Shown one piece after another: positions 1 through 64,000 of a DNA stretch of 64,000 nucleotides. The DNA is from Actinomycetota bacterium (GTDB taxonomy: Bacteria > Actinomycetota > Acidimicrobiia > Spongiisociales > UBA4744): NCBI GenBank assembly GCA_013152275.1, contig JAADGS010000063.1, forward strand, positions 1-64,000, written 5' to 3'. The notes under the pieces were generated by a model that had not been told where the DNA came from, did not search any database, and saw only the letters and a program-made list of their open reading frames with translations. Positions within the stretch are counted from its first letter, which is position 1. Every line of letters begins with the position of its first letter. The translations under genes were made by a program, and so were the position numbers.

Positions 1-77
1 GTCTTCCCATGATCAATATGACCCATCGTCCCCACATTCACATGCGGCTTCGTCCGCTCAAACTTCGCCTTCGCCAT
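1..77 (-). CDS. tuf: Elongation factor Tu, 5' end only
   Basis: The first 25 codons of EF-Tu, the GTPase that brings aminoacyl-tRNA to the ribosome. The visible N terminus begins [16 protein letters not shown] and runs into GHIDHGK, which is the G1/P-loop of translation factor GTPases (family knowledge: GHVDHGKT in most EF-Tu). The ATG at 77 is in the normal position for the family. The gene runs off the left edge of the window. It lies 21 nt downstream of three tRNA genes on the same strand, so it is probably co-transcribed with them, as in the tyr-gly-thr-tufB arrangement of enterobacteria. Confidence 0.93.
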
Positions 78-98
78 CACAAAACCCTTTCCCGCTCG

Positions 99-172
99 TA
101 GCGGCGGGCAGACTCGAACTGCCGACCTCTCGATTATGAGTCGAGCGCTCTCACCAACTGAGCTACGCCGCC
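99..172 (-). tRNA. tRNA-Met (CAT), elongator type
   Basis: Read on the minus strand this folds as a 74-nt cloverleaf. The acceptor stem GGCGGCG pairs with CGCCGCT (one G-U pair), followed by discriminator A. The D-arm contains AGCTCAGTTGG and the T-arm GTTCGAGTC. The anticodon loop CTCATAA gives anticodon CAT. The 1-72 G-U pair, instead of the unpaired C-A expected of bacterial initiators, suggests an elongator (or possibly a lysidine-modified Ile2) tRNA. CCA is not encoded. Confidence 0.93.
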
Positions 173-267
173 TCGATCTACTTCTCTTGCCCGAAGCGCT
201 TCCCACCCGGACATGCCCACCCCTCGCCGGCCTGCTCTGAGAGCCGACCCGCTCTGCGGGGAGTGCG

Positions 268-341
268 AGCCTCCTTCCGGACTCGAACCGGAGACCTCCG
301 CCTTACCATGGCGGCGCTACTACCAACTGAGCTAAGGAGGC
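268..341 (-). tRNA. tRNA-Thr (GGT)
   Basis: A 74-nt cloverleaf on the minus strand. The acceptor GCCTCCT pairs with AGGAGGC and the discriminator is T. The D-arm has AGCTCAGTTGG, the anticodon stem CCGCC pairs with GGCGG around the loop ATGGTAA (anticodon GGT), and the T-loop is GTTCGAGTC. CCA is not encoded. It lies between tRNA-Tyr and tRNA-Met in the tRNA-tuf cluster. Confidence 0.95.
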
Positions 342-369
342 TAGGTTGTCACACCGCCGTGGCGGTGGG

Positions 370-451
370 TGCCGGGAGAAGGATTTGAACCTCCGAAGGC
401 ATCGCCGGCAGATTTACAGTCTGCTCCCTTTGGCCGCTCGGGCATCCCGGC
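370..451 (-). tRNA. tRNA-Tyr (GTA)
   Basis: An 82-nt class II tRNA on the minus strand with a long variable arm. The acceptor GCCGGGA pairs with TCCCGGC and the discriminator is A. The anticodon stem GCAGA pairs with TCTGC around loop CTGTAAA (anticodon GTA). The T-arm GGTTCAAATCC is complete. It is the first gene of the tRNA-Tyr, tRNA-Thr, tRNA-Met, tuf cluster. Confidence 0.95.
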
Positions 452-479
452 AGGCCCGAAGCCAGGTCGGGCGGACCGT

Positions 480-485
480 AGATTA
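480..485 (-). promoter_or_regulatory. Possible -10 box for the tRNA-tuf cluster
   Basis: On the minus strand TAATCT lies about 29 nt upstream of the tRNA-Tyr 5' end, a plausible sigma70-type -10 element. No good -35 match is visible 16 to 18 nt further upstream, so this is a weak call that rests mainly on position. Confidence 0.3.
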
Positions 486-651
486 GCTGCCTCTCGGCGG
501 TGCGAAAACCGGGGCAGGCCCAAGTCGGGGCCAAACGGTACCGAGGTCGACAGTCTCCCTCCGGCCATCCGCGCCACCTACCTGGTCGTGCCGGCCACAG
601 GTTGCCACGGGTGTGCTTTCGGGGCATGATGAGATCGACGAGAGGGGTTCG

Positions 652-1584
652 ATGCGAGATCTCGACGAACGTCTGACGAGATGGAAGCAAGCCGAGCTGA
701 TCTCCGACGAACAAGCCGCTTCGATCAGCCGATTCGAGGCAGCCGAGCAGCCACGCCGATCGACACTCATCGCAGAGGTTCTCGGTTATCTCGGTGGTGC
801 CCTGGCGATCGTCGCCCTGTGGGTGTTCATCGCCCAGTTCTGGGGTCGCTTGGAGATCTGGGCTCAACTCACCCTGATCGGGGCGTTGACCATCGGTTTC
901 CTCGCCGCCGGCGCCTGGTCACGCACCGGAGAGGGCGAGGCGGTCCGGCGCCTGTCGAGCTTCCTGTGGTTTCTCGGCATCGTCGGCGTCGCCGGGTGGT
1001 TCGGGGTCTTCTCCGATCGAATCATCGCCGTCCACGACGAGTTCCAGGTGCTGTGGATCACCGTACCGACGTTCGTCGCCGCCGCCTTGCTGTGGAAGGC
1101 GCTGCCCAAGGTCTTGCAGGTGATTGCCCTGGTCGGCAGTGTTCACGCCGTGGTGCTGAGCGCCTTCGCGCAATTCGACCCGTCGCCTACCGAGTGGTTC
1201 GGGCTGATCGTCTGGGGGATCGGCGTCGCCACCGTCCTGTTGGCATGGGGAGGAGCCCTGCAGCCGACGGGCACCTCATACGCCCTCGGCATCGCCGCGA
1301 TCCTCATCGGACCAAGCATGGCGGCAGGCATGCTCGATACCGCCTGGCCGCTGTGGCTCGGTCTGGTCAGCGCCGCCGTGATGCTTGCGTCGAGCGTGCC
1401 CCTGCGCGAAGTGGTGCTCCTCGTCGGCGGAGCAGGCGCCGTCTTCGTGTTCCTCCCTCAGTTGATCTTCACCTACTTCGAGGAATCCCTCGGCGTGCCG
1501 GTGGCGCTGTTCCTCTCCGGCGTGGTGCTCATCGGCGCGGCCCTGCTGATCGCAAGGCTCCGTGAGGAGGTGGCCGGAACATGA
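652..1584 (+). CDS. DUF2157-type polytopic membrane protein
   Basis: A 310-residue integral membrane protein. The soluble N-terminal segment (about residues 1-45) is a short charged helix-turn-helix-like stretch ending in FEAAEQ, and is followed by at least eight hydrophobic segments (for example LGYLGGALAIVALWVFIA). This layout matches the DUF2157 family of uncharacterised membrane proteins. ATG at 652 was chosen because GAGAGGGG lies about 6 nt upstream; an in-frame GTG at 613 has no such site. Its stop overlaps the ATG of the next gene in ATGA, so the two are translationally coupled. Molecular function is unknown. Confidence 0.75.
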   Translation: MRDLDERLTRWKQAELISDEQAASISRFEAAEQPRRSTLIAEVLGYLGGALAIVALWVFIAQFWGRLEIWAQLTLIGALTIGFLAAGAWSRTGEGEAVRRLSSFLWFLGIVGVAGWFGVFSDRIIAVHDEFQVLWITVPTFVAAALLWKALPKVLQVIALVGSVHAVVLSAFAQFDPSPTEWFGLIVWGIGVATVLLAWGGALQPTGTSYALGIAAILIGPSMAAGMLDTAWPLWLGLVSAAVMLASSVPLREVVLLVGGAGAVFVFLPQLIFTYFEESLGVPVALFLSGVVLIGAALLIARLREEVAGT

Positions 1585-2300
1585 AACGCGCCACACTCGC
1601 CATCGTCTTGTCGGTCCTGGTGCTGGCACTGGTCCTTACCGTGGTGCTGGTCTTCGGCGTCATCCCGTTCCCCGAGTATCCGTCACTCGCCGAGCATCCG
1701 GACCCGTCGATCCCCGGAACGGTGGTGTTCACCTTCGGCGACGACCCCCCTTGTCTCGAGGTCGTCCCCGCCGCCGGTGGGGTCCCCAGAGAGCTTCGGT
1801 GCGACCGGAACATCGCCGGCAACGGTCTGGCATGGACATCCGACGGGCTGATCGTGACGTTCGATACCTCCACCTACCCACCCCAGTATGCGCTGATCGA
1901 CCCGGAGTCGGACCAGGTCGTCGAACGGATCGATGCCGGACCGACGGCGGGACCGGATCTTCTCTTCCCCAAGCCTGACATCGCTCGCCGGTCCGATGGA
2001 ACAGTGCTCACCGCCGATCGTTCGACACGGGGCGCAACCCTGATGATCCAGGAACCGAACAAGGAATCGCGGCTGTTGCTCGAGGTGCGCGGTCCCCGCA
2101 ACTACCGTTTCGAGATGGTGCGATGGTCCCCCGACGGTAACTGGGTGCTGGCGATCGACTCCGAGGAACGGCTCTTGATCGTGCGCGCCACCGGCGATCC
2201 CGAACCGCGAATCCTCGCGGAGGGCGTCGCGCGCTGGATGCCTGCTGCCTGGTATATCCCAGGGTTCACCGACGGAACCTTCCAGGTCCCCGGCCGGTAG
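1581..2300 (+). CDS. Membrane-anchored protein with propeller-like repeats, function unknown
   Basis: A 239-residue protein with an uncleaved signal or N-terminal anchor (residues 4-29: ATLAIVLSVLVLALVLTVVL) and an extracytoplasmic domain. The domain has repeats typical of TolB/WD-like beta-propellers, such as GNGLAWTSDG and FEMVRWSPDGNWVLAI. It is short for a full propeller (perhaps three to four blades), so it may form a partial or domain-swapped fold. Translation is coupled to the preceding DUF2157 gene through a 4-nt overlap, which suggests the two act together at the membrane. I do not recognise a specific family. Confidence 0.6.
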   Translation: MKRATLAIVLSVLVLALVLTVVLVFGVIPFPEYPSLAEHPDPSIPGTVVFTFGDDPPCLEVVPAAGGVPRELRCDRNIAGNGLAWTSDGLIVTFDTSTYPPQYALIDPESDQVVERIDAGPTAGPDLLFPKPDIARRSDGTVLTADRSTRGATLMIQEPNKESRLLLEVRGPRNYRFEMVRWSPDGNWVLAIDSEERLLIVRATGDPEPRILAEGVARWMPAAWYIPGFTDGTFQVPGR

Positions 2301-2484
2301 GCAGGACAGTCCCACACTGCTCCCGGCGGTGGAGGTCCTCCAGGCCGCTCTCTGCTTCCCCTGCAGGAGACGTACTCAGGATCGCCTCCCCGGAGGAGAA
2401 GAGCGAGGAAGGGGTTCCGGTGCAGCCGGGCATACGGACACAACGGGTGATGGGCCGGCGACACCGGCTCGGGTGGCCGCCAGT

Positions 2485-2592
2485 TTCCTGTCACTATGAG
2501 CGTCGATATGCGACGCCAGCATTGACAGGAATCAGACCCCCGCTTTTCCTGTCACTATGAGCGTCGGTATGCGACGCCAGCATTGACAGGAA
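2485..2592. repeat. Two tandem 47-bp nested palindromes (REP-like)
   Basis: Two copies, 2485-2531 and 2546-2592, spaced 61 bp and differing at one base. Each has outer arms TTCCTGTCA and TGACAGGAA, an inner stem GCGTCG/CGACGC and symmetrical 6-nt internal loops. They lie in the 310-bp gap between two convergent genes (ending at 2300 and 2611). They could be bidirectional transcription terminators, although no T-tract follows, or a small dispersed palindromic element. The rest of the gap holds no gene. Confidence 0.8.
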
Positions 2593-2610
2593 CACGACGA
2601 CGCGCCGGGA

Positions 2611-3111
2611 TCAGGCCGTCGGACCGGCCTTACTCCACACCAGGAGGCCGGGAATCAGCATCATGGCGGCCAGCACCCAGTCGAAGCGTGCCGGCGCCCC
2701 CCGCCATCGATAGTCGAGGAGTGCTATCACGACGAGCGCGACACCGACGAAGATGAGCATGCGGGCCGAGCGACGAAGGATACGTTGCTTCCCGTCCGGC
2801 GTGATCGGCGTCAGCCCACTGCTTTCGGCGACGCTCTCGAGCGACCTCGAGACGCCGCGGGACATGAACGCCACCATGCCCGTCGTGTACAAGACGCCGA
2901 TGCCGACCCAGGCGGGTCGCACGAGGATCAGGACCGCAACACCGAGCACGCTGAGCCCGATGGCGATCGGTATCGTCTTGCGGAGGTGCTCCATCGCCCA
3001 CTCGGGACCGTTGAGCGCCGCCCGGGTGCTCACCATCCCGCCCCACAGCCCGCCGAGCACTCCGACGGTGGCGACCACATCGACGGCCACCTCGAGCGAA
3101 AGGGTGATCAC
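2611..3111 (-). CDS. Small integral membrane protein, unknown function
   Basis: A 166-residue protein with four predicted transmembrane segments at about residues 5-24, 46-66, 69-86 and 116-160 (the last region may hold two). The basic loop KQRILRRSARM lies before the last segments, which suggests it is cytoplasmic. It starts with GTG at 3111, directly after the htpX stop codon, so it is probably the second gene of an htpX operon. I do not recognise a family. The context suggests a role in membrane protein quality control, but that is only a guess from position. Confidence 0.6.
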   Translation of the reverse strand: MITLSLEVAVDVVATVGVLGGLWGGMVSTRAALNGPEWAMEHLRKTIPIAIGLSVLGVAVLILVRPAWVGIGVLYTTGMVAFMSRGVSRSLESVAESSGLTPITPDGKQRILRRSARMLIFVGVALVVIALLDYRWRGAPARFDWVLAAMMLIPGLLVWSKAGPTA

Positions 3112-3978
3112 CTACCGGTCCCCGTTCGCTATCTCTTCGAGGCGTCGGATCCGATCCTCGATCGGCGGGTGCGTCGAGAACAGCTTGCCAAACCCACCGC
3201 GATTCCGTCCCTTGACCGCCTTGAGTGGGTCGGCGATGAACAGCTGGCTGACCGCCGGATTGACGTTCATCGGAACGCGCGACGTCCCCATCTCGAGTTT
3301 ACGCAACGCGCTCGCCAGATTGAGTGGCTGCCCGGTGAGTGTCGCTCCGGATGCGTCTGCCTGATACTCACGGGCACGGGAGATGGCCAGACGAATGATC
3401 ATCGCCGCGATGGGGGCGAGGATGAGGCTCACCAGGGCAACGATCCCGCCGAGCGGGTTGTCACGGCTGCTGCGCCGCCCGCCACCGAACCAAAACGCCA
3501 TGCGGGCGGAAATCGACAGGGCGGCGGCAAGCATCGCGGCGATGGAGCTGATGAGGATATCCCGATTGCGGACGTGTGACAGCTCGTGCCCGAGAACGCC
3601 CTCGAGCTCGCCACGGTCGAGGATCCCCAGAATGCCGGTGGTGACGGCCACGGCGGCGTGGCTCGGGTTGCGCCCGGTGGCGAACGCGTTGGGCTGTGGC
3701 GAGTCGATCACGTAGATGCGAGGCATCGGCATGTCGGCCTGGGTGGTGAGGTTCCGCACGATGGAGTAGACCTGAGGAAGTTCCTGCTCGGTGACCGGGC
3801 GAGCCCGTGACGCGGCCAGGGCCATCTTGTCGCTGAAAAAGTAGGCCACAAGGTTGATACCGACGGCGAAGATCAGTCCCACGTAGAAACCGCCGGAACC
3901 GCGAAACAAGGCCATCCCGAGATACCAGACCAACGCGGAGAGGAACCCGAGGAGGGCGACGGTCTTGAGGTTGTTCAT
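3112..3978 (-). CDS. htpX: HtpX-type membrane zinc metalloprotease (M48)
   Basis: A 288-residue membrane-bound peptidase that degrades misfolded membrane proteins together with FtsH in characterised bacteria. There are two N-terminal membrane segments (residues 5-25 and 31-50). The zinc motif HELSH is at residues 131-135 and the downstream Glu ligand lies in AREYQADA. Two further hydrophobic segments surround the region after the HEXXH helix. Length and layout are standard for HtpX. ATG at 3978 gives the usual start MNNLKTVALLG. It is divergent from the subtilase gene at 4142 and shares a 163-bp promoter region with it. Confidence 0.92.
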   Translation of the reverse strand: MNNLKTVALLGFLSALVWYLGMALFRGSGGFYVGLIFAVGINLVAYFFSDKMALAASRARPVTEQELPQVYSIVRNLTTQADMPMPRIYVIDSPQPNAFATGRNPSHAAVAVTTGILGILDRGELEGVLGHELSHVRNRDILISSIAAMLAAALSISARMAFWFGGGRRSSRDNPLGGIVALVSLILAPIAAMIIRLAISRAREYQADASGATLTGQPLNLASALRKLEMGTSRVPMNVNPAVSQLFIADPLKAVKGRNRGGFGKLFSTHPPIEDRIRRLEEIANGDR

Positions 3979-4141
3979 GGACGAATGCTACCGCGCCGCC
4001 GGTATCAGCAGGAGATACGGATTACCCCCTCACTCTGTGTGCACCGCTCAACCGCCGAGGGTAGAGTCGACAATGGTCGCTGGGGGCGATCTCTGAGTGT
4101 TCCTCAGCGGGGGTACCTGAACGCAACTCGGGAGGAGCGCA

Positions 4142-7100
4142 GTGAAACGCTACATCATTCTCCTTGCCGTCATGGCTTTGACGGTAGGACTATTGGCAGC
4201 ACCGGCAGGGGCGACAAACCCCCTGGACCGTGCGACACCACAGCGCGTCGGGGACAGGCCCGTCGTGCTGGACGAGACGTTGACGATGGCGGCGGGGAGC
4301 ACCATCCAGGTGTTCGTCCAGATGTCCGAGAAGTCGGTCGCCGACTTCGTCGCGAGTGCGGTCGAGTCGGGTGCTCGCAGGCCGTCGCACAACGCCCAAA
4401 TGGCCCAGAAAGCCAAGGTCGAACGCGAGCAGGCGGATGCCGAACACGACGTGACGGCTGCAGGAGCCACGGTGATCGCCTCGCTCGATGTGGGCGCCAA
4501 CGGCTTCATCGTCGATGTGGCTCCGGGCGATCTGGTCAAGCTGGCCGAGATCCCCGGCGTGGTGTCGGTGGCACGGGTGACCACGTTCACGCCGGCCAAC
4601 GAGACGAGCGTCCCGTGGATAGGCGCGCCGTCAGCATGGCATGATCTGTCGCTCACCGGCGCCGGTATCACCGTGGCGGTGATCGACACGGGTGTCGACT
4701 ACGACCACAAGGACTTCGGTGGACTTGGCGCGGCCGCGTACGCCACGAACGACACGGCGATCGTCGAGCCCGGCAGCTTCCCGACCGCGAAGGTGATCGG
4801 CGGATACGACTTCGCCGGGACCTCCTACGACGCCGCCGGGATCCTGGGCTCGGCGACCCCGACTCCCGACCCCGACCCGCTCGACGTGTACGGCCACGGC
4901 ACCCACGTTGCCGGCTCGGCGGCGGGTGAGGGCGTGCTGTCCGACGGGACGACCTTCACGGGTCCCTATGGTCCGGATGCCTACACGGCCAATACCTTCG
5001 AGATCGGTCCGGGCGTGGCACCGGAGGCGCTCATCTACGCCTACAAGGTGTTCGGCGATCAGGCGGGAAGCACCAACCTGACGTCGCTCGCCATCGAGCG
5101 GGCACTCGACCCGAACCAGGATGGCTCGATCGACGACCATGTGGATGTCATCAACATGAGCCTCGGCGCAGCGTTCGGCTCGCCGAACGACCCGTCGGCC
5201 ATCGCCTCGGAGAACGCATCTCGCCTCGGCGTGGTGGTCGTGGCCTCGGCCGGCAACGAGGGCGACATTCCCTACGTGACCGGCGCTCCGGCCGTGGCGC
5301 CCGGCGCCATCTCGGTGGCGGCATCGGTCGACGGCGGCTACTCGGTACTCGGGATCCGGGTGAATTCACCTTCGGACGTGGCAGGACTGTACGAAGCGGC
5401 CGAAGCGGCGATCACACCGCCTCTGGACGACACCGGAGTCACCGGAGACCTGGCGGTGGCCTACCCGTTGAACGGATGCTCAACACTCGGCAACCCGAGC
5501 GAGATCAGCGGAAAGATCGCGTTGATCCAACGCGGATCGTGCTACTTCTCGGAGAAGATCCTCAACGCCCAGGCGGCGGGTGCGGTAGCCGTTGTGGTGT
5601 TCAACAACAAACCCGGCCCACCGATCGTGATGGGCGGAAGCAGCGGCGGAATCACCATCCCGGCGGTCATGATCAGCGACATCGACGGAGCCACTCTGAA
5701 GGATGTCCTCGATTCGGGGACACCGGTCAATGTGACCCTGAGCGCCGCATTCATCCTGCCGCGGCCGGATCTGGCCGACACACTCGCCTCGTTCAGCTCG
5801 CGGGGACCCGGCGTGACCAACCTGTTCAAGCCCGACGTGGCGGCTCCCGGGTTCGGGATCACATCCGCCGCGGTCGGTACCGGCACGCTCGGGGCGACGT
5901 TCAGCGGCACCTCGATGGCCTCGCCCCACGTGGCAGGCCTGGCGGCCCTCGTGGTGCAACAGCACCCCGACTGGTCACCGGCGCAGGTGAAGGCGCTGAT
6001 CCAGAACGGCACCGTTGTGGGTCACGACCAGAGCGGCGCCACCTATCCGCTGGCCCGCCAGGGCGTCGGCGTGGTGCGAGCCGATCGGACGCTCGGCCTG
6101 GGCTCGATGGCGATGCCCGGTGGCGTGTCGTTCGGCTACCTGGACCCGACCCGGCGCGACCGTGAGGAGGCCGAGGTGAGGGTCACCAACTTCGGTGACA
6201 CCACCAAGACCTACTCGATCACCGTAACGCCCAACCAGACGGTTCCCGGTGTCACGGTGACGGCGCCGAGCCTGGTGAAGGTCAGGGCGGGACGAACGAA
6301 GAAGATCGAGGTCAAGATCAGCCTCGATCCCGCGGCGATGCCGGCCGACTTCGGCTATTACTCCCAGACCGAGGTGGACGGGTGGCTCACCCTCACCAGC
6401 GGTACCGAGGAACTCCAGGTCGGCTACCTGGCGGTGCTCGATCCTGCGGCGAAGTTCGAGGTGCATAGAGCCGGTAGTGACTCGATCACCATCAGGAACT
6501 ACTCGCGGACGATCGGGTTCGCCGAGGGCTTCACCCTGGCGGAGCGGGGCGGACAGTTGCTCGACAAGACCCCGTTCGCCATCGACGCCACCGGCTACCG
6601 CACGAACGCGTTCGGTCCGTACGACGTCGTGCAATTCGGCGTGTCGATGGACAGGGCCTGGAGTGCCCCGTCGGAGGGCGAGGTCGATATCTACCTCGAC
6701 ACCAACCAGGACGGGAGCCCCGACTATGTGCTGGTCGCAGCCGACCTCGGGTTCCTCCTCGGCAGTGCTCCCACCGGCCAGGTCGTCACGGCGCTGTTCG
6801 ACATAGTGAACGGGGGAGGCTTCCTCGAATGGTACGCGGACGCCGACTACAACGACCGGGTGATGACGCTCACGGTCGATCGCTGGGGCCTGAGCGGCTT
6901 CCTGGCGCCCGACGACACCACCTTCGACTACCAGATGGTCGTGTTCGGATCGGCCGGTTCCGTCGATGTCCAGAGCGGGAGCATCGACCTCGCCGACGAG
7001 GTGGTGCCGAGTGTCGGCTCGTTCGGCCTGGCACCGGGTGAAAGGACCACGGTGGACCTGGCACCCGCCTCCGGAACGATGGTGTGGTTCTTCCCCAACA

Positions 7101-7204
7101 ACGAGGAGAGGAAGCAGGTCAAGATCGTCGAGCTCGAAGAGGAATGCAGAATGGGCAGGTGCATGGACCACGGGAGCACGGACAGGGATCACAGGATCCG
7201 CTGA
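4142..7204 (+). CDS. Secreted subtilisin-like serine protease with PA domain (Vpr-like)
   Basis: A 1020-residue extracellular protease. A Sec signal peptide covers about residues 1-25, with a likely cut after PAGA. An I9-type inhibitory propeptide follows (about 50-150). The S8 catalytic triad is Asp182 (VIDTGVDY), His252 (GHGTHVAG) and Ser591 (SGTSMASPHVAG). A PA domain is inserted between His and Ser (about 400-530, with NGCSTLG and IALIQRGSC), as in Vpr and C5a-peptidase-like subtilases. Past residue 650 there are beta-rich, Fn3-like domains. No LPXTG anchor is visible. The GTG start at 4142 has GGGAGGAG upstream. It probably serves extracellular protein degradation. Confidence 0.9.
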   Translation: MKRYIILLAVMALTVGLLAAPAGATNPLDRATPQRVGDRPVVLDETLTMAAGSTIQVFVQMSEKSVADFVASAVESGARRPSHNAQMAQKAKVEREQADAEHDVTAAGATVIASLDVGANGFIVDVAPGDLVKLAEIPGVVSVARVTTFTPANETSVPWIGAPSAWHDLSLTGAGITVAVIDTGVDYDHKDFGGLGAAAYATNDTAIVEPGSFPTAKVIGGYDFAGTSYDAAGILGSATPTPDPDPLDVYGHGTHVAGSAAGEGVLSDGTTFTGPYGPDAYTANTFEIGPGVAPEALIYAYKVFGDQAGSTNLTSLAIERALDPNQDGSIDDHVDVINMSLGAAFGSPNDPSAIASENASRLGVVVVASAGNEGDIPYVTGAPAVAPGAISVAASVDGGYSVLGIRVNSPSDVAGLYEAAEAAITPPLDDTGVTGDLAVAYPLNGCSTLGNPSEISGKIALIQRGSCYFSEKILNAQAAGAVAVVVFNNKPGPPIVMGGSSGGITIPAVMISDIDGATLKDVLDSGTPVNVTLSAAFILPRPDLADTLASFSSRGPGVTNLFKPDVAAPGFGITSAAVGTGTLGATFSGTSMASPHVAGLAALVVQQHPDWSPAQVKALIQNGTVVGHDQSGATYPLARQGVGVVRADRTLGLGSMAMPGGVSFGYLDPTRRDREEAEVRVTNFGDTTKTYSITVTPNQTVPGVTVTAPSLVKVRAGRTKKIEVKISLDPAAMPADFGYYSQTEVDGWLTLTSGTEELQVGYLAVLDPAAKFEVHRAGSDSITIRNYSRTIGFAEGFTLAERGGQLLDKTPFAIDATGYRTNAFGPYDVVQFGVSMDRAWSAPSEGEVDIYLDTNQDGSPDYVLVAADLGFLLGSAPTGQVVTALFDIVNGGGFLEWYADADYNDRVMTLTVDRWGLSGFLAPDDTTFDYQMVVFGSAGSVDVQSGSIDLADEVVPSVGSFGLAPGERTTVDLAPASGTMVWFFPNNEERKQVKIVELEEECRMGRCMDHGSTDRDHRIR

Positions 7205-7229
7205 TCCGTTCACGACCATGCGACGAGCC

Positions 7230-7260
7230 GGAGGGGCGCCGACAGGATCGGCGCCCCTCC
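7230..7260. terminator. Bidirectional stem-loop terminator
   Basis: A perfect 13-bp G+C-rich stem, GGAGGGGCGCCGA paired with TCGGCGCCCCTCC around a 5-nt loop. It lies between the end of the subtilase gene and the end of the convergent lipoprotein gene. No long T-tract is present, but position and stability fit a shared terminator. Confidence 0.8.
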
Positions 7261-7340
7261 CTGTGTCGGGCTTTCTTCGGCTTCGGCGGCCTCGCCGGGG
7301 ACCGAGAGTCGAGCGGCCTGGCCGGAAGAAGAGCCGGCCG

Positions 7341-7952
7341 CTACTTGAAGGCGACGATCTGAGGTTCGCCGGGGAGTGAGCACACAACGAAGTTGCCGCT
7401 GGTATCGGCGTGGACCGAATAGGTGCTCTGCCCCACCTGGAAGTACATGAGATACCCGTCGATGATGACCTGCAGGTACACCATCCCCTTCTCCGGACAG
7501 CCCAGAGCCGAGCTCGGCCACTGCACCGCCATCGCCCCCAGAGAGACCACTTCGGCCTCGGAGACGTCGAGATCGGCTGCCAAACGCTTGCGCGCCGCCG
7601 ATTCCAACGAGGCGGGCACGGTCGTGTCGGCCACGAACCACGACGGAACCGCGGCAGCGATCGGTTCTCCGATACGTTCGGAAGGCGGAACCGTCACGGT
7701 GGTAACCGTAGTGCTTTCCTGAGCGGTCGTGGTCGGTGCCGGTGCGGGCTCGGTGGTCGTGGTGGCATTCGCACCGGCCGCAGGTTCGACGGCCGTCGTG
7801 TTCGCAGCCGCCGTCGTCTCGGCCGTCGGTACCGTTGTCGCCGCGGGGACCACCGTCGTGGACGTCCCCGAGACGGCCGCAGGCACCTGGCCGGGTGCAC
7901 CGCAGGCCGTCAGCACGATGGCGGTGACGATGACAAGTGTGATCGATCTCAT
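7341..7952 (-). CDS. Lipoprotein with Thr-rich linker and conserved C-terminal domain
   Basis: A 203-residue predicted lipoprotein. The signal peptide begins MRSITLVIVTAIV and ends in the lipobox LTAC, followed by a long Thr/Ala/Pro linker (about residues 20-90). The C-terminal domain of about 100 residues contains LGCPEKGM and ends near the stop. ATG at 7952 was preferred over a start 27 nt upstream because AGGAGA lies about 8 nt before it. The C-terminal part resembles small secreted domains seen in actinobacterial lipoproteins, but I cannot assign a function. It is transcribed alone and ends against the terminator shared with the subtilase gene. Confidence 0.7.
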   Translation of the reverse strand: MRSITLVIVTAIVLTACGAPGQVPAAVSGTSTTVVPAATTVPTAETTAAANTTAVEPAAGANATTTTEPAPAPTTTAQESTTVTTVTVPPSERIGEPIAAAVPSWFVADTTVPASLESAARKRLAADLDVSEAEVVSLGAMAVQWPSSALGCPEKGMVYLQVIIDGYLMYFQVGQSTYSVHADTSGNFVVCSLPGEPQIVAFK

Positions 7953-8245
7953 CGTTCTCGTCTCCTGATGAACCACCACTTCGACGATCCCGACCGGTTC
8001 AACGGTTCCCGATGCTCCTGAATCCTACCCCGACGCGGTTCGGTGCACTCCCGGAAGCCAACGAGCATCGGCCATGCACACCGCCCGAGGCGATCGTTAC
8101 CTCGAACAGAGATCGCCTTCGGACCGGTCCTTCGGTTTGCCCTGTCGTGACGCACCTGCCGGCATGATCCTCCCAGGACACCGCCGCCACTCGCTCGACG
8201 ACCCGTCGAGCGGTGGAGTGAACCGGGCGGGACTTGCACGCCTTT
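7953..8245. other. 293-bp intergenic region
   Basis: This lies between the lipoprotein gene start and the end of midA, both on the minus strand. It contains a modest inverted repeat, AGGCGATC at 8088-8095 and GATCGCCT at 8111-8118. That could be a terminator for midA or a promoter element for the lipoprotein gene. No convincing coding sequence is present. Confidence 0.5.
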
Positions 8246-9406
8246 TCACTTGTGTGCGATCAACACCCGGAAGTCGCCCAGACCGCGAGGATGCATGAGT
8301 GTCTCCGCGTTCGTCCGATCGGACCGCACTTTCAAGCGTTCCATGGGGTCACCGTCGCGAGCGAGGGCCAGTTCCTGTTCCCGCAGTCCGCGGACACGGT
8401 CGGCCAGACCGAGGGAAGCCAGGAACTCGTCCTGACGGTGCATCTCGGCCGAGGCTCCGGCAGCTTCGGCGACGGCCAGGAGTGCGCTGAAGTTCACATC
8501 GGCCGTGATATCGGTCTCACCCGGCTCTGCCAACGGATCGGGGCCGAGATGGTGCGCTCGGTAGGTGCGCAGCGTGCCTTCGGCACGACGGTGCTCCAAC
8601 TTCTCGGCGGTCTCGCCATAGTCGACCACCACGACTGCTCCCCACACCAGCGCGTCGAGAGCCCGGCGGAGCCACTCGGATGCGGCAAGCTGCACCTCGA
8701 CACGTCCCCCTTCTGGACAGGGCAGACCGAACCGATTCGCCCATGCGGTCACTTCCGGGCGCGCCGGATGTGGAACCGGCACGAGACGACCGTCCTCGAC
8801 ACCGACCCAACGCTCCTCCCACGTCTCGCCCTTGCGAACGGCGATGGAGACAGGCAGGTTGTCGAGCAGCTCATTGGCGATGATGACACCCGAGAACGGC
8901 GCAGGGATCTCGTCGAGGGATGAGACGATGTCCTGTCCGGGGAGTATCTCCCCGAGAGCCGCCCGGGCCGCCACGGAAGCCTCCACCGCCCACGCATCTA
9001 CAGGATGCTCGAGCGAGGCGAGGAGCGGTCTCAGAAGGGAGCCGGAGCCGGCGCCGACCTCGACGAGGATGTGCCCGCCTCCAGCCGCCCCGGCTCCACA
9101 CCTGCCCCCATCGCCGCCGGTTCGTTCCTCGCCGGGGCCTCTTCCCTCCGAGGGGGAAGAGAAGATCCGGTCGACGAACTTGGCGAGCGTCTCGCCGAAC
9201 AGGGGGCTCACCTCCGGGCTCGTCAGGAAGTCGCCTTCCTTGGTCGACCGCAGCTTCCCGGAGCCGAAGAAACCGTCCTCAGGGTCGTAGAGGGCGATCG
9301 CCTGGAACTCCTCGAACGGCATCGGGCCTTCCTGACGGATCTGTTCGATCAGTTGATCCCGCAACGGCCGACGCCCCGAATCAGTCCTCACGACCGATCG
9401 AACCAT
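8246..9406 (-). CDS. MidA/NDUFAF7-family SAM-dependent methyltransferase
   Basis: A 386-residue class I methyltransferase of the MidA (DUF185, NDUFAF7) family. The family N-terminal signature appears as YDPEDGFFG and EGDFLTSPEVSPLFGE. The SAM-binding motif is VEVGAGSGSLLRPL, and the family motif ANELLDNLPV follows. In eukaryotes the homologue methylates an arginine of the 49-kDa subunit of complex I and is needed for assembly; the bacterial role is less clear. Here the gene lies upstream of the same-strand region that follows the nuo operon (glgB intervenes), so a complex I link is attractive but inferred. A Gly-rich, low-complexity insertion sits before the SAM motif. Confidence 0.88.
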   Translation of the reverse strand: MVRSVVRTDSGRRPLRDQLIEQIRQEGPMPFEEFQAIALYDPEDGFFGSGKLRSTKEGDFLTSPEVSPLFGETLAKFVDRIFSSPSEGRGPGEERTGGDGGRCGAGAAGGGHILVEVGAGSGSLLRPLLASLEHPVDAWAVEASVAARAALGEILPGQDIVSSLDEIPAPFSGVIIANELLDNLPVSIAVRKGETWEERWVGVEDGRLVPVPHPARPEVTAWANRFGLPCPEGGRVEVQLAASEWLRRALDALVWGAVVVVDYGETAEKLEHRRAEGTLRTYRAHHLGPDPLAEPGETDITADVNFSALLAVAEAAGASAEMHRQDEFLASLGLADRVRGLREQELALARDGDPMERLKVRSDRTNAETLMHPRGLGDFRVLIAHK

Positions 9407-9515
9407 GCAGCCTCGTGAACGTTGCCGCCGTATGTAACGAAACCGCGTTTCTCCACAAGACGGAGTATCCCATCAGATCGGCACAGATTGAGCGGCTCTC
9501 CTCCTCGCACCGGCA

Positions 9516-11396
9516 TCACCCGGCATGCTTCAGAAAGACCGCGCCGAGGGGAGGTACGGTGACGTTGACCGAGAACGGCCTGCCGTGTGAGGGAGAGTCA
9601 TGAGCCTCGATTCCCCCGAGGTTACCCATGCCCGAGCCGCCGTACACGGCTGCGTCACTGTTGAGGATCTCGGTCCACACACCGTCTCGCGGCACTCCCA
9701 ACCGGTAGTTGTAGCGTGGCACCGGTGTGTAGTTCATCACCACGAGCACCATGTCGTCGGGACCTTTGCGAAGATAGGCCAGGACACTCGATCCCGGATC
9801 GTTCGCCTCGACCCACTCGAACCCCGCCGGGTCGCAGTCCATCTCGTGCAACGCCGGTTCCTCGCGGTACAGGCGCGCCAGGTCGGCCACCAGACTGCGC
9901 ACCCCGCGGTGGGGCTCCCACTCGAGCAGGCTCCAGTCCACGCTCGCGTCGTGATCCCACTCGGACCACTGGGCGATCTCCCCGCCCATGAACAGCAGCT
10001 TCTTGCCGGGCTGACCGAACATCGAGGAGAACAGCAGGCGCAGGTTGGCGAACTTGCGCCAGTCGTCACCGGGCATCTTGCCGATCAGCGATCCCTTCCC
10101 GTGCACGACCTCGTCGTGGGACAGCGGCAGGATGTAGCTCTCGGTGAACGCGTACAAGCCTCGAAAGGTCAGCTCGTTGTGATGGAACCGACGGTAGATG
10201 GGATCCAGCGAGAAGTAGGCGAGCGTGTCGTGCATCCAGCCCATGTCCCATTTGAACCCGAACCCGAGGCCGCCCAGGTAGGTGGGGCGGGACACCATCG
10301 GCCAGGCGGTCGACTCCTCGGCGAATGTCTGCACGTCCGGATACGCCCCGTACACCTCCTCGTTGAAGCGGCGCAGGAAGTCGATCGCCTCGAGGTTCTC
10401 GTTGCCACCGTACCGATTCGGAATCCACTCGCCCTCTTTGCGTGAGTAGTCGAGATAGAGCATCGAGGCGACCGCGTCGACCCTGATGCCGTCGGCGTGG
10501 TAGCGGTCGAGCCAGGACAGCGCAGATGAGAGGAGGAACGAGCGAACCTCATTCCGTCCGTGGTTGAACACATAGCTGCCCCAGTCGGGATGGAAGCCCT
10601 GACGGGGATCGGCATGCTCGTACAGGTGGGTGCCGTCGAAGAGGCCCAGTCCATGCTCGTCGGTGGCGAAGTGTGAAGGCACCCAGTCCAGGATCACCCC
10701 GATACCGGCCTGGTGAAGCGTGTCGACGAGGAACATGAAGTCCTGCGGTGTCCCGAAACGCGATGTCGGCGAGAAGTAGCCGGTGGTCTGGTAGCCCCAC
10801 GAGCCGCCGAACGGATGCTCCATCACGGGAAGGAACTCGACATGGGTGAACTCGAGTTCCCGCACGTACTCGGCGAGCAGCGGTGCCATCTCCCGGTAGC
10901 CGAGTGTGCCGCCATCCCCGCCCTTGCGCCAGGAACCGAGGTGCACCTCGTAGATGGCGATCGGACCGTCGGCACGGTTGTGGTCGCCCCGCGAGGCCAT
11001 CCAGTCACCGTCCTCCCACTCGTAGTCGAGATCCCACACGACCGAGGCGGATCGAGGCGGTATCTCCGCGTAGGTTGCGTACGGATCCGCCTTGTACACC
11101 TCGTTGCCCGAATCTCGATTCCGAACCAGGTACTTGTACGTCTGGCCCTTCTCGACACCCGGTACGAACCCTGCCCAGATGCCGGAGTCGCCTTGGGGCT
11201 CCAGCGGGTTGGCCGTTTCGTCGTAGTCGTTGAAGTCACCGGCCACCGACACATAGCCGGCGTCGGGAGCCCACACCGCGAAACGACAGCCGTCATCGAC
11301 CAGGTGCGCGCCCAGCTTCTCGTACAGGCGCGTGTGGGACCCTTCGTTGAAGAGGTAAAGATCGTCGGCAGTCAAGTCTTCGGGTTTGGCACTCAT
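9516..11396 (-). CDS. glgB: 1,4-alpha-glucan branching enzyme (GH13)
   Basis: A 626-residue glycogen branching enzyme that cuts alpha-1,4 chains and reattaches them as alpha-1,6 branches. The N-terminal CBM48-like domain (about residues 30-130) is followed by the GH13 barrel. The nucleophile Asp307 lies in [10 protein letters not shown], the acid/base Glu in AEEST (about 360), and the third acidic residue in [11 protein letters not shown]. The C-terminal all-beta domain is present. At 626 residues it matches the shorter GlgB type without the extra N-terminal module. ATG at 11396 is the only sensible start. No other glycogen genes are in the window. Confidence 0.93.
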
Positions 11397-11417
11397 GCCG
11401 CCAGCCTAGGCTCCCGC

Positions 11418-11464
11418 TTCTCGTGACGCCTCGCGGGAATAATCCCTGTCAAACGTCACGAGAA
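11418..11464 (-). terminator. Nested stem-loop after the nuo operon
   Basis: Outer arms TTCTCGTGACG and CGTCACGAGAA (11 bp, perfect) enclose a smaller stem GGGA/TCCC around ATAA. It begins 8 nt past the nuoN stop codon and lies before glgB. It has the same nested architecture as the tandem elements at 2485-2592, but a different sequence. It most likely terminates the nuo transcript. Confidence 0.65.
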
Positions 11465-11471
11465 CGGGGAA

Positions 11472-12959
11472 TTAGAAGCCGCCGGCCAGAACTTTCGTCG
11501 CATCCGAGAAGAACGTCACGATGCCCGGGACCGCACCGGCGACCAGCACGACCGCTGCGGTGATCCCCAGCGCCAGGCTCAACGCCATCGAGGTCGGGCG
11601 CTCCCGGATCTCGGCCTCGGGAACCGTCGCCGGGACCGGATCCATCCACATCGCCTTCACGACCCGTGCGTAGTAGTAGATCGCCACCACCGAGTTGAGT
11701 GCTGCAATCACTGCAAGCGCGACCGCCCAACCGCTCCCCGCGGTCAACGCGACCCGGAACATCACGAACTTGGCGAACCATCCGGCGAGCGGCGGGATCC
11801 CCGCCAGGCCGAAGAAGAACACGACGCCGAGAGAGGCGAGGCCCGGAGCGTAGGTGGCCATCCCCGCCCACCCGTCGATATCCCCCGACCCGGCCTTGCG
11901 GGAGCCGGCGATCACGAGGGCAAAGGCGCCCAGGTTCATGAACGCGTAGATCACCAGATAGGTCACGGTGGCGGCCACGGCGTCCCCGAGGCCCTCGGGT
12001 CCCACGTAGGGCGCGACCACGAACGGGACCAGCATGAACCCTGCGTGGGAGATCGACGAGTACGCGAGCATCCGGACGATGTTGTCCTGTTTGAGCGCCG
12101 ACAGGTTGGCGAGCGTCATCGACAGCGCCGCCATCACCCACACCATCGGCGCCCACACCGCCGAGGCCGGGCCGAATGCCCGGTACGCGATCGCCATCAG
12201 CGCAACGAACCCGGCCGTCTTCGAGCTCACCGACAGGTACGCGGCAATCGGAATGGGTGCACCCTCGTAGGTGTCCGGTGCCCAAAAGTGAAACGGCACC
12301 GCCGACACCTTGAACCCGATCCCGGCAAGGATGAACAGCACCGCCATGATGAATGCCGGCTCATGCACGAGACCCCCGGCCGCGGCGGCGATCCGATCGT
12401 ACGTGAGGGCCCCGGTGAGACCGTACACGAACGAAGACCCGTAGAGCAGCAGCGCAGACGCGAGGACACCCAGCAGGTAGTACTTGAGGGCAGCCTCATT
12501 CGACTTCAGATCGCCCTTACGGAACCCGGACAACACGTACATGGGAGTGGCCACCAGCTCGATCCCGATGAACAGGCTGATCAGATCCCGGCCGGACGCA
12601 AGCACCAGCGAACCGAGAATCGACAGCAACAGCAGGAAGTAGTACTCGCCTTCGTAGTAGCGGTCCGATTCCACGTACGAGAACGACATCAGCAACACGA
12701 CGTAGCCCGCCATGAGGAACACACCCTTCATGACGAGTGCGAATGGATCGACGACATAGCTGCCGTCGAACAGGACCCTGACCCCGACCGGGGACAACGC
12801 CATCACGACCAACGGCACCGCAGCGAGCGTCGTTCCGATCACCGCGATGATGGCGGCCCAGAACTTGCGTTCCTTCGACAGCCACAAGTCGGCAAGCAGC
12901 ACCACCATGGCGGTGGCCGCAATGATGATCTCGGGCGCCAGTGCCAGGTAGTCGATCAC
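11472..12959 (-). CDS. nuoN: NADH-quinone oxidoreductase subunit N
   Basis: A 495-residue antiporter-like membrane subunit of complex I (ND2 homologue) with about 14 transmembrane segments. The conserved proton-channel Lys in the broken helix region (GFKVSAVPFHFWAPD) and the Glu in FIGIELVATPMYVL are visible. The GTG start at 12959 is 3 nt from the nuoM stop. It is the last gene of the 11-gene nuo operon and is followed by a nested stem-loop. The subunit moves protons across the cytoplasmic membrane when electrons pass through the peripheral arm. Confidence 0.95.
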   Translation of the reverse strand: MIDYLALAPEIIIAATAMVVLLADLWLSKERKFWAAIIAVIGTTLAAVPLVVMALSPVGVRVLFDGSYVVDPFALVMKGVFLMAGYVVLLMSFSYVESDRYYEGEYYFLLLLSILGSLVLASGRDLISLFIGIELVATPMYVLSGFRKGDLKSNEAALKYYLLGVLASALLLYGSSFVYGLTGALTYDRIAAAAGGLVHEPAFIMAVLFILAGIGFKVSAVPFHFWAPDTYEGAPIPIAAYLSVSSKTAGFVALMAIAYRAFGPASAVWAPMVWVMAALSMTLANLSALKQDNIVRMLAYSSISHAGFMLVPFVVAPYVGPEGLGDAVAATVTYLVIYAFMNLGAFALVIAGSRKAGSGDIDGWAGMATYAPGLASLGVVFFFGLAGIPPLAGWFAKFVMFRVALTAGSGWAVALAVIAALNSVVAIYYYARVVKAMWMDPVPATVPEAEIRERPTSMALSLALGITAAVVLVAGAVPGIVTFFSDATKVLAGGF

Positions 12960-12962
12960 CCG

Positions 12963-14525
12963 TCAGCCCCCAAACGCCTTGGTCACCAGCGCCACGACGG
13001 CGCCGTTGGTTGCCCCGAACACCAACCGGGGGAACACGCCGATGGCCACGACGAACACCATGAGTGGCACCCATGCGCTCAGCTCGTAAGGATCGGCATC
13101 GACCAGTGCATGGCCTTCCCATTCGGCACTCGGCTCACCGAGGTTCACCCGTTGCAGCATCCACAGCATGTATCCGGCCGTCAGCACGGTGCCGATCGCG
13201 CCGAGCACCATCGCCGTACGGAATACGCCCAGGCTCAGACCTGCCGCCGGGTTGTACGATCCGACCAGCGACAGGAACTCGCCCCAGAAGCCTGCGAGGC
13301 CGGGCAGACCCAGCGAGGCGATCGCGGCAAAGCCGAGGATGGCGCCCATCTTCGGCATCAGCTTCTGGTTGCCGCCCAGTCGGGCCATATCTCGTGTGTG
13401 ATAGCGGTGCGCCATCGACCCCGCCACGAAGAACAGCAGGCCCGTGATCAACCCGTGAGCGACCATCCCGATCACCGCCGCGTTGATGCCCACCACCGTG
13501 AGCGTCGAGATGCCCAGCATGACAAACCCCATGTGACCGACCGACGAGAACGCGATCAGCCGTTTCATGTCCGACTGAGCCAGACAGGCGAGCGCTCCAT
13601 AGATGATCCCGATCACCGCCAGGACCGCAATGGCAGGCGCCCAGTGCCGCGCCTCCTGGGGAAGGATCGGCAGGCTGATCCGAATGAACCCGTACGAGCC
13701 GAGTTTCAGCAGGATTCCGGCCAACAGCACGGAACCCACCGTCGGTGCGGCCGTGTGGGCATCCGGAAGCCAGGTGTGCAGCGGCCACATCGGCACCTTC
13801 ACCGCAAACCCGAGGAACAGGGCCCCGAAGACGAGGAACGCGAACGTGCCGCCGAATGCGCCTGACGTGCCGAGGTCGATCAGCTTCGGAATGTCGAACG
13901 TTCGGACGAAGGGCGCGGAGGCGCCGGAGCGGTAGTAGAGCGCCAGGAATCCCAGCAGCATGAACGCAGACCCGAACAAGGTGAACACGAAGAACTTGAT
14001 CGCGGCGTAAAGACGTGTCTCCGCCTCGATCTTGAACCCGGGAACCTTCATCTTCGTCTTGTCGCCCCAGATACCGATCATGAAGTACATCGGGAGGAGC
14101 ACCAGCTCGAAGAACACGAAGAACAGCACCAGGTCGAGAGCAACGAACGTTCCGTTCATCGCCGTGCCCAGGATCAGGATGAGGGCCATGAACGCCTTCG
14201 GGTTGTACGGCTCCGGCCAATGGTTGAACGTGTAGATCACCGCCAGCATCGTGAGCACGACCGACAGGGCCAGCATCGGCAACGAGATCCCGTCGACGCC
14301 GATGTGGTACCGGGCGTTGATCGAGACGATCCACGGAAGATTCGTGCCGAACTGGAATGCGGAAGATCCTGCGCCGTAGTTGAAGCGGGCGATCATCACG
14401 GCGGCGAGCACGACGGGCAGTGCGGTGAACGTCAACCCGAGCCCCTTGACAGCGGCCAGGTTCTTCTTCGAGGTGAGCATCACCGCCAGTGCTCCTGCCA
14501 GCGGCAAGAACACGACAAGCCCCAT
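12963..14525 (-). CDS. nuoM: NADH-quinone oxidoreductase subunit M
   Basis: A 520-residue antiporter-like complex I subunit (ND4 homologue), about 14 transmembrane segments. Typical motifs are FFFELVLLPMYFMIG-like (seen as FVFFELVLLPMYFMIG), KVPMWPLHTWLPDAH and FSSVGHMGFVMLG. These contain the conserved Glu and Lys residues of the proton path. It starts with ATG at 14525, 32 nt after the nuoL stop. Length is standard. Confidence 0.96.
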   Translation of the reverse strand: MGLVVFLPLAGALAVMLTSKKNLAAVKGLGLTFTALPVVLAAVMIARFNYGAGSSAFQFGTNLPWIVSINARYHIGVDGISLPMLALSVVLTMLAVIYTFNHWPEPYNPKAFMALILILGTAMNGTFVALDLVLFFVFFELVLLPMYFMIGIWGDKTKMKVPGFKIEAETRLYAAIKFFVFTLFGSAFMLLGFLALYYRSGASAPFVRTFDIPKLIDLGTSGAFGGTFAFLVFGALFLGFAVKVPMWPLHTWLPDAHTAAPTVGSVLLAGILLKLGSYGFIRISLPILPQEARHWAPAIAVLAVIGIIYGALACLAQSDMKRLIAFSSVGHMGFVMLGISTLTVVGINAAVIGMVAHGLITGLLFFVAGSMAHRYHTRDMARLGGNQKLMPKMGAILGFAAIASLGLPGLAGFWGEFLSLVGSYNPAAGLSLGVFRTAMVLGAIGTVLTAGYMLWMLQRVNLGEPSAEWEGHALVDADPYELSAWVPLMVFVVAIGVFPRLVFGATNGAVVALVTKAFGG

Positions 14526-14557
14526 CCGTTATCGAACCATGCCATCTGTCCATCCTC

Positions 14558-16567
14558 CTAGGTGAATATCACGATTGCGATCACCAGTAGCGCCACACCG
14601 ACAAGCGTCATGGCGGCGTACTGCTGCACCTTCCCGGTCTGCAACCGTCGTACCCGCCCGCCCGCCGAGCCGGTGACGATCGCTGCGGTGTTCACCGCCA
14701 GGTCGATGCCCTTCTGGTCGAGGTCCCCGTACACGAAACGGGAGATCAGGCGGGCGAGAACGCCTGCGCCGTTGACGACCCCGTCGATGATGTACGAGTT
14801 GCTCCAGTCGACTGCTCTGGCGATCGGCCCCTTGATCGGGTTGACCAGCATCGCCAGGTACAAGTCGTCGAGGTAGTACTTGTGCTCCAGGAACGGCCAC
14901 AGTACCGGGATTCGCACCCGATCCCGCGCGACCTGCGTGTCCGCATCCGCGTAGTAGAAGAAGTAGGCGATGATCAGACCCGCCAGCGCAAAACCCAGCC
15001 CGGTGAGCATCACCGGCACATCGAACGCCTCCGGTGCAAACGAGGGGAAGGTGATGGCTCGCACGCCCACCCACTCGTGGAACCCCTCGTAGATGCCGGG
15101 GATGTTCACCCATCCTGCGACGAGCGCGGCGACTCCCAGGATCGCCATGGGAACAGCCATGACCGCCGGGGATTCGTGAACATGCGCGTCGCCCTTGTAC
15201 GTGCCGAAGAACGTGAGGAACATGGCGCGCCCCATGTAGAAGGCAGTGATGAACGCCCCCAGGATCCCTACCCACATGGCAGCCCGATATCCGTTCTGAC
15301 CGAGCGTCGCCAAGATCTCGTCTTTGGAGAAGAACCCGGCGAACGGGATGATGGCCACGAGAGCGAGCGTGGCCGAGGTGAACGACCAGAACGTCACCGG
15401 CATCTTCTTGCGCAAACCCCCCATATCGCTCATGTTGTTGGAGTGCACCGCGTGGATCACCGAGCCTGCGGTGAGGAACAACAGACCCTTGAAGAAGGCG
15501 TGGGTCCACAGATGGAACAGCCCGGCCGTGTACCCGCCGGCGCCGAGTGCTGCCACCATGTAGCCCAGTTGGCTCACCGTGGAATAGGCGAGGACGCGCT
15601 TCAGGTCGTCCTGGACGATCGCCAGCAGCCCAGCGATGAGGAGGGTGATGGTACCGATCACGACGATCAGTACCCTCATGTCGGCGGCCATCCCGGCATA
15701 CAGGGGGTACATGCGGGCGATGAGGTACACGCCGGCGGTCACCATGGTGGCCGCATGCATCAGTGACGACACCGGCGTCGGCCCCGCCATCGCATCCGGC
15801 AGCCAGACGTGGAACGGGAACTGGGCGCTCTTGCCCATCGCCCCGATGAACAACAGCACGCCACCGAGCACCGCGACCGGTCGCAGAACGGCGGCGTTCG
15901 CCGTGGCCGCGTCGAGGATGCTCGAATAGCGGAACGAACCGACGGCAGTCCCGAGGATGATCGCCCCGATGATCAGGCCGATGTCGGCGACCTTGTTCGT
16001 ATAGAAAGCCTTCATGCCGGCAGAGGAGTTCTCTTTCTGCTCCCAGTAGTGGCCGATCAACAGATAGGAGGCAATCCCGACGCCCTCCCATCCGACGATC
16101 AGCTGGATGAGGTTCGGGGCCGACACGAGTACGAGCATCGACCCGGCGAAGAACGTGAATGCGGCAAAGAACCATGTCACACGCACGTCGCCCTTCATAT
16201 ACCCGAGGGCGTACGTAAAGACCAGGAATGACAGGGTCCCGACGACGAAGTACATCATCGTCGAAAGCCCGTCGACGACCCATCCCCACTCGACGGTGAC
16301 GCTGCCGATCTGTGCCACCTGGATGCTGTGTTCGTAGACGACTCCCTGGGTGATGTTGAGGATCAACAGCACCGCGGCGTAGACGAACACGAATCCCATC
16401 GCACCGACGGCGATCTCGCCGCCTTCGCGCGGCATGCGCTTGCCGAAGAAGATGATCGCAAGCATGGCGGCAAACGGAACGACGACGATCAGCCATGCCC
16501 ACTGTGCGAGCCATCCGCCGGTGGTTGCGTGGACGATCTCTTCAGAAGCGAGGATCTGGGGTATCAC
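14558..16567 (-). CDS. nuoL: NADH-quinone oxidoreductase subunit L
   Basis: A 669-residue antiporter-like complex I subunit (ND5 homologue) with the long C-terminal lateral helix region. Signature segments include GWEGVGIASYLLIG, KSAQFPFHVWLPDAMAGPT and LAYSTVSQLGYM. It starts with GTG at 16567, 4 nt after the nuoK stop. The C terminus is shorter after the last helix than in some NuoL proteins but within range. It forms the distal proton pump module with NuoM and NuoN. Confidence 0.96.
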   Translation of the reverse strand: MIPQILASEEIVHATTGGWLAQWAWLIVVVPFAAMLAIIFFGKRMPREGGEIAVGAMGFVFVYAAVLLILNITQGVVYEHSIQVAQIGSVTVEWGWVVDGLSTMMYFVVGTLSFLVFTYALGYMKGDVRVTWFFAAFTFFAGSMLVLVSAPNLIQLIVGWEGVGIASYLLIGHYWEQKENSSAGMKAFYTNKVADIGLIIGAIILGTAVGSFRYSSILDAATANAAVLRPVAVLGGVLLFIGAMGKSAQFPFHVWLPDAMAGPTPVSSLMHAATMVTAGVYLIARMYPLYAGMAADMRVLIVVIGTITLLIAGLLAIVQDDLKRVLAYSTVSQLGYMVAALGAGGYTAGLFHLWTHAFFKGLLFLTAGSVIHAVHSNNMSDMGGLRKKMPVTFWSFTSATLALVAIIPFAGFFSKDEILATLGQNGYRAAMWVGILGAFITAFYMGRAMFLTFFGTYKGDAHVHESPAVMAVPMAILGVAALVAGWVNIPGIYEGFHEWVGVRAITFPSFAPEAFDVPVMLTGLGFALAGLIIAYFFYYADADTQVARDRVRIPVLWPFLEHKYYLDDLYLAMLVNPIKGPIARAVDWSNSYIIDGVVNGAGVLARLISRFVYGDLDQKGIDLAVNTAAIVTGSAGGRVRRLQTGKVQQYAAMTLVGVALLVIAIVIFT

Positions 16568-16571
16568 GGCG

Positions 16572-16877
16572 TCACCACCTCATCAGATCGAGCTCGTCTA
16601 CGTTCGCAGAACGTCGATTCCGGAAGATGAGCAGCACGATGGCAAGACCGATGCCGACCTCGGCGGCAGCCACGCTGATCACGAAGATCGCGAACACCTG
16701 GCCTCCGGCGAACGACGTGCGCAACGCGGCTTCGAAGGCGATGAGGTTGAGGTTGACGGCGTTGAGCATCAACTCGATCGCCAGCAGGACCATGACGGCG
16801 TTGCGGCGGATCAACAGGCCATACACTCCAAGCGAGAACATCAGCGCACCGAGGATCAGGTACTGGACGAGGGTCAT
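16572..16877 (-). CDS. nuoK: NADH-quinone oxidoreductase subunit K
   Basis: A 101-residue subunit (ND4L homologue) with three transmembrane helices and the two conserved membrane Glu residues, in LLAIELMLNAVNLN and in AAAEVGIGLAIV. ATG at 16877 (MTLVQYLILG) is the family start; a longer frame upstream is not needed. A 70-nt gap separates it from nuoJ, which is wide for this operon. Confidence 0.94.
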   Translation of the reverse strand: MTLVQYLILGALMFSLGVYGLLIRRNAVMVLLAIELMLNAVNLNLIAFEAALRTSFAGGQVFAIFVISVAAAEVGIGLAIVLLIFRNRRSANVDELDLMRW

Positions 16878-16947
16878 TCGTGTCCTCCCGTCGGACGGCC
16901 GCGATGTTCGGCACTCGGCACCTCGTGCCCGGGGGATGTCGGCCGTG

Positions 16948-17499
16948 TCATGTCGTCTCCCCTTCATCGGCTTCGTCATCCGCAGGCGACTCGTCGGCCC
17001 GAGCGAGTGTGATCCCGCCGATGAGGGCTGCCAACAGGACGAACGAGACGACCTCGAACGGGAGAACGAAGCGACTCATCAACTGGTTGCCGATGAGCTC
17101 CGTTGCCGTCCCGGTGCCGACTTTGCTCACCATCCGACCTCCGAACGCCGAGATGGACGAGAACGCCATCACGGCGAACGTCAGCAGAGCTGCCGTGGCG
17201 GCCAAACCTTTGCGGGGGTTGTCGACTTCGGCTTTCGGGCCGGTCGGAGCCCTGGTGATCATGATGCCGAACAGGAAGAGCACGATTACGGCACCGATAT
17301 AGACGAGCACGAGCACCCAGGCAACGAACTGCGCGCCGAGCACGAGGAACAGCCCGGCCGTGCCGGCGAGTGCGGCGACGAGGAACAGCGCCGCATGCAC
17401 GATATTGGTCGCCGTCACGACCCGCAGGGCAGAGACGGCGATGAACACCGCCAGCACGAGGAACCACCAGTTGGAAGCTTCTGCGAACCAGCCGTCCAT
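16948..17499 (-). CDS. nuoJ: NADH-quinone oxidoreductase subunit J
   Basis: A 183-residue subunit (ND6 homologue) with five transmembrane helices. The conserved VYIGAVIVLFLFGIMI-type third helix with its pi-bulge region is present (LVYIGAVIVLFLFGIMI). The acidic C-terminal tail ends DEADEGETT. ATG at 17499 overlaps the nuoI stop (TGATG). Confidence 0.94.
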   Translation of the reverse strand: MDGWFAEASNWWFLVLAVFIAVSALRVVTATNIVHAALFLVAALAGTAGLFLVLGAQFVAWVLVLVYIGAVIVLFLFGIMITRAPTGPKAEVDNPRKGLAATAALLTFAVMAFSSISAFGGRMVSKVGTGTATELIGNQLMSRFVLPFEVVSFVLLAALIGGITLARADESPADDEADEGETT

Positions 17500-17963
17500 C
17501 ACTTCTCCTCCAACGCCGGAGGCTCCGGCACCGTTGCGAGCCACTCGCCCAACTTGGCCTTGTCGTGCAGCAGCGACTGCATGTCGTACTCGCCGTATTC
17601 GTACTCGGGGCTCCAGAACAGAGCGTCGAAAGGGCACACTTCGACACAGATCCCGCAGTACATGCACAGTGCGTAGTCGATGTCGAAGCGGTCGAGAACC
17701 GCACGACTGCGCGGGCGGCCGCCCGGCCTGCTCGGCGGCTTCTCCTCCTTGTGCCCTTCGATGTAGATGCACCAGTCCGGGCAGTTGCGGGCGCACAGCA
17801 TGCAGACCGTGCACGCTTCCTCATCGAGTGCGATGACGCCGCGGGCCCTCGTCACCGGGACTTCTTTCTCGTCCGGATACATCACCGTGACGGGCTTCGT
17901 GAACATGGTGCTGAAGGTCACCCAAAGACCTTTGAGAAGTCCCTTGCCGGTGTAGAGCGCCAT
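17499..17963 (-). CDS. nuoI: NADH-quinone oxidoreductase subunit I (2x[4Fe-4S])
   Basis: A 154-residue ferredoxin-like subunit (TYKY homologue) that carries clusters N6a and N6b. Two CxxCxxCxxxCP motifs are visible, [12 protein letters not shown] and [12 protein letters not shown]. An amphipathic N-terminal segment ([17 protein letters not shown]) lies on the membrane. ATG at 17963 is the family start. The 164-nt gap to nuoH upstream is the longest inside the operon and shows no other gene. Confidence 0.95.
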
Positions 17964-18127
17964 CAGTGCCCCATCCCGTGGGTAGCGTGCGGACGGCACC
18001 GAGCCGTCGGTGTCGAAGGCGAGGACGCGGGAAGAAGACGTATCCGGCGCGGTGCTCGAAGGACGAGGGTGAAGCATCCGGCGTCGATGGCCTGCGGAAC
18101 GTGGGCGATGCGTGCGAATCGGCGCAT

Positions 18128-19105
18128 TCAGAACACCACCTTGAAGACTGCCGTGACGGCGATGTTGGCAAGCGCCAGCGGGACGAGCCACTTCCATGCG
18201 ATCGCCTGCAGTTGGTCCTCCCGAAAGCGTGGGAACGTCCAGCGGAGCCAGATCACCAGGAATGAGAGCGCCAACGTCTTGGCGACCACGATGAATGGAC
18301 CCGCCACCGGTGTCGTTACCCCCCAGAAGCCCCAGCCACCCAGGAAGAGGGTCGCTGCGATCGCCGAGTAGGCGAAGATGCCGGCGTACTCGGCGAGGAA
18401 GAAGAAGAGGAACCGGAACCCCGAGTACTCGGTGAGGTATCCGGTCACCAACTCGGACTCGGCGATCGGCATGTCGAATGGGGTTCGGTTCATCTCGGCG
18501 AGGGCGGCCAGCAGGAACAGGAAGAATCCGACGAACTGGGTGAACGCGAACGGCCATCCCTGAACGATCTGCGCTTCGACGATGCCCTGCATCGACATGG
18601 TGCCGGCCTGGATGACGACGCCCACGACGGCAAGCACCATCGGCAGTTCATATGCGATGAGTTGGCCACCGGCCCGCAGTGCGCCGATCAGTGAATACTT
18701 GTTGCCGGACGACCACCCGGCCATGAGCACCCCGAGCGTACCAACCGAGCAGATCGCCAGGGCGTAGAAGATGCCCAGGCCGAGATCGGCGCCGATGGCG
18801 TAAGCACTCGAACCGAAGGGAATGATCAAGAACACGGCAACGGTCGAGATCATCACGAGAACCGGCGCCAGAGAGAACACCGGACGGTCGGCGTTGTTGG
18901 GAATGATGTCCTCTTTCTGGAGGAACTTCAGACCGTCGGCGATGAGTTGCGCCCAGCCCCATCGGCCCCCTGCGTAGTACGGACCGACCCGTGACTGCAT
19001 GTGCGCGGACAGCTTCAACTCGGCGTATCCGACGACGAGCGCCGTCGCCGGCACGATCGCGAAGACCACCACCAGCTTGATGACGAGTTCGAGACCGAAG
19101 CTCAC
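18128..19105 (-). CDS. nuoH: NADH-quinone oxidoreductase subunit H
   Basis: A 325-residue membrane subunit (ND1 homologue), eight transmembrane helices, forming the quinone cavity with NuoB and NuoD. Conserved segments include [20 protein letters not shown]-like ([20 protein letters not shown]) and [11 protein letters not shown]. It starts with GTG at 19105. It follows nuoD directly, with only 100 nt of repeat-containing DNA between them, where nuoE, nuoF and nuoG would normally be found. Confidence 0.95.
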
Positions 19106-19128
19106 CGGCCCACCTCCGGCGGGCCGAA

Positions 19129-19199
19129 GTCAACGGTCAGCAGTCGACAGTCGCCCGGCACGGTGTGGGGAACTGAAGACTGAATACCGATGACTGAGA
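19129..19199. repeat. Inverted arrays of a degenerate heptamer (GACTGNN)
   Basis: In the nuoD-nuoH gap four heptads beginning GTC (GTCAACG, GTCAGCA, GTCGACA, GTCGCCC; 19129-19156) are followed by four heptads of the complementary type (ACTGAAG, ACTGAAT, ACCGATG, ACTGAGA; 19172-19199). The two arrays face each other and could pair as an imperfect hairpin. The same heptad recurs as three perfect copies at the moaA start (55521-55544). Confidence 0.65.
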
Positions 19200-19205
19200 A
19201 CCGGC

Positions 19206-20396
19206 TCATCGATCCACGTCTCCCAATACGAAGTCGAAGCTGCCGAAGATGGCGATGAGGTCCGGAACCAACACCCCTTCGAGCAACTCCGGAAGCACCG
19301 AGATGTTCGAGAACGAGGCGGTGCGCACCTTGAACCGGTACGGGCCCGTGCCCCCCTCGGAGACCAGGTAGTAGCCCATCTCGCCCTTCGGGTTCTCGGC
19401 CCGCATGTAGATCTCGCCCTTCGGAAGCTTGATCACCTTCGGCACCTTGGCGATGATCGGCCCTTCCGGGATTCCGTCGATGGCCTCGAGAATGAGCTTG
19501 GCCGACACTCGGATCTCGTGGAGCCGCATGATGTAGCGGTCGTAGCAGTCCCCCGCTTCACCGGTCGGCACCCAGAAATCGAAGTCGTCATACGGCAGGT
19601 AATCCTCGGTCCTGCGAAGGTCGAACTCCGGGCCGGACGCACGCAGGTTCGGGCCGGAGACTCCGTACGCAGCGGCGAGTTCGGCGCTCATCACGCCGAT
19701 GCCCTTCGTCCGGCCGAACAGGATCTCGTTGCCGACGATCAGATCGTACAGCTCGTCACAAACGGCGAGGACTTTCGCCATTGCCTCCCGAGTCTCCGCG
19801 TAGAAGCCCTTCGGGAGGTCCTGCACGACCTTCTTCTGGGTGGCACCGGCGCCGGCCACGGGTTTGATACCGCCGATCCGATTGAAGTTCGGATGGAACC
19901 GCCCTCCGGTCACCGACTCGATGAGGTCGAGCACTCGCTCGCGTTCACGAAAGGCGAAGAAGAACGGGGAAGCGGCACCCAACTCCAGCGGGTAGGACGC
20001 CATGAACAGGAAGTGCGATCCGATACGCGCCATCTCGGTGAGGATGAGCCTGATGTACTGCGCTCGCGGTGGTGGCTCGATCTCCATCAGGCGCTCTGCC
20101 GCGACCACGAACGGGATCTCGTTGGCATACCCGGACACCCAATCGATCCGGTTCAACAAAGCGATGATCTGCGGGTACGTGCGTACCTCGGCGAGTTTCT
20201 CGTACCCTCGGTGCATATAGCCGATCACCGGTTGAACGTCGACGATACGTTCTCCATCGATCCGGGCCTTGAGTCGCAGCACGCCGTGCGTCGATGGGTG
20301 TTGCGGGCCGATATTCAGTGTCATCTCGGGGGTTTCGAGCTCCAGTGACACTGCCGCTTCGGCAAGGTGCATCATGGCACGCGGGTCGACGTTCAT
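19206..20396 (-). CDS. nuoD: NADH-quinone oxidoreductase subunit D
   Basis: A 396-residue 49-kDa subunit homologue, which lines the quinone site with NuoB. Characteristic segments are NIGPQHPSTHGVLR, GYMHRGYEKLAE and the C-terminal DLIAIFGSFDFVLGDVDR. It lacks the [NiFe] Cys ligands, as expected for complex I rather than hydrogenase. ATG at 20396 overlaps the nuoC stop in ATGA. Its eukaryotic counterpart is the substrate of the MidA homologue. Confidence 0.96.
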   Translation of the reverse strand: MNVDPRAMMHLAEAAVSLELETPEMTLNIGPQHPSTHGVLRLKARIDGERIVDVQPVIGYMHRGYEKLAEVRTYPQIIALLNRIDWVSGYANEIPFVVAAERLMEIEPPPRAQYIRLILTEMARIGSHFLFMASYPLELGAASPFFFAFRERERVLDLIESVTGGRFHPNFNRIGGIKPVAGAGATQKKVVQDLPKGFYAETREAMAKVLAVCDELYDLIVGNEILFGRTKGIGVMSAELAAAYGVSGPNLRASGPEFDLRRTEDYLPYDDFDFWVPTGEAGDCYDRYIMRLHEIRVSAKLILEAIDGIPEGPIIAKVPKVIKLPKGEIYMRAENPKGEMGYYLVSEGGTGPYRFKVRTASFSNISVLPELLEGVLVPDLIAIFGSFDFVLGDVDR

Positions 20397-20968
20397 GAGG
20401 TCGCCTCAGGCATCGGCTCGACGTCGACAGACCCGGGCCACGGCCGCAGCTCACGGCTCAACAACGGGAAGGACTTGCGCATCGGGTTGCCTTCGAACCC
20501 TTCCGGAAGGTAGATATTGCAGAGGTCCGGGTGGCCGATGAACTCGATGCCGAACATCTCGAACGCTTCACGCTCGTGCCAGTTGGCGCCCTTGTACACG
20601 GACACGAGACTGTCGATATGGGGGGTGTCTTTCGCAATGCCGGTCGTAAACGTGACCCGGCGCCCCTCGGTGATATCGGCGACAGTCGCGAGAATCTCGA
20701 AGCGCTCCACGACATGATCGGCGGGCGCGTCCCCAACCTGCACCTCGTTGGACCACTCGATCACCGACAGCCAGGAGAAGAAGACGAGTCCGAGATCGTT
20801 CTGCGCCTTTCGGAGTGCGTCGACCCAACGGTCCGGCTTCACGTGTGCCTTGACCGTGCGGTGACGCACCGCCACCGGATCGGCGAAACCCAGCACGTCG
20901 TACACGTGCTCCGCATAGGCAAAGAGGATCTCGTGGGGAGTCTGAACTTCAGACGGGCCGCTGCTCAT
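20393..20968 (-). CDS. nuoC: NADH-quinone oxidoreductase subunit C
   Basis: A 191-residue 30-kDa subunit homologue of the peripheral arm. The family signature appears as [22 protein letters not shown], here split as [13 protein letters not shown] and [21 protein letters not shown] at 20968 was chosen because GGAGAGAG lies just upstream; the gene then overlaps the nuoB 3' end by 20 nt. It is a separate subunit, not fused to NuoD. Confidence 0.94.
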
Positions 20969-21440
20969 GCTCTCTCCACTTCTCCTGCATGTCTTCTCCC
21001 TGGATCTTCTGCTGCAACAAGACGACGCCTTCGAGCAGCGCCTCGGGGCGGGGAGGACACCCAGGAACATACACGTCGACGGGGATGATCTGATCGACGC
21101 CCTTGGTGACCGAGTAGGAGTCCCAGTAGGGGCCACCGCTGTTCGAGCAGGATCCCATGGAGATGACGTATTTGGGATCGGGCATCTGCTCGTAGAGGCG
21201 ACGTAGGGAGGGAGCCATCTTGTCGGTGAGCGTTCCCGCCACGATCATCAGGTCTGCCTGCCGTGGGGAAGCAGGAAACGGAATCACGCCAAAACGCATG
21301 ATGTCATACCGGGGGGCGGCAGCGGCCATCATCTCGATTGCACAGCAGGCAAGGCCGAAGTTGAACATCCACAGCGAGTACTTGCGGCTCCAGTTCAGCA
21401 ACCACGACACCGGCTTCGGTACGCCAAACTTGTCGATCAC
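20949..21440 (-). CDS. nuoB: NADH-quinone oxidoreductase subunit B
   Basis: A 163-residue PSST homologue that holds cluster N2, the last electron donor to quinone. The four ligands are Cys32 and Cys33 ([10 protein letters not shown]), Cys98 (GSCSNSGG) and Cys128 ([10 protein letters not shown]). The start is the GTG at 21440, which overlaps the nuoA stop in GTGA and gives the family N terminus. Confidence 0.96.
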
Positions 21441-21802
21441 ACCCACTTGAGGACCCCTTTGCGGATCGCATACACGAGACCGGCCGCCAGCACGGCGATG
21501 AAGATGAGCATCTCGACGAGACCGAACATGCCGAGCTTCTCGAGGATGAGTGCCCACGGGAAGATGAAGACGGCCTCGACATCGAATACGACGAACAGCA
21601 GGGCGTAGATGTAGTAGCGGACCTGACTCTGGCTCCAGTCTTCGCCGACGGGGTCGACGCCACATTCGTAGGTCAGCAACTTCGCTGCATGCGGGTTGGC
21701 GGGCCGGAGAGCGGAGGCGATTCCGAGGAAGAGAAGCACGAGGACCACGCCCAATCCAATGAAGGCGGCAACACTCACGTAGTCCTGGAAGTAAGCGCTC
21801 AA
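21437..21802 (-). CDS. nuoA: NADH-quinone oxidoreductase subunit A
   Basis: A 121-residue subunit (ND3 homologue) with three transmembrane helices. The conserved loop YECGVDPVG contains the redox-sensitive Cys of the family, and helix three has the [12 protein letters not shown] motif. No ATG is available near the expected start. The TTG at 21802 is preceded by GGGTGGGG and gives the right length. It is the first gene of the nuo operon and sits behind a strong hairpin at 21820-21846. Confidence 0.92.
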
Positions 21803-21819
21803 CGCCCCACCCTTCTCGC

Positions 21820-21857
21820 CACGACGGGGCACGCCGCCCCGTCGTGAACGCAGTATA
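21820..21857 (-). promoter_or_regulatory. nuo promoter -10 and 5' leader hairpin
   Basis: On the minus strand TATACT (21852-21857) is a good -10 box; the -35 region is weak (TTCGGA at 18 nt spacing). Transcription would begin near an 11-bp perfect stem, CACGACGGGGC paired with GCCCCGTCGTG (21820-21846), that ends about 17 nt before the nuoA TTG start. A hairpin at the extreme 5' end could stabilise the mRNA or regulate access to the weak start codon. Confidence 0.55.
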
Positions 21858-22243
21858 GGAATCAGAGTGAGGCCCTCCGAACTCGGCCGCATATCGCGGC
21901 TCGCGGCTCGCAGGCAGGATGTTTCCTCCCCCGGGAGACCGAAGGCCTGCGCCGGGCCGCTCCCCCTCCCGGCTTCGCCGTATCCTCCCCTCGCGGCGCG
22001 CTGCGGCCCGGAGGGACAGGCACGTTCCACCGGTTTGCGCACTGTCCACATGGCGCTTCGCGAAACGCCCCGTCATCGAGGGATCCCCGCCCACATCGCG
22101 TTCCGGCCGGGCTCCCCCAAACGGGGGAGCCCGGCTTGTGACCTTTGCAGAAGCACACGTGACCTTCAGCCGTGTTCGTTACCCAGGCCCATGTGATTCA
22201 CTGGTCACAGATAACCACTCCCTATGGTTTTGGAGGATCCCTC
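21858..22243. other. Divergent intergenic region between nuoA and a membrane protein gene
   Basis: About 385 bp with no convincing gene. It is very G+C rich and holds the 13-bp stem-loop at 22106-22135. The ribosome binding site GGAGGATC of the plus-strand gene is at its right end. Minus-strand frames that run through here are extensions of nuoA and nuoB reading frames and have no coding support. Confidence 0.5.
22106..22135. terminator. Perfect 13-bp stem-loop upstream of the nuo operon
   Basis: GCCGGGCTCCCCC pairs exactly with GGGGGAGCCCGGC around the loop AAAC. It looks like an intrinsic terminator stem but lies between two divergent transcription units, where a terminator is not expected. 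It may stop read-through, act as an attenuator for the plus-strand gene at 22244, or mark a lost gene. Confidence 0.6.
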
Positions 22244-22693
22244 ATGATCGCATCGAAGAATGTTCGGATCATCGCAACGGTCGTCATCCTCTTTGGCCTC
22301 CTGTTCACACTCGCCGGAGCCGCAACCTGGTTGACGGTCCGGTCCGCTCTCGCCGACGAGCACATCACCGTATCGAAAGACGCGGCGAGTTTCGGCGGCA
22401 AGACGGTCACGGGTCCGCTCACGGCCTACGCTCAGGCCGAGATCATCAAGGAACACGCGCTGAAGGCGACCGGCGGCAAAACCTACGCTCAACTGGATCG
22501 TGAAGATCCTGTCCGGCAGACGGCGATGACCGCCTCCTTCCTGCGGGCGTCGCTGTTCACCTCCGTAGTTGCCTTCGGCGTGGCGGCCATGGCGATCGGA
22601 CTCGGATTGGTCCTGATACTGATCGGTTTCGTGGTGCTCCAAACCGCTCGAGGCCTCGCAACCGTTCCCAGGAGGACCCCGGCTGTCCCGTAG
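22244..22693 (+). CDS. Small two-helix membrane protein, conserved hypothetical
   Basis: A 149-residue protein with a transmembrane helix near the N terminus (about residues 9-32), an extracytoplasmic region of about 65 residues and a second helix at about 108-135. ATG at 22244 is preceded by GGAGGATCC, which makes it a better start than an upstream in-frame codon at 22172. Similar proteins in actinobacteria are sometimes labelled aromatic ring-opening dioxygenase LigA, but nothing in this sequence supports an enzymatic role. It is followed by a terminator, so it is probably monocistronic. Confidence 0.65.
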   Translation: MIASKNVRIIATVVILFGLLFTLAGAATWLTVRSALADEHITVSKDAASFGGKTVTGPLTAYAQAEIIKEHALKATGGKTYAQLDREDPVRQTAMTASFLRASLFTSVVAFGVAAMAIGLGLVLILIGFVVLQTARGLATVPRRTPAVP

Positions 22694-22718
22694 CCGTTCT
22701 GGGCGAACCGGTCGGCAG

Positions 22719-22745
22719 CGACCCCCACCGGCCCGGTGGGGGTCG
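22719..22745 (+). terminator. Stem-loop terminator
   Basis: CGACCCCCACCG pairs perfectly (12 bp) with CGGTGGGGGTCG around a GCC loop, 25 nt past the stop codon of the membrane protein gene and before the haloalkane dehalogenase gene. A short pyrimidine run (CTCTC) follows. Confidence 0.8.
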
Positions 22746-22787
22746 CTCTCGTGGGAAGCCTCCGGGCCATCCAGGTACCCTTGTGTC

Positions 22788-23642
22788 ATGTACGACAAGA
22801 AACGAATCGAGATACTCGGTCACACGATGGCCTATGTCGAGGTCGGCCAAGGGAACCCGATCGTCTTCTTGCACGGCAATCCGACGTCGTCTTATCTGTG
22901 GCGCAACGTCATCCCCCACCTCGAAGGTCTTGGGCGGTGCATCGCCCCCGATCTGATCGGCATGGGCGATTCGGACAAGATTCCCGGCTCGAAATACCGG
23001 TTCGTCGACCATGCAGCCTATCTCGAAGGCTTTCTGCACGCCCTCGAGGTCCAAGACCGTGTGATCCTCGTCCTGCACGACTGGGGCTCCGGGCTCGGCT
23101 TCGAATGGGCAGAACGGCACCGCGCAGCCGTCAACGGCATCGCGTACATGGAGGCCGTCGTACGTCCCGTCACCTGGGAAGAATGGCCTGAGACGGCCAG
23201 ACCGATGTTCGAGGCGATGCGCTCTCCTGCCGGAGAAGAGATCATTCTCGAAAAGAACGTCTTCATCGAACGGATCCTGCCGGCATCGATCATGCGCACA
23301 CTCACCGAGGAGGAGATGAACGAGTATCGCCGGCCCTATCTGACTCCTGGAGAGGGCCGCCGGCCGATGCTGACCTGGCCACGGGAGATCCCCATCAACG
23401 GAGAGCCCGCCGATATGCACGAGGTCGTCTCGCACTATTCGAGATGGTTGTCGACATCGCTCGTCTCCAAGCTGTTCATCGATGCCGACCCCGGCATCAT
23501 CCTCACCGGACCGCAACGGGAGTTCTGCAGGACGTGGCCGAACCAGGAGGAGGTGACGGTGCGAGGTCTGCACTTCATCCAGGAGGACTCTCCACACGAG
23601 ATCGGTGAGGCGATCGCCCGTTTCGTCCGTAGGATCGGATAG
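22788..23642 (+). CDS. dhaA: Haloalkane dehalogenase (alpha/beta hydrolase)
   Basis: A 284-residue alpha/beta hydrolase of the haloalkane dehalogenase II type, which hydrolyses carbon-halogen bonds to alcohols and halide. The oxyanion/halide Asn31 lies in HGNPTSSYLWR. The nucleophile Asp98 is followed by the halide-binding Trp99 (LHDWGSGLG). The catalytic acid is probably Glu122 (AYMEAVVRP) and the base His270 (EDSPHEIG). This Asp-Trp, Glu, His pattern separates it from epoxide hydrolases. The start ATG at 22788 gives a normal N terminus. Natural substrate is unknown. Confidence 0.85.
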   Translation: MYDKKRIEILGHTMAYVEVGQGNPIVFLHGNPTSSYLWRNVIPHLEGLGRCIAPDLIGMGDSDKIPGSKYRFVDHAAYLEGFLHALEVQDRVILVLHDWGSGLGFEWAERHRAAVNGIAYMEAVVRPVTWEEWPETARPMFEAMRSPAGEEIILEKNVFIERILPASIMRTLTEEEMNEYRRPYLTPGEGRRPMLTWPREIPINGEPADMHEVVSHYSRWLSTSLVSKLFIDADPGIILTGPQREFCRTWPNQEEVTVRGLHFIQEDSPHEIGEAIARFVRRIG

Positions 23643-23665
23643 TTGCAGCAGAACGTCACAAGAAC

Positions 23666-25927
23666 GTGAGAGTTCGCATCGAGATACGGGGCGCAGTCCA
23701 GGGCGTGGGTTTTCGCCCCTACGTCTACCGCCTCGCTGCCGAAGAGGGCCTCGCCGGATGGGTGGTCAACGACACTCGCGGAGTGTTCATCGAGGTGGAA
23801 GGACCGGAGCGAGCGATCACCCGATTCATGGATCGCCTCCCGGTGGAGCACCCCCCACTCGCGCATGTCGAGTCGATACGCAGCGCCGGGACGGAACCTC
23901 TTGGCGAACGGAACTTCCACATCAGGGTCAGTGACTACCAGGGGGCCAAGACGGCATTGATCCTTCCGGATGCCGCGACGTGTGCAGCCTGCATGAGCGA
24001 GGTCTTCGATCCCCAGGATCGCCGTTTCCGCTACCCGTTCACGAACTGTACGAACTGCGGGCCCCGATTCAGCATCATCGCCGATCTGCCGTACGACCGA
24101 CCGAACACGACGATGGTCGGATTCACCATGTGCGACCGGTGCCGCACGGAATACGAAGATCCGGCGAACCGCCGTTTCCATGCCCAGCCGAACGCCTGCC
24201 CGGACTGCGGACCGCAACTCGAGCTGTTGGAACGCGAGGGGGACCGGTTCCGTCCGGTTGCCCGAAGCGATGAGGCGCTGGCCGGAGCCGCAGCGGCGCT
24301 CGCCGACGGCAAGATCGTCGCAGTGAAGGGCCTCGGAGGGTTCCACCTGATGGTCGACGCCGCCGATGCGAGGGCGATCTCGATGCTGCGAAGCCGCAAA
24401 CCTCGACCCGACAAGCCACTCGCGTTGATGGCTCGCGACCTCGACCAGGTCCGGACGCTCGTCGAGACCGATCGAGTTGCAGACGCTCTCCTCACCTCTC
24501 CTGAGGCACCGATCGTCCTGCTGCGCCGGAGGCCGGGGGCGCCTGCAGCCGGAAACGTGGCACCCGGCAACCCGACGCTGGGCGTCATGCTTGCGTACAC
24601 GCCGCTGCATCATCTGTTGCTCGACGCCGTTGGTTTCCCGGTCGTCGCGACGAGTGGAAACCTGACCGACGAGCCGATCTGCACGAGTGCGACAGACGCG
24701 ATCGAACGTCTCGGTCACATCGCGGACCACTTCCTCGTCCACGACCGCCCGATCCAACGGCACGTCGACGACAGTGTCACCTGGATTGTCAACGGTCACC
24801 CGAGCCTGCTGAGGAGGGCGCGCGGCTACGCTCCGATGCCGGTGCCGCTGTCGCATCCCTCCCCTCCGATTCTCGCCGTGGGTGCTCACCTGAAGAACAC
24901 GGTCACTCTGGCGATCGGCGAACGAGCCTTCGTCGGTCAGCACATCGGGGACCTCGAGACGCCACAGGCGCAGGAGGCGTTCGAAAGAGTCATCACGGAC
25001 TTCCTCCGAATCTATGACGTCACTCCGGAGGTGATTGCCCACGACCTGCACCCTGACTACGTTTCGACGCGATGGGCTCACGCCTCGAACCTGACAGATC
25101 GACTGGTCGCCGTCCAGCACCACCACGCCCACCTGGCCTCCTGCCTTGCGGAGAACCAGATCGACGGGCCGGCACTCGGGATCACCTGGGACGGCACCGG
25201 CTACGGGAGTGATGGGACCATCTGGGGCGGGGAGTTCCTCGTTGGTGACGCCTCGGGGTTCGACCGCGTGGCACACCTGCGAACGTTCGGACTCCCCGGC
25301 GGTGACGCAGCCGCCGCGGAACCGAGACGGGTTGCGCTGGCGTTGCTCTGGGAACATCTCGGCGAAGACGCCCTCGACCATCCCAAGGTTCGCCGGACGT
25401 TCACGGACGCCGAGCTGCTCCCTCTGAGCCGCATGCTGCAGACGGGATTTCGTACCCCTCGGACATCGAGCGTCGGGCGCCTCTTCGACGGCGTCGCTTC
25501 GCTGCTCGATCTGCACCAACGGGTCTCCTTTGAAGGACAAGCGGCGATGGCGCTCGAGTTTGCCGCAGATCCGACCGTCGATGATGCGTACCCCCGAATG
25601 GAAGGAACGGTCCTCGACTGGGGTCCGTTGCTCGATGCAATCATCGACGACCTCGCGCGAGGGGCTGCCACCGGCGTGATCGCCGCCCGGTTCCACAATG
25701 CGCTGGCAACCTCGATCGTCGGGGTCGCTCGGCGCATCGATACTCCCCGGGTCGCCCTCACCGGCGGATGCTTCCAGAACCGGCTGCTCACCGAACGAGC
25801 GACAAAGCTGCTTCGTGACGCGGGATACGAGGTGTTGCTGCACCGACTCGTGCCACCGAACGACGGCGGGATCAGCCTCGGACAAGTGGCCGTCGCAGCG
25901 GAGTATCTCCGTAGCGGCCGGCCGTGA
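23666..25927 (+). CDS. hypF: Hydrogenase maturation carbamoyltransferase HypF
   Basis: A 753-residue enzyme that transfers the carbamoyl group of carbamoyl phosphate to the C-terminal Cys of HypE, the first step of CN ligand synthesis for [NiFe] hydrogenase. It has the full domain order: acylphosphatase domain (about 1-90, VQGVGFRPYVYRLA), two zinc fingers (CAAC, CTNC, CDRC and CPDC pairs, about 105-190), a YrdC-like domain (about 200-380) and a Kae1-like domain with the metal-binding HHHAHLASC near 480. The start is GTG at 23666. It lies about 11 kb upstream of the other hyd and hyp genes, separated by the galactoside locus. Confidence 0.95.
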   Translation: MRVRIEIRGAVQGVGFRPYVYRLAAEEGLAGWVVNDTRGVFIEVEGPERAITRFMDRLPVEHPPLAHVESIRSAGTEPLGERNFHIRVSDYQGAKTALILPDAATCAACMSEVFDPQDRRFRYPFTNCTNCGPRFSIIADLPYDRPNTTMVGFTMCDRCRTEYEDPANRRFHAQPNACPDCGPQLELLEREGDRFRPVARSDEALAGAAAALADGKIVAVKGLGGFHLMVDAADARAISMLRSRKPRPDKPLALMARDLDQVRTLVETDRVADALLTSPEAPIVLLRRRPGAPAAGNVAPGNPTLGVMLAYTPLHHLLLDAVGFPVVATSGNLTDEPICTSATDAIERLGHIADHFLVHDRPIQRHVDDSVTWIVNGHPSLLRRARGYAPMPVPLSHPSPPILAVGAHLKNTVTLAIGERAFVGQHIGDLETPQAQEAFERVITDFLRIYDVTPEVIAHDLHPDYVSTRWAHASNLTDRLVAVQHHHAHLASCLAENQIDGPALGITWDGTGYGSDGTIWGGEFLVGDASGFDRVAHLRTFGLPGGDAAAAEPRRVALALLWEHLGEDALDHPKVRRTFTDAELLPLSRMLQTGFRTPRTSSVGRLFDGVASLLDLHQRVSFEGQAAMALEFAADPTVDDAYPRMEGTVLDWGPLLDAIIDDLARGAATGVIAARFHNALATSIVGVARRIDTPRVALTGGCFQNRLLTERATKLLRDAGYEVLLHRLVPPNDGGISLGQVAVAAEYLRSGRP

Positions 25928-25930
25928 CAA

Positions 25931-25949
25931 CCGGGGACGTTGTCCCTGG
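25931..25949 (+). terminator. Stem-loop after hypF
   Basis: CCGGGGAC pairs with GTCCCTGG (one G-U) around a GTT loop, beginning 3 nt past the hypF stop. No T-tract follows. Confidence 0.6.
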
Positions 25950-26278
25950 CGGGATGGTGTGACGCGGAGAGCCCTCCCAACGAGACCGCGGGTTGAACGA
26001 CTCACGGATCCCATGGAGGGCCCTTGGCCTACGGCAGGACACGGCATCCGAATGCGCCGGTCGTCCCGCTCCATGGTGAAAGAAGTCCGTCCGTCGCAGC
26101 CTGCGATCGGCCGGATGTGGCGGACGCTCGGCCTCGAAGCCGTTTCTGATCCAGACCTCGTCGCCGGAAGTCCCCCATCGGCGAGGCTCACGACATCGTC
26201 ACGCCGCGGATCGACCCGCTCGATGATGCTCTGCGTGAACGAAATGACCCGGATTCGGCCGTCAGGCCGCCGGCACCC
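25950..26278. other. 329-bp non-coding gap between convergent genes
   Basis: This lies between hypF and the alpha-galactosidase gene, which converge here. Reading frames through it are continuations of shadow frames. I see no repeat, RNA or gene remnant that can be named. Confidence 0.5.
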
Positions 26279-27625
26279 TCAAGACACGAAACGTGCGGGC
26301 GGGGTCCGACCCAGGAGCGACCGGGTCCGCTCCAACCCCCAGGCATCGAGACTCGCCAGTCGGTCACTCGATGCCATCAGCCCACCACAACGTTCCACGT
26401 GTGCCGCCCACTCGACGCGGCGCTCGACCTCGGGTCTCACGATCAGGCAATCGGGGTCGTTCACCCAGAACCGTCCGTGCTGGAACGCTCGAGCTTCACC
26501 GGTGACCGTCGCGGCGAGGATCGACGGCTGGCTGAAATCACCGTCGGAGGGCAGGTATTCGGGCCCCGTATCGGGGCTCACCCGCATCGCGTCGAACAGC
26601 CCGATGCTCGGGAGGATGGGGGCCCCGCAACCCAGCAGGTACCCGTCGCCGATCGACGTGCGGATCATTTCGACGCCGCGCCGATAGGCCGCCAGTGGGG
26701 ATTCGGAACCGTACCGCCCTCCCGGGATGGCTCCCGCATAGATGAAATCGATCTTGAAGTAGTCGATCCCCCAGCCGGCCATCGTGGAGAAGACGTCGTG
26801 GAGATAGGCCAACGCAGCGGGATGTGTGGTGTCGAGCGCATACAGATCGGTACCCCAGTTGTGACCGGCGAAGGCCGGCGCCCCGTCGACGCCCCGCACG
26901 AGCCATTCGGGATGGTCTGCCGCCAGTCGCGACGCGGGGTCTACCAGAAAAGGCGCCACCCAGATCCCCACACGGCGCCCGGCCTCGCGGATGCGACCGG
27001 CCAGCGCCTCGAGGGAGGCGAACCTTCCGGAGAGCGACAGCCAGTCTCCCAGGGCGGCCTGATAGCCGTCATCGATCTGGATGACGTCGATCGGGAGATC
27101 GAGGCGCTCGGCCATCTCGACGTTCTCCCAGATGTCGTCCTCGGTCACCTGGGTGAAATAGTGATACCACGAACACCACACCGTGGGGGCGGGTCGAGGG
27201 GCGGGCAGGGAATGTCGGGCCACGATGTCGTCTGCCCAGGCTGCCAATGCGCCAACGATGTCCTCCCCGTCACGGCGCCACTCGACATCTCCGTCCACAT
27301 CCACCGCAAGCGTGGTCGGACCCGACAACGTCGCACGGATCGACGGCACCTGCTCCACCGGCGAAACGGCCGCGAACACCTGGACGGCGCCCCCATCGCC
27401 CGGATCCACCGCCAGGAGACCCTCGCCTCGGAATCCGGGCCCGTCCGAGACGGACTCGGGTCGGTAGCACAGGACGTGTCGCCGCTCCCCTACGGGATGT
27501 GGACCACGGTCGAGCGCCGGGTAGGTCCCCGACGGACTCCACGACTGCCACCCATGCTCGTAGATCCGGGCGGTATCCGGAGCGATCTCGATCTCCGCGA
27601 TGCGTGTCACTGCCATAGACGTCAT
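26279..27625 (-). CDS. Alpha-galactosidase (GH36)
   Basis: A 448-residue GH36-type glycosidase that releases terminal alpha-linked galactose. The nucleophile is probably Asp293 (YFKIDFIYAG) and the acid/base Asp352 (RVSPDTGPE). The barrel motifs WCSWYHYF and DVIQIDDGYQ are present. It is short for the family, mostly because the N-terminal beta domain is reduced and the C-terminal domain is brief. There is no signal peptide, so it acts on imported oligosaccharide. It overlaps the stop of the upstream permease gene by 4 nt (ATGA); a second ATG three codons in is possible. It is the last gene of the transporter operon. Confidence 0.85.
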   Translation of the reverse strand: MTSMAVTRIAEIEIAPDTARIYEHGWQSWSPSGTYPALDRGPHPVGERRHVLCYRPESVSDGPGFRGEGLLAVDPGDGGAVQVFAAVSPVEQVPSIRATLSGPTTLAVDVDGDVEWRRDGEDIVGALAAWADDIVARHSLPAPRPAPTVWCSWYHYFTQVTEDDIWENVEMAERLDLPIDVIQIDDGYQAALGDWLSLSGRFASLEALAGRIREAGRRVGIWVAPFLVDPASRLAADHPEWLVRGVDGAPAFAGHNWGTDLYALDTTHPAALAYLHDVFSTMAGWGIDYFKIDFIYAGAIPGGRYGSESPLAAYRRGVEMIRTSIGDGYLLGCGAPILPSIGLFDAMRVSPDTGPEYLPSDGDFSQPSILAATVTGEARAFQHGRFWVNDPDCLIVRPEVERRVEWAAHVERCGGLMASSDRLASLDAWGLERTRSLLGRTPPARFVS

Positions 27626-28512
27626 CCCTTCGTCGCACCGAGCGTAAGCCCCCGCACGAATTGGCCCTGGAGGGCGAAGAAGACGATCAGGGTGGGGATC
27701 GCCACCAGGATCGAGGCGGCGGCGATGAGGTTGTTGTCAACGAAGTAGAGCCCCTGGAGGTTGTTCAGTGCCGAGGTCACCGGGCGCTTGGAACCGGTGC
27801 TCATCAGCACGAGTGCCCAGAAGAAATCGTTGTAGATCCACGTGAAGAGCAGAGTCGCCAGCGCCGCCAAAGGCGGCCTGCTGAGAGGCAGAATCACGGA
27901 TCGGTACTGGCGCCACACCGAAGCTCCATCCATGACGGCCGCCTCGCCCAATTCCATGGGGATGGTTTTCATGTAGTTCGACAGCACGAACACGCAGAAC
28001 CCCACCTGAAACGCCACGTGGATGGCGATGATCCCGAAGAAGCTGTCGTACCAGACGCCGGTGTCGCTGAGAAACGACGGCAGTGGAAGCGCGAGGTACA
28101 GCCGGTACAGGGGTGTGATGATCACCTGCTGCGGCAAGAGATTCCCCGCGGTGAAGATCATGAGCAGGGCCAGGTTGAAGCGGAACGTGAACCTGCTCAG
28201 GGCGAAGGCGACCATCGTCGCCAGGAAGAGCGTAAGTATGACAGCCGGCACGGTGATCACGAACGAGTTCCAGAAGAAGTGCGGCAGATCGGCGTTGCGC
28301 CATGCCGTGGTGTAGTTGGCGATGGTCAGAACGCCCGGAAGCGACACGTACCCCCGCTCCGCCGTGTCGGAGTACGGTCGGAGCGACGTGTACAGCGCCC
28401 AGACCAGCGGGAACAACCAGACCAGCGACGTCACGATCAGGAATGCCTGGAGCACGACACGAGCCGGAGTGACCTTGCGGCGGCTCGTCGGCACGGTGTC
28501 GGCCCGGTTCAT
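27622..28512 (-). CDS. Sugar ABC transporter permease (MalG type)
   Basis: A 296-residue inner membrane permease with six transmembrane helices. The EAA loop that docks on the ATPase reads EAAVMDGASVWRQYRSVILP. It starts with ATG at 28512 and overlaps the partner permease gene by 4 nt. With that partner and the binding protein it forms a carbohydrate importer, presumably for galactosides given the linked GH36, GH42, galT and galK genes. Confidence 0.92.
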   Translation of the reverse strand: MNRADTVPTSRRKVTPARVVLQAFLIVTSLVWLFPLVWALYTSLRPYSDTAERGYVSLPGVLTIANYTTAWRNADLPHFFWNSFVITVPAVILTLFLATMVAFALSRFTFRFNLALLMIFTAGNLLPQQVIITPLYRLYLALPLPSFLSDTGVWYDSFFGIIAIHVAFQVGFCVFVLSNYMKTIPMELGEAAVMDGASVWRQYRSVILPLSRPPLAALATLLFTWIYNDFFWALVLMSTGSKRPVTSALNNLQGLYFVDNNLIAAASILVAIPTLIVFFALQGQFVRGLTLGATKG

Positions 28513-29492
28513 TCGGCCGCCTCCCGCCTGAATGTCCAGTACAGAAACGTGAGGATGCCGCTGAGCGAGATCACCAACAGAATCGTCCCGATCGCCGAGC
28601 CGAACCCGATCCGGCTGGCCTCACCGATGATGTTGTTCGTGACCAGCACCGACAACAGTTCGAGACCATTGGTCCCTTTGTTGATGATGTAGACGATGTC
28701 GAATGCCCGAAGGGCCTCGATGGTGGTGATGACGAGGATGACGATGTTGATGGGTTTCAGCACCGGGAACACGACCCGAAAGAAGCTCTGAATCTCGCCT
28801 GCCCCGTCGATGGCGGCTGCCTCCTTGAGTGTCGGATCCACGCTCTTCAGCCCGGCGACATACAGGATCATCACGTACCCGGCCTGCCTCCAGCTCGCCA
28901 CGAGCAAGACGGCCCAAAGATTCAGGCTCGGGTTCCCGAGCCAGTCGATCAGATCGTTCGGCTGTGTCCGACCGATGAGGTTGTTGATGAATCCCTGATC
29001 CGGGGAGAAGATCAACTGGGCGATGAACCCGATGATCGCCAGCGACAGCACCACGGGGAGGTAGAAGGCGCTCTGGTAGATCCGTGACCCGGCCACGTCG
29101 CGGTCCAGCAGAACTGCGAGGAACATTCCGAACGGTGTCGCCAGGATGGCGAAGAAACCGAACCAGATGAGGTTGTGCCGGAGGGCGGGATCGAACGGCG
29201 GGTAGATCGTGAAGATGTTGCGATAGTTCTCGAGCCCGACCGGCTTGATGGCCGCAATGCCTCCGATTCCGTCCCACCGGGTGAACGACAACAGCACCGA
29301 TGCCAGTGTCGGCCCCCACACCAACGCGACGTGGATGATGAGCGGAAACACGATCATCGCCGCCAGCACCCATCGGTCACCGCGTGTCAGCAGCGAGTGG
29401 CGGCGCTTCCGCACAAACACGGAGGTGACGCCTCCGGGCGTGGAGGCGTCACCTTCATGCACAGGCCGGATGGCGTGGGAGTCATCCGCCAT
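28509..29492 (-). CDS. Sugar ABC transporter permease (MalF type)
   Basis: A 327-residue permease with six main transmembrane helices after a polar N-terminal tail of about 35 residues. The EAA loop reads LKEAAAIDGAGEIQSFFRVV. It lacks the large periplasmic P2 loop of E. coli MalF, as is usual in CUT1 systems of Gram-positive bacteria. The start is the ATG at 29492, 9 nt after the binding-protein gene. Confidence 0.92.
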   Translation of the reverse strand: MADDSHAIRPVHEGDASTPGGVTSVFVRKRRHSLLTRGDRWVLAAMIVFPLIIHVALVWGPTLASVLLSFTRWDGIGGIAAIKPVGLENYRNIFTIYPPFDPALRHNLIWFGFFAILATPFGMFLAVLLDRDVAGSRIYQSAFYLPVVLSLAIIGFIAQLIFSPDQGFINNLIGRTQPNDLIDWLGNPSLNLWAVLLVASWRQAGYVMILYVAGLKSVDPTLKEAAAIDGAGEIQSFFRVVFPVLKPINIVILVITTIEALRAFDIVYIINKGTNGLELLSVLVTNNIIGEASRIGFGSAIGTILLVISLSGILTFLYWTFRREAAE

Positions 29493-29501
29493 CGGTAACC
29501 G

Positions 29502-30848
29502 TCAGCTCGCGAAGATCGAGACCTTTTGGGCCTGGATGCTCTTCTGGAGACCTGTAATGTCCTTCGGGTTGTTCAGGAACGACTGCAGTGCCGGGATCAT
29601 CACCGTCGAGGCGAAGTCGGGTCGCGTATCGCGATCCATGAACTGGCTGATGTGTTTGGCACCAGAGATCAGCTCCGCCGCCTTCTTCTGAAGGGCGTTG
29701 TAACCGGTCGTGCTGACGTCCTTCGCTGCCGCAACGTTGTTCGGGTCCGACGCCAGGTACATCAGCTGGGCCTCGGGCGTGCCGAGGTACTCCAGCAACG
29801 CGACCGCCGCGTCCCGATTCGACGGGCTCTTGCTCATCATGAATCCGTCGATCGGCGCCTCGACCGAGTCCGTCCCGTACGTCGGGTTGATCTCCGGGAA
29901 GGCGAAGAAGTCCAGATCCGACCGGTCGGCATCGGGGAACTGCTGGCCGACGAACATGCCGAGCAGATACATGCCCGACTCCTTCTTCACCAGCGACTGG
30001 GCGGCCTCCTGCCAGGTTCGACCCAGAGCGCCGGGCTGCAGGTACTCCAACAGCCCTGCCCACTGCTCGAACACGTCGGTGACTTTCTTGTCTTCCCACG
30101 ATTCCTTGCCGGCCATCAGGCCAATGTGGAAGTCGTATCCGTTGATTCGCATGTCAAGGTAGTCGAACGTACCCATGGCCGGCCATCCGTCCTTGTCGGC
30201 GAAGGCGATCGGAACCAGTCCGTCGCTCTTCATCTGGTCGCCGAGCTTCTTGAGTTCGTCCATCGTCTTGGGGATCTGATACCCCTTCTCGGAGAACACG
30301 CTCTTTCGATAGAAGATTGCCCACGGGTAGTTGTAGAAGGGGACGAAGTACTTCTTTCCATCCAGCCCCGTCGATGCTTGCGCCATGGCGGAGGAGTAGT
30401 TGGAACCGATCTTGGCCCACACATCGTCGATGGGTGACGCCAGCCCCTTTTCGGCGAAGAACTGCATCCGGAAGCCGGCGAACCAGGTGAACAGATCGTC
30501 GGGCTTGCCCTGGAGGTAGCTGTTGATCTGCTCCTGAAAGGTGTTGTGGTCGACGGTGTTGACGTTGACGGTGATGCCCGACGCCTGCTGGAAGGCGTCA
30601 TACACTTTCTGATACGCGTCCTTCGGAACCTGGTCGGAGGCGTTCGATCCGACTGTCACACTTCCGGTGGCCTTCCCGCCTCCGGTGGCAGCCGTCGTCG
30701 ATGTGCCAGATGTGCTCGAGCACGCCGCCAACAACCCTGGAAACGCAGCGAGGCCGGCAGCCCCGGCGATTCCTCTCAGTAGTTGCCGCCGGTTGATCTC
30801 CGGAAGCACCAAACCCGTATCGGCTCGCCAATCGTCTGTCCGACTCAT
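29502..30848 (-). CDS. Extracellular sugar-binding lipoprotein of the ABC transporter
   Basis: A 448-residue solute-binding protein of the CUT1 (family 1) type. The N terminus carries a twin-arginine motif (NRRQLLRGIAG) and a lipobox ending LLAAC at about residue 43, so it is probably exported by Tat and lipid-anchored. The mature part has the SBP_bac_1 pattern (PFYNYPWAIFYRKSVF, then KTMDELKKLGDQ). GAGGAGG lies upstream of ATG 30848. It is the first gene of a four-gene operon with two permeases and alpha-galactosidase. No ATPase gene is present; a shared MsmK/UgpC-type ATPase is presumably encoded elsewhere. Confidence 0.92.
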   Translation of the reverse strand: MSRTDDWRADTGLVLPEINRRQLLRGIAGAAGLAAFPGLLAACSSTSGTSTTAATGGGKATGSVTVGSNASDQVPKDAYQKVYDAFQQASGITVNVNTVDHNTFQEQINSYLQGKPDDLFTWFAGFRMQFFAEKGLASPIDDVWAKIGSNYSSAMAQASTGLDGKKYFVPFYNYPWAIFYRKSVFSEKGYQIPKTMDELKKLGDQMKSDGLVPIAFADKDGWPAMGTFDYLDMRINGYDFHIGLMAGKESWEDKKVTDVFEQWAGLLEYLQPGALGRTWQEAAQSLVKKESGMYLLGMFVGQQFPDADRSDLDFFAFPEINPTYGTDSVEAPIDGFMMSKSPSNRDAAVALLEYLGTPEAQLMYLASDPNNVAAAKDVSTTGYNALQKKAAELISGAKHISQFMDRDTRPDFASTVMIPALQSFLNNPKDITGLQKSIQAQKVSIFAS

Positions 30849-30908
30849 CGCACATCCTCCTCATCGCGCCTGAATCCGATATCACACTTCCACTCAGATC
30901 CGCACACC

Positions 30909-30938
30909 ACGTTAGGTTCGGCACGTCCCGCTCGTCAA
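30909..30938 (-). promoter_or_regulatory. Candidate promoter of the sugar transporter operon
   Basis: On the minus strand TTGACG (30933-30938) is a strong -35 match, with TAACGT 18 nt downstream as a weak -10. The start codon lies about 60 nt further on. The transporter operon and the GH42 operon diverge from this 282-bp region. Confidence 0.4.
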
Positions 30939-31093
30939 GTGGTTCCCGAGGAAGACTTTTCGCGTTCAAGCAACAGAAAGACTATGATGTCTCTTGGTAT
31001 CCGTTGGAAACGTAACCGGCCTGGCTCCACCACACACTTCATACGAATCGGTGGCAACACACACCGTGGCTTGACTAGCCTTGCAGATCATGT

Positions 31094-31115
31094 TGTTCGG
31101 CTATGTTCGATTATG
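31094..31115 (+). promoter_or_regulatory. Candidate DeoR-family operator
   Basis: TGTTCGGCTA at 31094 is followed by TGTTCGATTA at 31104 and then TGG: a direct repeat of TGTTCG with 10-bp spacing, one helical turn. The second copy, tATGTTCGAT, matches one half of the operator consensus known for the DeoR-family regulator GlpR. It overlaps the region just upstream of the GH42 start, and the DeoR-type gene is in the same operon, so autoregulation in response to a galactose metabolite is plausible. Confidence 0.5.
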
Positions 31116-31130
31116 GAAGATGAACGGTAC

Positions 31131-33140
31131 ATGATGCGTATCACCGACCGGCTGACGGGATTGGCGTTCGGCGGAGACTACAACCCCGAACAGTGGCCAC
31201 CCGAGGTGTGGGACGAGGACATCGCGCTCATGATCGAGGCCGCGGTGACGATGGTCACGGTCGGCGTGTTCTCGTGGGCCATGCTCGAGCCGTCACCAGG
31301 CTACGTCGACTTCGGATGGCTCGACGACATCCTCGATCGACTGCACCGCGCCGGGATCGCCGTCGACCTCGCCACCGCCACCGCCTCGCCGCCGCCGTGG
31401 CTCGTCCGAACCCATCCCGAGATCCTCCCGATCACCCGAGATGGTCTCCGCCTGTATCCGGGATCGCGCCAGACCTGGTGCCCCAGCTCTCCCGTGTATC
31501 GGGAAGCTGCCGTCACGTTGGCCGCTCGGATGGCGAAGCGGTACGGCAACCACCCTGGATTGGCGATGTGGCATGTCGGCAACGAATACGGTTGTCACAA
31601 CGCCCACTGCCACTGTCCGGTGAGCACGGTGGCCTTCCGGCGCTGGCTTGCGAAACGATACGGCTCGATCGGCGCCCTCAACGACGCATGGGGTACCACG
31701 TTCTGGAGCCAGCGATACCGTGACTTCGAGGAGATCCACACCCCACGCCTCAGCCCGACGTTCGTGAACCCCACCCAGCAGCTCGACTACGCCCGATTCT
31801 CCTCCGACGAGCTGCTCGAGTGCTTCCGGGCGGAACGAGACGTTCTCCGAGAGATCACGCCCGAGATTCCGATCACGACGAACTTCATGGTCATGCAGTT
31901 CTCCCGAAACCTGGACTACTGGCGATGGGCACCCGAAGTGGACATGGTGAGCAACGACCACTATCTCGATGCCGCCGATCCCGAAGCCCACGTCGAGCTG
32001 TCGTTCTCGGCCGATCTCACCCGCGGGCTGGCAGAGGGAAACCCGTGGCTGCTCATGGAACATTCGACCGGTGCAGTCAACTGGCAGCCGCGCAACACTC
32101 CCAAGATGCCGGGGCAGATGGCCCGAAACAGCATTGCCCACATCGCCCGCGGCTCCGAAGGAGCGATGTTCTTCCAGTGGCGGGCGTCTCGCGCCGGTAC
32201 CGAGAAGTTCCACTCGGCGATGCTGCCTCATGCCGGAACCGACTCGCGGATATGGCGAGAGGTCGTCGAACTGGGCAAACTCGTCGCGAACCTGGCGCCG
32301 ATCGCCCGCACGACGGTCGAGGCGGACGTGGCGATGGTATTCGACTGGAATGCGTGGTGGGCGACCGAGCTCGATTCACATCCCAGCACAGACGTGCGCT
32401 ACCTGGACCGGGCCCATGCCTGGTATCGCGCGCTGTGGCAACACAACATCACGTGTGACATGGTAAAGCCGGGTGAGTCCCTGGAAGGGTACCGGCTCGT
32501 CATCGTCCCTACGCTCTACCTCGCGTCCGAAGCCGCCGCCTCGGAGGTAGGCCGATTCGTGAAGTCGGGGGGAACGGCGGTCATCACCTACTTCAGCGGG
32601 ATCGTCGACGAGTCCGACCACGTTCATCCTGGCGCATACCCGGGGGCGTTTCGCCACCTCCTGGGCATACGGACCGAAGAGTTTGTTCCCCTCCGAGCCG
32701 ACCAGACGATCGACCTCGACATCGGAGGAAAGGCCGACGTCTGGGCGGAGTATGTCCATCTGGAAGGAGCAGAGGCCGTCGCCAGATTCGTGGGCACACC
32801 GCTCGACGGATGGCCGGCCGTCACGAGCCATCGATTCGGCGATGGAACGGCATGGTACGTGGCTACGCGCACCGACTCCTCCACCACCATGGCCCTGGCC
32901 CACCGGATCCTGACGGCATCGGGAATCGACACGGCCGAATACGGCTCCGACGTGGAGGTGGTCACCCGGTCGGGATCCGGTGGTCGGTTCAGATTCATCA
33001 TCAACCACGGCGCCGAGGACACCGCGATCGGCGTGGCAGGGCACGATCTCGTGACCGACCGCGCGGTCAGGCCCGCCGACACGGTCGCTGCAGGCGGCGT
33101 GGCAGTGGTGCACGAGGCGCCGGACGACGGAGACGACTGA
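31131..33140 (+). CDS. Beta-galactosidase (GH42)
   Basis: A 669-residue GH42 enzyme that hydrolyses terminal beta-galactosides. The N-terminal barrel begins with GGDYNPEQWP. The acid/base is Glu152 (WHVGNEYGCH) and the nucleophile Glu310 (LLMEHSTGAVNW). A Cys cluster after the first Glu (CHNAHCHCP) fits the zinc site of this family. Domain B (trimerisation, about 395-600) and the C-terminal domain follow. There is no signal peptide. ATG 31131 was chosen; ATG 31113 and 31134 are also possible. It heads a GH42-deoR-galT-galK operon with 1- to 4-nt junctions. Confidence 0.93.
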   Translation: MMRITDRLTGLAFGGDYNPEQWPPEVWDEDIALMIEAAVTMVTVGVFSWAMLEPSPGYVDFGWLDDILDRLHRAGIAVDLATATASPPPWLVRTHPEILPITRDGLRLYPGSRQTWCPSSPVYREAAVTLAARMAKRYGNHPGLAMWHVGNEYGCHNAHCHCPVSTVAFRRWLAKRYGSIGALNDAWGTTFWSQRYRDFEEIHTPRLSPTFVNPTQQLDYARFSSDELLECFRAERDVLREITPEIPITTNFMVMQFSRNLDYWRWAPEVDMVSNDHYLDAADPEAHVELSFSADLTRGLAEGNPWLLMEHSTGAVNWQPRNTPKMPGQMARNSIAHIARGSEGAMFFQWRASRAGTEKFHSAMLPHAGTDSRIWREVVELGKLVANLAPIARTTVEADVAMVFDWNAWWATELDSHPSTDVRYLDRAHAWYRALWQHNITCDMVKPGESLEGYRLVIVPTLYLASEAAASEVGRFVKSGGTAVITYFSGIVDESDHVHPGAYPGAFRHLLGIRTEEFVPLRADQTIDLDIGGKADVWAEYVHLEGAEAVARFVGTPLDGWPAVTSHRFGDGTAWYVATRTDSSTTMALAHRILTASGIDTAEYGSDVEVVTRSGSGGRFRFIINHGAEDTAIGVAGHDLVTDRAVRPADTVAAGGVAVVHEAPDDGDD

Positions 33141-33937
33141 TGCTCCCACAACAACGACAAGCCTTGATCCTTGAACGTATCCGCGACTCGGGCGCGGTCC
33201 GGGTCTCCGATCTGGCCCGTGAGTTCGACGTATCAGAGATGACGGTGCGACGAGACCTCGATCTCCTCGAGGAACGCGGCCTCCTCGAGAAAGTTCACGG
33301 TGGTGCCACCCTGCTCGACGCCGGTACCGCCTTCGAGCCGTCCTTCGCCTCCAAGGCAACCCGCAACACCGCCGAGAAGCTGCACATCGGGCGGGCGGCC
33401 GCCGCGCTGGTAAGCCCGGGTCAGGCCGTTGCGTTGAGCGCCGGGACAACAACGTTCCAGGTGGCCCGCTTCCTGAGGGACGTCCCGGGCCTCACGGTCG
33501 TCACCAACTCGGTCCAGGTGGCCGAGGAGCTCCACCACAATCGAACAGGCGATCAGACCGTGATCCTCACGGGGGGCGTCCGGACACCGTCGGATGCACT
33601 CGTGGGGCCGTTCACGGTGGCAGCGCTGCGCCACATCCATGTGGACATCGTGTTCCTCGGCGTCCACGGTATGGACCTGGATGCAGGCTTCACGACGCCG
33701 AACATGCTCGAGGCCGAGGCCAATCGGGCGCTCATCCGAGCCGGCCGGCGTCTCGCCGTGGTGGCGGACCATTCGAAGTGGGGAGTCGTCGGGATAGCGA
33801 CCATGGCCGCGATCGAGGATGCCGCCGTGCTCGTCACGGACCGCGGTCTATCCCAGGATGCTCTCGGTCCGTTGCGAGAGCGCATCGACGACGTCATCGT
33901 CACCGACCCGACCACCCTCGCCACCGAGGTGTCATGA
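33140..33937 (+). CDS. DeoR-family transcriptional regulator
   Basis: A 265-residue regulator. The N-terminal DeoR helix-turn-helix covers about residues 5-57, with the signature VSEMTVRRDLDLLEERGLL and KVHGGA. The DeoRC sensor domain follows and has the phosphosugar-binding pattern LSAGTTTFQVARFL, NSVQVAEEL and VLTGGVR-like ILTGGVR. It is translationally coupled to the GH42 gene (TGATG) and to galT (ATGA). By family analogy it represses the operon until a phosphorylated sugar binds, galactose-1-phosphate being a likely but unproven signal. Confidence 0.92.
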   Translation: MLPQQRQALILERIRDSGAVRVSDLAREFDVSEMTVRRDLDLLEERGLLEKVHGGATLLDAGTAFEPSFASKATRNTAEKLHIGRAAAALVSPGQAVALSAGTTTFQVARFLRDVPGLTVVTNSVQVAEELHHNRTGDQTVILTGGVRTPSDALVGPFTVAALRHIHVDIVFLGVHGMDLDAGFTTPNMLEAEANRALIRAGRRLAVVADHSKWGVVGIATMAAIEDAAVLVTDRGLSQDALGPLRERIDDVIVTDPTTLATEVS

Positions 33938-35004
33938 ACCGCACCAAGATCCTTCTCGCAGATGGGCGCGAGTTGTTCTACTACGACGAGGAGTCCGGTG
34001 TCACGCACAGACGTCGCGACCTCAGGGATCTCTCCCCGGTCGAAACGGTATCCGAGTTGCGGTGGGACCCGTTGGCATCGGAATGGATCATCCTGGCGGC
34101 CAACCGCCAGTCTCGGACGTTCCTCCCGCCGGCAGACCGATGCCCACTCGACCCGAGCCGCCCAGGACACCCCACCGAGATCCCCGATTCCTCATACGAT
34201 GTGGCCGTGTTCGAAAACCGGTTCCCCAGCCTCGTCGAACACCCCACATCGCCCGACACCCGATCCGGCGACTTCCCGATCAGGCCGGGGCTGGGCCGCT
34301 GTGAGGTAGTGAGCTTCACAAGTGACCACGAGGGATCCTTCGCCACACTGTCACCCCGGCGGGCCCGGTTGGTCATGGATGTCTGGGCCGATCGCACCAC
34401 CGAGTTGGCAACAATCCCAGGTGTCGAATACGTCTTCGTATTCGAGAATCGCGGTGAGGAGATCGGAGTCACCCTGCACCATCCCCATGGCCAGATCTAC
34501 TCCTACCCCTTCGTGCCACCGGCGATGGTGAAGATGCTCGACTCCGCACGCGTGCACCGGGAGACCATCGGCGGCGACCTCTTCGCCCGGATCATCGAGC
34601 ACGAGCGGAAGGCGCACATTCGGGTTGTCGCCGCGAACGACCACTGGGTGGCATTCGTGCCGTCGGCGGCCCGCTGGCCCATCGAGGTCCATGTGTACCC
34701 GCTCAGGAAAGTACCCGACATCCCATCGCTGGACCCGGACGAACGTTCGGCCTTCGTCGACCTGTACCTCGACCTGCTGCAACGCCTCGACCGCCTCTTC
34801 GACGCGCCCCTCCCCTACATCGCCGCCTGGTATCAGGCCCCACTCCACATCGATCGAGATCTGAGCCACCTCCATCTGCGGGTGTCCTCGATCCGCCGGG
34901 CGGACGACAAGCTCAAGTACCTCGCCGGGTCCGAGACCGCCATGGGTGCGTTCATCAACGACATCCCTCCCGAGGCCACCGCCGAGCGTATCCGGAGCGT
35001 GTGA
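33934..35004 (+). CDS. galT: Galactose-1-phosphate uridylyltransferase
   Basis: A 356-residue Leloir pathway enzyme that exchanges UMP between UDP-glucose and galactose-1-phosphate. The active-site motif HPHGQ is at residues 183-187, with His185 the nucleophile that becomes uridylylated. The second half retains HxHLRV-type segments (SHLHLRVSSI). It overlaps deoR by 4 nt, and its TGA directly abuts the GTG of galK. Confidence 0.94.
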   Translation: MNRTKILLADGRELFYYDEESGVTHRRRDLRDLSPVETVSELRWDPLASEWIILAANRQSRTFLPPADRCPLDPSRPGHPTEIPDSSYDVAVFENRFPSLVEHPTSPDTRSGDFPIRPGLGRCEVVSFTSDHEGSFATLSPRRARLVMDVWADRTTELATIPGVEYVFVFENRGEEIGVTLHHPHGQIYSYPFVPPAMVKMLDSARVHRETIGGDLFARIIEHERKAHIRVVAANDHWVAFVPSAARWPIEVHVYPLRKVPDIPSLDPDERSAFVDLYLDLLQRLDRLFDAPLPYIAAWYQAPLHIDRDLSHLHLRVSSIRRADDKLKYLAGSETAMGAFINDIPPEATAERIRSV

Positions 35005-36147
35005 GTGCAGCGCGTCGTCGATACATTCGAGGAGGCGTTCGGCCACCGTCCCGACGGCGTGTGGTCGGCGCCCGGACGCGTCAACCTGATCGGTGAGCAC
35101 ACCGACTACAACGATGGGCTTGCCTTGCCGTTCGCCATCCAACTTCGCACCTACGCGGCCATCGGGTTGCGACCGGACACGGAGGCAAGGGCCGTTTCGG
35201 TGCAGTCCCCCGACACGTCGGTGGCCACCGACGTGACGACAATCCGTCCCGGGACGGACCTCGGATGGGCGGGCTATGCGCTCGGAATGGCATGGAGCCT
35301 TGGTGTCGACCATGGGTTCGATGTCGCCGTCGACGGGCAGGTCCCGGTAGGTGCAGGCCTGAGCTCGTCGTCCGCACTCGAGTGCGCCGTCGGCTTGGGC
35401 CTGGCGGCACTCTCCGGCATCGAGATCGACCGGATGGATCTCGCCCGAGCCGCACAGCAGACCGAGAACCGGATCGTAGGCGCACCGACCGGCATGATGG
35501 ACCAGGTCGCATCACTGGAAGGACGAGCAGGCATGGGGATCCTGTTCGACGTGGCCGCCGGCTCCATCCGACGCGTCCCCCTGGATCTCGACGCCGCGGG
35601 ACTCGAGATCATCGTCATCGACACCCGCGTGTCGCACGCCCACGCCGCCGGCGAATACGCCACCCGTAGACGTGAATGCGAGGAGGCCGCCCGCCGGCTC
35701 GGTCGCGCCTCGCTGCGCGGGATCACCGTGAGAGAACTCGGTGCTGCCGGGCGTCGATTGGCAGACTCGACCCTGGTTCGTCGGGTGCGGCACGTCGTCA
35801 CCGAGAATGACCGCGTCCTGCGAGTTTCCGACGCTCTCACCCACAATGACTGGCCGACGGTCGGCACCGCCCTCATCGAGTCACACCACTCCCTTGCCGA
35901 CGACTTCGAGGTGAGCTGCCCGGAGCTGGACGCCGCGGTGGAAACCGCTCTCGATGCCGGAGCGATCGGGGCCCGCATGGTCGGCGGCGGGTTCGGAGGA
36001 TCGGCCATCGCTCTCATCCCCTCTTCGATCCGGCGGCATGTCACCGCCTCGGTGGCGTCACGATTCTCGAGAGAAGCATGGCCCATCCCACGAACGTTCA
36101 CCGCTCGGCCCAGCGCCGGGGCCCGTCTGGTGCGCCGATTCGGCTAG
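35005..36147 (+). CDS. galK: Galactokinase (GHMP kinase)
   Basis: A 380-residue kinase that phosphorylates alpha-D-galactose at C1. The galactokinase signature appears as GRVNLIGEHTDYNDG (about residues 24-38). The GHMP phosphate-binding loop is VPVGAGLSSSSALE (about 113-126), and the C-terminal motif 3 is GARMVGGGFGGSAI. It starts with GTG, immediately after the galT stop. galE is not in the window. Confidence 0.95.
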   Translation: MQRVVDTFEEAFGHRPDGVWSAPGRVNLIGEHTDYNDGLALPFAIQLRTYAAIGLRPDTEARAVSVQSPDTSVATDVTTIRPGTDLGWAGYALGMAWSLGVDHGFDVAVDGQVPVGAGLSSSSALECAVGLGLAALSGIEIDRMDLARAAQQTENRIVGAPTGMMDQVASLEGRAGMGILFDVAAGSIRRVPLDLDAAGLEIIVIDTRVSHAHAAGEYATRRRECEEAARRLGRASLRGITVRELGAAGRRLADSTLVRRVRHVVTENDRVLRVSDALTHNDWPTVGTALIESHHSLADDFEVSCPELDAAVETALDAGAIGARMVGGGFGGSAIALIPSSIRRHVTASVASRFSREAWPIPRTFTARPSAGARLVRRFG

Positions 36148-36285
36148 TGCCTCGACCGGCAACCGTTGCGGCGTTCTGTGGGCCGGGAACGTAGCTCGCA
36201 GCGTTCTCCGCCCCGACGCACCTGCCGGTGCGCCTTCGTTGTGCGGCCTTGCCATCGACACCCCGAACGTTGCCTGTCGAGGTAC
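36147..36285. terminator. Nested inverted repeats between galK and the HybE-like gene
   Basis: A 17-bp arm at 36147-36163 pairs with 36269-36285 with two mismatches (CTCGAC and GTCGAG cores). Inside lies a small stem CGCACC/GGTGCG with a TGCC loop (36217-36232). The element sits exactly between two convergent genes and touches both stop codons, so it probably ends both transcripts. Confidence 0.5.
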
Positions 36286-36719
36286 TAAAGACCGAGAAAC
36301 CTTCGTCGGTCCGGGTCTGACGCCTCCGCCGATTCGTAGGCTCTCCGCACGGCGTCGCGAAACGGCTCCGCCAGAGAACGCGCCACAACGCGGGCCTGCT
36401 CCTGCGTTTGAAACGTCAAGATGTCTCCTACGAGATTGACGGCACCATAGGTTCCCAGCCCATCGATGCTGTTCCTCAGAACCTTGTAGGTCTTCGAGGC
36501 GACGGTGAGTTCGCCCGGATAGTCTTCATCTTCCGCGAACAACATGCCGATCAGCGTCCATGGAGCGATGAGGATGAGGGTGCCGATGCCTTCGACCTCG
36601 GCCGCCTCGACCACTTCGACACGAAGCCTCGAGTTCGTCGAAGGATCGCCCAAGAACACCCGCCTATGGATCCCCTCGAACGTTGCCTGGACCGAGTCGA
36701 CGAGTGATGCAAAATCCAT
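36285..36719 (-). CDS. HybE-like [NiFe]-hydrogenase assembly chaperone
   Basis: A 144-residue protein that resembles the HybE/HupJ family of hydrogenase large-subunit chaperones. The family-like features are a PxLRVEV-type start (RLRVEVVEAAEVEG), a short hydrophobic strand ending in IAPWTLIGMLF, and DGLGTYGAVNL before an F-rich strand (ILTFQTQEQAR). The rubredoxin domain found in some HupJ fusions is absent. It is divergent from the hydrogenase structural genes and 152 bp from them, which supports the call. The resemblance was judged by eye, so the family assignment is moderate. Confidence 0.65.
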   Translation of the reverse strand: MDFASLVDSVQATFEGIHRRVFLGDPSTNSRLRVEVVEAAEVEGIGTLILIAPWTLIGMLFAEDEDYPGELTVASKTYKVLRNSIDGLGTYGAVNLVGDILTFQTQEQARVVARSLAEPFRDAVRRAYESAEASDPDRRRFLGL

Positions 36720-36871
36720 ATTTCGAGTCTACTTCAGCCGACGCGGCGGTCATCAAACCGCTATGTTAGTTTCCAGTGGCCCTGGTTATGAGGCTACGAG
36801 CCCGTAGCTCAGGGCCCGGCATCTCAGGTTCGACGACCGGCGATTCGTACGCCGAGAGGGAGGGGAGAACC

Positions 36872-37999
36872 ATGCCGGCCATGGAGACGCGCGAAAGAGC
36901 ACTGGGTGACCGTCTGGCGCAGTTTGGCGTAAACCGCCGAACATTTCTCAAGTACTGCGCAACCTTGACTGCCGTGCTTGCGCTCCCTGCACGCTTCACC
37001 GAACGTGTCGCACGAGCACTCGAGTCGGTGGAGAAACCATCGATCATCTGGCTCGAATTCCAAGACTGTGCAGGGGATACCGAGTCGTTTCTCCGTTCGC
37101 GCAATCCGGGAGTCGGCGATCTCATCCTCGACCTGCTCTCTGTCGACTATCACGAGACGATCATGGCGGCTGCCGGGTTTCAGGCGGAGGCGGCCAAGGA
37201 GGCCACGATCGCCAAAGGCGGCTACATCGTCGTCGTCGAAGGGTCGGTGCCGATGGGCGACGGCGGCGTCTACTGCACGATCGGTGGGAAGACCGCCATC
37301 CAGATTCTCGAGGAGGCGGCGGTCGGCGCCGCAGCGATCATCAACGTGGGTACATGCTCCGCCTACGGTGGCCTCCCCAAGGCTGCGCCCAACCCCACGC
37401 GCGCCGTCGGCGTGGCCTCGGTGGTGAGCGGAGTCCCGATCATCAACCTGCCCGGCTGTCCGGCCAATGCGGACAACATCACTGCCACACTCGTCCACTA
37501 CCTCACGTTCGGCTCGCTCCCGGCAACCGACTCGAAGGGCAGACCCCTCTTCGCGTACGGGACCCGGATACACGACGCCTGCGAACGCCGGGCACACTTC
37601 GACGCGGGCCAGTTCGTCCTCGAATGGGGCGACGCCGGGCACAAGAGGGGCTGGTGTCTCTACAAAATGGGCTGCAAAGGCCCCTCCACGTTCCACAACT
37701 GCCCCATCATCCGCTGGAACGAGGCGACGAGCTGGCCGGTCGGTTCAGGGCATGGGTGCGTCGGATGCTCCGAGCCCGACTTCTGGGACACCATGACCGA
37801 CTTCTACGTCCGGCTTCCCAAGGTCACCGGTTTCGGAGCGGAAGCCACCGCAGACAAGATCGGGCTGGGAATCGCCGCAGCCACCGCCGTCGGGTTCGGC
37901 GCCCACGGCATCGCCAAGGCGATTCAGAGACGGGCGGGTCTCGGCTCGGAAGGTCCCGCTCCCGGCTCCATGGAAGATGACACGGACGGGAGCGAATGA
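36872..37999 (+). CDS. [NiFe]-hydrogenase small subunit, Tat-exported, with Asp in the proximal cluster site
   Basis: A 375-residue small subunit of a membrane-bound uptake hydrogenase. The twin-arginine signal NRRTFLKYC starts at residue 21. Proximal cluster positions are Cys66, Asp69 (DCAGDTES, where most families have CxxC), Cys162 (GTCSAYGG) and Cys196 (PGCPAN). Distal cluster ligands are His234, Cys237, Cys262 and Cys268; medial cluster ligands are Cys277, Cys296 and Cys299. A C-terminal helix (about 330-350) should anchor it in the membrane. ATG 36872 follows GGGAGGGGAG; an upstream in-frame start at 36776 is unlikely. It overlaps the large-subunit gene by 4 nt. A 3 Cys/1 Asp proximal cluster is known from the actinobacterial-type enzyme of Ralstonia eutropha. 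Confidence 0.92.
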   Translation: MPAMETRERALGDRLAQFGVNRRTFLKYCATLTAVLALPARFTERVARALESVEKPSIIWLEFQDCAGDTESFLRSRNPGVGDLILDLLSVDYHETIMAAAGFQAEAAKEATIAKGGYIVVVEGSVPMGDGGVYCTIGGKTAIQILEEAAVGAAAIINVGTCSAYGGLPKAAPNPTRAVGVASVVSGVPIINLPGCPANADNITATLVHYLTFGSLPATDSKGRPLFAYGTRIHDACERRAHFDAGQFVLEWGDAGHKRGWCLYKMGCKGPSTFHNCPIIRWNEATSWPVGSGHGCVGCSEPDFWDTMTDFYVRLPKVTGFGAEATADKIGLGIAAATAVGFGAHGIAKAIQRRAGLGSEGPAPGSMEDDTDGSE

Positions 38000-39717
38000 T
38001 GGCAACAATCGTGGTCGATCCAATCACTCGCATCGAGGGACACCTCCGCATCGAAGCAGAGGTCGCCGATGGTGCAATCACGCAGGCCTGGTCCTCCGCG
38101 ACCATGTGGCGCGGCATCGAGACGATTCTCGAAGGCCGCGATCCTCGGGACGCCTGGTACTTCACGCAGCGCATCTGTGGCGTGTGCACGACCGTTCATG
38201 CGCTGGCATCGGTTCGTACGGTCGAGAACGCCTTGGACATCGTCCCTCCGCCCAACGCCCAGAGGATCAGGAACCTGATCGCCCTCAGCCAGTTCGTCCA
38301 GGACCATGTCGTGCACTTCTACCACTTGCACGCTCTCGACTGGGTGGACATCGTGTCTGCGCTGGATGCGGACCCACAGGCGACGGCCGAGCTGGCCGGC
38401 TCCATCTCCGACTATCCGCGCTCGAGCGTGGGCGTGTTTCGACAGGTGAAGAACAGGCTCGCCGCATTCGTCGAGGGAGGACAACTCGGTCCTTTCGCGG
38501 GAGGATACTGGGGCCACCCCGCCTACAAGCTTCCTCCCGAAGCGAACCTGATGGCAGTCAGCCACTATCTCGATGCGCTCGAGTTCCAGCGGGATTACAT
38601 CCGCATCCATGCCCTGCTTGGAGGCAAGAACCCCCACCCGCAGACGTACCTCGTGGGTGGAATGGCAACGCCCATCGATCCCGACTCGCAGGCGGCGATC
38701 AACGCAGGCTTGCTCGCAGAACTGCGCAAGCTGCTGAAACGGGGACTTGCCTTCGTCCAGCAGGCATACATCCCCGACCTGCTCGCGGTTGCGTCGTTCT
38801 ACAAGGACTGGGCTTCCATCGGCCGGGGGCTCGGGAACTACATGTCCTTCGGCGAATTCCCGACCGGGACCAACAATCCCGCGAAGGAACCGGACACGAT
38901 GTACCTGCCGCGAGGCGTGATTCTCGGCGGGGACCTCTCCCAGGTCCACCCGCTGGATCCGACCAGGATCGCCGAGTACGTAACGCACTCCTGGTACTCG
39001 TACTCTTCCGGTGACGCCACGCCTCTCGCGCCGTTCAACGGAGAGACGGTGCCCAACTTCACCGGTCCGCAGCCGCCCTACGAGTTCCTCGACACCGACT
39101 CGAAGTACTCCTGGCTGAAGGCTCCCCGGTACGACGACACCGCCATGGAGGTCGGTCCTTTGGCGCGCATGTTGGTTGCGTTCGCCTCCGGCCACACACG
39201 GGTCCAGGAGATCGTCGGATACGTCTTGGACACACTCGGTGTAGGGCCCGAAGTCCTCTTCAGCACGCTCGGACGGACGGCGGCGCGCGGCGTGGAGACA
39301 CTGCTTCTTGCGGAGCGCTCCCTGGAAGAGCTCGATCAGCTGATCGCCAACATCTCGACCGGAGATTACCGCACACATAACGGTGAGCGCTGGGACCCGA
39401 AGACATGGCCGGACGCGGCCCAGGGCTTCGGCATGCATGAAGCCCCCCGAGGCTCGCTGTCGCATTGGATCACGATCAAGGACAAGCGTATCGAGCACTA
39501 CCAGATCGTTGTTCCCTCCACGTGGAACGGAAGTCCTCGGGACGCGAAGGGAAACCCCGGTGCCTACGAGGCCGCACTCGTGGGTACTCCCGTGGCAATC
39601 GAGACCCAGCCACTGGAGATTCTGCGGACGATCCACTCCTTCGATCCTTGCATGGCATGCGCAGCACACCTGATCGACACGGACGGCAACCCCTTGGTGG
39701 AGGTGCGGGTGTCATGA
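37996..39717 (+). CDS. [NiFe]-hydrogenase large subunit
   Basis: A 573-residue catalytic subunit that splits H2. The NiFe site ligands are Cys61 and Cys64 (RICGVCTTVH) and Cys552 and Cys555 (DPCMACAAH). A 15-residue C-terminal peptide after His558 would be removed by the maturation protease encoded two genes downstream. The N terminus has the usual DPITRIEGH. The start is ATG 37996, overlapping the small-subunit stop, or ATG 37999. Together with the Tat signal on the partner and the cytochrome b gene, this indicates a periplasm-facing, quinone-linked uptake enzyme of group 1; the exact subgroup cannot be fixed by eye. Confidence 0.95.
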   Translation: MMATIVVDPITRIEGHLRIEAEVADGAITQAWSSATMWRGIETILEGRDPRDAWYFTQRICGVCTTVHALASVRTVENALDIVPPPNAQRIRNLIALSQFVQDHVVHFYHLHALDWVDIVSALDADPQATAELAGSISDYPRSSVGVFRQVKNRLAAFVEGGQLGPFAGGYWGHPAYKLPPEANLMAVSHYLDALEFQRDYIRIHALLGGKNPHPQTYLVGGMATPIDPDSQAAINAGLLAELRKLLKRGLAFVQQAYIPDLLAVASFYKDWASIGRGLGNYMSFGEFPTGTNNPAKEPDTMYLPRGVILGGDLSQVHPLDPTRIAEYVTHSWYSYSSGDATPLAPFNGETVPNFTGPQPPYEFLDTDSKYSWLKAPRYDDTAMEVGPLARMLVAFASGHTRVQEIVGYVLDTLGVGPEVLFSTLGRTAARGVETLLLAERSLEELDQLIANISTGDYRTHNGERWDPKTWPDAAQGFGMHEAPRGSLSHWITIKDKRIEHYQIVVPSTWNGSPRDAKGNPGAYEAALVGTPVAIETQPLEILRTIHSFDPCMACAAHLIDTDGNPLVEVRVS

Positions 39718-40427
39718 AGACGAAGGAAGCCCGTGTACGCGAAGTGCTCCAAGACCCGACGGTCGAGCGCACTCCGGGAATCGTGACCATCCGGGTGTGG
39801 GAACTGCCGGTACGCGTGCTGCACTGGACGGTTGTCGCCGCGGTACTGGTGCTGGCCGGCACCGGCTACTACATCGGCAACCCGTACATCCTCGTCGGCA
39901 GCGAACCAGGGTTCGTGATGGGTCTGATACGCTCCATCCACCTTGCCTCGGCGTGGGTGTTCAGTGTGGCCATCATCTGTCGCATCATCTGGTCGTTCAT
40001 CGGCAACCGGTGGTCACGCTGGGATCAACTCGTGCCTGTTCACCGCGAGCGGCGCGTCTGGCTGTGGAAGACTCTCGGGTACTACCTGTTCCTCAGGAAA
40101 GAGCCGCCCCCGGCAGCAGGGCACAACCCTTTGGCGGGAGTCACCTACCTGGTCGTCTTCGTCATGTTCGTCGTGCAGATCATCACCGGCCTTGCCCTGG
40201 CCGCATTGGCCAATCCTCAGGGGGTGCTGTGGTCGACCACCGGTTGGGTCTTCAGTCTGTTTGCGATCCAGACGGTCCGCCTCGTCCACCATCTGATCAT
40301 GTGGCTGACGATCGGCTTCGTCATCCACCACGTCTACTCGGCGGTGCTGGTCGATATCGAAGAGAAGTCGGGCTTGGTTTCATCGATCTTCACCGGCTAC
40401 AAACGACTGCCGATCGATCGCCTGTGA
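39714..40427 (+). CDS. Hydrogenase cytochrome b subunit (HyaC/HupC type)
   Basis: A 237-residue membrane cytochrome b that carries electrons from the hydrogenase to the quinone pool. It has four main transmembrane segments and histidines in the family positions: LPVRVLHW, RSIHLASAWVF, VRLVHHLIMW and FVIHHVYSAVL. It starts with ATG at 39714, overlapping the large-subunit stop, and its own stop overlaps the next gene in GTGA. Confidence 0.92.
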   Translation: MKTKEARVREVLQDPTVERTPGIVTIRVWELPVRVLHWTVVAAVLVLAGTGYYIGNPYILVGSEPGFVMGLIRSIHLASAWVFSVAIICRIIWSFIGNRWSRWDQLVPVHRERRVWLWKTLGYYLFLRKEPPPAAGHNPLAGVTYLVVFVMFVVQIITGLALAALANPQGVLWSTTGWVFSLFAIQTVRLVHHLIMWLTIGFVIHHVYSAVLVDIEEKSGLVSSIFTGYKRLPIDRL

Positions 40428-40900
40428 CCGATCGGGCACCGATCCTGGTTCTTGGACTTGGGAATGAACTCTTCACCGACGAAGGTCTCGGCATACATGC
40501 GGCCCGCCGTATCGAGGCCATGCAGCTGCATGGTGTGGACGTGCTCGATGGCGGCACCCTGGGCATCGCCCTCCTCCCCGAGTTGGAAGGGCGCGACGCC
40601 GTGCTGATCCTGGATGCGGTGATCATGGCGGAAGGATCACCGGGCACAGTCGTCAAACTCCAGGAGAACGAACTGGACCGGCCGGTCCAGATGCTGTTCT
40701 CCGCGCATCAGTTCGGGATCGGCGAGACGATCGCCGCTGCACGCCTCGTGGGCCAGGCGCCCGCCCGCCTGACGGCCGTGGGCATGGTCCCCTTCTCCCT
40801 CGAAACCGGATACGGACTGAGCGCCGAAGCAGATGAGGCGCTCGCCGGCATGATCGAAGAGGCGTTGGGGGTCTTGACGGAATGGGGAGTCGATGCATGA
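40424..40900 (+). CDS. Hydrogenase maturation protease (HyaD/HybD, M52)
   Basis: A 158-residue endopeptidase that trims the C terminus of the large subunit after nickel insertion. The nickel-sensing residues are Glu in LGLGNELFTDEGLG and Asp in LILDAVIM, with the His in SAHQFGI completing the site. The start is GTG at 40424 in the GTGA overlap with the cytochrome b gene. It overlaps hypA by 8 nt. Confidence 0.93.
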   Translation: MTDRAPILVLGLGNELFTDEGLGIHAARRIEAMQLHGVDVLDGGTLGIALLPELEGRDAVLILDAVIMAEGSPGTVVKLQENELDRPVQMLFSAHQFGIGETIAAARLVGQAPARLTAVGMVPFSLETGYGLSAEADEALAGMIEEALGVLTEWGVDA

Positions 40901-41216
40901 GCAAGGTCTGATCGCCGGCGTCGCCGCCGAAGTCGTCGAACGTGCCGGCGGCGGACGCGTGGGGCGTGTGGTCATTACCGTCGGTCCGGAGATAGACCCT
41001 CTGATCGTGACGACGGCATGGCAGTCGACGGTCATCGGAACGACGGCCGAGACGGCCGACCTCGTCGTCGAGAAGGCCCTCGATACGATGCAGTGCTTCA
41101 CGTGTGGCATCGAATACGAAGGAGCGAAGCTCGATCCGTGTCCCAAGTGCGGCCTCGACGGCCTCGTGATCCGAGCTGCTCCCGAAATCGCCCTGAAGTC
41201 CTGGAGCCCCGCATGA
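40893..41216 (+). CDS. hypA: Hydrogenase nickel insertion protein HypA
   Basis: A 107-residue metallochaperone that delivers nickel to the large subunit. The N-terminal MHE motif (nickel ligand His2) is present, and the zinc site is formed by two CxxC pairs (CFTC and CPKC). HypB, its usual GTPase partner, is not encoded next to it: only 100 nt separate hypA from hypC. Confidence 0.94.
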   Translation: MHEQGLIAGVAAEVVERAGGGRVGRVVITVGPEIDPLIVTTAWQSTVIGTTAETADLVVEKALDTMQCFTCGIEYEGAKLDPCPKCGLDGLVIRAAPEIALKSWSPA

Positions 41217-41316
41217 GGACAAAGCCGTACGACTCCCTTGGCTCACGGCGCATCAGGTGTGACGAAGACACCCAGAAACGCGATCCTTCGGACAACGGCA
41301 GGATGGAGTGGCCCAC

Positions 41317-41577
41317 ATGTGCCTAGGCGTCCCCGGCAAGGTGCTCGAAATCACCCCCAACGATACGGGGATGACCATGGGGAAAGTCAGCTTCGCAGGG
41401 ATCATCAAGGACGTTTGCCTCGCCTACATCCCCGAGGTGAAGATCGACGACTATGTGATCGTCCACGTCGGATTCGCCATCAGCAGAATCGACGAGACCG
41501 AGGCTCAGGAAGTGTTCCGGTTCCTCGACCAGATGGGTGACCTGGGCGAACTCGAGATTCCCGAGATCGGACTGTGA
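41317..41577 (+). CDS. hypC: Hydrogenase assembly chaperone HypC
   Basis: An 86-residue chaperone that works with HypD in building the Fe(CN)2CO group. HypC proteins must begin Met-Cys, with Cys2 functional; ATG 41317 gives MCLGVPGKV, so the in-frame GTG at 41308 is rejected. GGAGTGG precedes it. It overlaps hypD by 4 nt. Confidence 0.95.
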
Positions 41578-42659
41578 AGTACGTCGACGAGTACCGTAGC
41601 GAAGCCTCCGCGCGGCAACTCTTTGCCGCCATCCGTGATGCGACCACCCGACCGTGGACGATCATGGAGATCTGTGGAGGGCAAACCCACACGTTGATCA
41701 AGTTCGGAATCGACAACATGCTTCCCGACGAGATAACCCTCGTCCACGGCCCCGGCTGTCCCGTGTGCGTCACACCTTTGGAGATGATCGACAAGGCGAT
41801 CGCCATCGCCAGACGTCCCGAAGTGATCTTCACATCCTTCGGCGACATGCTGCGCGTGCCCGGTTCCGACACGGATCTGCTGGCCGTGAAGGCGGAAGGC
41901 GGCGATGTGCGAATGGTGTACTCACCACTGGACGCCGTGAGGCTTGCCCAGCGGTATCCGGACCGACACGTCGTGTTCTTCGCAGTCGGATTCGAGACGA
42001 CCGCCCCGGCCAACGCCATGGCGGTACGGCATGCGCGAGCGCTCGAACTCACGAACTTCTCGATCCTGTCCTCCCATGTCCTCGTGCCGCCGGCGATGGA
42101 AGCGATCCTCGGCTCCCCCGACAACCTGGTGCAGGGGTTCCTGGCTGCCGGACACGTCTGCGCGGTGATGGGCTATTGGGAATACGAACCGATCGCAGAA
42201 CGGTACAAAGTCCCGATCGTCGTGACCGGGTTCGAACCGCTCGACCTCCTCCAGGGCATCTACATGGCGGTACGCATGCTCGAAGAAGGGCGTGTGGGCG
42301 TCGAAAACCAGTACGCGAGGGCTGTCGTCAAGGAAGGCAACGTCCCCGCCCAGGCGATGTTGCGAGAAGTATTCCGGCCCTGTGACCGACCGTGGAGGGG
42401 CATCGGGATCATCCCTCTGAGCGGGTTCGGTCTGAACCCCGAGTACGCGGCGTTCGATGCCACACTCCGATTCGACGTGGAGACGGTGACGGCCTCCGAG
42501 TCGGAGATCTGCATTGCCGGCGAGATCATGCGTGGCCTTCGCAAACCAAACGACTGCCCGGTGTTCGGGACCGACTGCACACCGGAACACCCTGTGGGTG
42601 CGCCCATGGTCTCGTCTGAAGGTGCCTGCGCGGCCTACTACCAATACGGGAGGGTCTGA
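41574..42659 (+). CDS. hypD: Hydrogenase iron-cyanide assembly protein HypD
   Basis: A 361-residue [4Fe-4S] protein, the scaffold on which the Fe(CN)2CO unit is assembled. Conserved elements visible are [26 protein letters not shown] and the C-terminal Cys group ([20 protein letters not shown]). It starts with GTG at 41574, overlapping the hypC stop, and is 2 nt from hypE. Confidence 0.96.
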
Positions 42660-42661
42660 CC

Positions 42662-43714
42662 ATGGATGTCTCCGGGCTCGGAGTGTGCCCGATTCCCATC
42701 ACCGACTACCCGCATGTGCTCCTTGCCCACGGCGGGGGCGGCTCACTGTCGCAGATGCTGATCGAGCGGATGTTCGTGCCGACGTTCGGGAACCCGGTCC
42801 TGAACCAGCTTCATGATGGCGCCGTGCTCGACATGGAAATGAACCGGATCGCCGTCTCGACGGATTCTTTCGTGATCAGCCCGCTCTTCTTTCCTGGAGG
42901 CGACATCGGTTCGCTCGCCGTCCACGGCACCGTGAACGACGTCGCCATGTGCGGCGCAACCCCACGATTCCTCACCGTCGCGTTCATCCTCGAAGAAGGC
43001 CTTCCCATGGATGATCTGTGGCGCATCGTCTCGTCGATGAGGACCGCGGCAGACGGTGCCGGAGTCACGATCGTGACCGGGGACACCAAGGTCGTCGACC
43101 GAGGCAAGGGCGACGGCATCTACATCAATACGACCGGGGTCGGCGTCGTACCAGAAGGGATCGAAGTCTCTCCGGTGCGTGCCGAGCCAGGGGATGTCGT
43201 ATTGATCTCGGGTCGTATCGCCGAGCACGGCATCGCCGTCATGTCGGTCCGGGAAGGCCTCGAGTTCGAGACGCGCATCGGGAGTGATTCGGCGTCACTC
43301 AACGGCCTCGTGGAGGCGATCCTCGGAGCAGGCGGGTCCCGTGTTCACGTCCTGCGAGACCCGACTCGGGGCGGCCTGGCAAGCGCAACCAACGAGATCG
43401 CCGGGAGCGCCCGACGCGGGATTCGACTCGTCGAGTCGACCATCCCGATCCTGGATGAAGTTCGGGGTGCCTGCGAGATTCTCGGGTTCGACCCTCTCTA
43501 CGTTGCCAACGAGGGCAAACTGATCGCCATCGTCGCACCGGATGCCGCCGGGGCCGTACTTGCCGCAATGCAGACCCACCCCCTGGGAAGGGATGCTGCA
43601 GTGATCGGCGAGGTGACCGCGGAGCATCCTGGCCGCGTGTTCCTTCGAAGCAGTGTCGGCGGTAGCCGAGTCGTGGACATGCTGAGTGGGGAGCAGCTGC
43701 CGAGGATCTGTTGA
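42662..43714 (+). CDS. hypE: Hydrogenase maturation protein HypE
   Basis: A 350-residue PurM-like ATPase that dehydrates the thiocarboxamide made by HypF into the thiocyanate donor of cyanide ligands. The N-terminal Gly-rich HGGGGS and the TGDTKVV segment are present. The protein ends PRIC, so the essential C-terminal Cys is intact. It is the last gene of the hydrogenase operon, and hypF is 17 kb upstream. Confidence 0.96.
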   Translation: MDVSGLGVCPIPITDYPHVLLAHGGGGSLSQMLIERMFVPTFGNPVLNQLHDGAVLDMEMNRIAVSTDSFVISPLFFPGGDIGSLAVHGTVNDVAMCGATPRFLTVAFILEEGLPMDDLWRIVSSMRTAADGAGVTIVTGDTKVVDRGKGDGIYINTTGVGVVPEGIEVSPVRAEPGDVVLISGRIAEHGIAVMSVREGLEFETRIGSDSASLNGLVEAILGAGGSRVHVLRDPTRGGLASATNEIAGSARRGIRLVESTIPILDEVRGACEILGFDPLYVANEGKLIAIVAPDAAGAVLAAMQTHPLGRDAAVIGEVTAEHPGRVFLRSSVGGSRVVDMLSGEQLPRIC

Positions 43715-43828
43715 GGTTCGGCTCCGCCGCCACCGTGCGGCAATCGACGCCAAAGTGCCCCCGCAAAACCCCCCGCCTCCAATCACCGAAAGCAGCCGCC
43801 GCCGATTGCACAGCTACTCTGCACCTCG

Positions 43829-44914
43829 ATGCTCATCCCCGACTACGCCGGTGGTTCCCTCGCCAACCTCTCCGCAGAGCTGGAGCTACGACTCACCGGC
43901 GCCACCGCCGCGACGCCGATGCACTCCTCGCTCTCGACACTGATCCCCGAAGCGGGAACCTACGTGATCGTGCTCTTCGACGGGCTCGGCGATCATCAAC
44001 TCGACCATCCTGCGGCCGCCACCCTGCGAGCATCTCGGGTCGACGCCATCGACGCGGTGTTCCCCACGACCACGAGCGTCAACCTCGCATCGCTCGTGAC
44101 GGGCTTCACGCCGGTCCGCCATGGACTCATCGCCCACCAGTTGTTCATGCGCGGCGCGGTCGTCAACACGCTCAAGTGGAAGACCCTTGGCGGAAACCCC
44201 GTGGCATTCGACACGAGGAGCGTGCTACCGAGCCCGAACCTGTGGGAACGTCTCACCATGGCCGGCATCGAGCCGATCACCGTGCAGCCCGGTGCCTTCG
44301 AGTCCAGTCCACTCAGCCGTGCCCTGTATCGCGGATGCCGGTTCGAGCCTGCATGGAGCCACCAGGAACTCATCGACGCAAGCGTGCAACTCGCCGCCGG
44401 TCGGAAACGGCTCATCGTCACCTATGTTCCCAACGTCGACGTTGCGGCACACGTCCACGGGCTCGCATCGGGCGAGTACACGGAGGCGATGCAGGTCGCC
44501 GATGGTGTGTGGAGCAGCATCGCTGCCCGGCTGCCCGCAGACACGGTGATGATCGGAATCGCCGACCATGGCCTCGTCGACTATCCCGAGAGCGCCAAAG
44601 TCCAGCTGCGACGGCCTGAGGGCCTGCAGTACTACGGCGATCCGCGCGGCGTACTCGTGCGTGGCCCGGCACCGTCGGCGGAGGAACTCGCTGCGACGGT
44701 GCCGGCGACATGGGTGCCGATCGAGACACTCCGGGCCTGGTGGGGACACGAACACCCCCATGGCGATCTACGACGCCGCTCCCCCGTGGGAGCGTTGGTC
44801 CCCGATCGTGACCATGTGCTCCTGCCCAGCGGGATGGACAAGCGGATGGTCGGCTACCACGGCGGCTTGGATGAGCGAGAGGTGAAGGTGCCACTGTTGG
44901 TCGCCACAGGCTGA
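43829..44914 (+). CDS. Alkaline phosphatase superfamily protein (nucleotide pyrophosphatase/phosphodiesterase type)
   Basis: A 361-residue metal-dependent phosphodiesterase-like enzyme. The first metal ligand Asp lies in VIVLFDGLGDHQ and the Thr nucleophile in FPTTTSVNLASLVTG, as in type I phosphodiesterase/NPP enzymes. Later ligands are in VPNVDVAAHVHG and GIADHGL, and a last His near the end (GYHGGL). There is no signal peptide. A TACTCT box ends 8 nt before the ATG, so the message may be leaderless. Its substrate cannot be predicted. Confidence 0.8.
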   Translation: MLIPDYAGGSLANLSAELELRLTGATAATPMHSSLSTLIPEAGTYVIVLFDGLGDHQLDHPAAATLRASRVDAIDAVFPTTTSVNLASLVTGFTPVRHGLIAHQLFMRGAVVNTLKWKTLGGNPVAFDTRSVLPSPNLWERLTMAGIEPITVQPGAFESSPLSRALYRGCRFEPAWSHQELIDASVQLAAGRKRLIVTYVPNVDVAAHVHGLASGEYTEAMQVADGVWSSIAARLPADTVMIGIADHGLVDYPESAKVQLRRPEGLQYYGDPRGVLVRGPAPSAEELAATVPATWVPIETLRAWWGHEHPHGDLRRRSPVGALVPDRDHVLLPSGMDKRMVGYHGGLDEREVKVPLLVATG

Positions 44915-45066
44915 GGCACCGGGCAGACCGTTGAGCAATGGGACGTGTTCTCCCCCGCCCCGGCGCGCCCCTGCGGTACCTCCGGCCCGCGGCCCAACGC
45001 CGACCTAAGGTCGCGATACGGAATACCAGGCACCGGAGTAGCGAATAAGGGGAACGAAGCGAGCCT

Positions 45067-45891
45067 GTGTGCTCGAGTCGACATCCCCAACCGGAGATCG
45101 CCATACTGCGCCGCGTGGAACATCCTCCACTTCCCAGAGGAACCGTCGTCCTGCCCGGCACGAACATCGAAGGCGCATGGACGCGCTTCTATCCGTTCGA
45201 GGCGTTGCACCATCTCCATTCGATCTGCAACCCGATGTCCTCAGAGGATCTCGACCGCCTCGTCGATGTTCTCGATCCTCGAGACGGAGACCAGGCGCTC
45301 GACCTCGCATGCGGCCACGGCGAACTCCTCAGACGCCTTTCCCGGCGCGCCGCCATCGGGGGAACCGGGGTGGATCTCTCCCCGTGGGCGCTGCGACGAG
45401 CCACAACACACTCGACGGCGATTGCCTGGTGGCTCGGGGACGCCGCCGAAGTTCCCGAAGTGCCGGACTGGGAGATCGTGACCTGTCTCGGCGCTTCGTG
45501 GATCTGGGATGGCTTCGCCGGTACGGTATCTTCCCTCGCGGCCAGGGCCACATCCGGCGGTCGGATCGCCATTGGAGACCTTCGACTCGCGACGCCACAC
45601 GCTCGCGAAGCTCTCGGCAACGCCCCTGAGGCGGCCTCGCCCACCGAGGACGAACAGCTCGCAACGTTGCGGAGTATCGGACTTCAACCGGTCGAACAGA
45701 TCGTCCCGGACCCGCAAGCATGGAAGACCTACCACGACCTCGTCATCGAGTCTGCCGAGGCCTACGCCGCCAGACATCCCGAGGATCCGGCCGCAGACCA
45801 CAGAGCCATGGCCCGAGCGTGGATGCACAACGACTACGAGCGTCTACGTGCCCACCTCGCCTGGACCGTGTGGGTGGCGCGCACGCCGTGA
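45067..45891 (+). CDS. Class I SAM-dependent methyltransferase
   Basis: A 274-residue protein or shorter. The SAM-binding motif I is LDLACGHGELLRRL, followed by GTGVDLSPWALRRA and a post-I Trp-rich region. The C-terminal part (DPQAWKTYHDLVIESAEAY) resembles methyltransferases that act on small molecules. The start is uncertain: GTG 45067 is used here, but GTG 45115 is equally possible. It ends only one base before the convergent FTR1 gene ends, so no terminator fits between them. Confidence 0.7.
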   Translation: MCSSRHPQPEIAILRRVEHPPLPRGTVVLPGTNIEGAWTRFYPFEALHHLHSICNPMSSEDLDRLVDVLDPRDGDQALDLACGHGELLRRLSRRAAIGGTGVDLSPWALRRATTHSTAIAWWLGDAAEVPEVPDWEIVTCLGASWIWDGFAGTVSSLAARATSGGRIAIGDLRLATPHAREALGNAPEAASPTEDEQLATLRSIGLQPVEQIVPDPQAWKTYHDLVIESAEAYAARHPEDPAADHRAMARAWMHNDYERLRAHLAWTVWVARTP

Positions 45892-45892
45892 G

Positions 45893-46717
45893 TCATACCG
45901 CCGGCGCAGGCACAGGACGGCGGCCCGTCATCTTCAAGAAAGCGACGAGCACCGGGATCAGGTATGCCCAGTAGCCGCCGAGCGTCAGTAAAGACGGGTT
46001 GTACGAGATGCCGAAAAGTGCCTTGGCGAAGCTGCCGAACAGGCTCGTGGAAGGGTCGAGAAACCCGAGCGTCCACACGTGCTCGACGACCACCGGCAGA
46101 AAGCCGGCCTCCTGAAACTCGTGGATCCCCTTGCCGATCAGACCGGCGGCCACGACGACGATCAGAGTCCCCGTAATCCGGAAGAAGAGGCGCAGATCGA
46201 TCCGGCGGCCTCCTCGATACACGAGATATCCGATGCCGACCGCAACGATCAGACCGAACAACCCGCCGACGAATTGAACACCCTGAGCCTCGACTCCCAC
46301 CGCAACCGAAATCATGAACAGTGCCGATTCAAGCCCCTCTCGCAGCACCGCCACGAACGCAACCGCCGCGAGGCCAAGCATGCCGCCGGAGGCGAGAACG
46401 GACCCGGCTTCGTTCTCGAGGTGCGCCTTGAGTAGATGCGCCCTGCTCCCCATCCAGAAGATCATCCATGTCAGCAGTCCTACTGCGGCGAGTGCCACAG
46501 CCCCTTCCGCAATCTGTTCCGCACGACCTTCGAGCGATCCGATCGTCCGGAAGATCACTGCACCCGCGACCAGTGACACACCCGCTGCGGCAGCGGTCCC
46601 GGACCAAACCCAACGCACCCCCCGGTATTGCTTCGACCGCACGAGATAGGCAAGCAGGATCGCGACGATCAGGGCTGCTTCGACTCCTTCACGGAGCATC
46701 ACCAGGAATCCGGCCAT
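45893..46717 (-). CDS. FTR1/EfeU-family iron permease
   Basis: A 274-residue inner membrane permease with seven transmembrane helices. Two RExxE iron-binding motifs are visible, MLREGVEAALIV near residue 8 and VLREGLESALFM in the fourth helix. The E. coli EfeU family imports ferrous iron or ferric iron after oxidation; no EfeO or EfeB partner is adjacent here. The gene has its own promoter with a striking palindrome (46750-46778). C-type cytochrome, hydrogenase and Fe-S enzymes nearby would all raise the need for iron. Confidence 0.9.
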   Translation of the reverse strand: MAGFLVMLREGVEAALIVAILLAYLVRSKQYRGVRWVWSGTAAAAGVSLVAGAVIFRTIGSLEGRAEQIAEGAVALAAVGLLTWMIFWMGSRAHLLKAHLENEAGSVLASGGMLGLAAVAFVAVLREGLESALFMISVAVGVEAQGVQFVGGLFGLIVAVGIGYLVYRGGRRIDLRLFFRITGTLIVVVAAGLIGKGIHEFQEAGFLPVVVEHVWTLGFLDPSTSLFGSFAKALFGISYNPSLLTLGGYWAYLIPVLVAFLKMTGRRPVPAPAV

Positions 46718-46749
46718 AGGACGACGCCTCCATCGCTGAAAGCATCAGC

Positions 46750-46778
46750 CTATTAGCACTACGCGCGTAGTGCGAACC
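46750..46778 (-). promoter_or_regulatory. Iron permease promoter with perfect 18-bp palindrome in the spacer
   Basis: On the minus strand TAATAG (46750-46755) is a -10 box. The perfect palindrome GCACTACGCGCGTAGTGC (46756-46773) fills the spacer, and GGTTCG (46773-46778) is in the -35 position. A dimeric repressor bound there would block RNA polymerase. The sequence does not resemble the Fur or DtxR/IdeR boxes I know. Confidence 0.65.
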
Positions 46779-46850
46779 ATATGATCGCGCTCACGCCCTC
46801 ATCGGGTTCGAGGTCGCGGGAACACCCCACCGCCTCGCCGGCACTCGGCA

Positions 46851-46868
46851 CTTCCCCCTGAGGGGAAG
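46851..46868 (-). terminator. Stem-loop after the monoheme cytochrome gene
   Basis: CTTCCCC pairs with GGGGAAG around CTGA, 17 nt past the stop codon. A second, slightly shorter copy (47366-47379) lies in the duplicated block inside the neighbouring gene. Confidence 0.6.
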
Positions 46869-47630
46869 ACAAACCCTGGCGCTCTCAGCCGTTCTGGACG
46901 GATCGGATGTAGTCCAGGACCGCCCGGATCTCCTCATCGGAGAACGCCGGCATGGCCGTGCCCGCCACACCGTTCTCGATGGCTCCAAGTAGTTCTGCGT
47001 CGGGATCACCGGCCGCAGGCGAGTTCGCATCGAGAGCCTTACCGACACCACCCTCCAGATTCGCGCCATGACAGGCGGCACACTTCGCCGTGTAGATCGC
47101 CTTGCCATCGACGCCGCTCGAAGGCGCCGTCGTGGCGGTCGACCCGCCGCTCGAACACGCTGCTACCAGCAGCGCCAACACTGCAATGACAATGACCATG
47201 CGTCTCATGGATTCCTCCCCTTGGCAGGTCGAAACCTATCACGCAACACGGGTTTGTGGGGCCAACACCGCCTCAGGTCCTTGCTTCCTCCAACGCAGAT
47301 CGGGAGAAACCGAGTCGGATCGAAGACATCCCCATCACTTCGGCTCGTTCCTCGCCGAGCCCACATCCCCCTGAGGGGAAGACAAACCCTGGCGCTCTCA
47401 GCCGTTCTGGACGGATCGGATGTAGTCCAGGACCGCCCGGATCTCCTCATCGGAGAGCCGCTCCACGCCGGCATGGCCGTGCCCGCCACACCGTTCTCGA
47501 TCGTCCCGAGTAGTTCCTCGTCGGGATCACCGGCCGCAGGCGAGTTCGCATCGAGAGCCTTACCGACACCACCCTCCAGATTCGCGCCATGACAGGCAGC
47601 ACACTTCGCCGTGTAGATCGCCTTGCCATC
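46853..47630. repeat. Tandem duplication of about 260 bp in the cytochrome c genes
   Basis: The block 46853-47109 is repeated at 47366-47630 with very few differences apart from an 8-nt insertion (GGAGCGGC, minus strand) in the second block. Each copy carries a terminator hairpin, the 3' end of a cytochrome domain and the heme motif KCAACHGANLEGG. Spacing is 513 bp before the insertion and 521 after it. The near identity points to a recent event. Confidence 0.9.
46885..47208 (-). CDS. Monoheme cytochrome c lipoprotein
   Basis: A 107-residue small cytochrome. The lipoprotein signal ends in the lipobox LVAAC at about residue 18. The heme motif CAACH is near residue 43 and the axial Met lies in GTAMPAFSDEE. 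The C-terminal helix RAVLDYIRSVQNG is complete. The whole cytochrome domain is almost identical to the second domain of the preceding gene, so it looks like a duplicated domain that gained its own signal peptide. It is the last gene of the bc complex operon and its ATG overlaps the upstream stop. It should shuttle electrons on the outer face of the membrane. Confidence 0.88.
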   Translation of the reverse strand: MRRMVIVIAVLALLVAACSSGGSTATTAPSSGVDGKAIYTAKCAACHGANLEGGVGKALDANSPAAGDPDAELLGAIENGVAGTAMPAFSDEEIRAVLDYIRSVQNG

Positions 47631-48134
47631 CGGTCCGGCTGCTCCAACGGTGGTCGTGGTACCGCCTCCGGTGGCGGACGGTGCCGCCAGTGGCTCCCGC
47701 CAGTTCGGACGATCGGGTGCGCCCTTTTCCAGCGAGCGCAGGTAGGAGGACAAGGCATTGATCTGTTCGAGGGTGAACGGACCGTTGAAGTCCTGCAGGT
47801 AGGCACTCATCTGCGTCCCCGGAATACCGACCGAGACGAGCGAGCGAATCTGCTCGTCTGACACCGAGCCGAGAAACTGCTTCGAATTGAGTGCAGGACC
47901 GATCCCCCCGGTGGCGTTCTGGCCATGGCAGGCAGCGCAGTTCTGCACGAAGAGTTCATCACCGGTGGCAATCAGATTGGCGACATGCTGCGCTTTTGCC
48001 TCCGCGCGCCTGTTCGGTTCGACCAGCCTGTAGGCGACAAACGCCAGCACGAGGAGCACCAGCAGACCGACACCCCACAGCATCCACCTGTTCGTAGATT
48101 CATCCATCTTCGGATCTGGTGGTCGTTCAGGCAC
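47205..48134 (-). CDS. Membrane-anchored diheme cytochrome c of the bc complex, C terminus frameshifted
   Basis: A 309-residue frame. One N-terminal transmembrane anchor (WMLWGVGLLVLLVLAFVAY) is followed by two cytochrome domains with CAACH motifs (NCAACHGQNATGG and KCAACHGANLEGG) and their Met ligands. After GTAMPAW an 8-nt insertion relative to the duplicated copy changes the frame, so the expected ending SDEEIRAVLDYIRSV is replaced by about 80 unrelated residues. The ancestral stop would be at 47398. The start is GTG 48134, with GGGGGGACAG upstream and an 8-nt overlap with the Rieske gene. It may still bind both hemes; it could also be decaying, or contain an assembly error. Confidence 0.75.
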   Translation of the reverse strand: MPERPPDPKMDESTNRWMLWGVGLLVLLVLAFVAYRLVEPNRRAEAKAQHVANLIATGDELFVQNCAACHGQNATGGIGPALNSKQFLGSVSDEQIRSLVSVGIPGTQMSAYLQDFNGPFTLEQINALSSYLRSLEKGAPDRPNWREPLAAPSATGGGTTTTVGAAGPDGKAIYTAKCAACHGANLEGGVGKALDANSPAAGDPDEELLGTIENGVAGTAMPAWSGSPMRRSGRSWTTSDPSRTAESARVCLPLRGMWARRGTSRSDGDVFDPTRFLPICVGGSKDLRRCWPHKPVLRDRFRPAKGRNP

Positions 48135-48630
48135 TTTCTGTCCCCCCGCAGTTTGGGCCACGCAGCGGTTCATCGATCGTCTCGGGGCCGCGTGGAGGCC
48201 CGAGAGTCACCAAACCCGTGTCCACTTGAACGATGCCGTCGACGATCTCCACCGCGTAGCGATCCATGCCTCGGGGAGCAGGGCCCTCCCGCCACTCTCC
48301 AAGTCGGTTGAACTTCGAGCCATGGCATGGGCACTCGAACTCGCCAGACGAATCGCACCACGGCACCCGGCATCCCAGGTGTGGACATTTCCACGAGAGT
48401 GCCACGGTCTCGCCCTCGATTTCGGCCACATACCCACGAATGGCCGGCAACTCGGCGACATCCACGGTCGGGACGTCGGCGACGGGGCCTGCTTTCACCA
48501 TTCCCCCGAAACCGGAGGTCTCGCCCGGCTTGAACATGTCCCAGCTTGTCCAGGCACCGGCAACACCAACGAGACCGAAACCCCATTTCCAGCCTCTGGC
48601 CAGCAGCTCTCTTCGGTTGATCTTGCTCAT
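48127..48630 (-). CDS. Rieske [2Fe-2S] protein of a cytochrome bc complex
   Basis: A 167-residue Rieske subunit. The cluster ligands lie in CPHLGCRVPW and CPCHGSKF. The N terminus NRRELLARGWKW is twin-arginine-like and precedes one membrane helix, which suggests Tat insertion, as for many Rieske proteins. ATG 48630 overlaps the stop of the subunit IV gene. It takes one electron from quinol at the outer site and passes it to the cytochromes encoded downstream. Confidence 0.94.
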   Translation of the reverse strand: MSKINRRELLARGWKWGFGLVGVAGAWTSWDMFKPGETSGFGGMVKAGPVADVPTVDVAELPAIRGYVAEIEGETVALSWKCPHLGCRVPWCDSSGEFECPCHGSKFNRLGEWREGPAPRGMDRYAVEIVDGIVQVDTGLVTLGPPRGPETIDEPLRGPNCGGTESA

Positions 48631-49148
48631 AGCTCTCCGTACCAATCCTTCCACGGCCAGACCCAACCCCAGTCGGGACCTCTGAACATGAACCCGATCA
48701 GCGTGAGCAGGATCCAGACGACCATGAAGATCGTGAACGTGGCGACGGCCACCTTACGGAATCTTGGCTGAAGGTGAGGGTTCCGGTCGATGTACGGCAA
48801 CGCGGCCAAGCCGAGCACGATCGCGCCCGGCAAGAGGACTCCCGCCACCAGCGGATGGAAATGCGACAGGAGTTCCTGCAAGGCTGCAAAGTACCAAGGG
48901 GCCTTCTCGGGGTTCGGGGTCAAGTTCGGATTGGCGATCTCCCGCAGCGGAGCATTGAACACGACCGCAAGAAGCACGACGACTGCAACGACGACCAGAG
49001 CCGTCACGGCATGACGCACGAGCAGATGTGGCCACACCATCACCGGATCCTCCTCCGACAACACCTTCCGCTTCCCACCGGGCGGGATGCCGGGTACCAC
49101 GCCAAGGACACGATGCCCCTTGATCACCTTCGGTTCCTGGTCGTCCAT
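48627..49148 (-). CDS. Cytochrome b C-terminal subunit (subunit IV-like)
   Basis: A 173-residue protein with three transmembrane helices, equivalent to subunit IV of b6f complexes. The quinol-site motif reads KAPWYFAALQELL, so the Glu of the classical PEWY is not in its usual place; this APWY form is seen in some menaquinol-oxidising complexes. A soluble N-terminal extension of about 40 residues is present. ATG 49148 follows GGAGGTG, 2 nt after the cytochrome b gene. Confidence 0.9.
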   Translation of the reverse strand: MDDQEPKVIKGHRVLGVVPGIPPGGKRKVLSEEDPVMVWPHLLVRHAVTALVVVAVVVLLAVVFNAPLREIANPNLTPNPEKAPWYFAALQELLSHFHPLVAGVLLPGAIVLGLAALPYIDRNPHLQPRFRKVAVATFTIFMVVWILLTLIGFMFRGPDWGWVWPWKDWYGEL

Positions 49149-49150
49149 GG

Positions 49151-49909
49151 TCACCTCCCCACCGCTGCGACGTCCTCTTCGGCACGCTCCTCGTCGGTCG
49201 ACTGCGTCAACATCGAGTCCTTCCTCCAACGCCAGAGATGGAACGTCACCACGATCACCAGCACCGTCGGCAGCACGGCGACATGCAGCACGTAGAAGCG
49301 GAGCAGGGTGGAAGAGCCGACTTCGGAACCGCCCAACAGGATCTTCTCGATGAGGCCTCCCAGCACCGGCACGAAACCTGCCATCGAGCTTCCGACCGTC
49401 ACCGCCCAATACGCCAACTGATCCCAGGGAAGCAGATAGCCCGTGAACGAGAGCAGCAATGTGATGACGAGCAGGACGACTCCGATGACCCAGTTGAACT
49501 CCTTCGGCTTCTTGTACGCACCGCGATAGAACACCCGGGCCATGTGGATTGCCACGATGAGCACCATCAGGTGGGCAGACCAGCGGTGAACGTTACGCAC
49601 GTATTGCCCGAACGGAATACTCGTCTGGATGCGCAGAATATCGAGGTACGCCGACGCCGGAGACGGCACATAGAAGAACATCAGATAGATGCCCGACAGC
49701 ACGAGTGAGCCGAAGAGGACCAGAGCTGCAACACCCAGATACCACGAGTAGCGGAAGCCGATCTCCTTCCTCCTCATCTTCACGGGGTAGATGTGCAACA
49801 AGAAGCTCGCCCAGTGGCCGGCGGCACGGTCGCGCTCCGTCACGCGGTCGGGAGTCCTCCAGATGGAGCGCCCGATCGTGGACTCTCTCACTTGTTTCAT
49901 CAGATTCAT
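49151..49909 (-). CDS. Cytochrome b6-like subunit
   Basis: A 252-residue diheme cytochrome b with four transmembrane helices. The heme ligands are in VHRWSAHLMVLIVAIHMARV (13 residues between paired His) and in LHVAVLPTVLVIVVTFHLW (14 residues between), the second spacing being typical of b6-type rather than mitochondrial cytochrome b. A Cys at the b6 covalent-heme position is not visible. ATG 49909 overlaps the stop of the oxidoreductase gene in ATGA. Confidence 0.93.
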   Translation of the reverse strand: MNLMKQVRESTIGRSIWRTPDRVTERDRAAGHWASFLLHIYPVKMRRKEIGFRYSWYLGVAALVLFGSLVLSGIYLMFFYVPSPASAYLDILRIQTSIPFGQYVRNVHRWSAHLMVLIVAIHMARVFYRGAYKKPKEFNWVIGVVLLVITLLLSFTGYLLPWDQLAYWAVTVGSSMAGFVPVLGGLIEKILLGGSEVGSSTLLRFYVLHVAVLPTVLVIVVTFHLWRWRKDSMLTQSTDEERAEEDVAAVGR

Positions 49910-51708
49910 ACTTGCACTCCCACTTTTGGCACCCCCACTCCCGTCCACAATCCCATGGACAGGGCGTCCGTCGGGCACCGCTCGATACAAAGCGCGCACC
50001 GAATGCATGCACGCTCGTCGAACATCAGCGCCGTCGACCCTGCCGGACCGGCCCCAACCTCCTCTGCCGGAACGAGCGAGATCACATCGATCGGACACAC
50101 GTCGGCGCACAGCGCGCACAGCACGCACTCACTGGCGTCGAGGAGGATGTTGGCAAAACAGCGTAGGCATCGTTTGGCCTCACACCGAGCCATCTCCTCG
50201 GTGAACCCTGTCTCGACCTCCGTCAGGCCGATGCGACGATCGGTCGGAGTCGTGGGGACATCGATGCGCCCGATACGGTCGTAGATGTCATCGAGACGGT
50301 GAAACTGCTCCAGCCGGACCATCTGGCCTCTCTGTTGCTCCTGGATCTCGCCACCGAACGCCTTGTGGATCTGCGCCGCGGCGATCCGACCGTCGGCGAT
50401 ACCGAGGATCAGTGTTCGGGGCCCTTTTGCGGCGTCGCCACCGGCCCACACCATGGGTATCGACGTCTCGAGGGTGTCGGGATCGATCTGGATCGTCCTG
50501 CGGGGGGAGACCTGCGGACCGTCGGCGCCGAGCGCCTCGACATCGACCGACTGACCGATGGCCAGGATGATCGTGTCCGCCTCGTGCAGTTGAACATCAT
50601 CGTGGTCGAACTTTGGCGCGAATCTCCCGTTCTCGTCGAACACCGACAGCACACCAATCGTTTCGAGTCCGGTAACGCGGCCACGAGTGTCCGTCAGGAT
50701 GCGAGCGGGCCCGCGACGGTGCACGAACGCGATGTTCTCATTCACGGCCTCTTCGAGCTCGAACTCCGAGGCAGGCAACTCCTCGACCGATTCGAGCGAG
50801 ATGACCTTCACGTGTGTCGCTCCGGCTCGAGCCGCGGTGCGGGCAACGTCGAGAGCTTCGGTGATAGCGGCCGTCTCTTCCACCTGTTCGAACCGGCTTT
50901 CCAGAGCCTTGGTCTCGTAGGCGTCGCGCCGCAACGCAGTCCGTGCGGCATCCATCGCCACGTCGCCGCCGCCGATGACGATCACCTTCTCGCCGATGTC
51001 CACCTCAAAACCTTGATTGGCGTTGAGGAGGAACTCGACGGCCTTCAAGACGCCATCTGCGTCGCCTCCGGGGATGTCGAGACCGCGTCCCAAGAACGCG
51101 CCGAACGACAAGAAGACGGCGTCGTGACGCTCTCGTAGTTGATCCAGCGTGACATCGGCACCGAGTCTCGTATTCAGCTGCACCTCGACACCCATGTCGA
51201 CGATTGCACGGATCTCCGCCGCGAGCAGGCTTCGATCGAGGCGATATTCGGGAATGCCGAGAACCATCATCCCGCCGAGAACTCCCGTCGCTTCATACAC
51301 CGTCACCTTGTAGCCGAGACGTCGCAGGTCGTGCGCCGCCGACAGCCCTGTCGGCCCACCACCTACGATCCCCACGCTGTAGGGGAGATCGACGAGTGGT
51401 GCTCCAGCCACTTCCTTGTACATGTCGCTGCCTGCTTCGACCCCGTACCTCTCGGTGACGAACCTCTTCAACGCCCGAATGGCGATCGGCCGGTCGATCT
51501 CCCCCCGGCGACACTCGTCTTCGCATGGTGCAGCGCACACACGACCGCAGACCGAGGCAAATGGGTTCGGCAACCGGGCGGTCAAATAGGCGAACTCGTC
51601 CTCACCGTCCGCGATGGCGGCCACGTATGCGCCTGCGTTCGTGTGAACGGGGCATGCGGCCAGACACGGGATGTTCTCGTCGTAGAACTGGAGGGGCCCG
51701 ATCGTCAT
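49906..51708 (-). CDS. GltD-like FAD/Fe-S oxidoreductase with C-terminal ferredoxin domain
   Basis: A 600-residue flavoprotein of the glutamate synthase small-subunit type. The N-terminal Fe-S region has CLAACPVHTNAG and CGRVCAAPCEDEC. The FAD fold is GIVGGGPTGLSAA (residues 113-125) and the NAD(P)H fold VIVIGGGDVAMDAA (242-255). Two [4Fe-4S] motifs near the C terminus, CVLCALCADVCP (528) and CIRCALCIERCP (568), add a ferredoxin domain. It sits inside the bc operon, with 4-nt overlaps on both sides, and has no glutamate synthase large subunit nearby. It most likely passes electrons between NAD(P)H or ferredoxin and the quinone/bc complex, but direction and partner are unknown. Confidence 0.85.
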   Translation of the reverse strand: MTIGPLQFYDENIPCLAACPVHTNAGAYVAAIADGEDEFAYLTARLPNPFASVCGRVCAAPCEDECRRGEIDRPIAIRALKRFVTERYGVEAGSDMYKEVAGAPLVDLPYSVGIVGGGPTGLSAAHDLRRLGYKVTVYEATGVLGGMMVLGIPEYRLDRSLLAAEIRAIVDMGVEVQLNTRLGADVTLDQLRERHDAVFLSFGAFLGRGLDIPGGDADGVLKAVEFLLNANQGFEVDIGEKVIVIGGGDVAMDAARTALRRDAYETKALESRFEQVEETAAITEALDVARTAARAGATHVKVISLESVEELPASEFELEEAVNENIAFVHRRGPARILTDTRGRVTGLETIGVLSVFDENGRFAPKFDHDDVQLHEADTIILAIGQSVDVEALGADGPQVSPRRTIQIDPDTLETSIPMVWAGGDAAKGPRTLILGIADGRIAAAQIHKAFGGEIQEQQRGQMVRLEQFHRLDDIYDRIGRIDVPTTPTDRRIGLTEVETGFTEEMARCEAKRCLRCFANILLDASECVLCALCADVCPIDVISLVPAEEVGAGPAGSTALMFDERACIRCALCIERCPTDALSMGLWTGVGVPKVGVQV

Positions 51709-51944
51709 ATCTTCTGCGCCTTCTGCAGGTGGCGAAGCGCCACCATACCGACCGCCAGCGCCGTAAACCAGACCCCCGAGACCACAATGTCCTGGACGGC
51801 TCTCGGGGCGCCGGAGATCGGGGCCACCTTGAACAGCACCGAAGGCAACCACACGGTCATGAGGAAGAAGGAGAAGAACAGGACGAAGGCGCGCGCATAC
51901 GCGCCTTTCCAGGTGAACGATTCGTGACCCGGTTTCACGACCAT
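51705..51944 (-). CDS. Small two-helix membrane protein sharing the NarI C-terminal module
   Basis: A 79-residue protein with two transmembrane segments (about 20-36 and 54-72). The loop between them reads TVWLPS, then SGAPRAVQD, then SGVW. Residues 12-79 align without gaps to residues 232-299 of the NarI encoded at 55732, with 28 of 68 identical by direct count, and both end at the same Ile. ATG 51944 is used here; GTG 51950 is also possible, with GGAAGG upstream. It is the first gene of the bc complex operon and overlaps the oxidoreductase gene by 4 nt. Function is unknown; a role in docking to or assembling a quinone-reactive membrane complex is inferred. Confidence 0.75.
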   Translation of the reverse strand: MVVKPGHESFTWKGAYARAFVLFFSFFLMTVWLPSVLFKVAPISGAPRAVQDIVVSGVWFTALAVGMVALRHLQKAQKI

Positions 51945-52308
51945 GACCACGAATCCTTCCGAGCGGACGAGGGCTGTGAAACTACCCGACGGGACCCGAA
52001 GCCACCGGCCTCTCGATGCACCGCACCGTTGCACTCGAAGAGAACTTCCACCGTGGATGCGAGCAACATCAAGCGGACCATCGGTTCTCTCCCTCTCGTG
52101 AACGCGTGCATCATATCCCCGTGTCTGACCGTACCTCTGGCTGTCGTCTTCGAGCGCTCGGGAACTCGCAGATTCGAGCCGGCCATCCGAGCCTACCGCG
52201 CAACGGATCATCAGCGAACTCGAATACTATGACACGAGGATCCTTATTGATAAGATCCACCAATCCCTAGGCGATAACGGGGTCGAGGGAATAATGATCG
52301 GAGGGATC
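51945..52308. other. Divergent promoter region between the bc operon and the tetraheme cytochrome
   Basis: 364 bp with no convincing gene. The plus-strand side holds the inverted repeat at 52238-52258 and the ribosome binding site CGGAGGG before ATG 52309. Frames that run through it on either strand have no coding support. Confidence 0.5.
52238..52258 (+). promoter_or_regulatory. Candidate operator upstream of the tetraheme cytochrome gene
   Basis: GGATCCTTAT and ATAAGATCC flank TG to make a near-perfect palindrome with one bulged base. A second, overlapping inverted pair (ATTGAT and ACCAAT, 7 nt apart) is present and is loosely reminiscent of FNR/CRP-type half sites, but the spacing is wrong for FNR. 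The element is about 50 nt before the start codon. Confidence 0.4.
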
Positions 52309-53784
52309 ATGAGACGGACCCGCCTTTTCGCCGTGCTGTTTGTGTTCACACTTGTCGCTGCCGCCTGTTCGAGTACAGCCGAGACGACAACGACCACGAC
52401 ACCGGTACAGACGACGACAACGACGAAAGCCGCCACCACGACAACCGCCATGAAGGTCGCCCAAGGAGATGTCGTCAAAGGCGGCCTCTTGTACGACAAG
52501 TGGTGGAAAGCCCTCGGTATCGACGAGCCATCCGGCGACATGCCACTGTGGGCAACCCAGAGTACGAATACCCGATCCGGAGCCGCCACCTGGCGCTGCA
52601 AAGAGTGCCACGGCTGGGACTACAAGGGCGCCGAGGGTGTCTATGCCTCCGGTTCCCACGCGACCGGATTCCCCGGAATCTGGGATGCGCGGTCCAAGTC
52701 GTATGACGATTTGAAGGCCATCCTCACGACGGGGGATCACGATTTCTCCGTGATGGGCGACGCAGCCCTGGAGGACTTGATCACGTTCGTCCAACAGGGC
52801 CTCGTGGACACGTCGAAGTACATCAACGCCGACAAGACCCTCATCGGGGCCGATCCCGACCGAGGCGACGGACTCTTCGACAGTGCCTGTGCGGCCTGTC
52901 ACGGTGCGGACGGCACGACGATCAATTTCGGTTCTGACGAAGAGCCCGAGTTCGTGGGTACCGTCGCATCGGACAACCCGTGGGAAGCGCTTCACAAGAT
53001 TCGCGTCGGCCAGCCGGGCGCGGCGATGCCGGCGGCGCTGAACGGCGACTGGACCATCCAGGACATGATCGACGTCATTGGCCATGCCCAGACGTTCCCC
53101 ACCGAGAAGACCGGGGAGGATCTGAGCGCAATAGCGTTGGGCGGCAGACTCTACGACAAGTGGTTCAAAGTCGCGGGCGTGGACGCGCCCGACGGCGACA
53201 TGCCGCTGTGGGCAAACCAGTCCACGAACACCCGTAGCGGCGCCGATACCTGGCGCTGCAAAGAGTGCCACGGCTGGGACTACAAGGGTGCCGACGGTGT
53301 CTATGCCTCCGGTTCCCACGCGACCGGATTCCCCGGAGTCTGGGATGCACGAGACTGGACCAGCGAACAGATCGTTGCCCAGATCTCCGGCAAGAACGAC
53401 CCGAATCACGACTTCTCGCCGTATCTGTCCCATGACCAGCTGCACGCACTCGCCGTGTTCATCACCAACGGCATGTTCGACAAGTCGACGCTGTTCGATC
53501 CGGCCACGAAGACACCCACGGCAGGCGATGCCGCCGAAGGGAAGAAGCTCTACGACGCAGGATGCGCGGCGTGCCACGGTGCGGACGGCACGCAGATCAA
53601 CTTCGGTGACGACGCCGAACCCGAGTATGTGGGGACGGTCATGGTCGACAACCCGTGGGAAGGTTCGCACAAGATCATGTTCGGCCAGCCCGGAACCGGT
53701 ATGCCGACCGGGATCGAGAGCGGCTTGAGCATCGAGCAGCTTCTCGACCTGATCAAGTACATGCAGACGTTCCCGACCAGCTAG
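52309..53784 (+). CDS. Tetraheme c-type cytochrome lipoprotein with an internal duplication
   Basis: A 491-residue lipoprotein (lipobox VAAAC, Cys20) with a Thr-rich linker. Four CxxCH motifs are visible: CKECH at 97 and 317, CAACH at 194 and 419. The protein consists of two repeats of about 210 residues offset by 220, each with one motif of each kind. The first half of each repeat (YDKW, GDMPLWA, STNTRSGA, WRCKECHGWDYKGA) is nearly identical, also at DNA level. ATG 52309 follows CGGAGGG. It stands alone between a divergent operon and a terminator. It probably passes electrons outside the membrane, perhaps to or from the bc complex or nitrate reductase; donor and acceptor are unknown. Confidence 0.88.
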   Translation: MRRTRLFAVLFVFTLVAAACSSTAETTTTTTPVQTTTTTKAATTTTAMKVAQGDVVKGGLLYDKWWKALGIDEPSGDMPLWATQSTNTRSGAATWRCKECHGWDYKGAEGVYASGSHATGFPGIWDARSKSYDDLKAILTTGDHDFSVMGDAALEDLITFVQQGLVDTSKYINADKTLIGADPDRGDGLFDSACAACHGADGTTINFGSDEEPEFVGTVASDNPWEALHKIRVGQPGAAMPAALNGDWTIQDMIDVIGHAQTFPTEKTGEDLSAIALGGRLYDKWFKVAGVDAPDGDMPLWANQSTNTRSGADTWRCKECHGWDYKGADGVYASGSHATGFPGVWDARDWTSEQIVAQISGKNDPNHDFSPYLSHDQLHALAVFITNGMFDKSTLFDPATKTPTAGDAAEGKKLYDAGCAACHGADGTQINFGDDAEPEYVGTVMVDNPWEGSHKIMFGQPGTGMPTGIESGLSIEQLLDLIKYMQTFPTS

Positions 53785-53808
53785 AGACCCTCGCCAACAT
53801 CGACAATT

Positions 53809-53834
53809 GCGGCCCCCGGATTGCCGGGGGCCGC
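53809..53834 (+). terminator. Stem-loop terminator
   Basis: GCGGCCCCCGG pairs perfectly (11 bp) with CCGGGGGCCGC around ATTG, followed by TGCTTT. It lies 24 nt past the tetraheme cytochrome stop and 20 nt before mobA. Confidence 0.85.
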
Positions 53835-53854
53835 TGCTTTGGTAACGTCGCCCC

Positions 53855-54427
53855 ATGGCACTCGGAGTCATCCTCGCCGGCGGAATGTCACGACGCATGG
53901 GAACCGACAAGGCACTCGTCGACGTGGCCGGACGCCCCATGGTCGAATGGGTTGCCGCAGCACTCCACCGCGTGTGTGACACGACGATCGTCGTCGGCCG
54001 CGAGGATCTCGATGGCCTGCGATGTGTGCCGGACACACAGACGCGCGTTCGTGGCCCGCTCGCCGGCCTCGTGACTGCGCTCGGGTCGGCGCACGGCCAG
54101 GCCGTCCTACTGGTTGCAGTGGACCAACCCTTCCTTCGATCCCAGACGATGCAGAGGCTGCTCGACCTGGCTTCGAACGAGGCAGTGGTACCGATCGATG
54201 GAGCCAGGCAGGTGACCTGCGCCGTCTATCCGGCCTCCTGGGCATCCGAGACGATCGACGAGGTCGAATCCGGCGGCTCGATCCAGTCGCTCCTCGACCG
54301 GCTGGCACATCGCCGGGTCGAAGAATCGGAGTGGCGCGCGTGGGACGAGGATGGGCGCTCCTGGTTCAGCGTCGACACTTCCGGGGCACTGACCGAAGGC
54401 CTGGCCCGGTACGGGCCCCCCGGATAG
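53855..54427 (+). CDS. mobA: Molybdenum cofactor guanylyltransferase MobA
   Basis: A 190-residue nucleotidyltransferase that adds GMP to molybdopterin to give the bis-MGD cofactor used by nitrate reductase. The GTP-binding signature LAGGMSRRMGTDK spans about residues 7-19, and the VAVDQPFL segment (about 88-95) carries the metal-binding Asp. The length is typical. The substrate enzyme NarG is encoded 4 kb downstream on the other strand. It is convergent with moaA. Confidence 0.92.
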   Translation: MALGVILAGGMSRRMGTDKALVDVAGRPMVEWVAAALHRVCDTTIVVGREDLDGLRCVPDTQTRVRGPLAGLVTALGSAHGQAVLLVAVDQPFLRSQTMQRLLDLASNEAVVPIDGARQVTCAVYPASWASETIDEVESGGSIQSLLDRLAHRRVEESEWRAWDEDGRSWFSVDTSGALTEGLARYGPPG

Positions 54428-54507
54428 CAGCCGGCAGGGACACTCGCCCCGGTTGCCCACTCCCACGCCGGGTACCGGATACGAAGCACGGGCAGGCGAA
54501 GCCTGGC

Positions 54508-55530
54508 CTATCCCCCGATATAGCTCATCTCCACTCTGGGCAGGTCCGAGGTCCGCGACGAGCGGAGTTCCGAGTATCGGTCATCACGGCGCTCCCATAG
54601 ACGTGTGATCTGCGCCGAGATCTCGTCATCGGACGCGCCGGACCGCAGTGGGGACCGCAGATCACGACCAGTCGTCGCGAACAGGCATGTGTACAGCGAC
54701 CCGTCGGCCGAGACCCGAACCCTCGTGCACGAGCCACAAAACGGCATCGTGACGGAAGCGATCACCCCGATCTCACCACCACCGTCGACGTAGCGAAAGC
54801 GCCTGGCGACCTCTCCCGGGTAACGCGGCGCCAGCGCTTCGATTGGATAGACCGCATCGACCGTCTCGATGATCTCGCCGGCGGGTACCACGTCATCGAG
54901 ACGCCAGCCGTTCGTGCCTCCCACGTCCATGTACTCGATGAACCGCAGGATGTGACCCGTGCCCCGGAACTCTCGTGCCATGTCGACGATCGTATGATCG
55001 TTGATACCACGTTGGATCACGGCGTTGATCTTCACCGGTCCCAGTCCGACCTCTGCTGCGACGTTGATCCCGTCCAGAACCCTGGCGACAGGAAAGTCGA
55101 CGTCATTCATCGCACGGAACACGGTGTCATCCAGCGAATCGAGACTGACGGACACCCGATCGAGACCGGCGTCCTTCAAGTCGGCCGCATGCTGGGCCAA
55201 GAGAGCCCCGTTTGTCGTCAGGGTGAGATCATCGATTCCATCGATCGCACTCAGGCCGGCAATCAGATGACCCAGATTCCTCCGCAGTAGCGGTTCGCCA
55301 CCGGTGATACGAACCTTGCGAACCCCGAGTCCGGCGAAGATCCGCACCAACCGCTCGATCTCCTCGAGGCTGAGCAGGAGATCCCGGCTGAGAAACTCCC
55401 ACTCCCGATTGAAGATCTCCTTCGGCATGCAATACGTGCAACGAAAGTTGCAGCGGTCGGTGACCGAGATACGCAGATCTCGAAGGCATCGCTCAAACGT
55501 GTCCGCTATGGCAGTACGGTCATCAGTCAT
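54508..55530 (-). CDS. moaA: GTP 3',8-cyclase MoaA (radical SAM)
   Basis: A 340-residue radical SAM enzyme that makes the first committed step of molybdopterin synthesis. The N-terminal cluster is formed by Cys27, Cys31 and Cys34 (CNFRCTYC). The C-terminal cluster has CGSCTRVRV and a later Cys in YTCLFATTG. The protein ends in Gly-Gly, as the family requires for activity. ATG 55530 lies inside a perfect heptad repeat (55521-55544), which also offers ATGs at 55523 and 55537 in other frames. It has its own promoter and is transcribed in the same direction as the nar operon. Confidence 0.95.
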
Positions 55531-55544
55531 CAGTCATCAGTCTA
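55521..55544 (-). repeat. Three perfect GACTGAT heptads over the moaA start codon
   Basis: The minus strand reads GACTGAT three times in succession, followed by GAC. Each unit supplies an ATG, and since 7 is not a multiple of 3 each ATG is in a different frame; the middle one (55530) is the moaA start. The heptad has the same consensus as the degenerate arrays at 19129-19199. Confidence 0.75.
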
Positions 55545-55556
55545 TGTTCGGACCGC

Positions 55557-55585
55557 AGTATGCAGATCCGATCCGCCTGCGGCAA
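55557..55585 (-). promoter_or_regulatory. Probable moaA promoter
   Basis: TTGCCG (55580-55585) and CATACT (55557-55562) are separated by 17 nt on the minus strand, each matching four of six sigma70 consensus bases. Transcription would begin about 20 nt before the moaA start codon, so the leader is made almost wholly of the heptad repeat. No molybdenum cofactor riboswitch structure is visible in this short leader. Confidence 0.55.
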
Positions 55586-55641
55586 AACGCCCAGCGCCTT
55601 GGCCGGTGACATTCGTGGTGTCGATGCCGAGGCAGGGGCGT

Positions 55642-55663
55642 CGGGTCGACACGGATCGACCCG
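55642..55663 (-). terminator. Stem-loop after the nar operon
   Basis: CGGGTCGA pairs perfectly with TCGACCCG around a 6-nt loop, about 70 nt past the narI stop codon on the minus strand. Confidence 0.55.
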
Positions 55664-55731
55664 TCCCATTCGTTCGAGTCGAGTTGTCGGGTCGATCCGA
55701 TGTCGATCGCAAGACCCGCACAACGACGGCG

Positions 55732-56631
55732 CTAGATCCTGGCGGTCCGTTGTGCCCAGCGCAGACCGAAGATCACGAAGGCCAGCAGGACCAGCCAGGT
55801 ACCGCTGGCCGCGAGATCCTGCACCAGACGCGGGGCGCCCGACAGCGCCGAGCTCTCCAGCAGCGCCGAGGGCAGCCAGACGGTACCGACTGCGAAGACA
55901 ACGACGATGAGCACACCCCGCAGCCAGGCCGAGCCCCAGCTGATCCCCGACAGCCTCGGGACTTCTCTCCGCACCCAGACGACGATCTGCCACGGCCGTA
56001 TCAGGTATCCGAGCGGCACCGTGATGATGTGTACCAGCCGGGAGAAGGGGAAGAGCGCGAGGAAGACGAAGAACAACACGACGTGCGTCTGCGTAATGAA
56101 CGGCATCGAAGCCAACAGATCCGCACGGGGCTGAAGCGACAGCAGTGAGCGCACGTAGGGGACCATCACGCCGAGCCCCCACACCGACCCGAACCGGTAC
56201 AACACCGCGGTCAGCACTCCAGTGAGCACCTGGAAGCCGACAAGTGTCAGCACGATGCCATCCATCAATGAGGTCACCGCGCGGACTCTGTGCTCCGTCA
56301 GACGTCGATACCCGAGCACGAGCAGCCCACCGAGTGCCCAAACGCCGAGAGCGAACCCCGTGGCCTCCAGCAGGTAGAGGCGGACCGGAGCCCTATTCCA
56401 GACGAGGAATGTCTCCGGTACCACCAAGGCAACGAGGTGGGCGGTGAGGATGACCACGACCCCCCAGTGGAACGACACCGAGCCCCAGAAGAGCTTCTTG
56501 CGCTCCAGCAGTTGCGAGGACAATGACGACATGGTGAACGGACGGCGAACGGCACGATAGAACGTGCCGATCACCGCCACGGCGGTCGCCACGTACGGGA
56601 AGATCACGAACAACAACAGGTTCCAGTTCAT
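55732..56631 (-). CDS. narI: Respiratory nitrate reductase gamma subunit, C-terminally extended
   Basis: A 299-residue membrane cytochrome b that oxidises quinol and feeds electrons to NarH. Five transmembrane helices form the NarI core (residues 1-230); heme-ligand His residues appear in SVSFHWGVVV, LTAHLVALV, THVVLFF and RLVHIITVPLGYL. The usual protein ends near 225-240. Here an extra 68-residue module with two hydrophobic segments (232-299) follows, with TVWLPS, SGAPRLVQD and SGTW, matching the small protein at 51705. It overlaps narJ by 4 nt. Confidence 0.93.
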   Translation of the reverse strand: MNWNLLLFVIFPYVATAVAVIGTFYRAVRRPFTMSSLSSQLLERKKLFWGSVSFHWGVVVILTAHLVALVVPETFLVWNRAPVRLYLLEATGFALGVWALGGLLVLGYRRLTEHRVRAVTSLMDGIVLTLVGFQVLTGVLTAVLYRFGSVWGLGVMVPYVRSLLSLQPRADLLASMPFITQTHVVLFFVFLALFPFSRLVHIITVPLGYLIRPWQIVVWVRREVPRLSGISWGSAWLRGVLIVVVFAVGTVWLPSALLESSALSGAPRLVQDLAASGTWLVLLAFVIFGLRWAQRTARI

Positions 56632-57130
56632 GCGGCACCTCCAACGGGCATCGATACCGCCCTCGTCGCCTCGAGAAGGAAGCGGTAGGGGTTGTCGGGT
56701 TCGGCCTTGGCGAGCGCCTTCACCATCCGATCCAGGGCATTCGGAAAGATCTCGACCAGACCCGGCAGCGGCTCGGACGCCACGGCAAGGTAGCGCAGCA
56801 CGGGGTCGAGATGGTCCGACAGTTCTCCGAGCGGGTCGATCCCGGCTTCCTTCTCGACCCGCTGCATGTCTGCGAGGAACGCTCCTCGCTGGTAGCTGTC
56901 CTCCCAGATCACGTAGCCCACATAGGGAACGAACAGGGGCGAAAGGTCCAGCGTCCGGGTGTGCAGCTCCTCCCAGCCCTCCTGACCGAGAGATCCGATC
57001 ACGTCGACGAATCGACCGAAGTGGCGGCGAATCGACGAATCCTCGACCGAGCCCGCGGCCGACCGCAGGAACTCGAGACTTTCCGGGCCCGGATAGCGAA
57101 ACCCGGCGGCGAGCGCATCCAGATCGGTCA

Positions 57131-57134
<4 letters not shown>
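56628..57134 (-). CDS. narJ: Nitrate reductase assembly chaperone NarJ
   Basis: A 168-residue all-helical chaperone of the TorD/NarJ type, which keeps apo-NarGH soluble and guides cofactor insertion. Typical parts are the N-terminal FRYPGPE, the central LSPLFVPYVGYVIWEDSYQRG and the DHLDPVLRYLA segment. Its ATG overlaps the narH stop and its stop overlaps narI, as in most nar operons. Confidence 0.9.
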
Positions 57135-58645
<1,511 letters not shown>

Positions 58646-58656
58646 GCGATTCCTCC

Positions 58657-61600
58657 TCAGTACTCGGGTCGATCGATTCGGCGCAGGTAGACGAAAGTGT
58701 CTCGGTTCACCCCGGTCGGACCCCAGTAGTTGAAGGAGTAGGTGAACTGGCCATATCCGCCGCTCATGAGCACGGGCTTCAACCGCGCTCGTGTCAACGA
58801 GTTGTTCATACCGGCTCTTCGCTTCCGCAAAGGAGAGATCGGGATGCCGACGGTGCGCTCGGTGGCGTGGTAGACGAATACGGCGCCTCGTGGAATGCGA
58901 GAAGACGTTACGCATCGCTGGACGAAGACGCCGTTGTCGTTGAACAGCTCCACCCAGTCGTTGTCGGTGATACCCAGTTCCGCGGCATCCTTGGCGTTCA
59001 GCCACACCGGGTAGCCGCCGCGAGACAGGGTCTTCATCCGGATGTTCTCGGAGTACGTCGAGTGGATACTCCACTTGCCGTGCGGAGTGATGTAGTTGAA
59101 GAGCTTCCCCTGGGCTTCGACCTTGACCCGCTCCGTCTCCAGCAACATCGTGTGGTCGGGTCGCGGTTTGAAGGTCGGAAGCGACTCACCCCAGGTCAGG
59201 TAATTCTCATGGTCAAGGTAGAAGTGCTGGCGTCCGGTCAGCGTGCGCCACGGGACATCACGTTCCACGTTCAGCGTGTAGGGACTGTATGCCCTGCCGT
59301 CGTTCACGATTCCGCTCCACGTCGGAGTCGTGAGCACCCTTCGCGGCTGGGCAACGATATCTGCGAACGTGGTTCGCGTGCTCCGCCGGCCATCGGCGAG
59401 ATCGACCAGGTCCAACCCCGTCTTGGCGCCTTCGGCCTCGAAAGCCCGATAGGCGAGTTCGCCGTTCGACGCAGGGTCGAGATGCAGAATGGCCTCGCAC
59501 ACCTGCCGATCGAACTCGAGCGAAGGGTACGGTCTGCCATTGAGCGCCTCGATCCCGATGGTTCGAGGCTGGCGCTCGATCAGCTGCCGGTAGAAGTCCG
59601 CGACAGGGAACTTGATCCCATGTGCGCCAACCCCGTTCTTCTCGATTCCCCGTCCGAGCGACACCATCCGTTCGTAGAGGCCGGTGTAGTCACGCTCAAC
59701 GACCTTGAACTTGGGCATCGTCTTGCCGGGAATCCCCTCGACCTCGCCCTTGGTCCAGTCGCGCGTGTCGGTCTGGGCGATCTCATCGACGGTGTCGTGC
59801 TGCAGCGGCAGCATGACGATGTCCTTCAGGGGACCCGACAGGTGAGCCTCTGCAAGTTCGGAGATCTTGTGAGCGATCGCCTTGTAGATCGCCCAATCCG
59901 ACTTCGACTCCCACGCCGGCGCCACCGCCGCCTGCATCGGGTTGATGAAACTGTGTAGGTCGGTCGTATTCAGATCGTCCTTCTCGTACCAGGTCGCCGC
60001 CGGAAGGACGATGTCCGAGTAGAGGGCGCTCGTGTCCATCCGGAAGTTCAGATCGACGATGAGGTCCATCTTGCCGATTGGCGCCTCGGGTCGGAACGTG
60101 ACCTCTTTCACCGAGTCGCCGGCGTGTTCTTCGGCGACTGCGTTCGAGTGCGTGCCGAGATAGTGGCGCAGGAAGTATTCGTGGCCCTTGGCGGAGGTGC
60201 CGATGGCGTTGCCCCGCCAGATGAACCAGGTTCGCGGCCAGTTCTCAGGGGCGTCCGGGTCGTCGATGGCAAACCGAATGTCGCCGGATTTGAGGCCCTC
60301 GACGACGAAGTCGATGATCTCGGCGTCGGTGGTCGCCCCTGCAGCCTGCGCCCTCCGGGCAAGGTCCAGCGAGTTCTCGCCGAACTGTGGAAAGAACGGC
60401 AGCCAACCCTTGTGGACGGCTCGCACCTGATGATCGATGGTGTGGTCGTCGAGACCGGCGTTCCCGGGCAGCGTGTCGTAGTCGGAGTAGCCCCGCTCGT
60501 AACGCCACTGGTCGCTGTGCACATAGTGAAACGAGGGCGTGTTCTGGTGACGGGGAACCATCCCCCAGTCCCCTCCGAAGGCGATCGGAGCCCACGAAGC
60601 ATGCGTCACGAGCTTCTCCTGCCCGACGTAGTGCGCCAGACCGCCGCCGTTGACGCCAACCGAGCCGGTGAGCATCAAGGCGGTGATCCCTGCCCGGTAC
60701 AGCAGGTTGTTGTGATACCAGTGGTTGACGCCGGCGCCGATGATGATCAGGTTCTTGCCCTTGGTCTGCTCCCCGTTTGCCAGCCACTCGCGGGCGAACC
60801 GGATGACGGTGTCACGATGGATGCCGGTCTGCGATTCCTGCCACGCAGGAGTGAACGGCGCCTCCACATCGTCGTACCCGGTCGCGTACGCTCCTCCGAG
60901 ACCGCGATCGACACCGAACTGGGCCATCATCAGGTCGAAGACGGTGGTGACGGCGACCCGACCTTCCTCGGTCTCGATGTACCGGACGGGCACGCCGCGT
61001 GTCCGGGTCGTCCCCTCCGCAAAGTCGTCGAAGGCGACCTGCTCGACGGCGTCGTGACGCTCGACGAACGTCAGGTCCGGATCGAGCGCCTCGCCGGTGG
61101 TCGCATCCTCCGGTTTGAGATTCCACTTGCCCTTTTCCTTGTCGGCCCACCGGAATCCGATCGTGCCCTTGGGCATACGAGGGCGGTTCGACGTGCGGTC
61201 CCACCAGAGCATCTTCCAGTCGCCATGCTCGGTGCCGGCGTACTCGGCGACACGACCGGCGCGCAGGTACTTCCCCGCCGTTCCACCGCTGATCTCGACG
61301 AGGAACGGCATGTCGGTGGTTCGCTTCACGTAGCTCGTGAAATACGGGACCTGGCGATCGGCATACGCCTCTTTGAGGATGACGTGATCGACGGCCAGCC
61401 AGAAGGCCGTGTCCTGCCCGGGATGGGCCGGGATCCACCAGTCGGCGTACTTGGCGACCTGGGAGAAGTCGGGGCTGAACACGGTGAGTTTCGCGCCCGC
61501 GTGCCGGACCTCGGCGATGAAGTGACAGTCGGGAGTCCGGGTCATGTTGAGGTTCGAACCGACCACGGCGATGAACCTCGAGTTGTACCAGTCGGCGGAT

Positions 61601-62271
61601 TCGGCCACGTCGGTCTGCTCACCCCACACTTCGGGAGAGGCCGGCGGCAGGTCGCAGTACCAGTCGTAGAAACTCATGACGACGCCGCCGAAGAGGGAGA
61701 GAAACCGGCTCCCCGAGGCGTAGCTGATCTGAGACATGGCAGGGATCGGAGAGAACCCGATGACACGGTCGGGGCCGTGCTTCTTCGCCGTGTGGACCGA
61801 TGACGCGGCAGCGATCTCGAGCGCCTCGTCCCAGCGGATGCGGCGGAACCCGCCCTTGCCCCGCGCCTGCTGGATCCGGCTGCGCTTCTCGGGATCCGCC
61901 ATGATCGATGCCCATGCGTCCACCGGGTCGTTGTGCAGCCGCCTGGCGGCGCGCCACAGGTCGATGAGTGCCCCGCGAGCATACGGATACTTGACGCGAA
62001 TCGGGCTGTACAGGTACCACGAGAAGGAGATCCCCCGTTGGCACCCTCTCGGCTCGTACGGTGGAAGGCCGTCTTCGAGACGCGGATAATCGGTGGCCTG
62101 CAACTCCCAGGTCACGATGCCGTCCTTGACGAACACCTCCCAGGAACAACTCCCCGTGCAGTTCACCCCGTGGGTGGTGCGCACCCGCTTGTCGTGCTGG
62201 AAGCGGTTTCGGTAGAACTCCTCCCACTTGCGCTCCGCCGGAGCGACTTTCTCTTGCGTCCAATCCTTCAT
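58657..62271 (-). CDS. narG: Respiratory nitrate reductase alpha subunit (Mo-bisMGD)
   Basis: A 1204-residue catalytic subunit that reduces nitrate to nitrite. The N-terminal FS0 cluster ligands are His34, Cys38 and Cys42 ([11 protein letters not shown]) with Cys77 (EPRGCQRG). The molybdenum ligand is Asp207 in [12 protein letters not shown]. There is no twin-arginine signal, so the active site faces the cytoplasm. ATG 62271 follows GAGGAGCGGG; the longer open frame upstream runs through the cytochrome gene and is not coding. Close similarity in the first 300 residues to E. coli NarG fits nitrate reductase, though a nitrite oxidoreductase role cannot be excluded from sequence reading alone. 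Confidence 0.96.
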
Positions 62272-63074
62272 CGCCCGCTCCTCAGTCGTTCCACATAACT
62301 CGTCCGTGATCTCCTGAATATCAACATCACCCCGAACAACACCACTGCACCGATCACACCCAGGACCAACAGCAGATCGACCCCGCCCGACGAAGGCTGT
62401 GTCGTCGCGAAGTATGCGGCGAGGTCGGCCCGCTCCGCGTCCGTGAAGGGGCTCGCCCCGAACACCGGTTGCATCGTCGGGGACGGCGGGTTGGCCAGGA
62501 CGGCGAAGACACCGTCGGTGCCTCCGAATCGAGCAGACAGGTCGGTGAGGTCCGGTCCCAGCGTGCTGCCACCGAGGTTGGTGTGGCTGCCTGCACTGTG
62601 ACATGCGATGCAGGCCGGTCCGCCTCCGTCCAGCCGCTGCACACCGACGAAGATCGCCTCGCCACGCTCGGCGGAGCCGGTCACGGCCGCCGCGGTCGGC
62701 ACGGTTACACCCGCGGTAGTAGTGGTCCCGGCCGGCGACCCTTGCAGATCACCCTGCACGTGACCGATCAGCGCGGCGATGTCTGCGTCGCTCAGTGAGG
62801 AGAACGGAGGCATGACGCCGTCGTATTGGACTCCGAGCACCTCGATCGGCCCCGAAAGCCCCCCGGTGATCACGGTGCGCACGAACTCGGCATCCTGAAC
62901 TGCCGGGTTGCCGGCGAGAGGGGGGAACGATCCTGCAACGCCTTCGCCGGTGGGACCGTGGCACGCCGCACAATTCGTCTGGTAGATGGTGGCGCCGTCG
63001 GGTTCGGCGGCCGAGGCCGCAGGCACGACGGCCATCGTCATGAACAGCGTCGCCGCGACGAGGTAGCGGATCAT
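62268..63074 (-). CDS. Diheme cytochrome c with C-terminal membrane anchor, in the nar operon
   Basis: A 268-residue exported cytochrome. The Sec signal ends near ASAAEP (residue 23). Domain one has [11 protein letters not shown] with Met ligand in GVMPPFSS. Domain two has [15 protein letters not shown] with Met ligand in [10 protein letters not shown], and a C-terminal helix ([20 protein letters not shown]) anchors it. It lies between the rrf2 and narG genes with 4-nt overlaps on both sides, so it is made in step with nitrate reductase. It could deliver electrons at the outer face or link to another reductase for a product of nitrate. Confidence 0.9.
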
Positions 63075-63481
63075 GGATGGACTCCTTCCTCGATGTCCGA
63101 GATCTTGGTGTTCGCGAGTTCGGCCAAGAGGGCGTCACGGGCCCGACTCCATGCATCGTGCAAGGCGCAATGCTCGGTCACCGGACAGGGGGTTCCTCTC
63201 AGCACGCAGCTGCCGTCGACGGTCGGGCCCTCGACCGCCTCGATGAGATTCAGCAACGAAATCTCCGACGTGTTCGTATCCAGCCGGTAGCCCCCTGTAG
63301 GGCCCGGCTCGGAGACCACCCAGCCCTTCACTACCAGCGGCTTCATCACCTGGGCGATGAATGGAGCCGTGGTCCCGATGATCCCGGCCAGGTCTGCGCC
63401 CTTGACGAGACCATCGGTGTGATCGAGCTCGAGTACTGCCTTCAATGCGAGATCGGCTTTCTTCGTGATCTCGAGCCGCAT
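63071..63481 (-). CDS. Rrf2-family regulator, possible NsrR/IscR-like Fe-S sensor
   Basis: A 136-residue winged-helix regulator. The DNA-binding domain (about 1-65) has the Rrf2 pattern ITKKADLALKAVLEL and PGPTGGYRLD. Three Cys in the dimer helix loop, Cys92, Cys99 and Cys105, are spaced nearly as the cluster ligands of NsrR (93, 99, 105) and IscR (92, 98, 104). A role in sensing nitric oxide or Fe-S status in the nitrate operon is likely but inferred. ATG 63481 overlaps the narK stop by one base, and its own stop overlaps the cytochrome start. Confidence 0.85.
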   Translation of the reverse strand: MRLEITKKADLALKAVLELDHTDGLVKGADLAGIIGTTAPFIAQVMKPLVVKGWVVSEPGPTGGYRLDTNTSEISLLNLIEAVEGPTVDGSCVLRGTPCPVTEHCALHDAWSRARDALLAELANTKISDIEEGVHP

Positions 63482-64000
63482 CACACCACCTGGGCCACCG
63501 GGTGTTGCGCGGCCCTCTTCAGCCCATAGGCTACGCCGAGTGACAGCACGGCGAGGATCACGAATACGACAAACCCCGTCGCGTATCCCGAGAGATCCGT
63601 GCCTTTGACGAAGAGACCCATCAACGGGGGAACGGCGAAGCCTCCGAAAGCGCCCAGGCCTCCGACCCACCCGGCTGCACCGCCGACCGCCTCGGGGACT
63701 TCCTGTGGTACCAGTTTGAAGACGGCGGCGTTGTTCACGCCCATGCCGATCGCCATGAGGATCTCTGCAAACAGCGAAAGCCCGACACTCGTCGAGAGCG
63801 TCATCAGCACGGCACCTGCCAGCAGCGAGGCAAGCGACAAGATGGCCGTCAGCTCTCCGCCGATTCGGTCCGCGACCGAGCCACCGACGATGCGAATCAA
63901 CGAAGCGAGGATCGAGAACGTCGCGGTGAACGCTCCCGCCGCGACAAGGGAGACCCCCAGGTACTCTTTCCAGTAGGTGGGAAGCCACGCGGTCAGGGCT
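63481..64000 (-). CDS. narK: NarK-type nitrate/nitrite transporter (MFS), partial
   Basis: The last 172 or so codons of a major facilitator transporter; the start lies beyond the right edge. The visible part has about six helices. Segments such as LTAWLPTYWKEY, IRIVGGSVADRIGG and GMGVNNAAVFKLVPQEVP match the second half of NNP-family nitrate/nitrite porters, including the nitrate-signature-like GxGNAxVFKxxP pattern with an N instead of the first G. It is the first visible gene of the nar operon and would bring nitrate in and move nitrite out. Confidence 0.87.
   Translation of the reverse strand, partial: ALTAWLPTYWKEYLGVSLVAAGAFTATFSILASLIRIVGGSVADRIGGELTAILSLASLLAGAVLMTLSTSVGLSLFAEILMAIGMGVNNAAVFKLVPQEVPEAVGGAAGWVGGLGAFGGFAVPPLMGLFVKGTDLSGYATGFVVFVILAVLSLGVAYGLKRAAQHPVAQVV

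Follow-up and report, generated by a model that had tools for sequence, protein, structure and literature searches.

What does a palindrome do in front of an iron permease gene? We analyzed a 64,000-nucleotide stretch of an Actinomycetota contig (JAADGS010000063.1, positions 1 to 64,000; the whole of it is referred to as the window), in which the gene for an FTR1-family permease is preceded by the palindrome GCACTACGCGCGTAGTGC. A preliminary description had placed this palindrome in the spacer of the permease promoter, between a -35-like and a -10 hexamer, and had proposed that an unassigned regulator of iron uptake binds there. Direct reading bears out the anatomy: the palindrome is perfect over 18 bp, it lies 39 to 56 nt upstream of the FTR1 ATG (46717, minus strand), and the minus strand reads GGTTCG, 17 nt, TAATAG (Table 1). 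The outermost palindrome base doubles as part of GGTTCG. The promoter hexamers at FTR1 are only putative, because GGTTCG is a poor -35 element and a sigma-70 consensus scan of 46600-47000 returned no promoters.

Table 1. Features of the FTR1 promoter region, in window coordinates
Feature	Position	Strand	Basis
Palindrome core of the operator, 18 bp perfect (CACTAC GCGC GTAGTG plus one flanking pair)	46756..46773		Direct reading; identical 16-mer at sister-species FTR1
Extended operator, 28 bp, 30.7 bits	46751..46778		Matrix of 79 sites, this site among the 79
TAATAG, -10-like hexamer sharing bases with the conserved WAAT operator flank	46750..46755	-	Direct reading; kept in sister species; not picked up by promoter scan
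GGTTCG, weak -35-like hexamer	46773..46778	-	Direct reading; kept in sister species but not conserved at FTR1 elsewhere
FTR1-family iron permease, 274 aa, downstream of the operator	45893..46717	-	Pfam FTR1 PF03239, E 1.4e-41

By itself, the palindrome is only mildly unusual; its significance comes from conservation and from the neighboring genes. Perfect palindromes of 18 bp or longer number three in the window; 60 first-order Markov copies of it average 0.47. The 16-mer CACTACGCGCGTAGTG has no second copy in the window at up to 3 mismatches. Separately, a cytochrome c coding segment occurs twice in 46858-47560, as nearly identical copies ∼0.5 kb apart, the second of which is part of a longer reading frame (47205-48173) for a two-domain cytochrome c.

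Conservation in orthologous promoters and further copies near iron genes had been proposed as checks, and both were found. The genome from which the window comes (G000; 3.07 Mb, 100 contigs) has only two exact matches to CACTAC-N4-GTAGTG, one before FTR1 and the other about 23 bp upstream of sufB, the Fe-S assembly scaffold gene (identified by TIGR01980, 708.9 bits). No site in this genome differs from the pattern by one mismatch and 26 differ by two; 14 of these 26 were scored against the matrix described below and 12 are unscored, and 13 (L006 to L018) score -0.4 bits or less. A third site (L002, 25.4 bits) lies about 26 bp upstream of sufC-sufS, with one departure from the degenerate core. 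G000 thus has three sites or more, and those identified all belong to genes of iron uptake or Fe-S assembly. At up to two mismatches, a reversed control pattern has 163 matches in this genome versus 28 for CACTAC-N4-GTAGTG. The one other genome of the genus in the analysis, a sister species, likewise has exactly two exact sites, before FTR1 and sufB; its FTR1 protein is 85% identical, and the 16-mer at its FTR1 gene is the same.

We extended the analysis to 138 genomes of an order of uncultured Acidimicrobiia. The strict pattern CACTAC-N4-GTAGTG matches 23 of them; many of the loci have sufB, FTR1, or a solute-binding protein gene downstream, and the flanks are AT-rich. Order-wide, the raw count of the strict pattern is not enriched over the reversed control, which many genomes also match. 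A degenerate pattern with an AT flank matches 58 of the 138 genomes (102 strand matches at 88 distinct places) and its reversed version none, a comparison that is not blind, the flank having been added after the first sites were seen. Clean separation from the control is obtained only with the degenerate pattern plus the AT flank. Three strict-pattern sites inside reading frames (L021, L024, and L025) are probably chance matches. In two genomes of family f8 (L032 and L033), a strict-pattern site is flanked by a membrane protein gene and a gene resembling sugar-nucleotide epimerases, and no iron gene is visible.

Among the 88 places, 85 adjoin iron or Fe-S genes (33 sufB by coordinates, 50 by homology, one FTR1 fragment, and one heme oxygenase). 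The site lies 30 to 82 bp upstream of sufB at the 33 sufB places. The remaining 55 include 25 places upstream of ferric-iron binding protein genes and nine upstream of FTR1 (one of them the fragment, at a contig end). Sulfurtransferase genes account for six places, five of them shared with SufE; five places fall between ErpA and Mrp/ApbC, and two lie upstream of sufD. The site is also found once each upstream of heme oxygenase, where the gene likely starts inside the called frame, and upstream of FbpC, FeoB, a siderophore-type binding protein, and imelysin; these last four assignments rest on Pfam names, the references coming from the same loci. One site is shared by a binding-protein gene and a ferritin gene. 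The binding protein belongs to the FbpA type, for ferric iron (best solved relative 7w3w, E 1.8e-60); NCBIfam ranks phosphonate-binding proteins first for it, below their cut-offs. Three places have no assignment, namely G095:C146 and two at the contig end of G130:C137; at the first of these (L140), the degenerate-pattern site has no recognizable iron or Fe-S gene alongside. The proposal of an unassigned regulator of iron uptake is supported and can be widened, with Fe-S assembly as the core target: the regulon is centered on Fe-S assembly (sufB, sufD, sufC-sufS, ErpA, Mrp, and SufE) as much as on iron uptake.

The suf genes of the order are split into units, and every unit examined can have a site of its own: sufB alone, sufD-ferredoxin-sufC (G013), sufC-sufS-sufU (G114), and sufC-sufS (G000). 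Among the sufB promoters of 30 genomes, 15 retain at least 9 of the 12 fixed bases of the site, and five more (L048, L049, L051, L061, and L054) have a variant with 8 of 12. The operator is not universal: sufB promoters sampled from families f4, f5, and f6 do not have it. Several SufB frames are ∼760 to 920 aa long with the match split in two (G111:C4, G126:C64, G113:C82, G112:C113, G091:C188, G085:C505, G064:C83, and others), a pattern that would be expected of an intein inside SufB. In several genera, a gene for a small protein of ∼150 aa starting MPVIVVGADT is divergent beside sufB (L062, L066, L072, L096-L098, and L367-L371), and some f8 genomes have an OmpR-type response regulator, named by eye, nearby.

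Orthologous FTR1 promoters were compared using the FTR1 protein of the window as the query; of 145 loci encoding a relative, 80 named loci were kept. The nearest relatives are in metagenome-assembled genomes labeled mostly Acidimicrobiia, Actinomycetes, or Actinomycetota. Promoters were scored with a matrix built from 79 sites, a set filtered for AT content in the flanks. With this matrix, the next best place in the window after the extended operator reaches only -4.5 bits. Sixteen of the 80 FTR1 promoters score 9.1 to 38.8 bits; the other 64 (L226, L227, other Actinomycetota, and Chloroflexi) score -5.9 bits or lower. The 16 loci with the site encode the FTR1 proteins that are most similar to the query among the 80 (55 to 66% identity). 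Four of them (L213, L214, L217, and L220) appear to be from genomes that fed the matrix, and 12 are independent.

The consensus of the 79-site matrix is AATTnnCACTAYnnnnRTAGTGnnAATT, and in G111 the sufB site is perfectly palindromic over all 28 bp. In an alignment of 20 sufB promoters, many have a TACAAT-like -10 element that ends 2 to 3 bp upstream of the core, so that transcription would start within the core. TAAT stands one base after the core at most binding-protein promoters and several FTR1 promoters. Since the operator spans 26 to 28 bp with its AT flanks, the TAATAG that had been read as a -10 element in the window may partly be conserved operator flank. A wider set of 81 sites also took in strict-pattern sites without the AT flank. 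At the variable pair, 80 sites have C-G (24), T-A (23), T-G (20), or C-A (13), and the two positions are nearly independent. Several binding-protein promoters (L038, L040, L123, L124, and L128-L130) have a second palindrome, about CGTTAGGTACCTAACG, immediately downstream of the operator; the genomes matching DtxR (PF02742) do not include several of those that have it (G119, G121-G123, G127, and G133).

With the conserved site, its promoter position, and its targets established, we conclude that the palindrome very probably serves, in this order, as the operator for a regulator dedicated to iron and Fe-S homeostasis. The regulator, presumably a homodimer, would bind AATTnnCACTAYnnnnRTAGTGnnAATT and thereby cover the transcription start at sufB or sit in the promoter spacer at FTR1 and the ferric-iron binding protein gene. 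The position of the operator suggests repression by occlusion of the core promoter. Most likely, the regulator would act as a repressor, keeping RNA polymerase out for as long as iron or Fe-S clusters suffice and releasing the DNA when either runs short, so that the scattered suf units and the iron uptake genes would be turned on together. The signal, judging from the targets, would be iron or Fe-S status.

An activator or a dual regulator could also use such a site, since activators and repressors are not fully separable by position: the portion of PMC8593673 that deals with IscR describes it as repressing hyaA and activating sufA from similar places. In the aligned promoters the site overlaps the presumed start or the spacer, as repressor sites typically do, and we regard activation or dual control as unlikely.

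Which protein reads the site? The reader is not DtxR or SufR in G000 and not BlaI across the order, and it is probably not an Rrf2 protein, the most weakly excluded of these four candidates. An Fe-S regulator of the Rrf2 family, similar to IscR, RirA, or RisR, would fit the kind of regulon, given that such proteins read suf and isc elsewhere and jointly control Fe-S assembly and iron supply from AT-flanked palindromes. Two genes of G000 encode Rrf2 proteins with several cysteines; one of the two lies in the window (63074-63481, minus strand). The type in the window occurs in site-bearing and site-less genomes alike, and in a comparison of Rrf2 proteins from 36 chosen genomes, by BLAST and by eye, none of the groups was seen to follow the site. 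Of the sites examined, none adjoins a gene for a close relative of the two G000 proteins. Among 18 chosen site-bearing drafts, a convincing Rrf2 gene is lacking from three (G121, which is 98% complete, G113, and G135); these absences are not decisive, as incompleteness by itself would be expected to hide about one gene in 18. The operators of IscR, RirA, and RisR also differ from the site here; the RisR site, as given in an excerpt of PMC9973013, is an AT-flanked GAC-N7-GTC palindrome. We regard an Rrf2 reader as improbable. The Rrf2 gene of the window lies beside a NarK-type transporter gene and a nitrate reductase-like gene, both named by eye.

BlaI operators have the form TACTAC-N4-GTAGTA, and both the half-site and the 16-bp length of the site here are almost those of BlaI operators (ACTAC-N4-GTAGT-like halves), the closest operator shape known to us. 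A repressor of the BlaI/MecI/CopY family was accordingly our first guess from the half-site, and the presence of exactly one BlaI gene in G000 fitted it. The consensus given for CopY in PMC7253601, RNYKACANNYGTMRNY, likewise has 16 bp. Most site-bearing genomes lack the family: only 27 of the 138 genomes have a BlaI match, 21 of them over the cut-off, and BlaI is absent from site-bearing G013, G016, G063, G111, G119, and G121-G123, several of which are nearly complete. The BlaI gene of G000 is paired with a second gene downstream and has its own upstream palindrome, CTACGcaaCGTAG, which is spaced differently, and the targets here, unlike those of BlaI/MecI/CopY, are iron and Fe-S genes. Gene absence refutes BlaI for the order, and a reader from this family is very unlikely.

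An iron repressor of the DtxR/IdeR family has comparably little likelihood. DtxR boxes serve iron genes too, and DtxR is the only regulator gene that adjoins sites among the matches listed; it does so at 4 of 54 places and also stands beside FTR1 in L214, L221, and L225. Against it, no DtxR gene (PF02742) was found in G000, G001, G002, or five f3 genomes, and G000, G001, G013, and G016 carry the site; DtxR as the reader in G000 is refuted, barring a DtxR too diverged for PF02742. At some promoters, moreover, a separate TTAGG...CCTAA box, which we take to be of the DtxR consensus type, stands side by side with the palindrome. The preliminary description had set the palindrome apart from known DtxR/IdeR sequences, in agreement with the absence of the gene from G000. 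Nor does the site matrix look like a Fur box. The AcnR operator of Corynebacterium, CAGNAC-N4-GTNCTG, has the same 6-4-6 palindromic layout, is tied to an Fe-S enzyme gene, and differs in sequence.

The palindrome could in principle act as RNA (an attenuator, terminator, or leader element), as CACUAC-N4-GUAGUG could fold into a six-pair stem with a four-base loop. This reading is rejected on the near independence of the variable pair and is highly improbable for other reasons as well: transcription of many sufB genes would begin within the palindrome, the AT flanks are conserved outside the stem, and no terminator was found at FTR1.

SufR, the known suf repressor of actinobacteria and cyanobacteria, shares the core targets and, if the site is written CACTA-N6-TAGTG, the six-base gap, yet it is an extremely unlikely reader and is refuted for G000, which has no TIGR02702 match (only 7 of the 138 genomes have one with E below 1e-20, none over the cut-off), and the site matrix is unlike CAAC-N6-GTTG, from which its half-site differs.

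As an operator of a dedicated regulator, the site would appear to work most like those of IscR, RirA, or SufR. The SufR systems of cyanobacteria and Streptomyces, as far as the relevant sections of PMC8593673 and PMC11995493 go, resemble the one here in controlling suf from a palindrome over the -10 or start region, with six bases between the strongest half-sites. They differ in the site, CAAC-N6-GTTG (also in Streptomyces avermitilis, according to an extract of PMC11995493) versus CACTAY-N4-RTAGTG, and SufR is described there as regulating its own suf locus; the regulon here, unlike that of SufR, includes iron uptake, heme oxygenase, and sulfur donors. An excerpt of PMC11475020 reports that the IscR and Fur regulons overlap in Caulobacter.

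A full-text literature search with several spellings of the motif found no paper. The whole order may, as we tentatively suggest, control Fe-S assembly together with iron supply by means of a regulator whose family is not known in this role and whose operator, a new one of 28 bp, links separate suf units; the case for this wider proposal is nearly balanced. These findings bear on the open question of how suf genes are regulated in bacteria without SufR. They provide a precise operator and a defined target set in dozens of genomes of a group mostly without SufR, and the 28-mer can serve directly as bait for the regulator, which makes the question of suf regulation directly testable.
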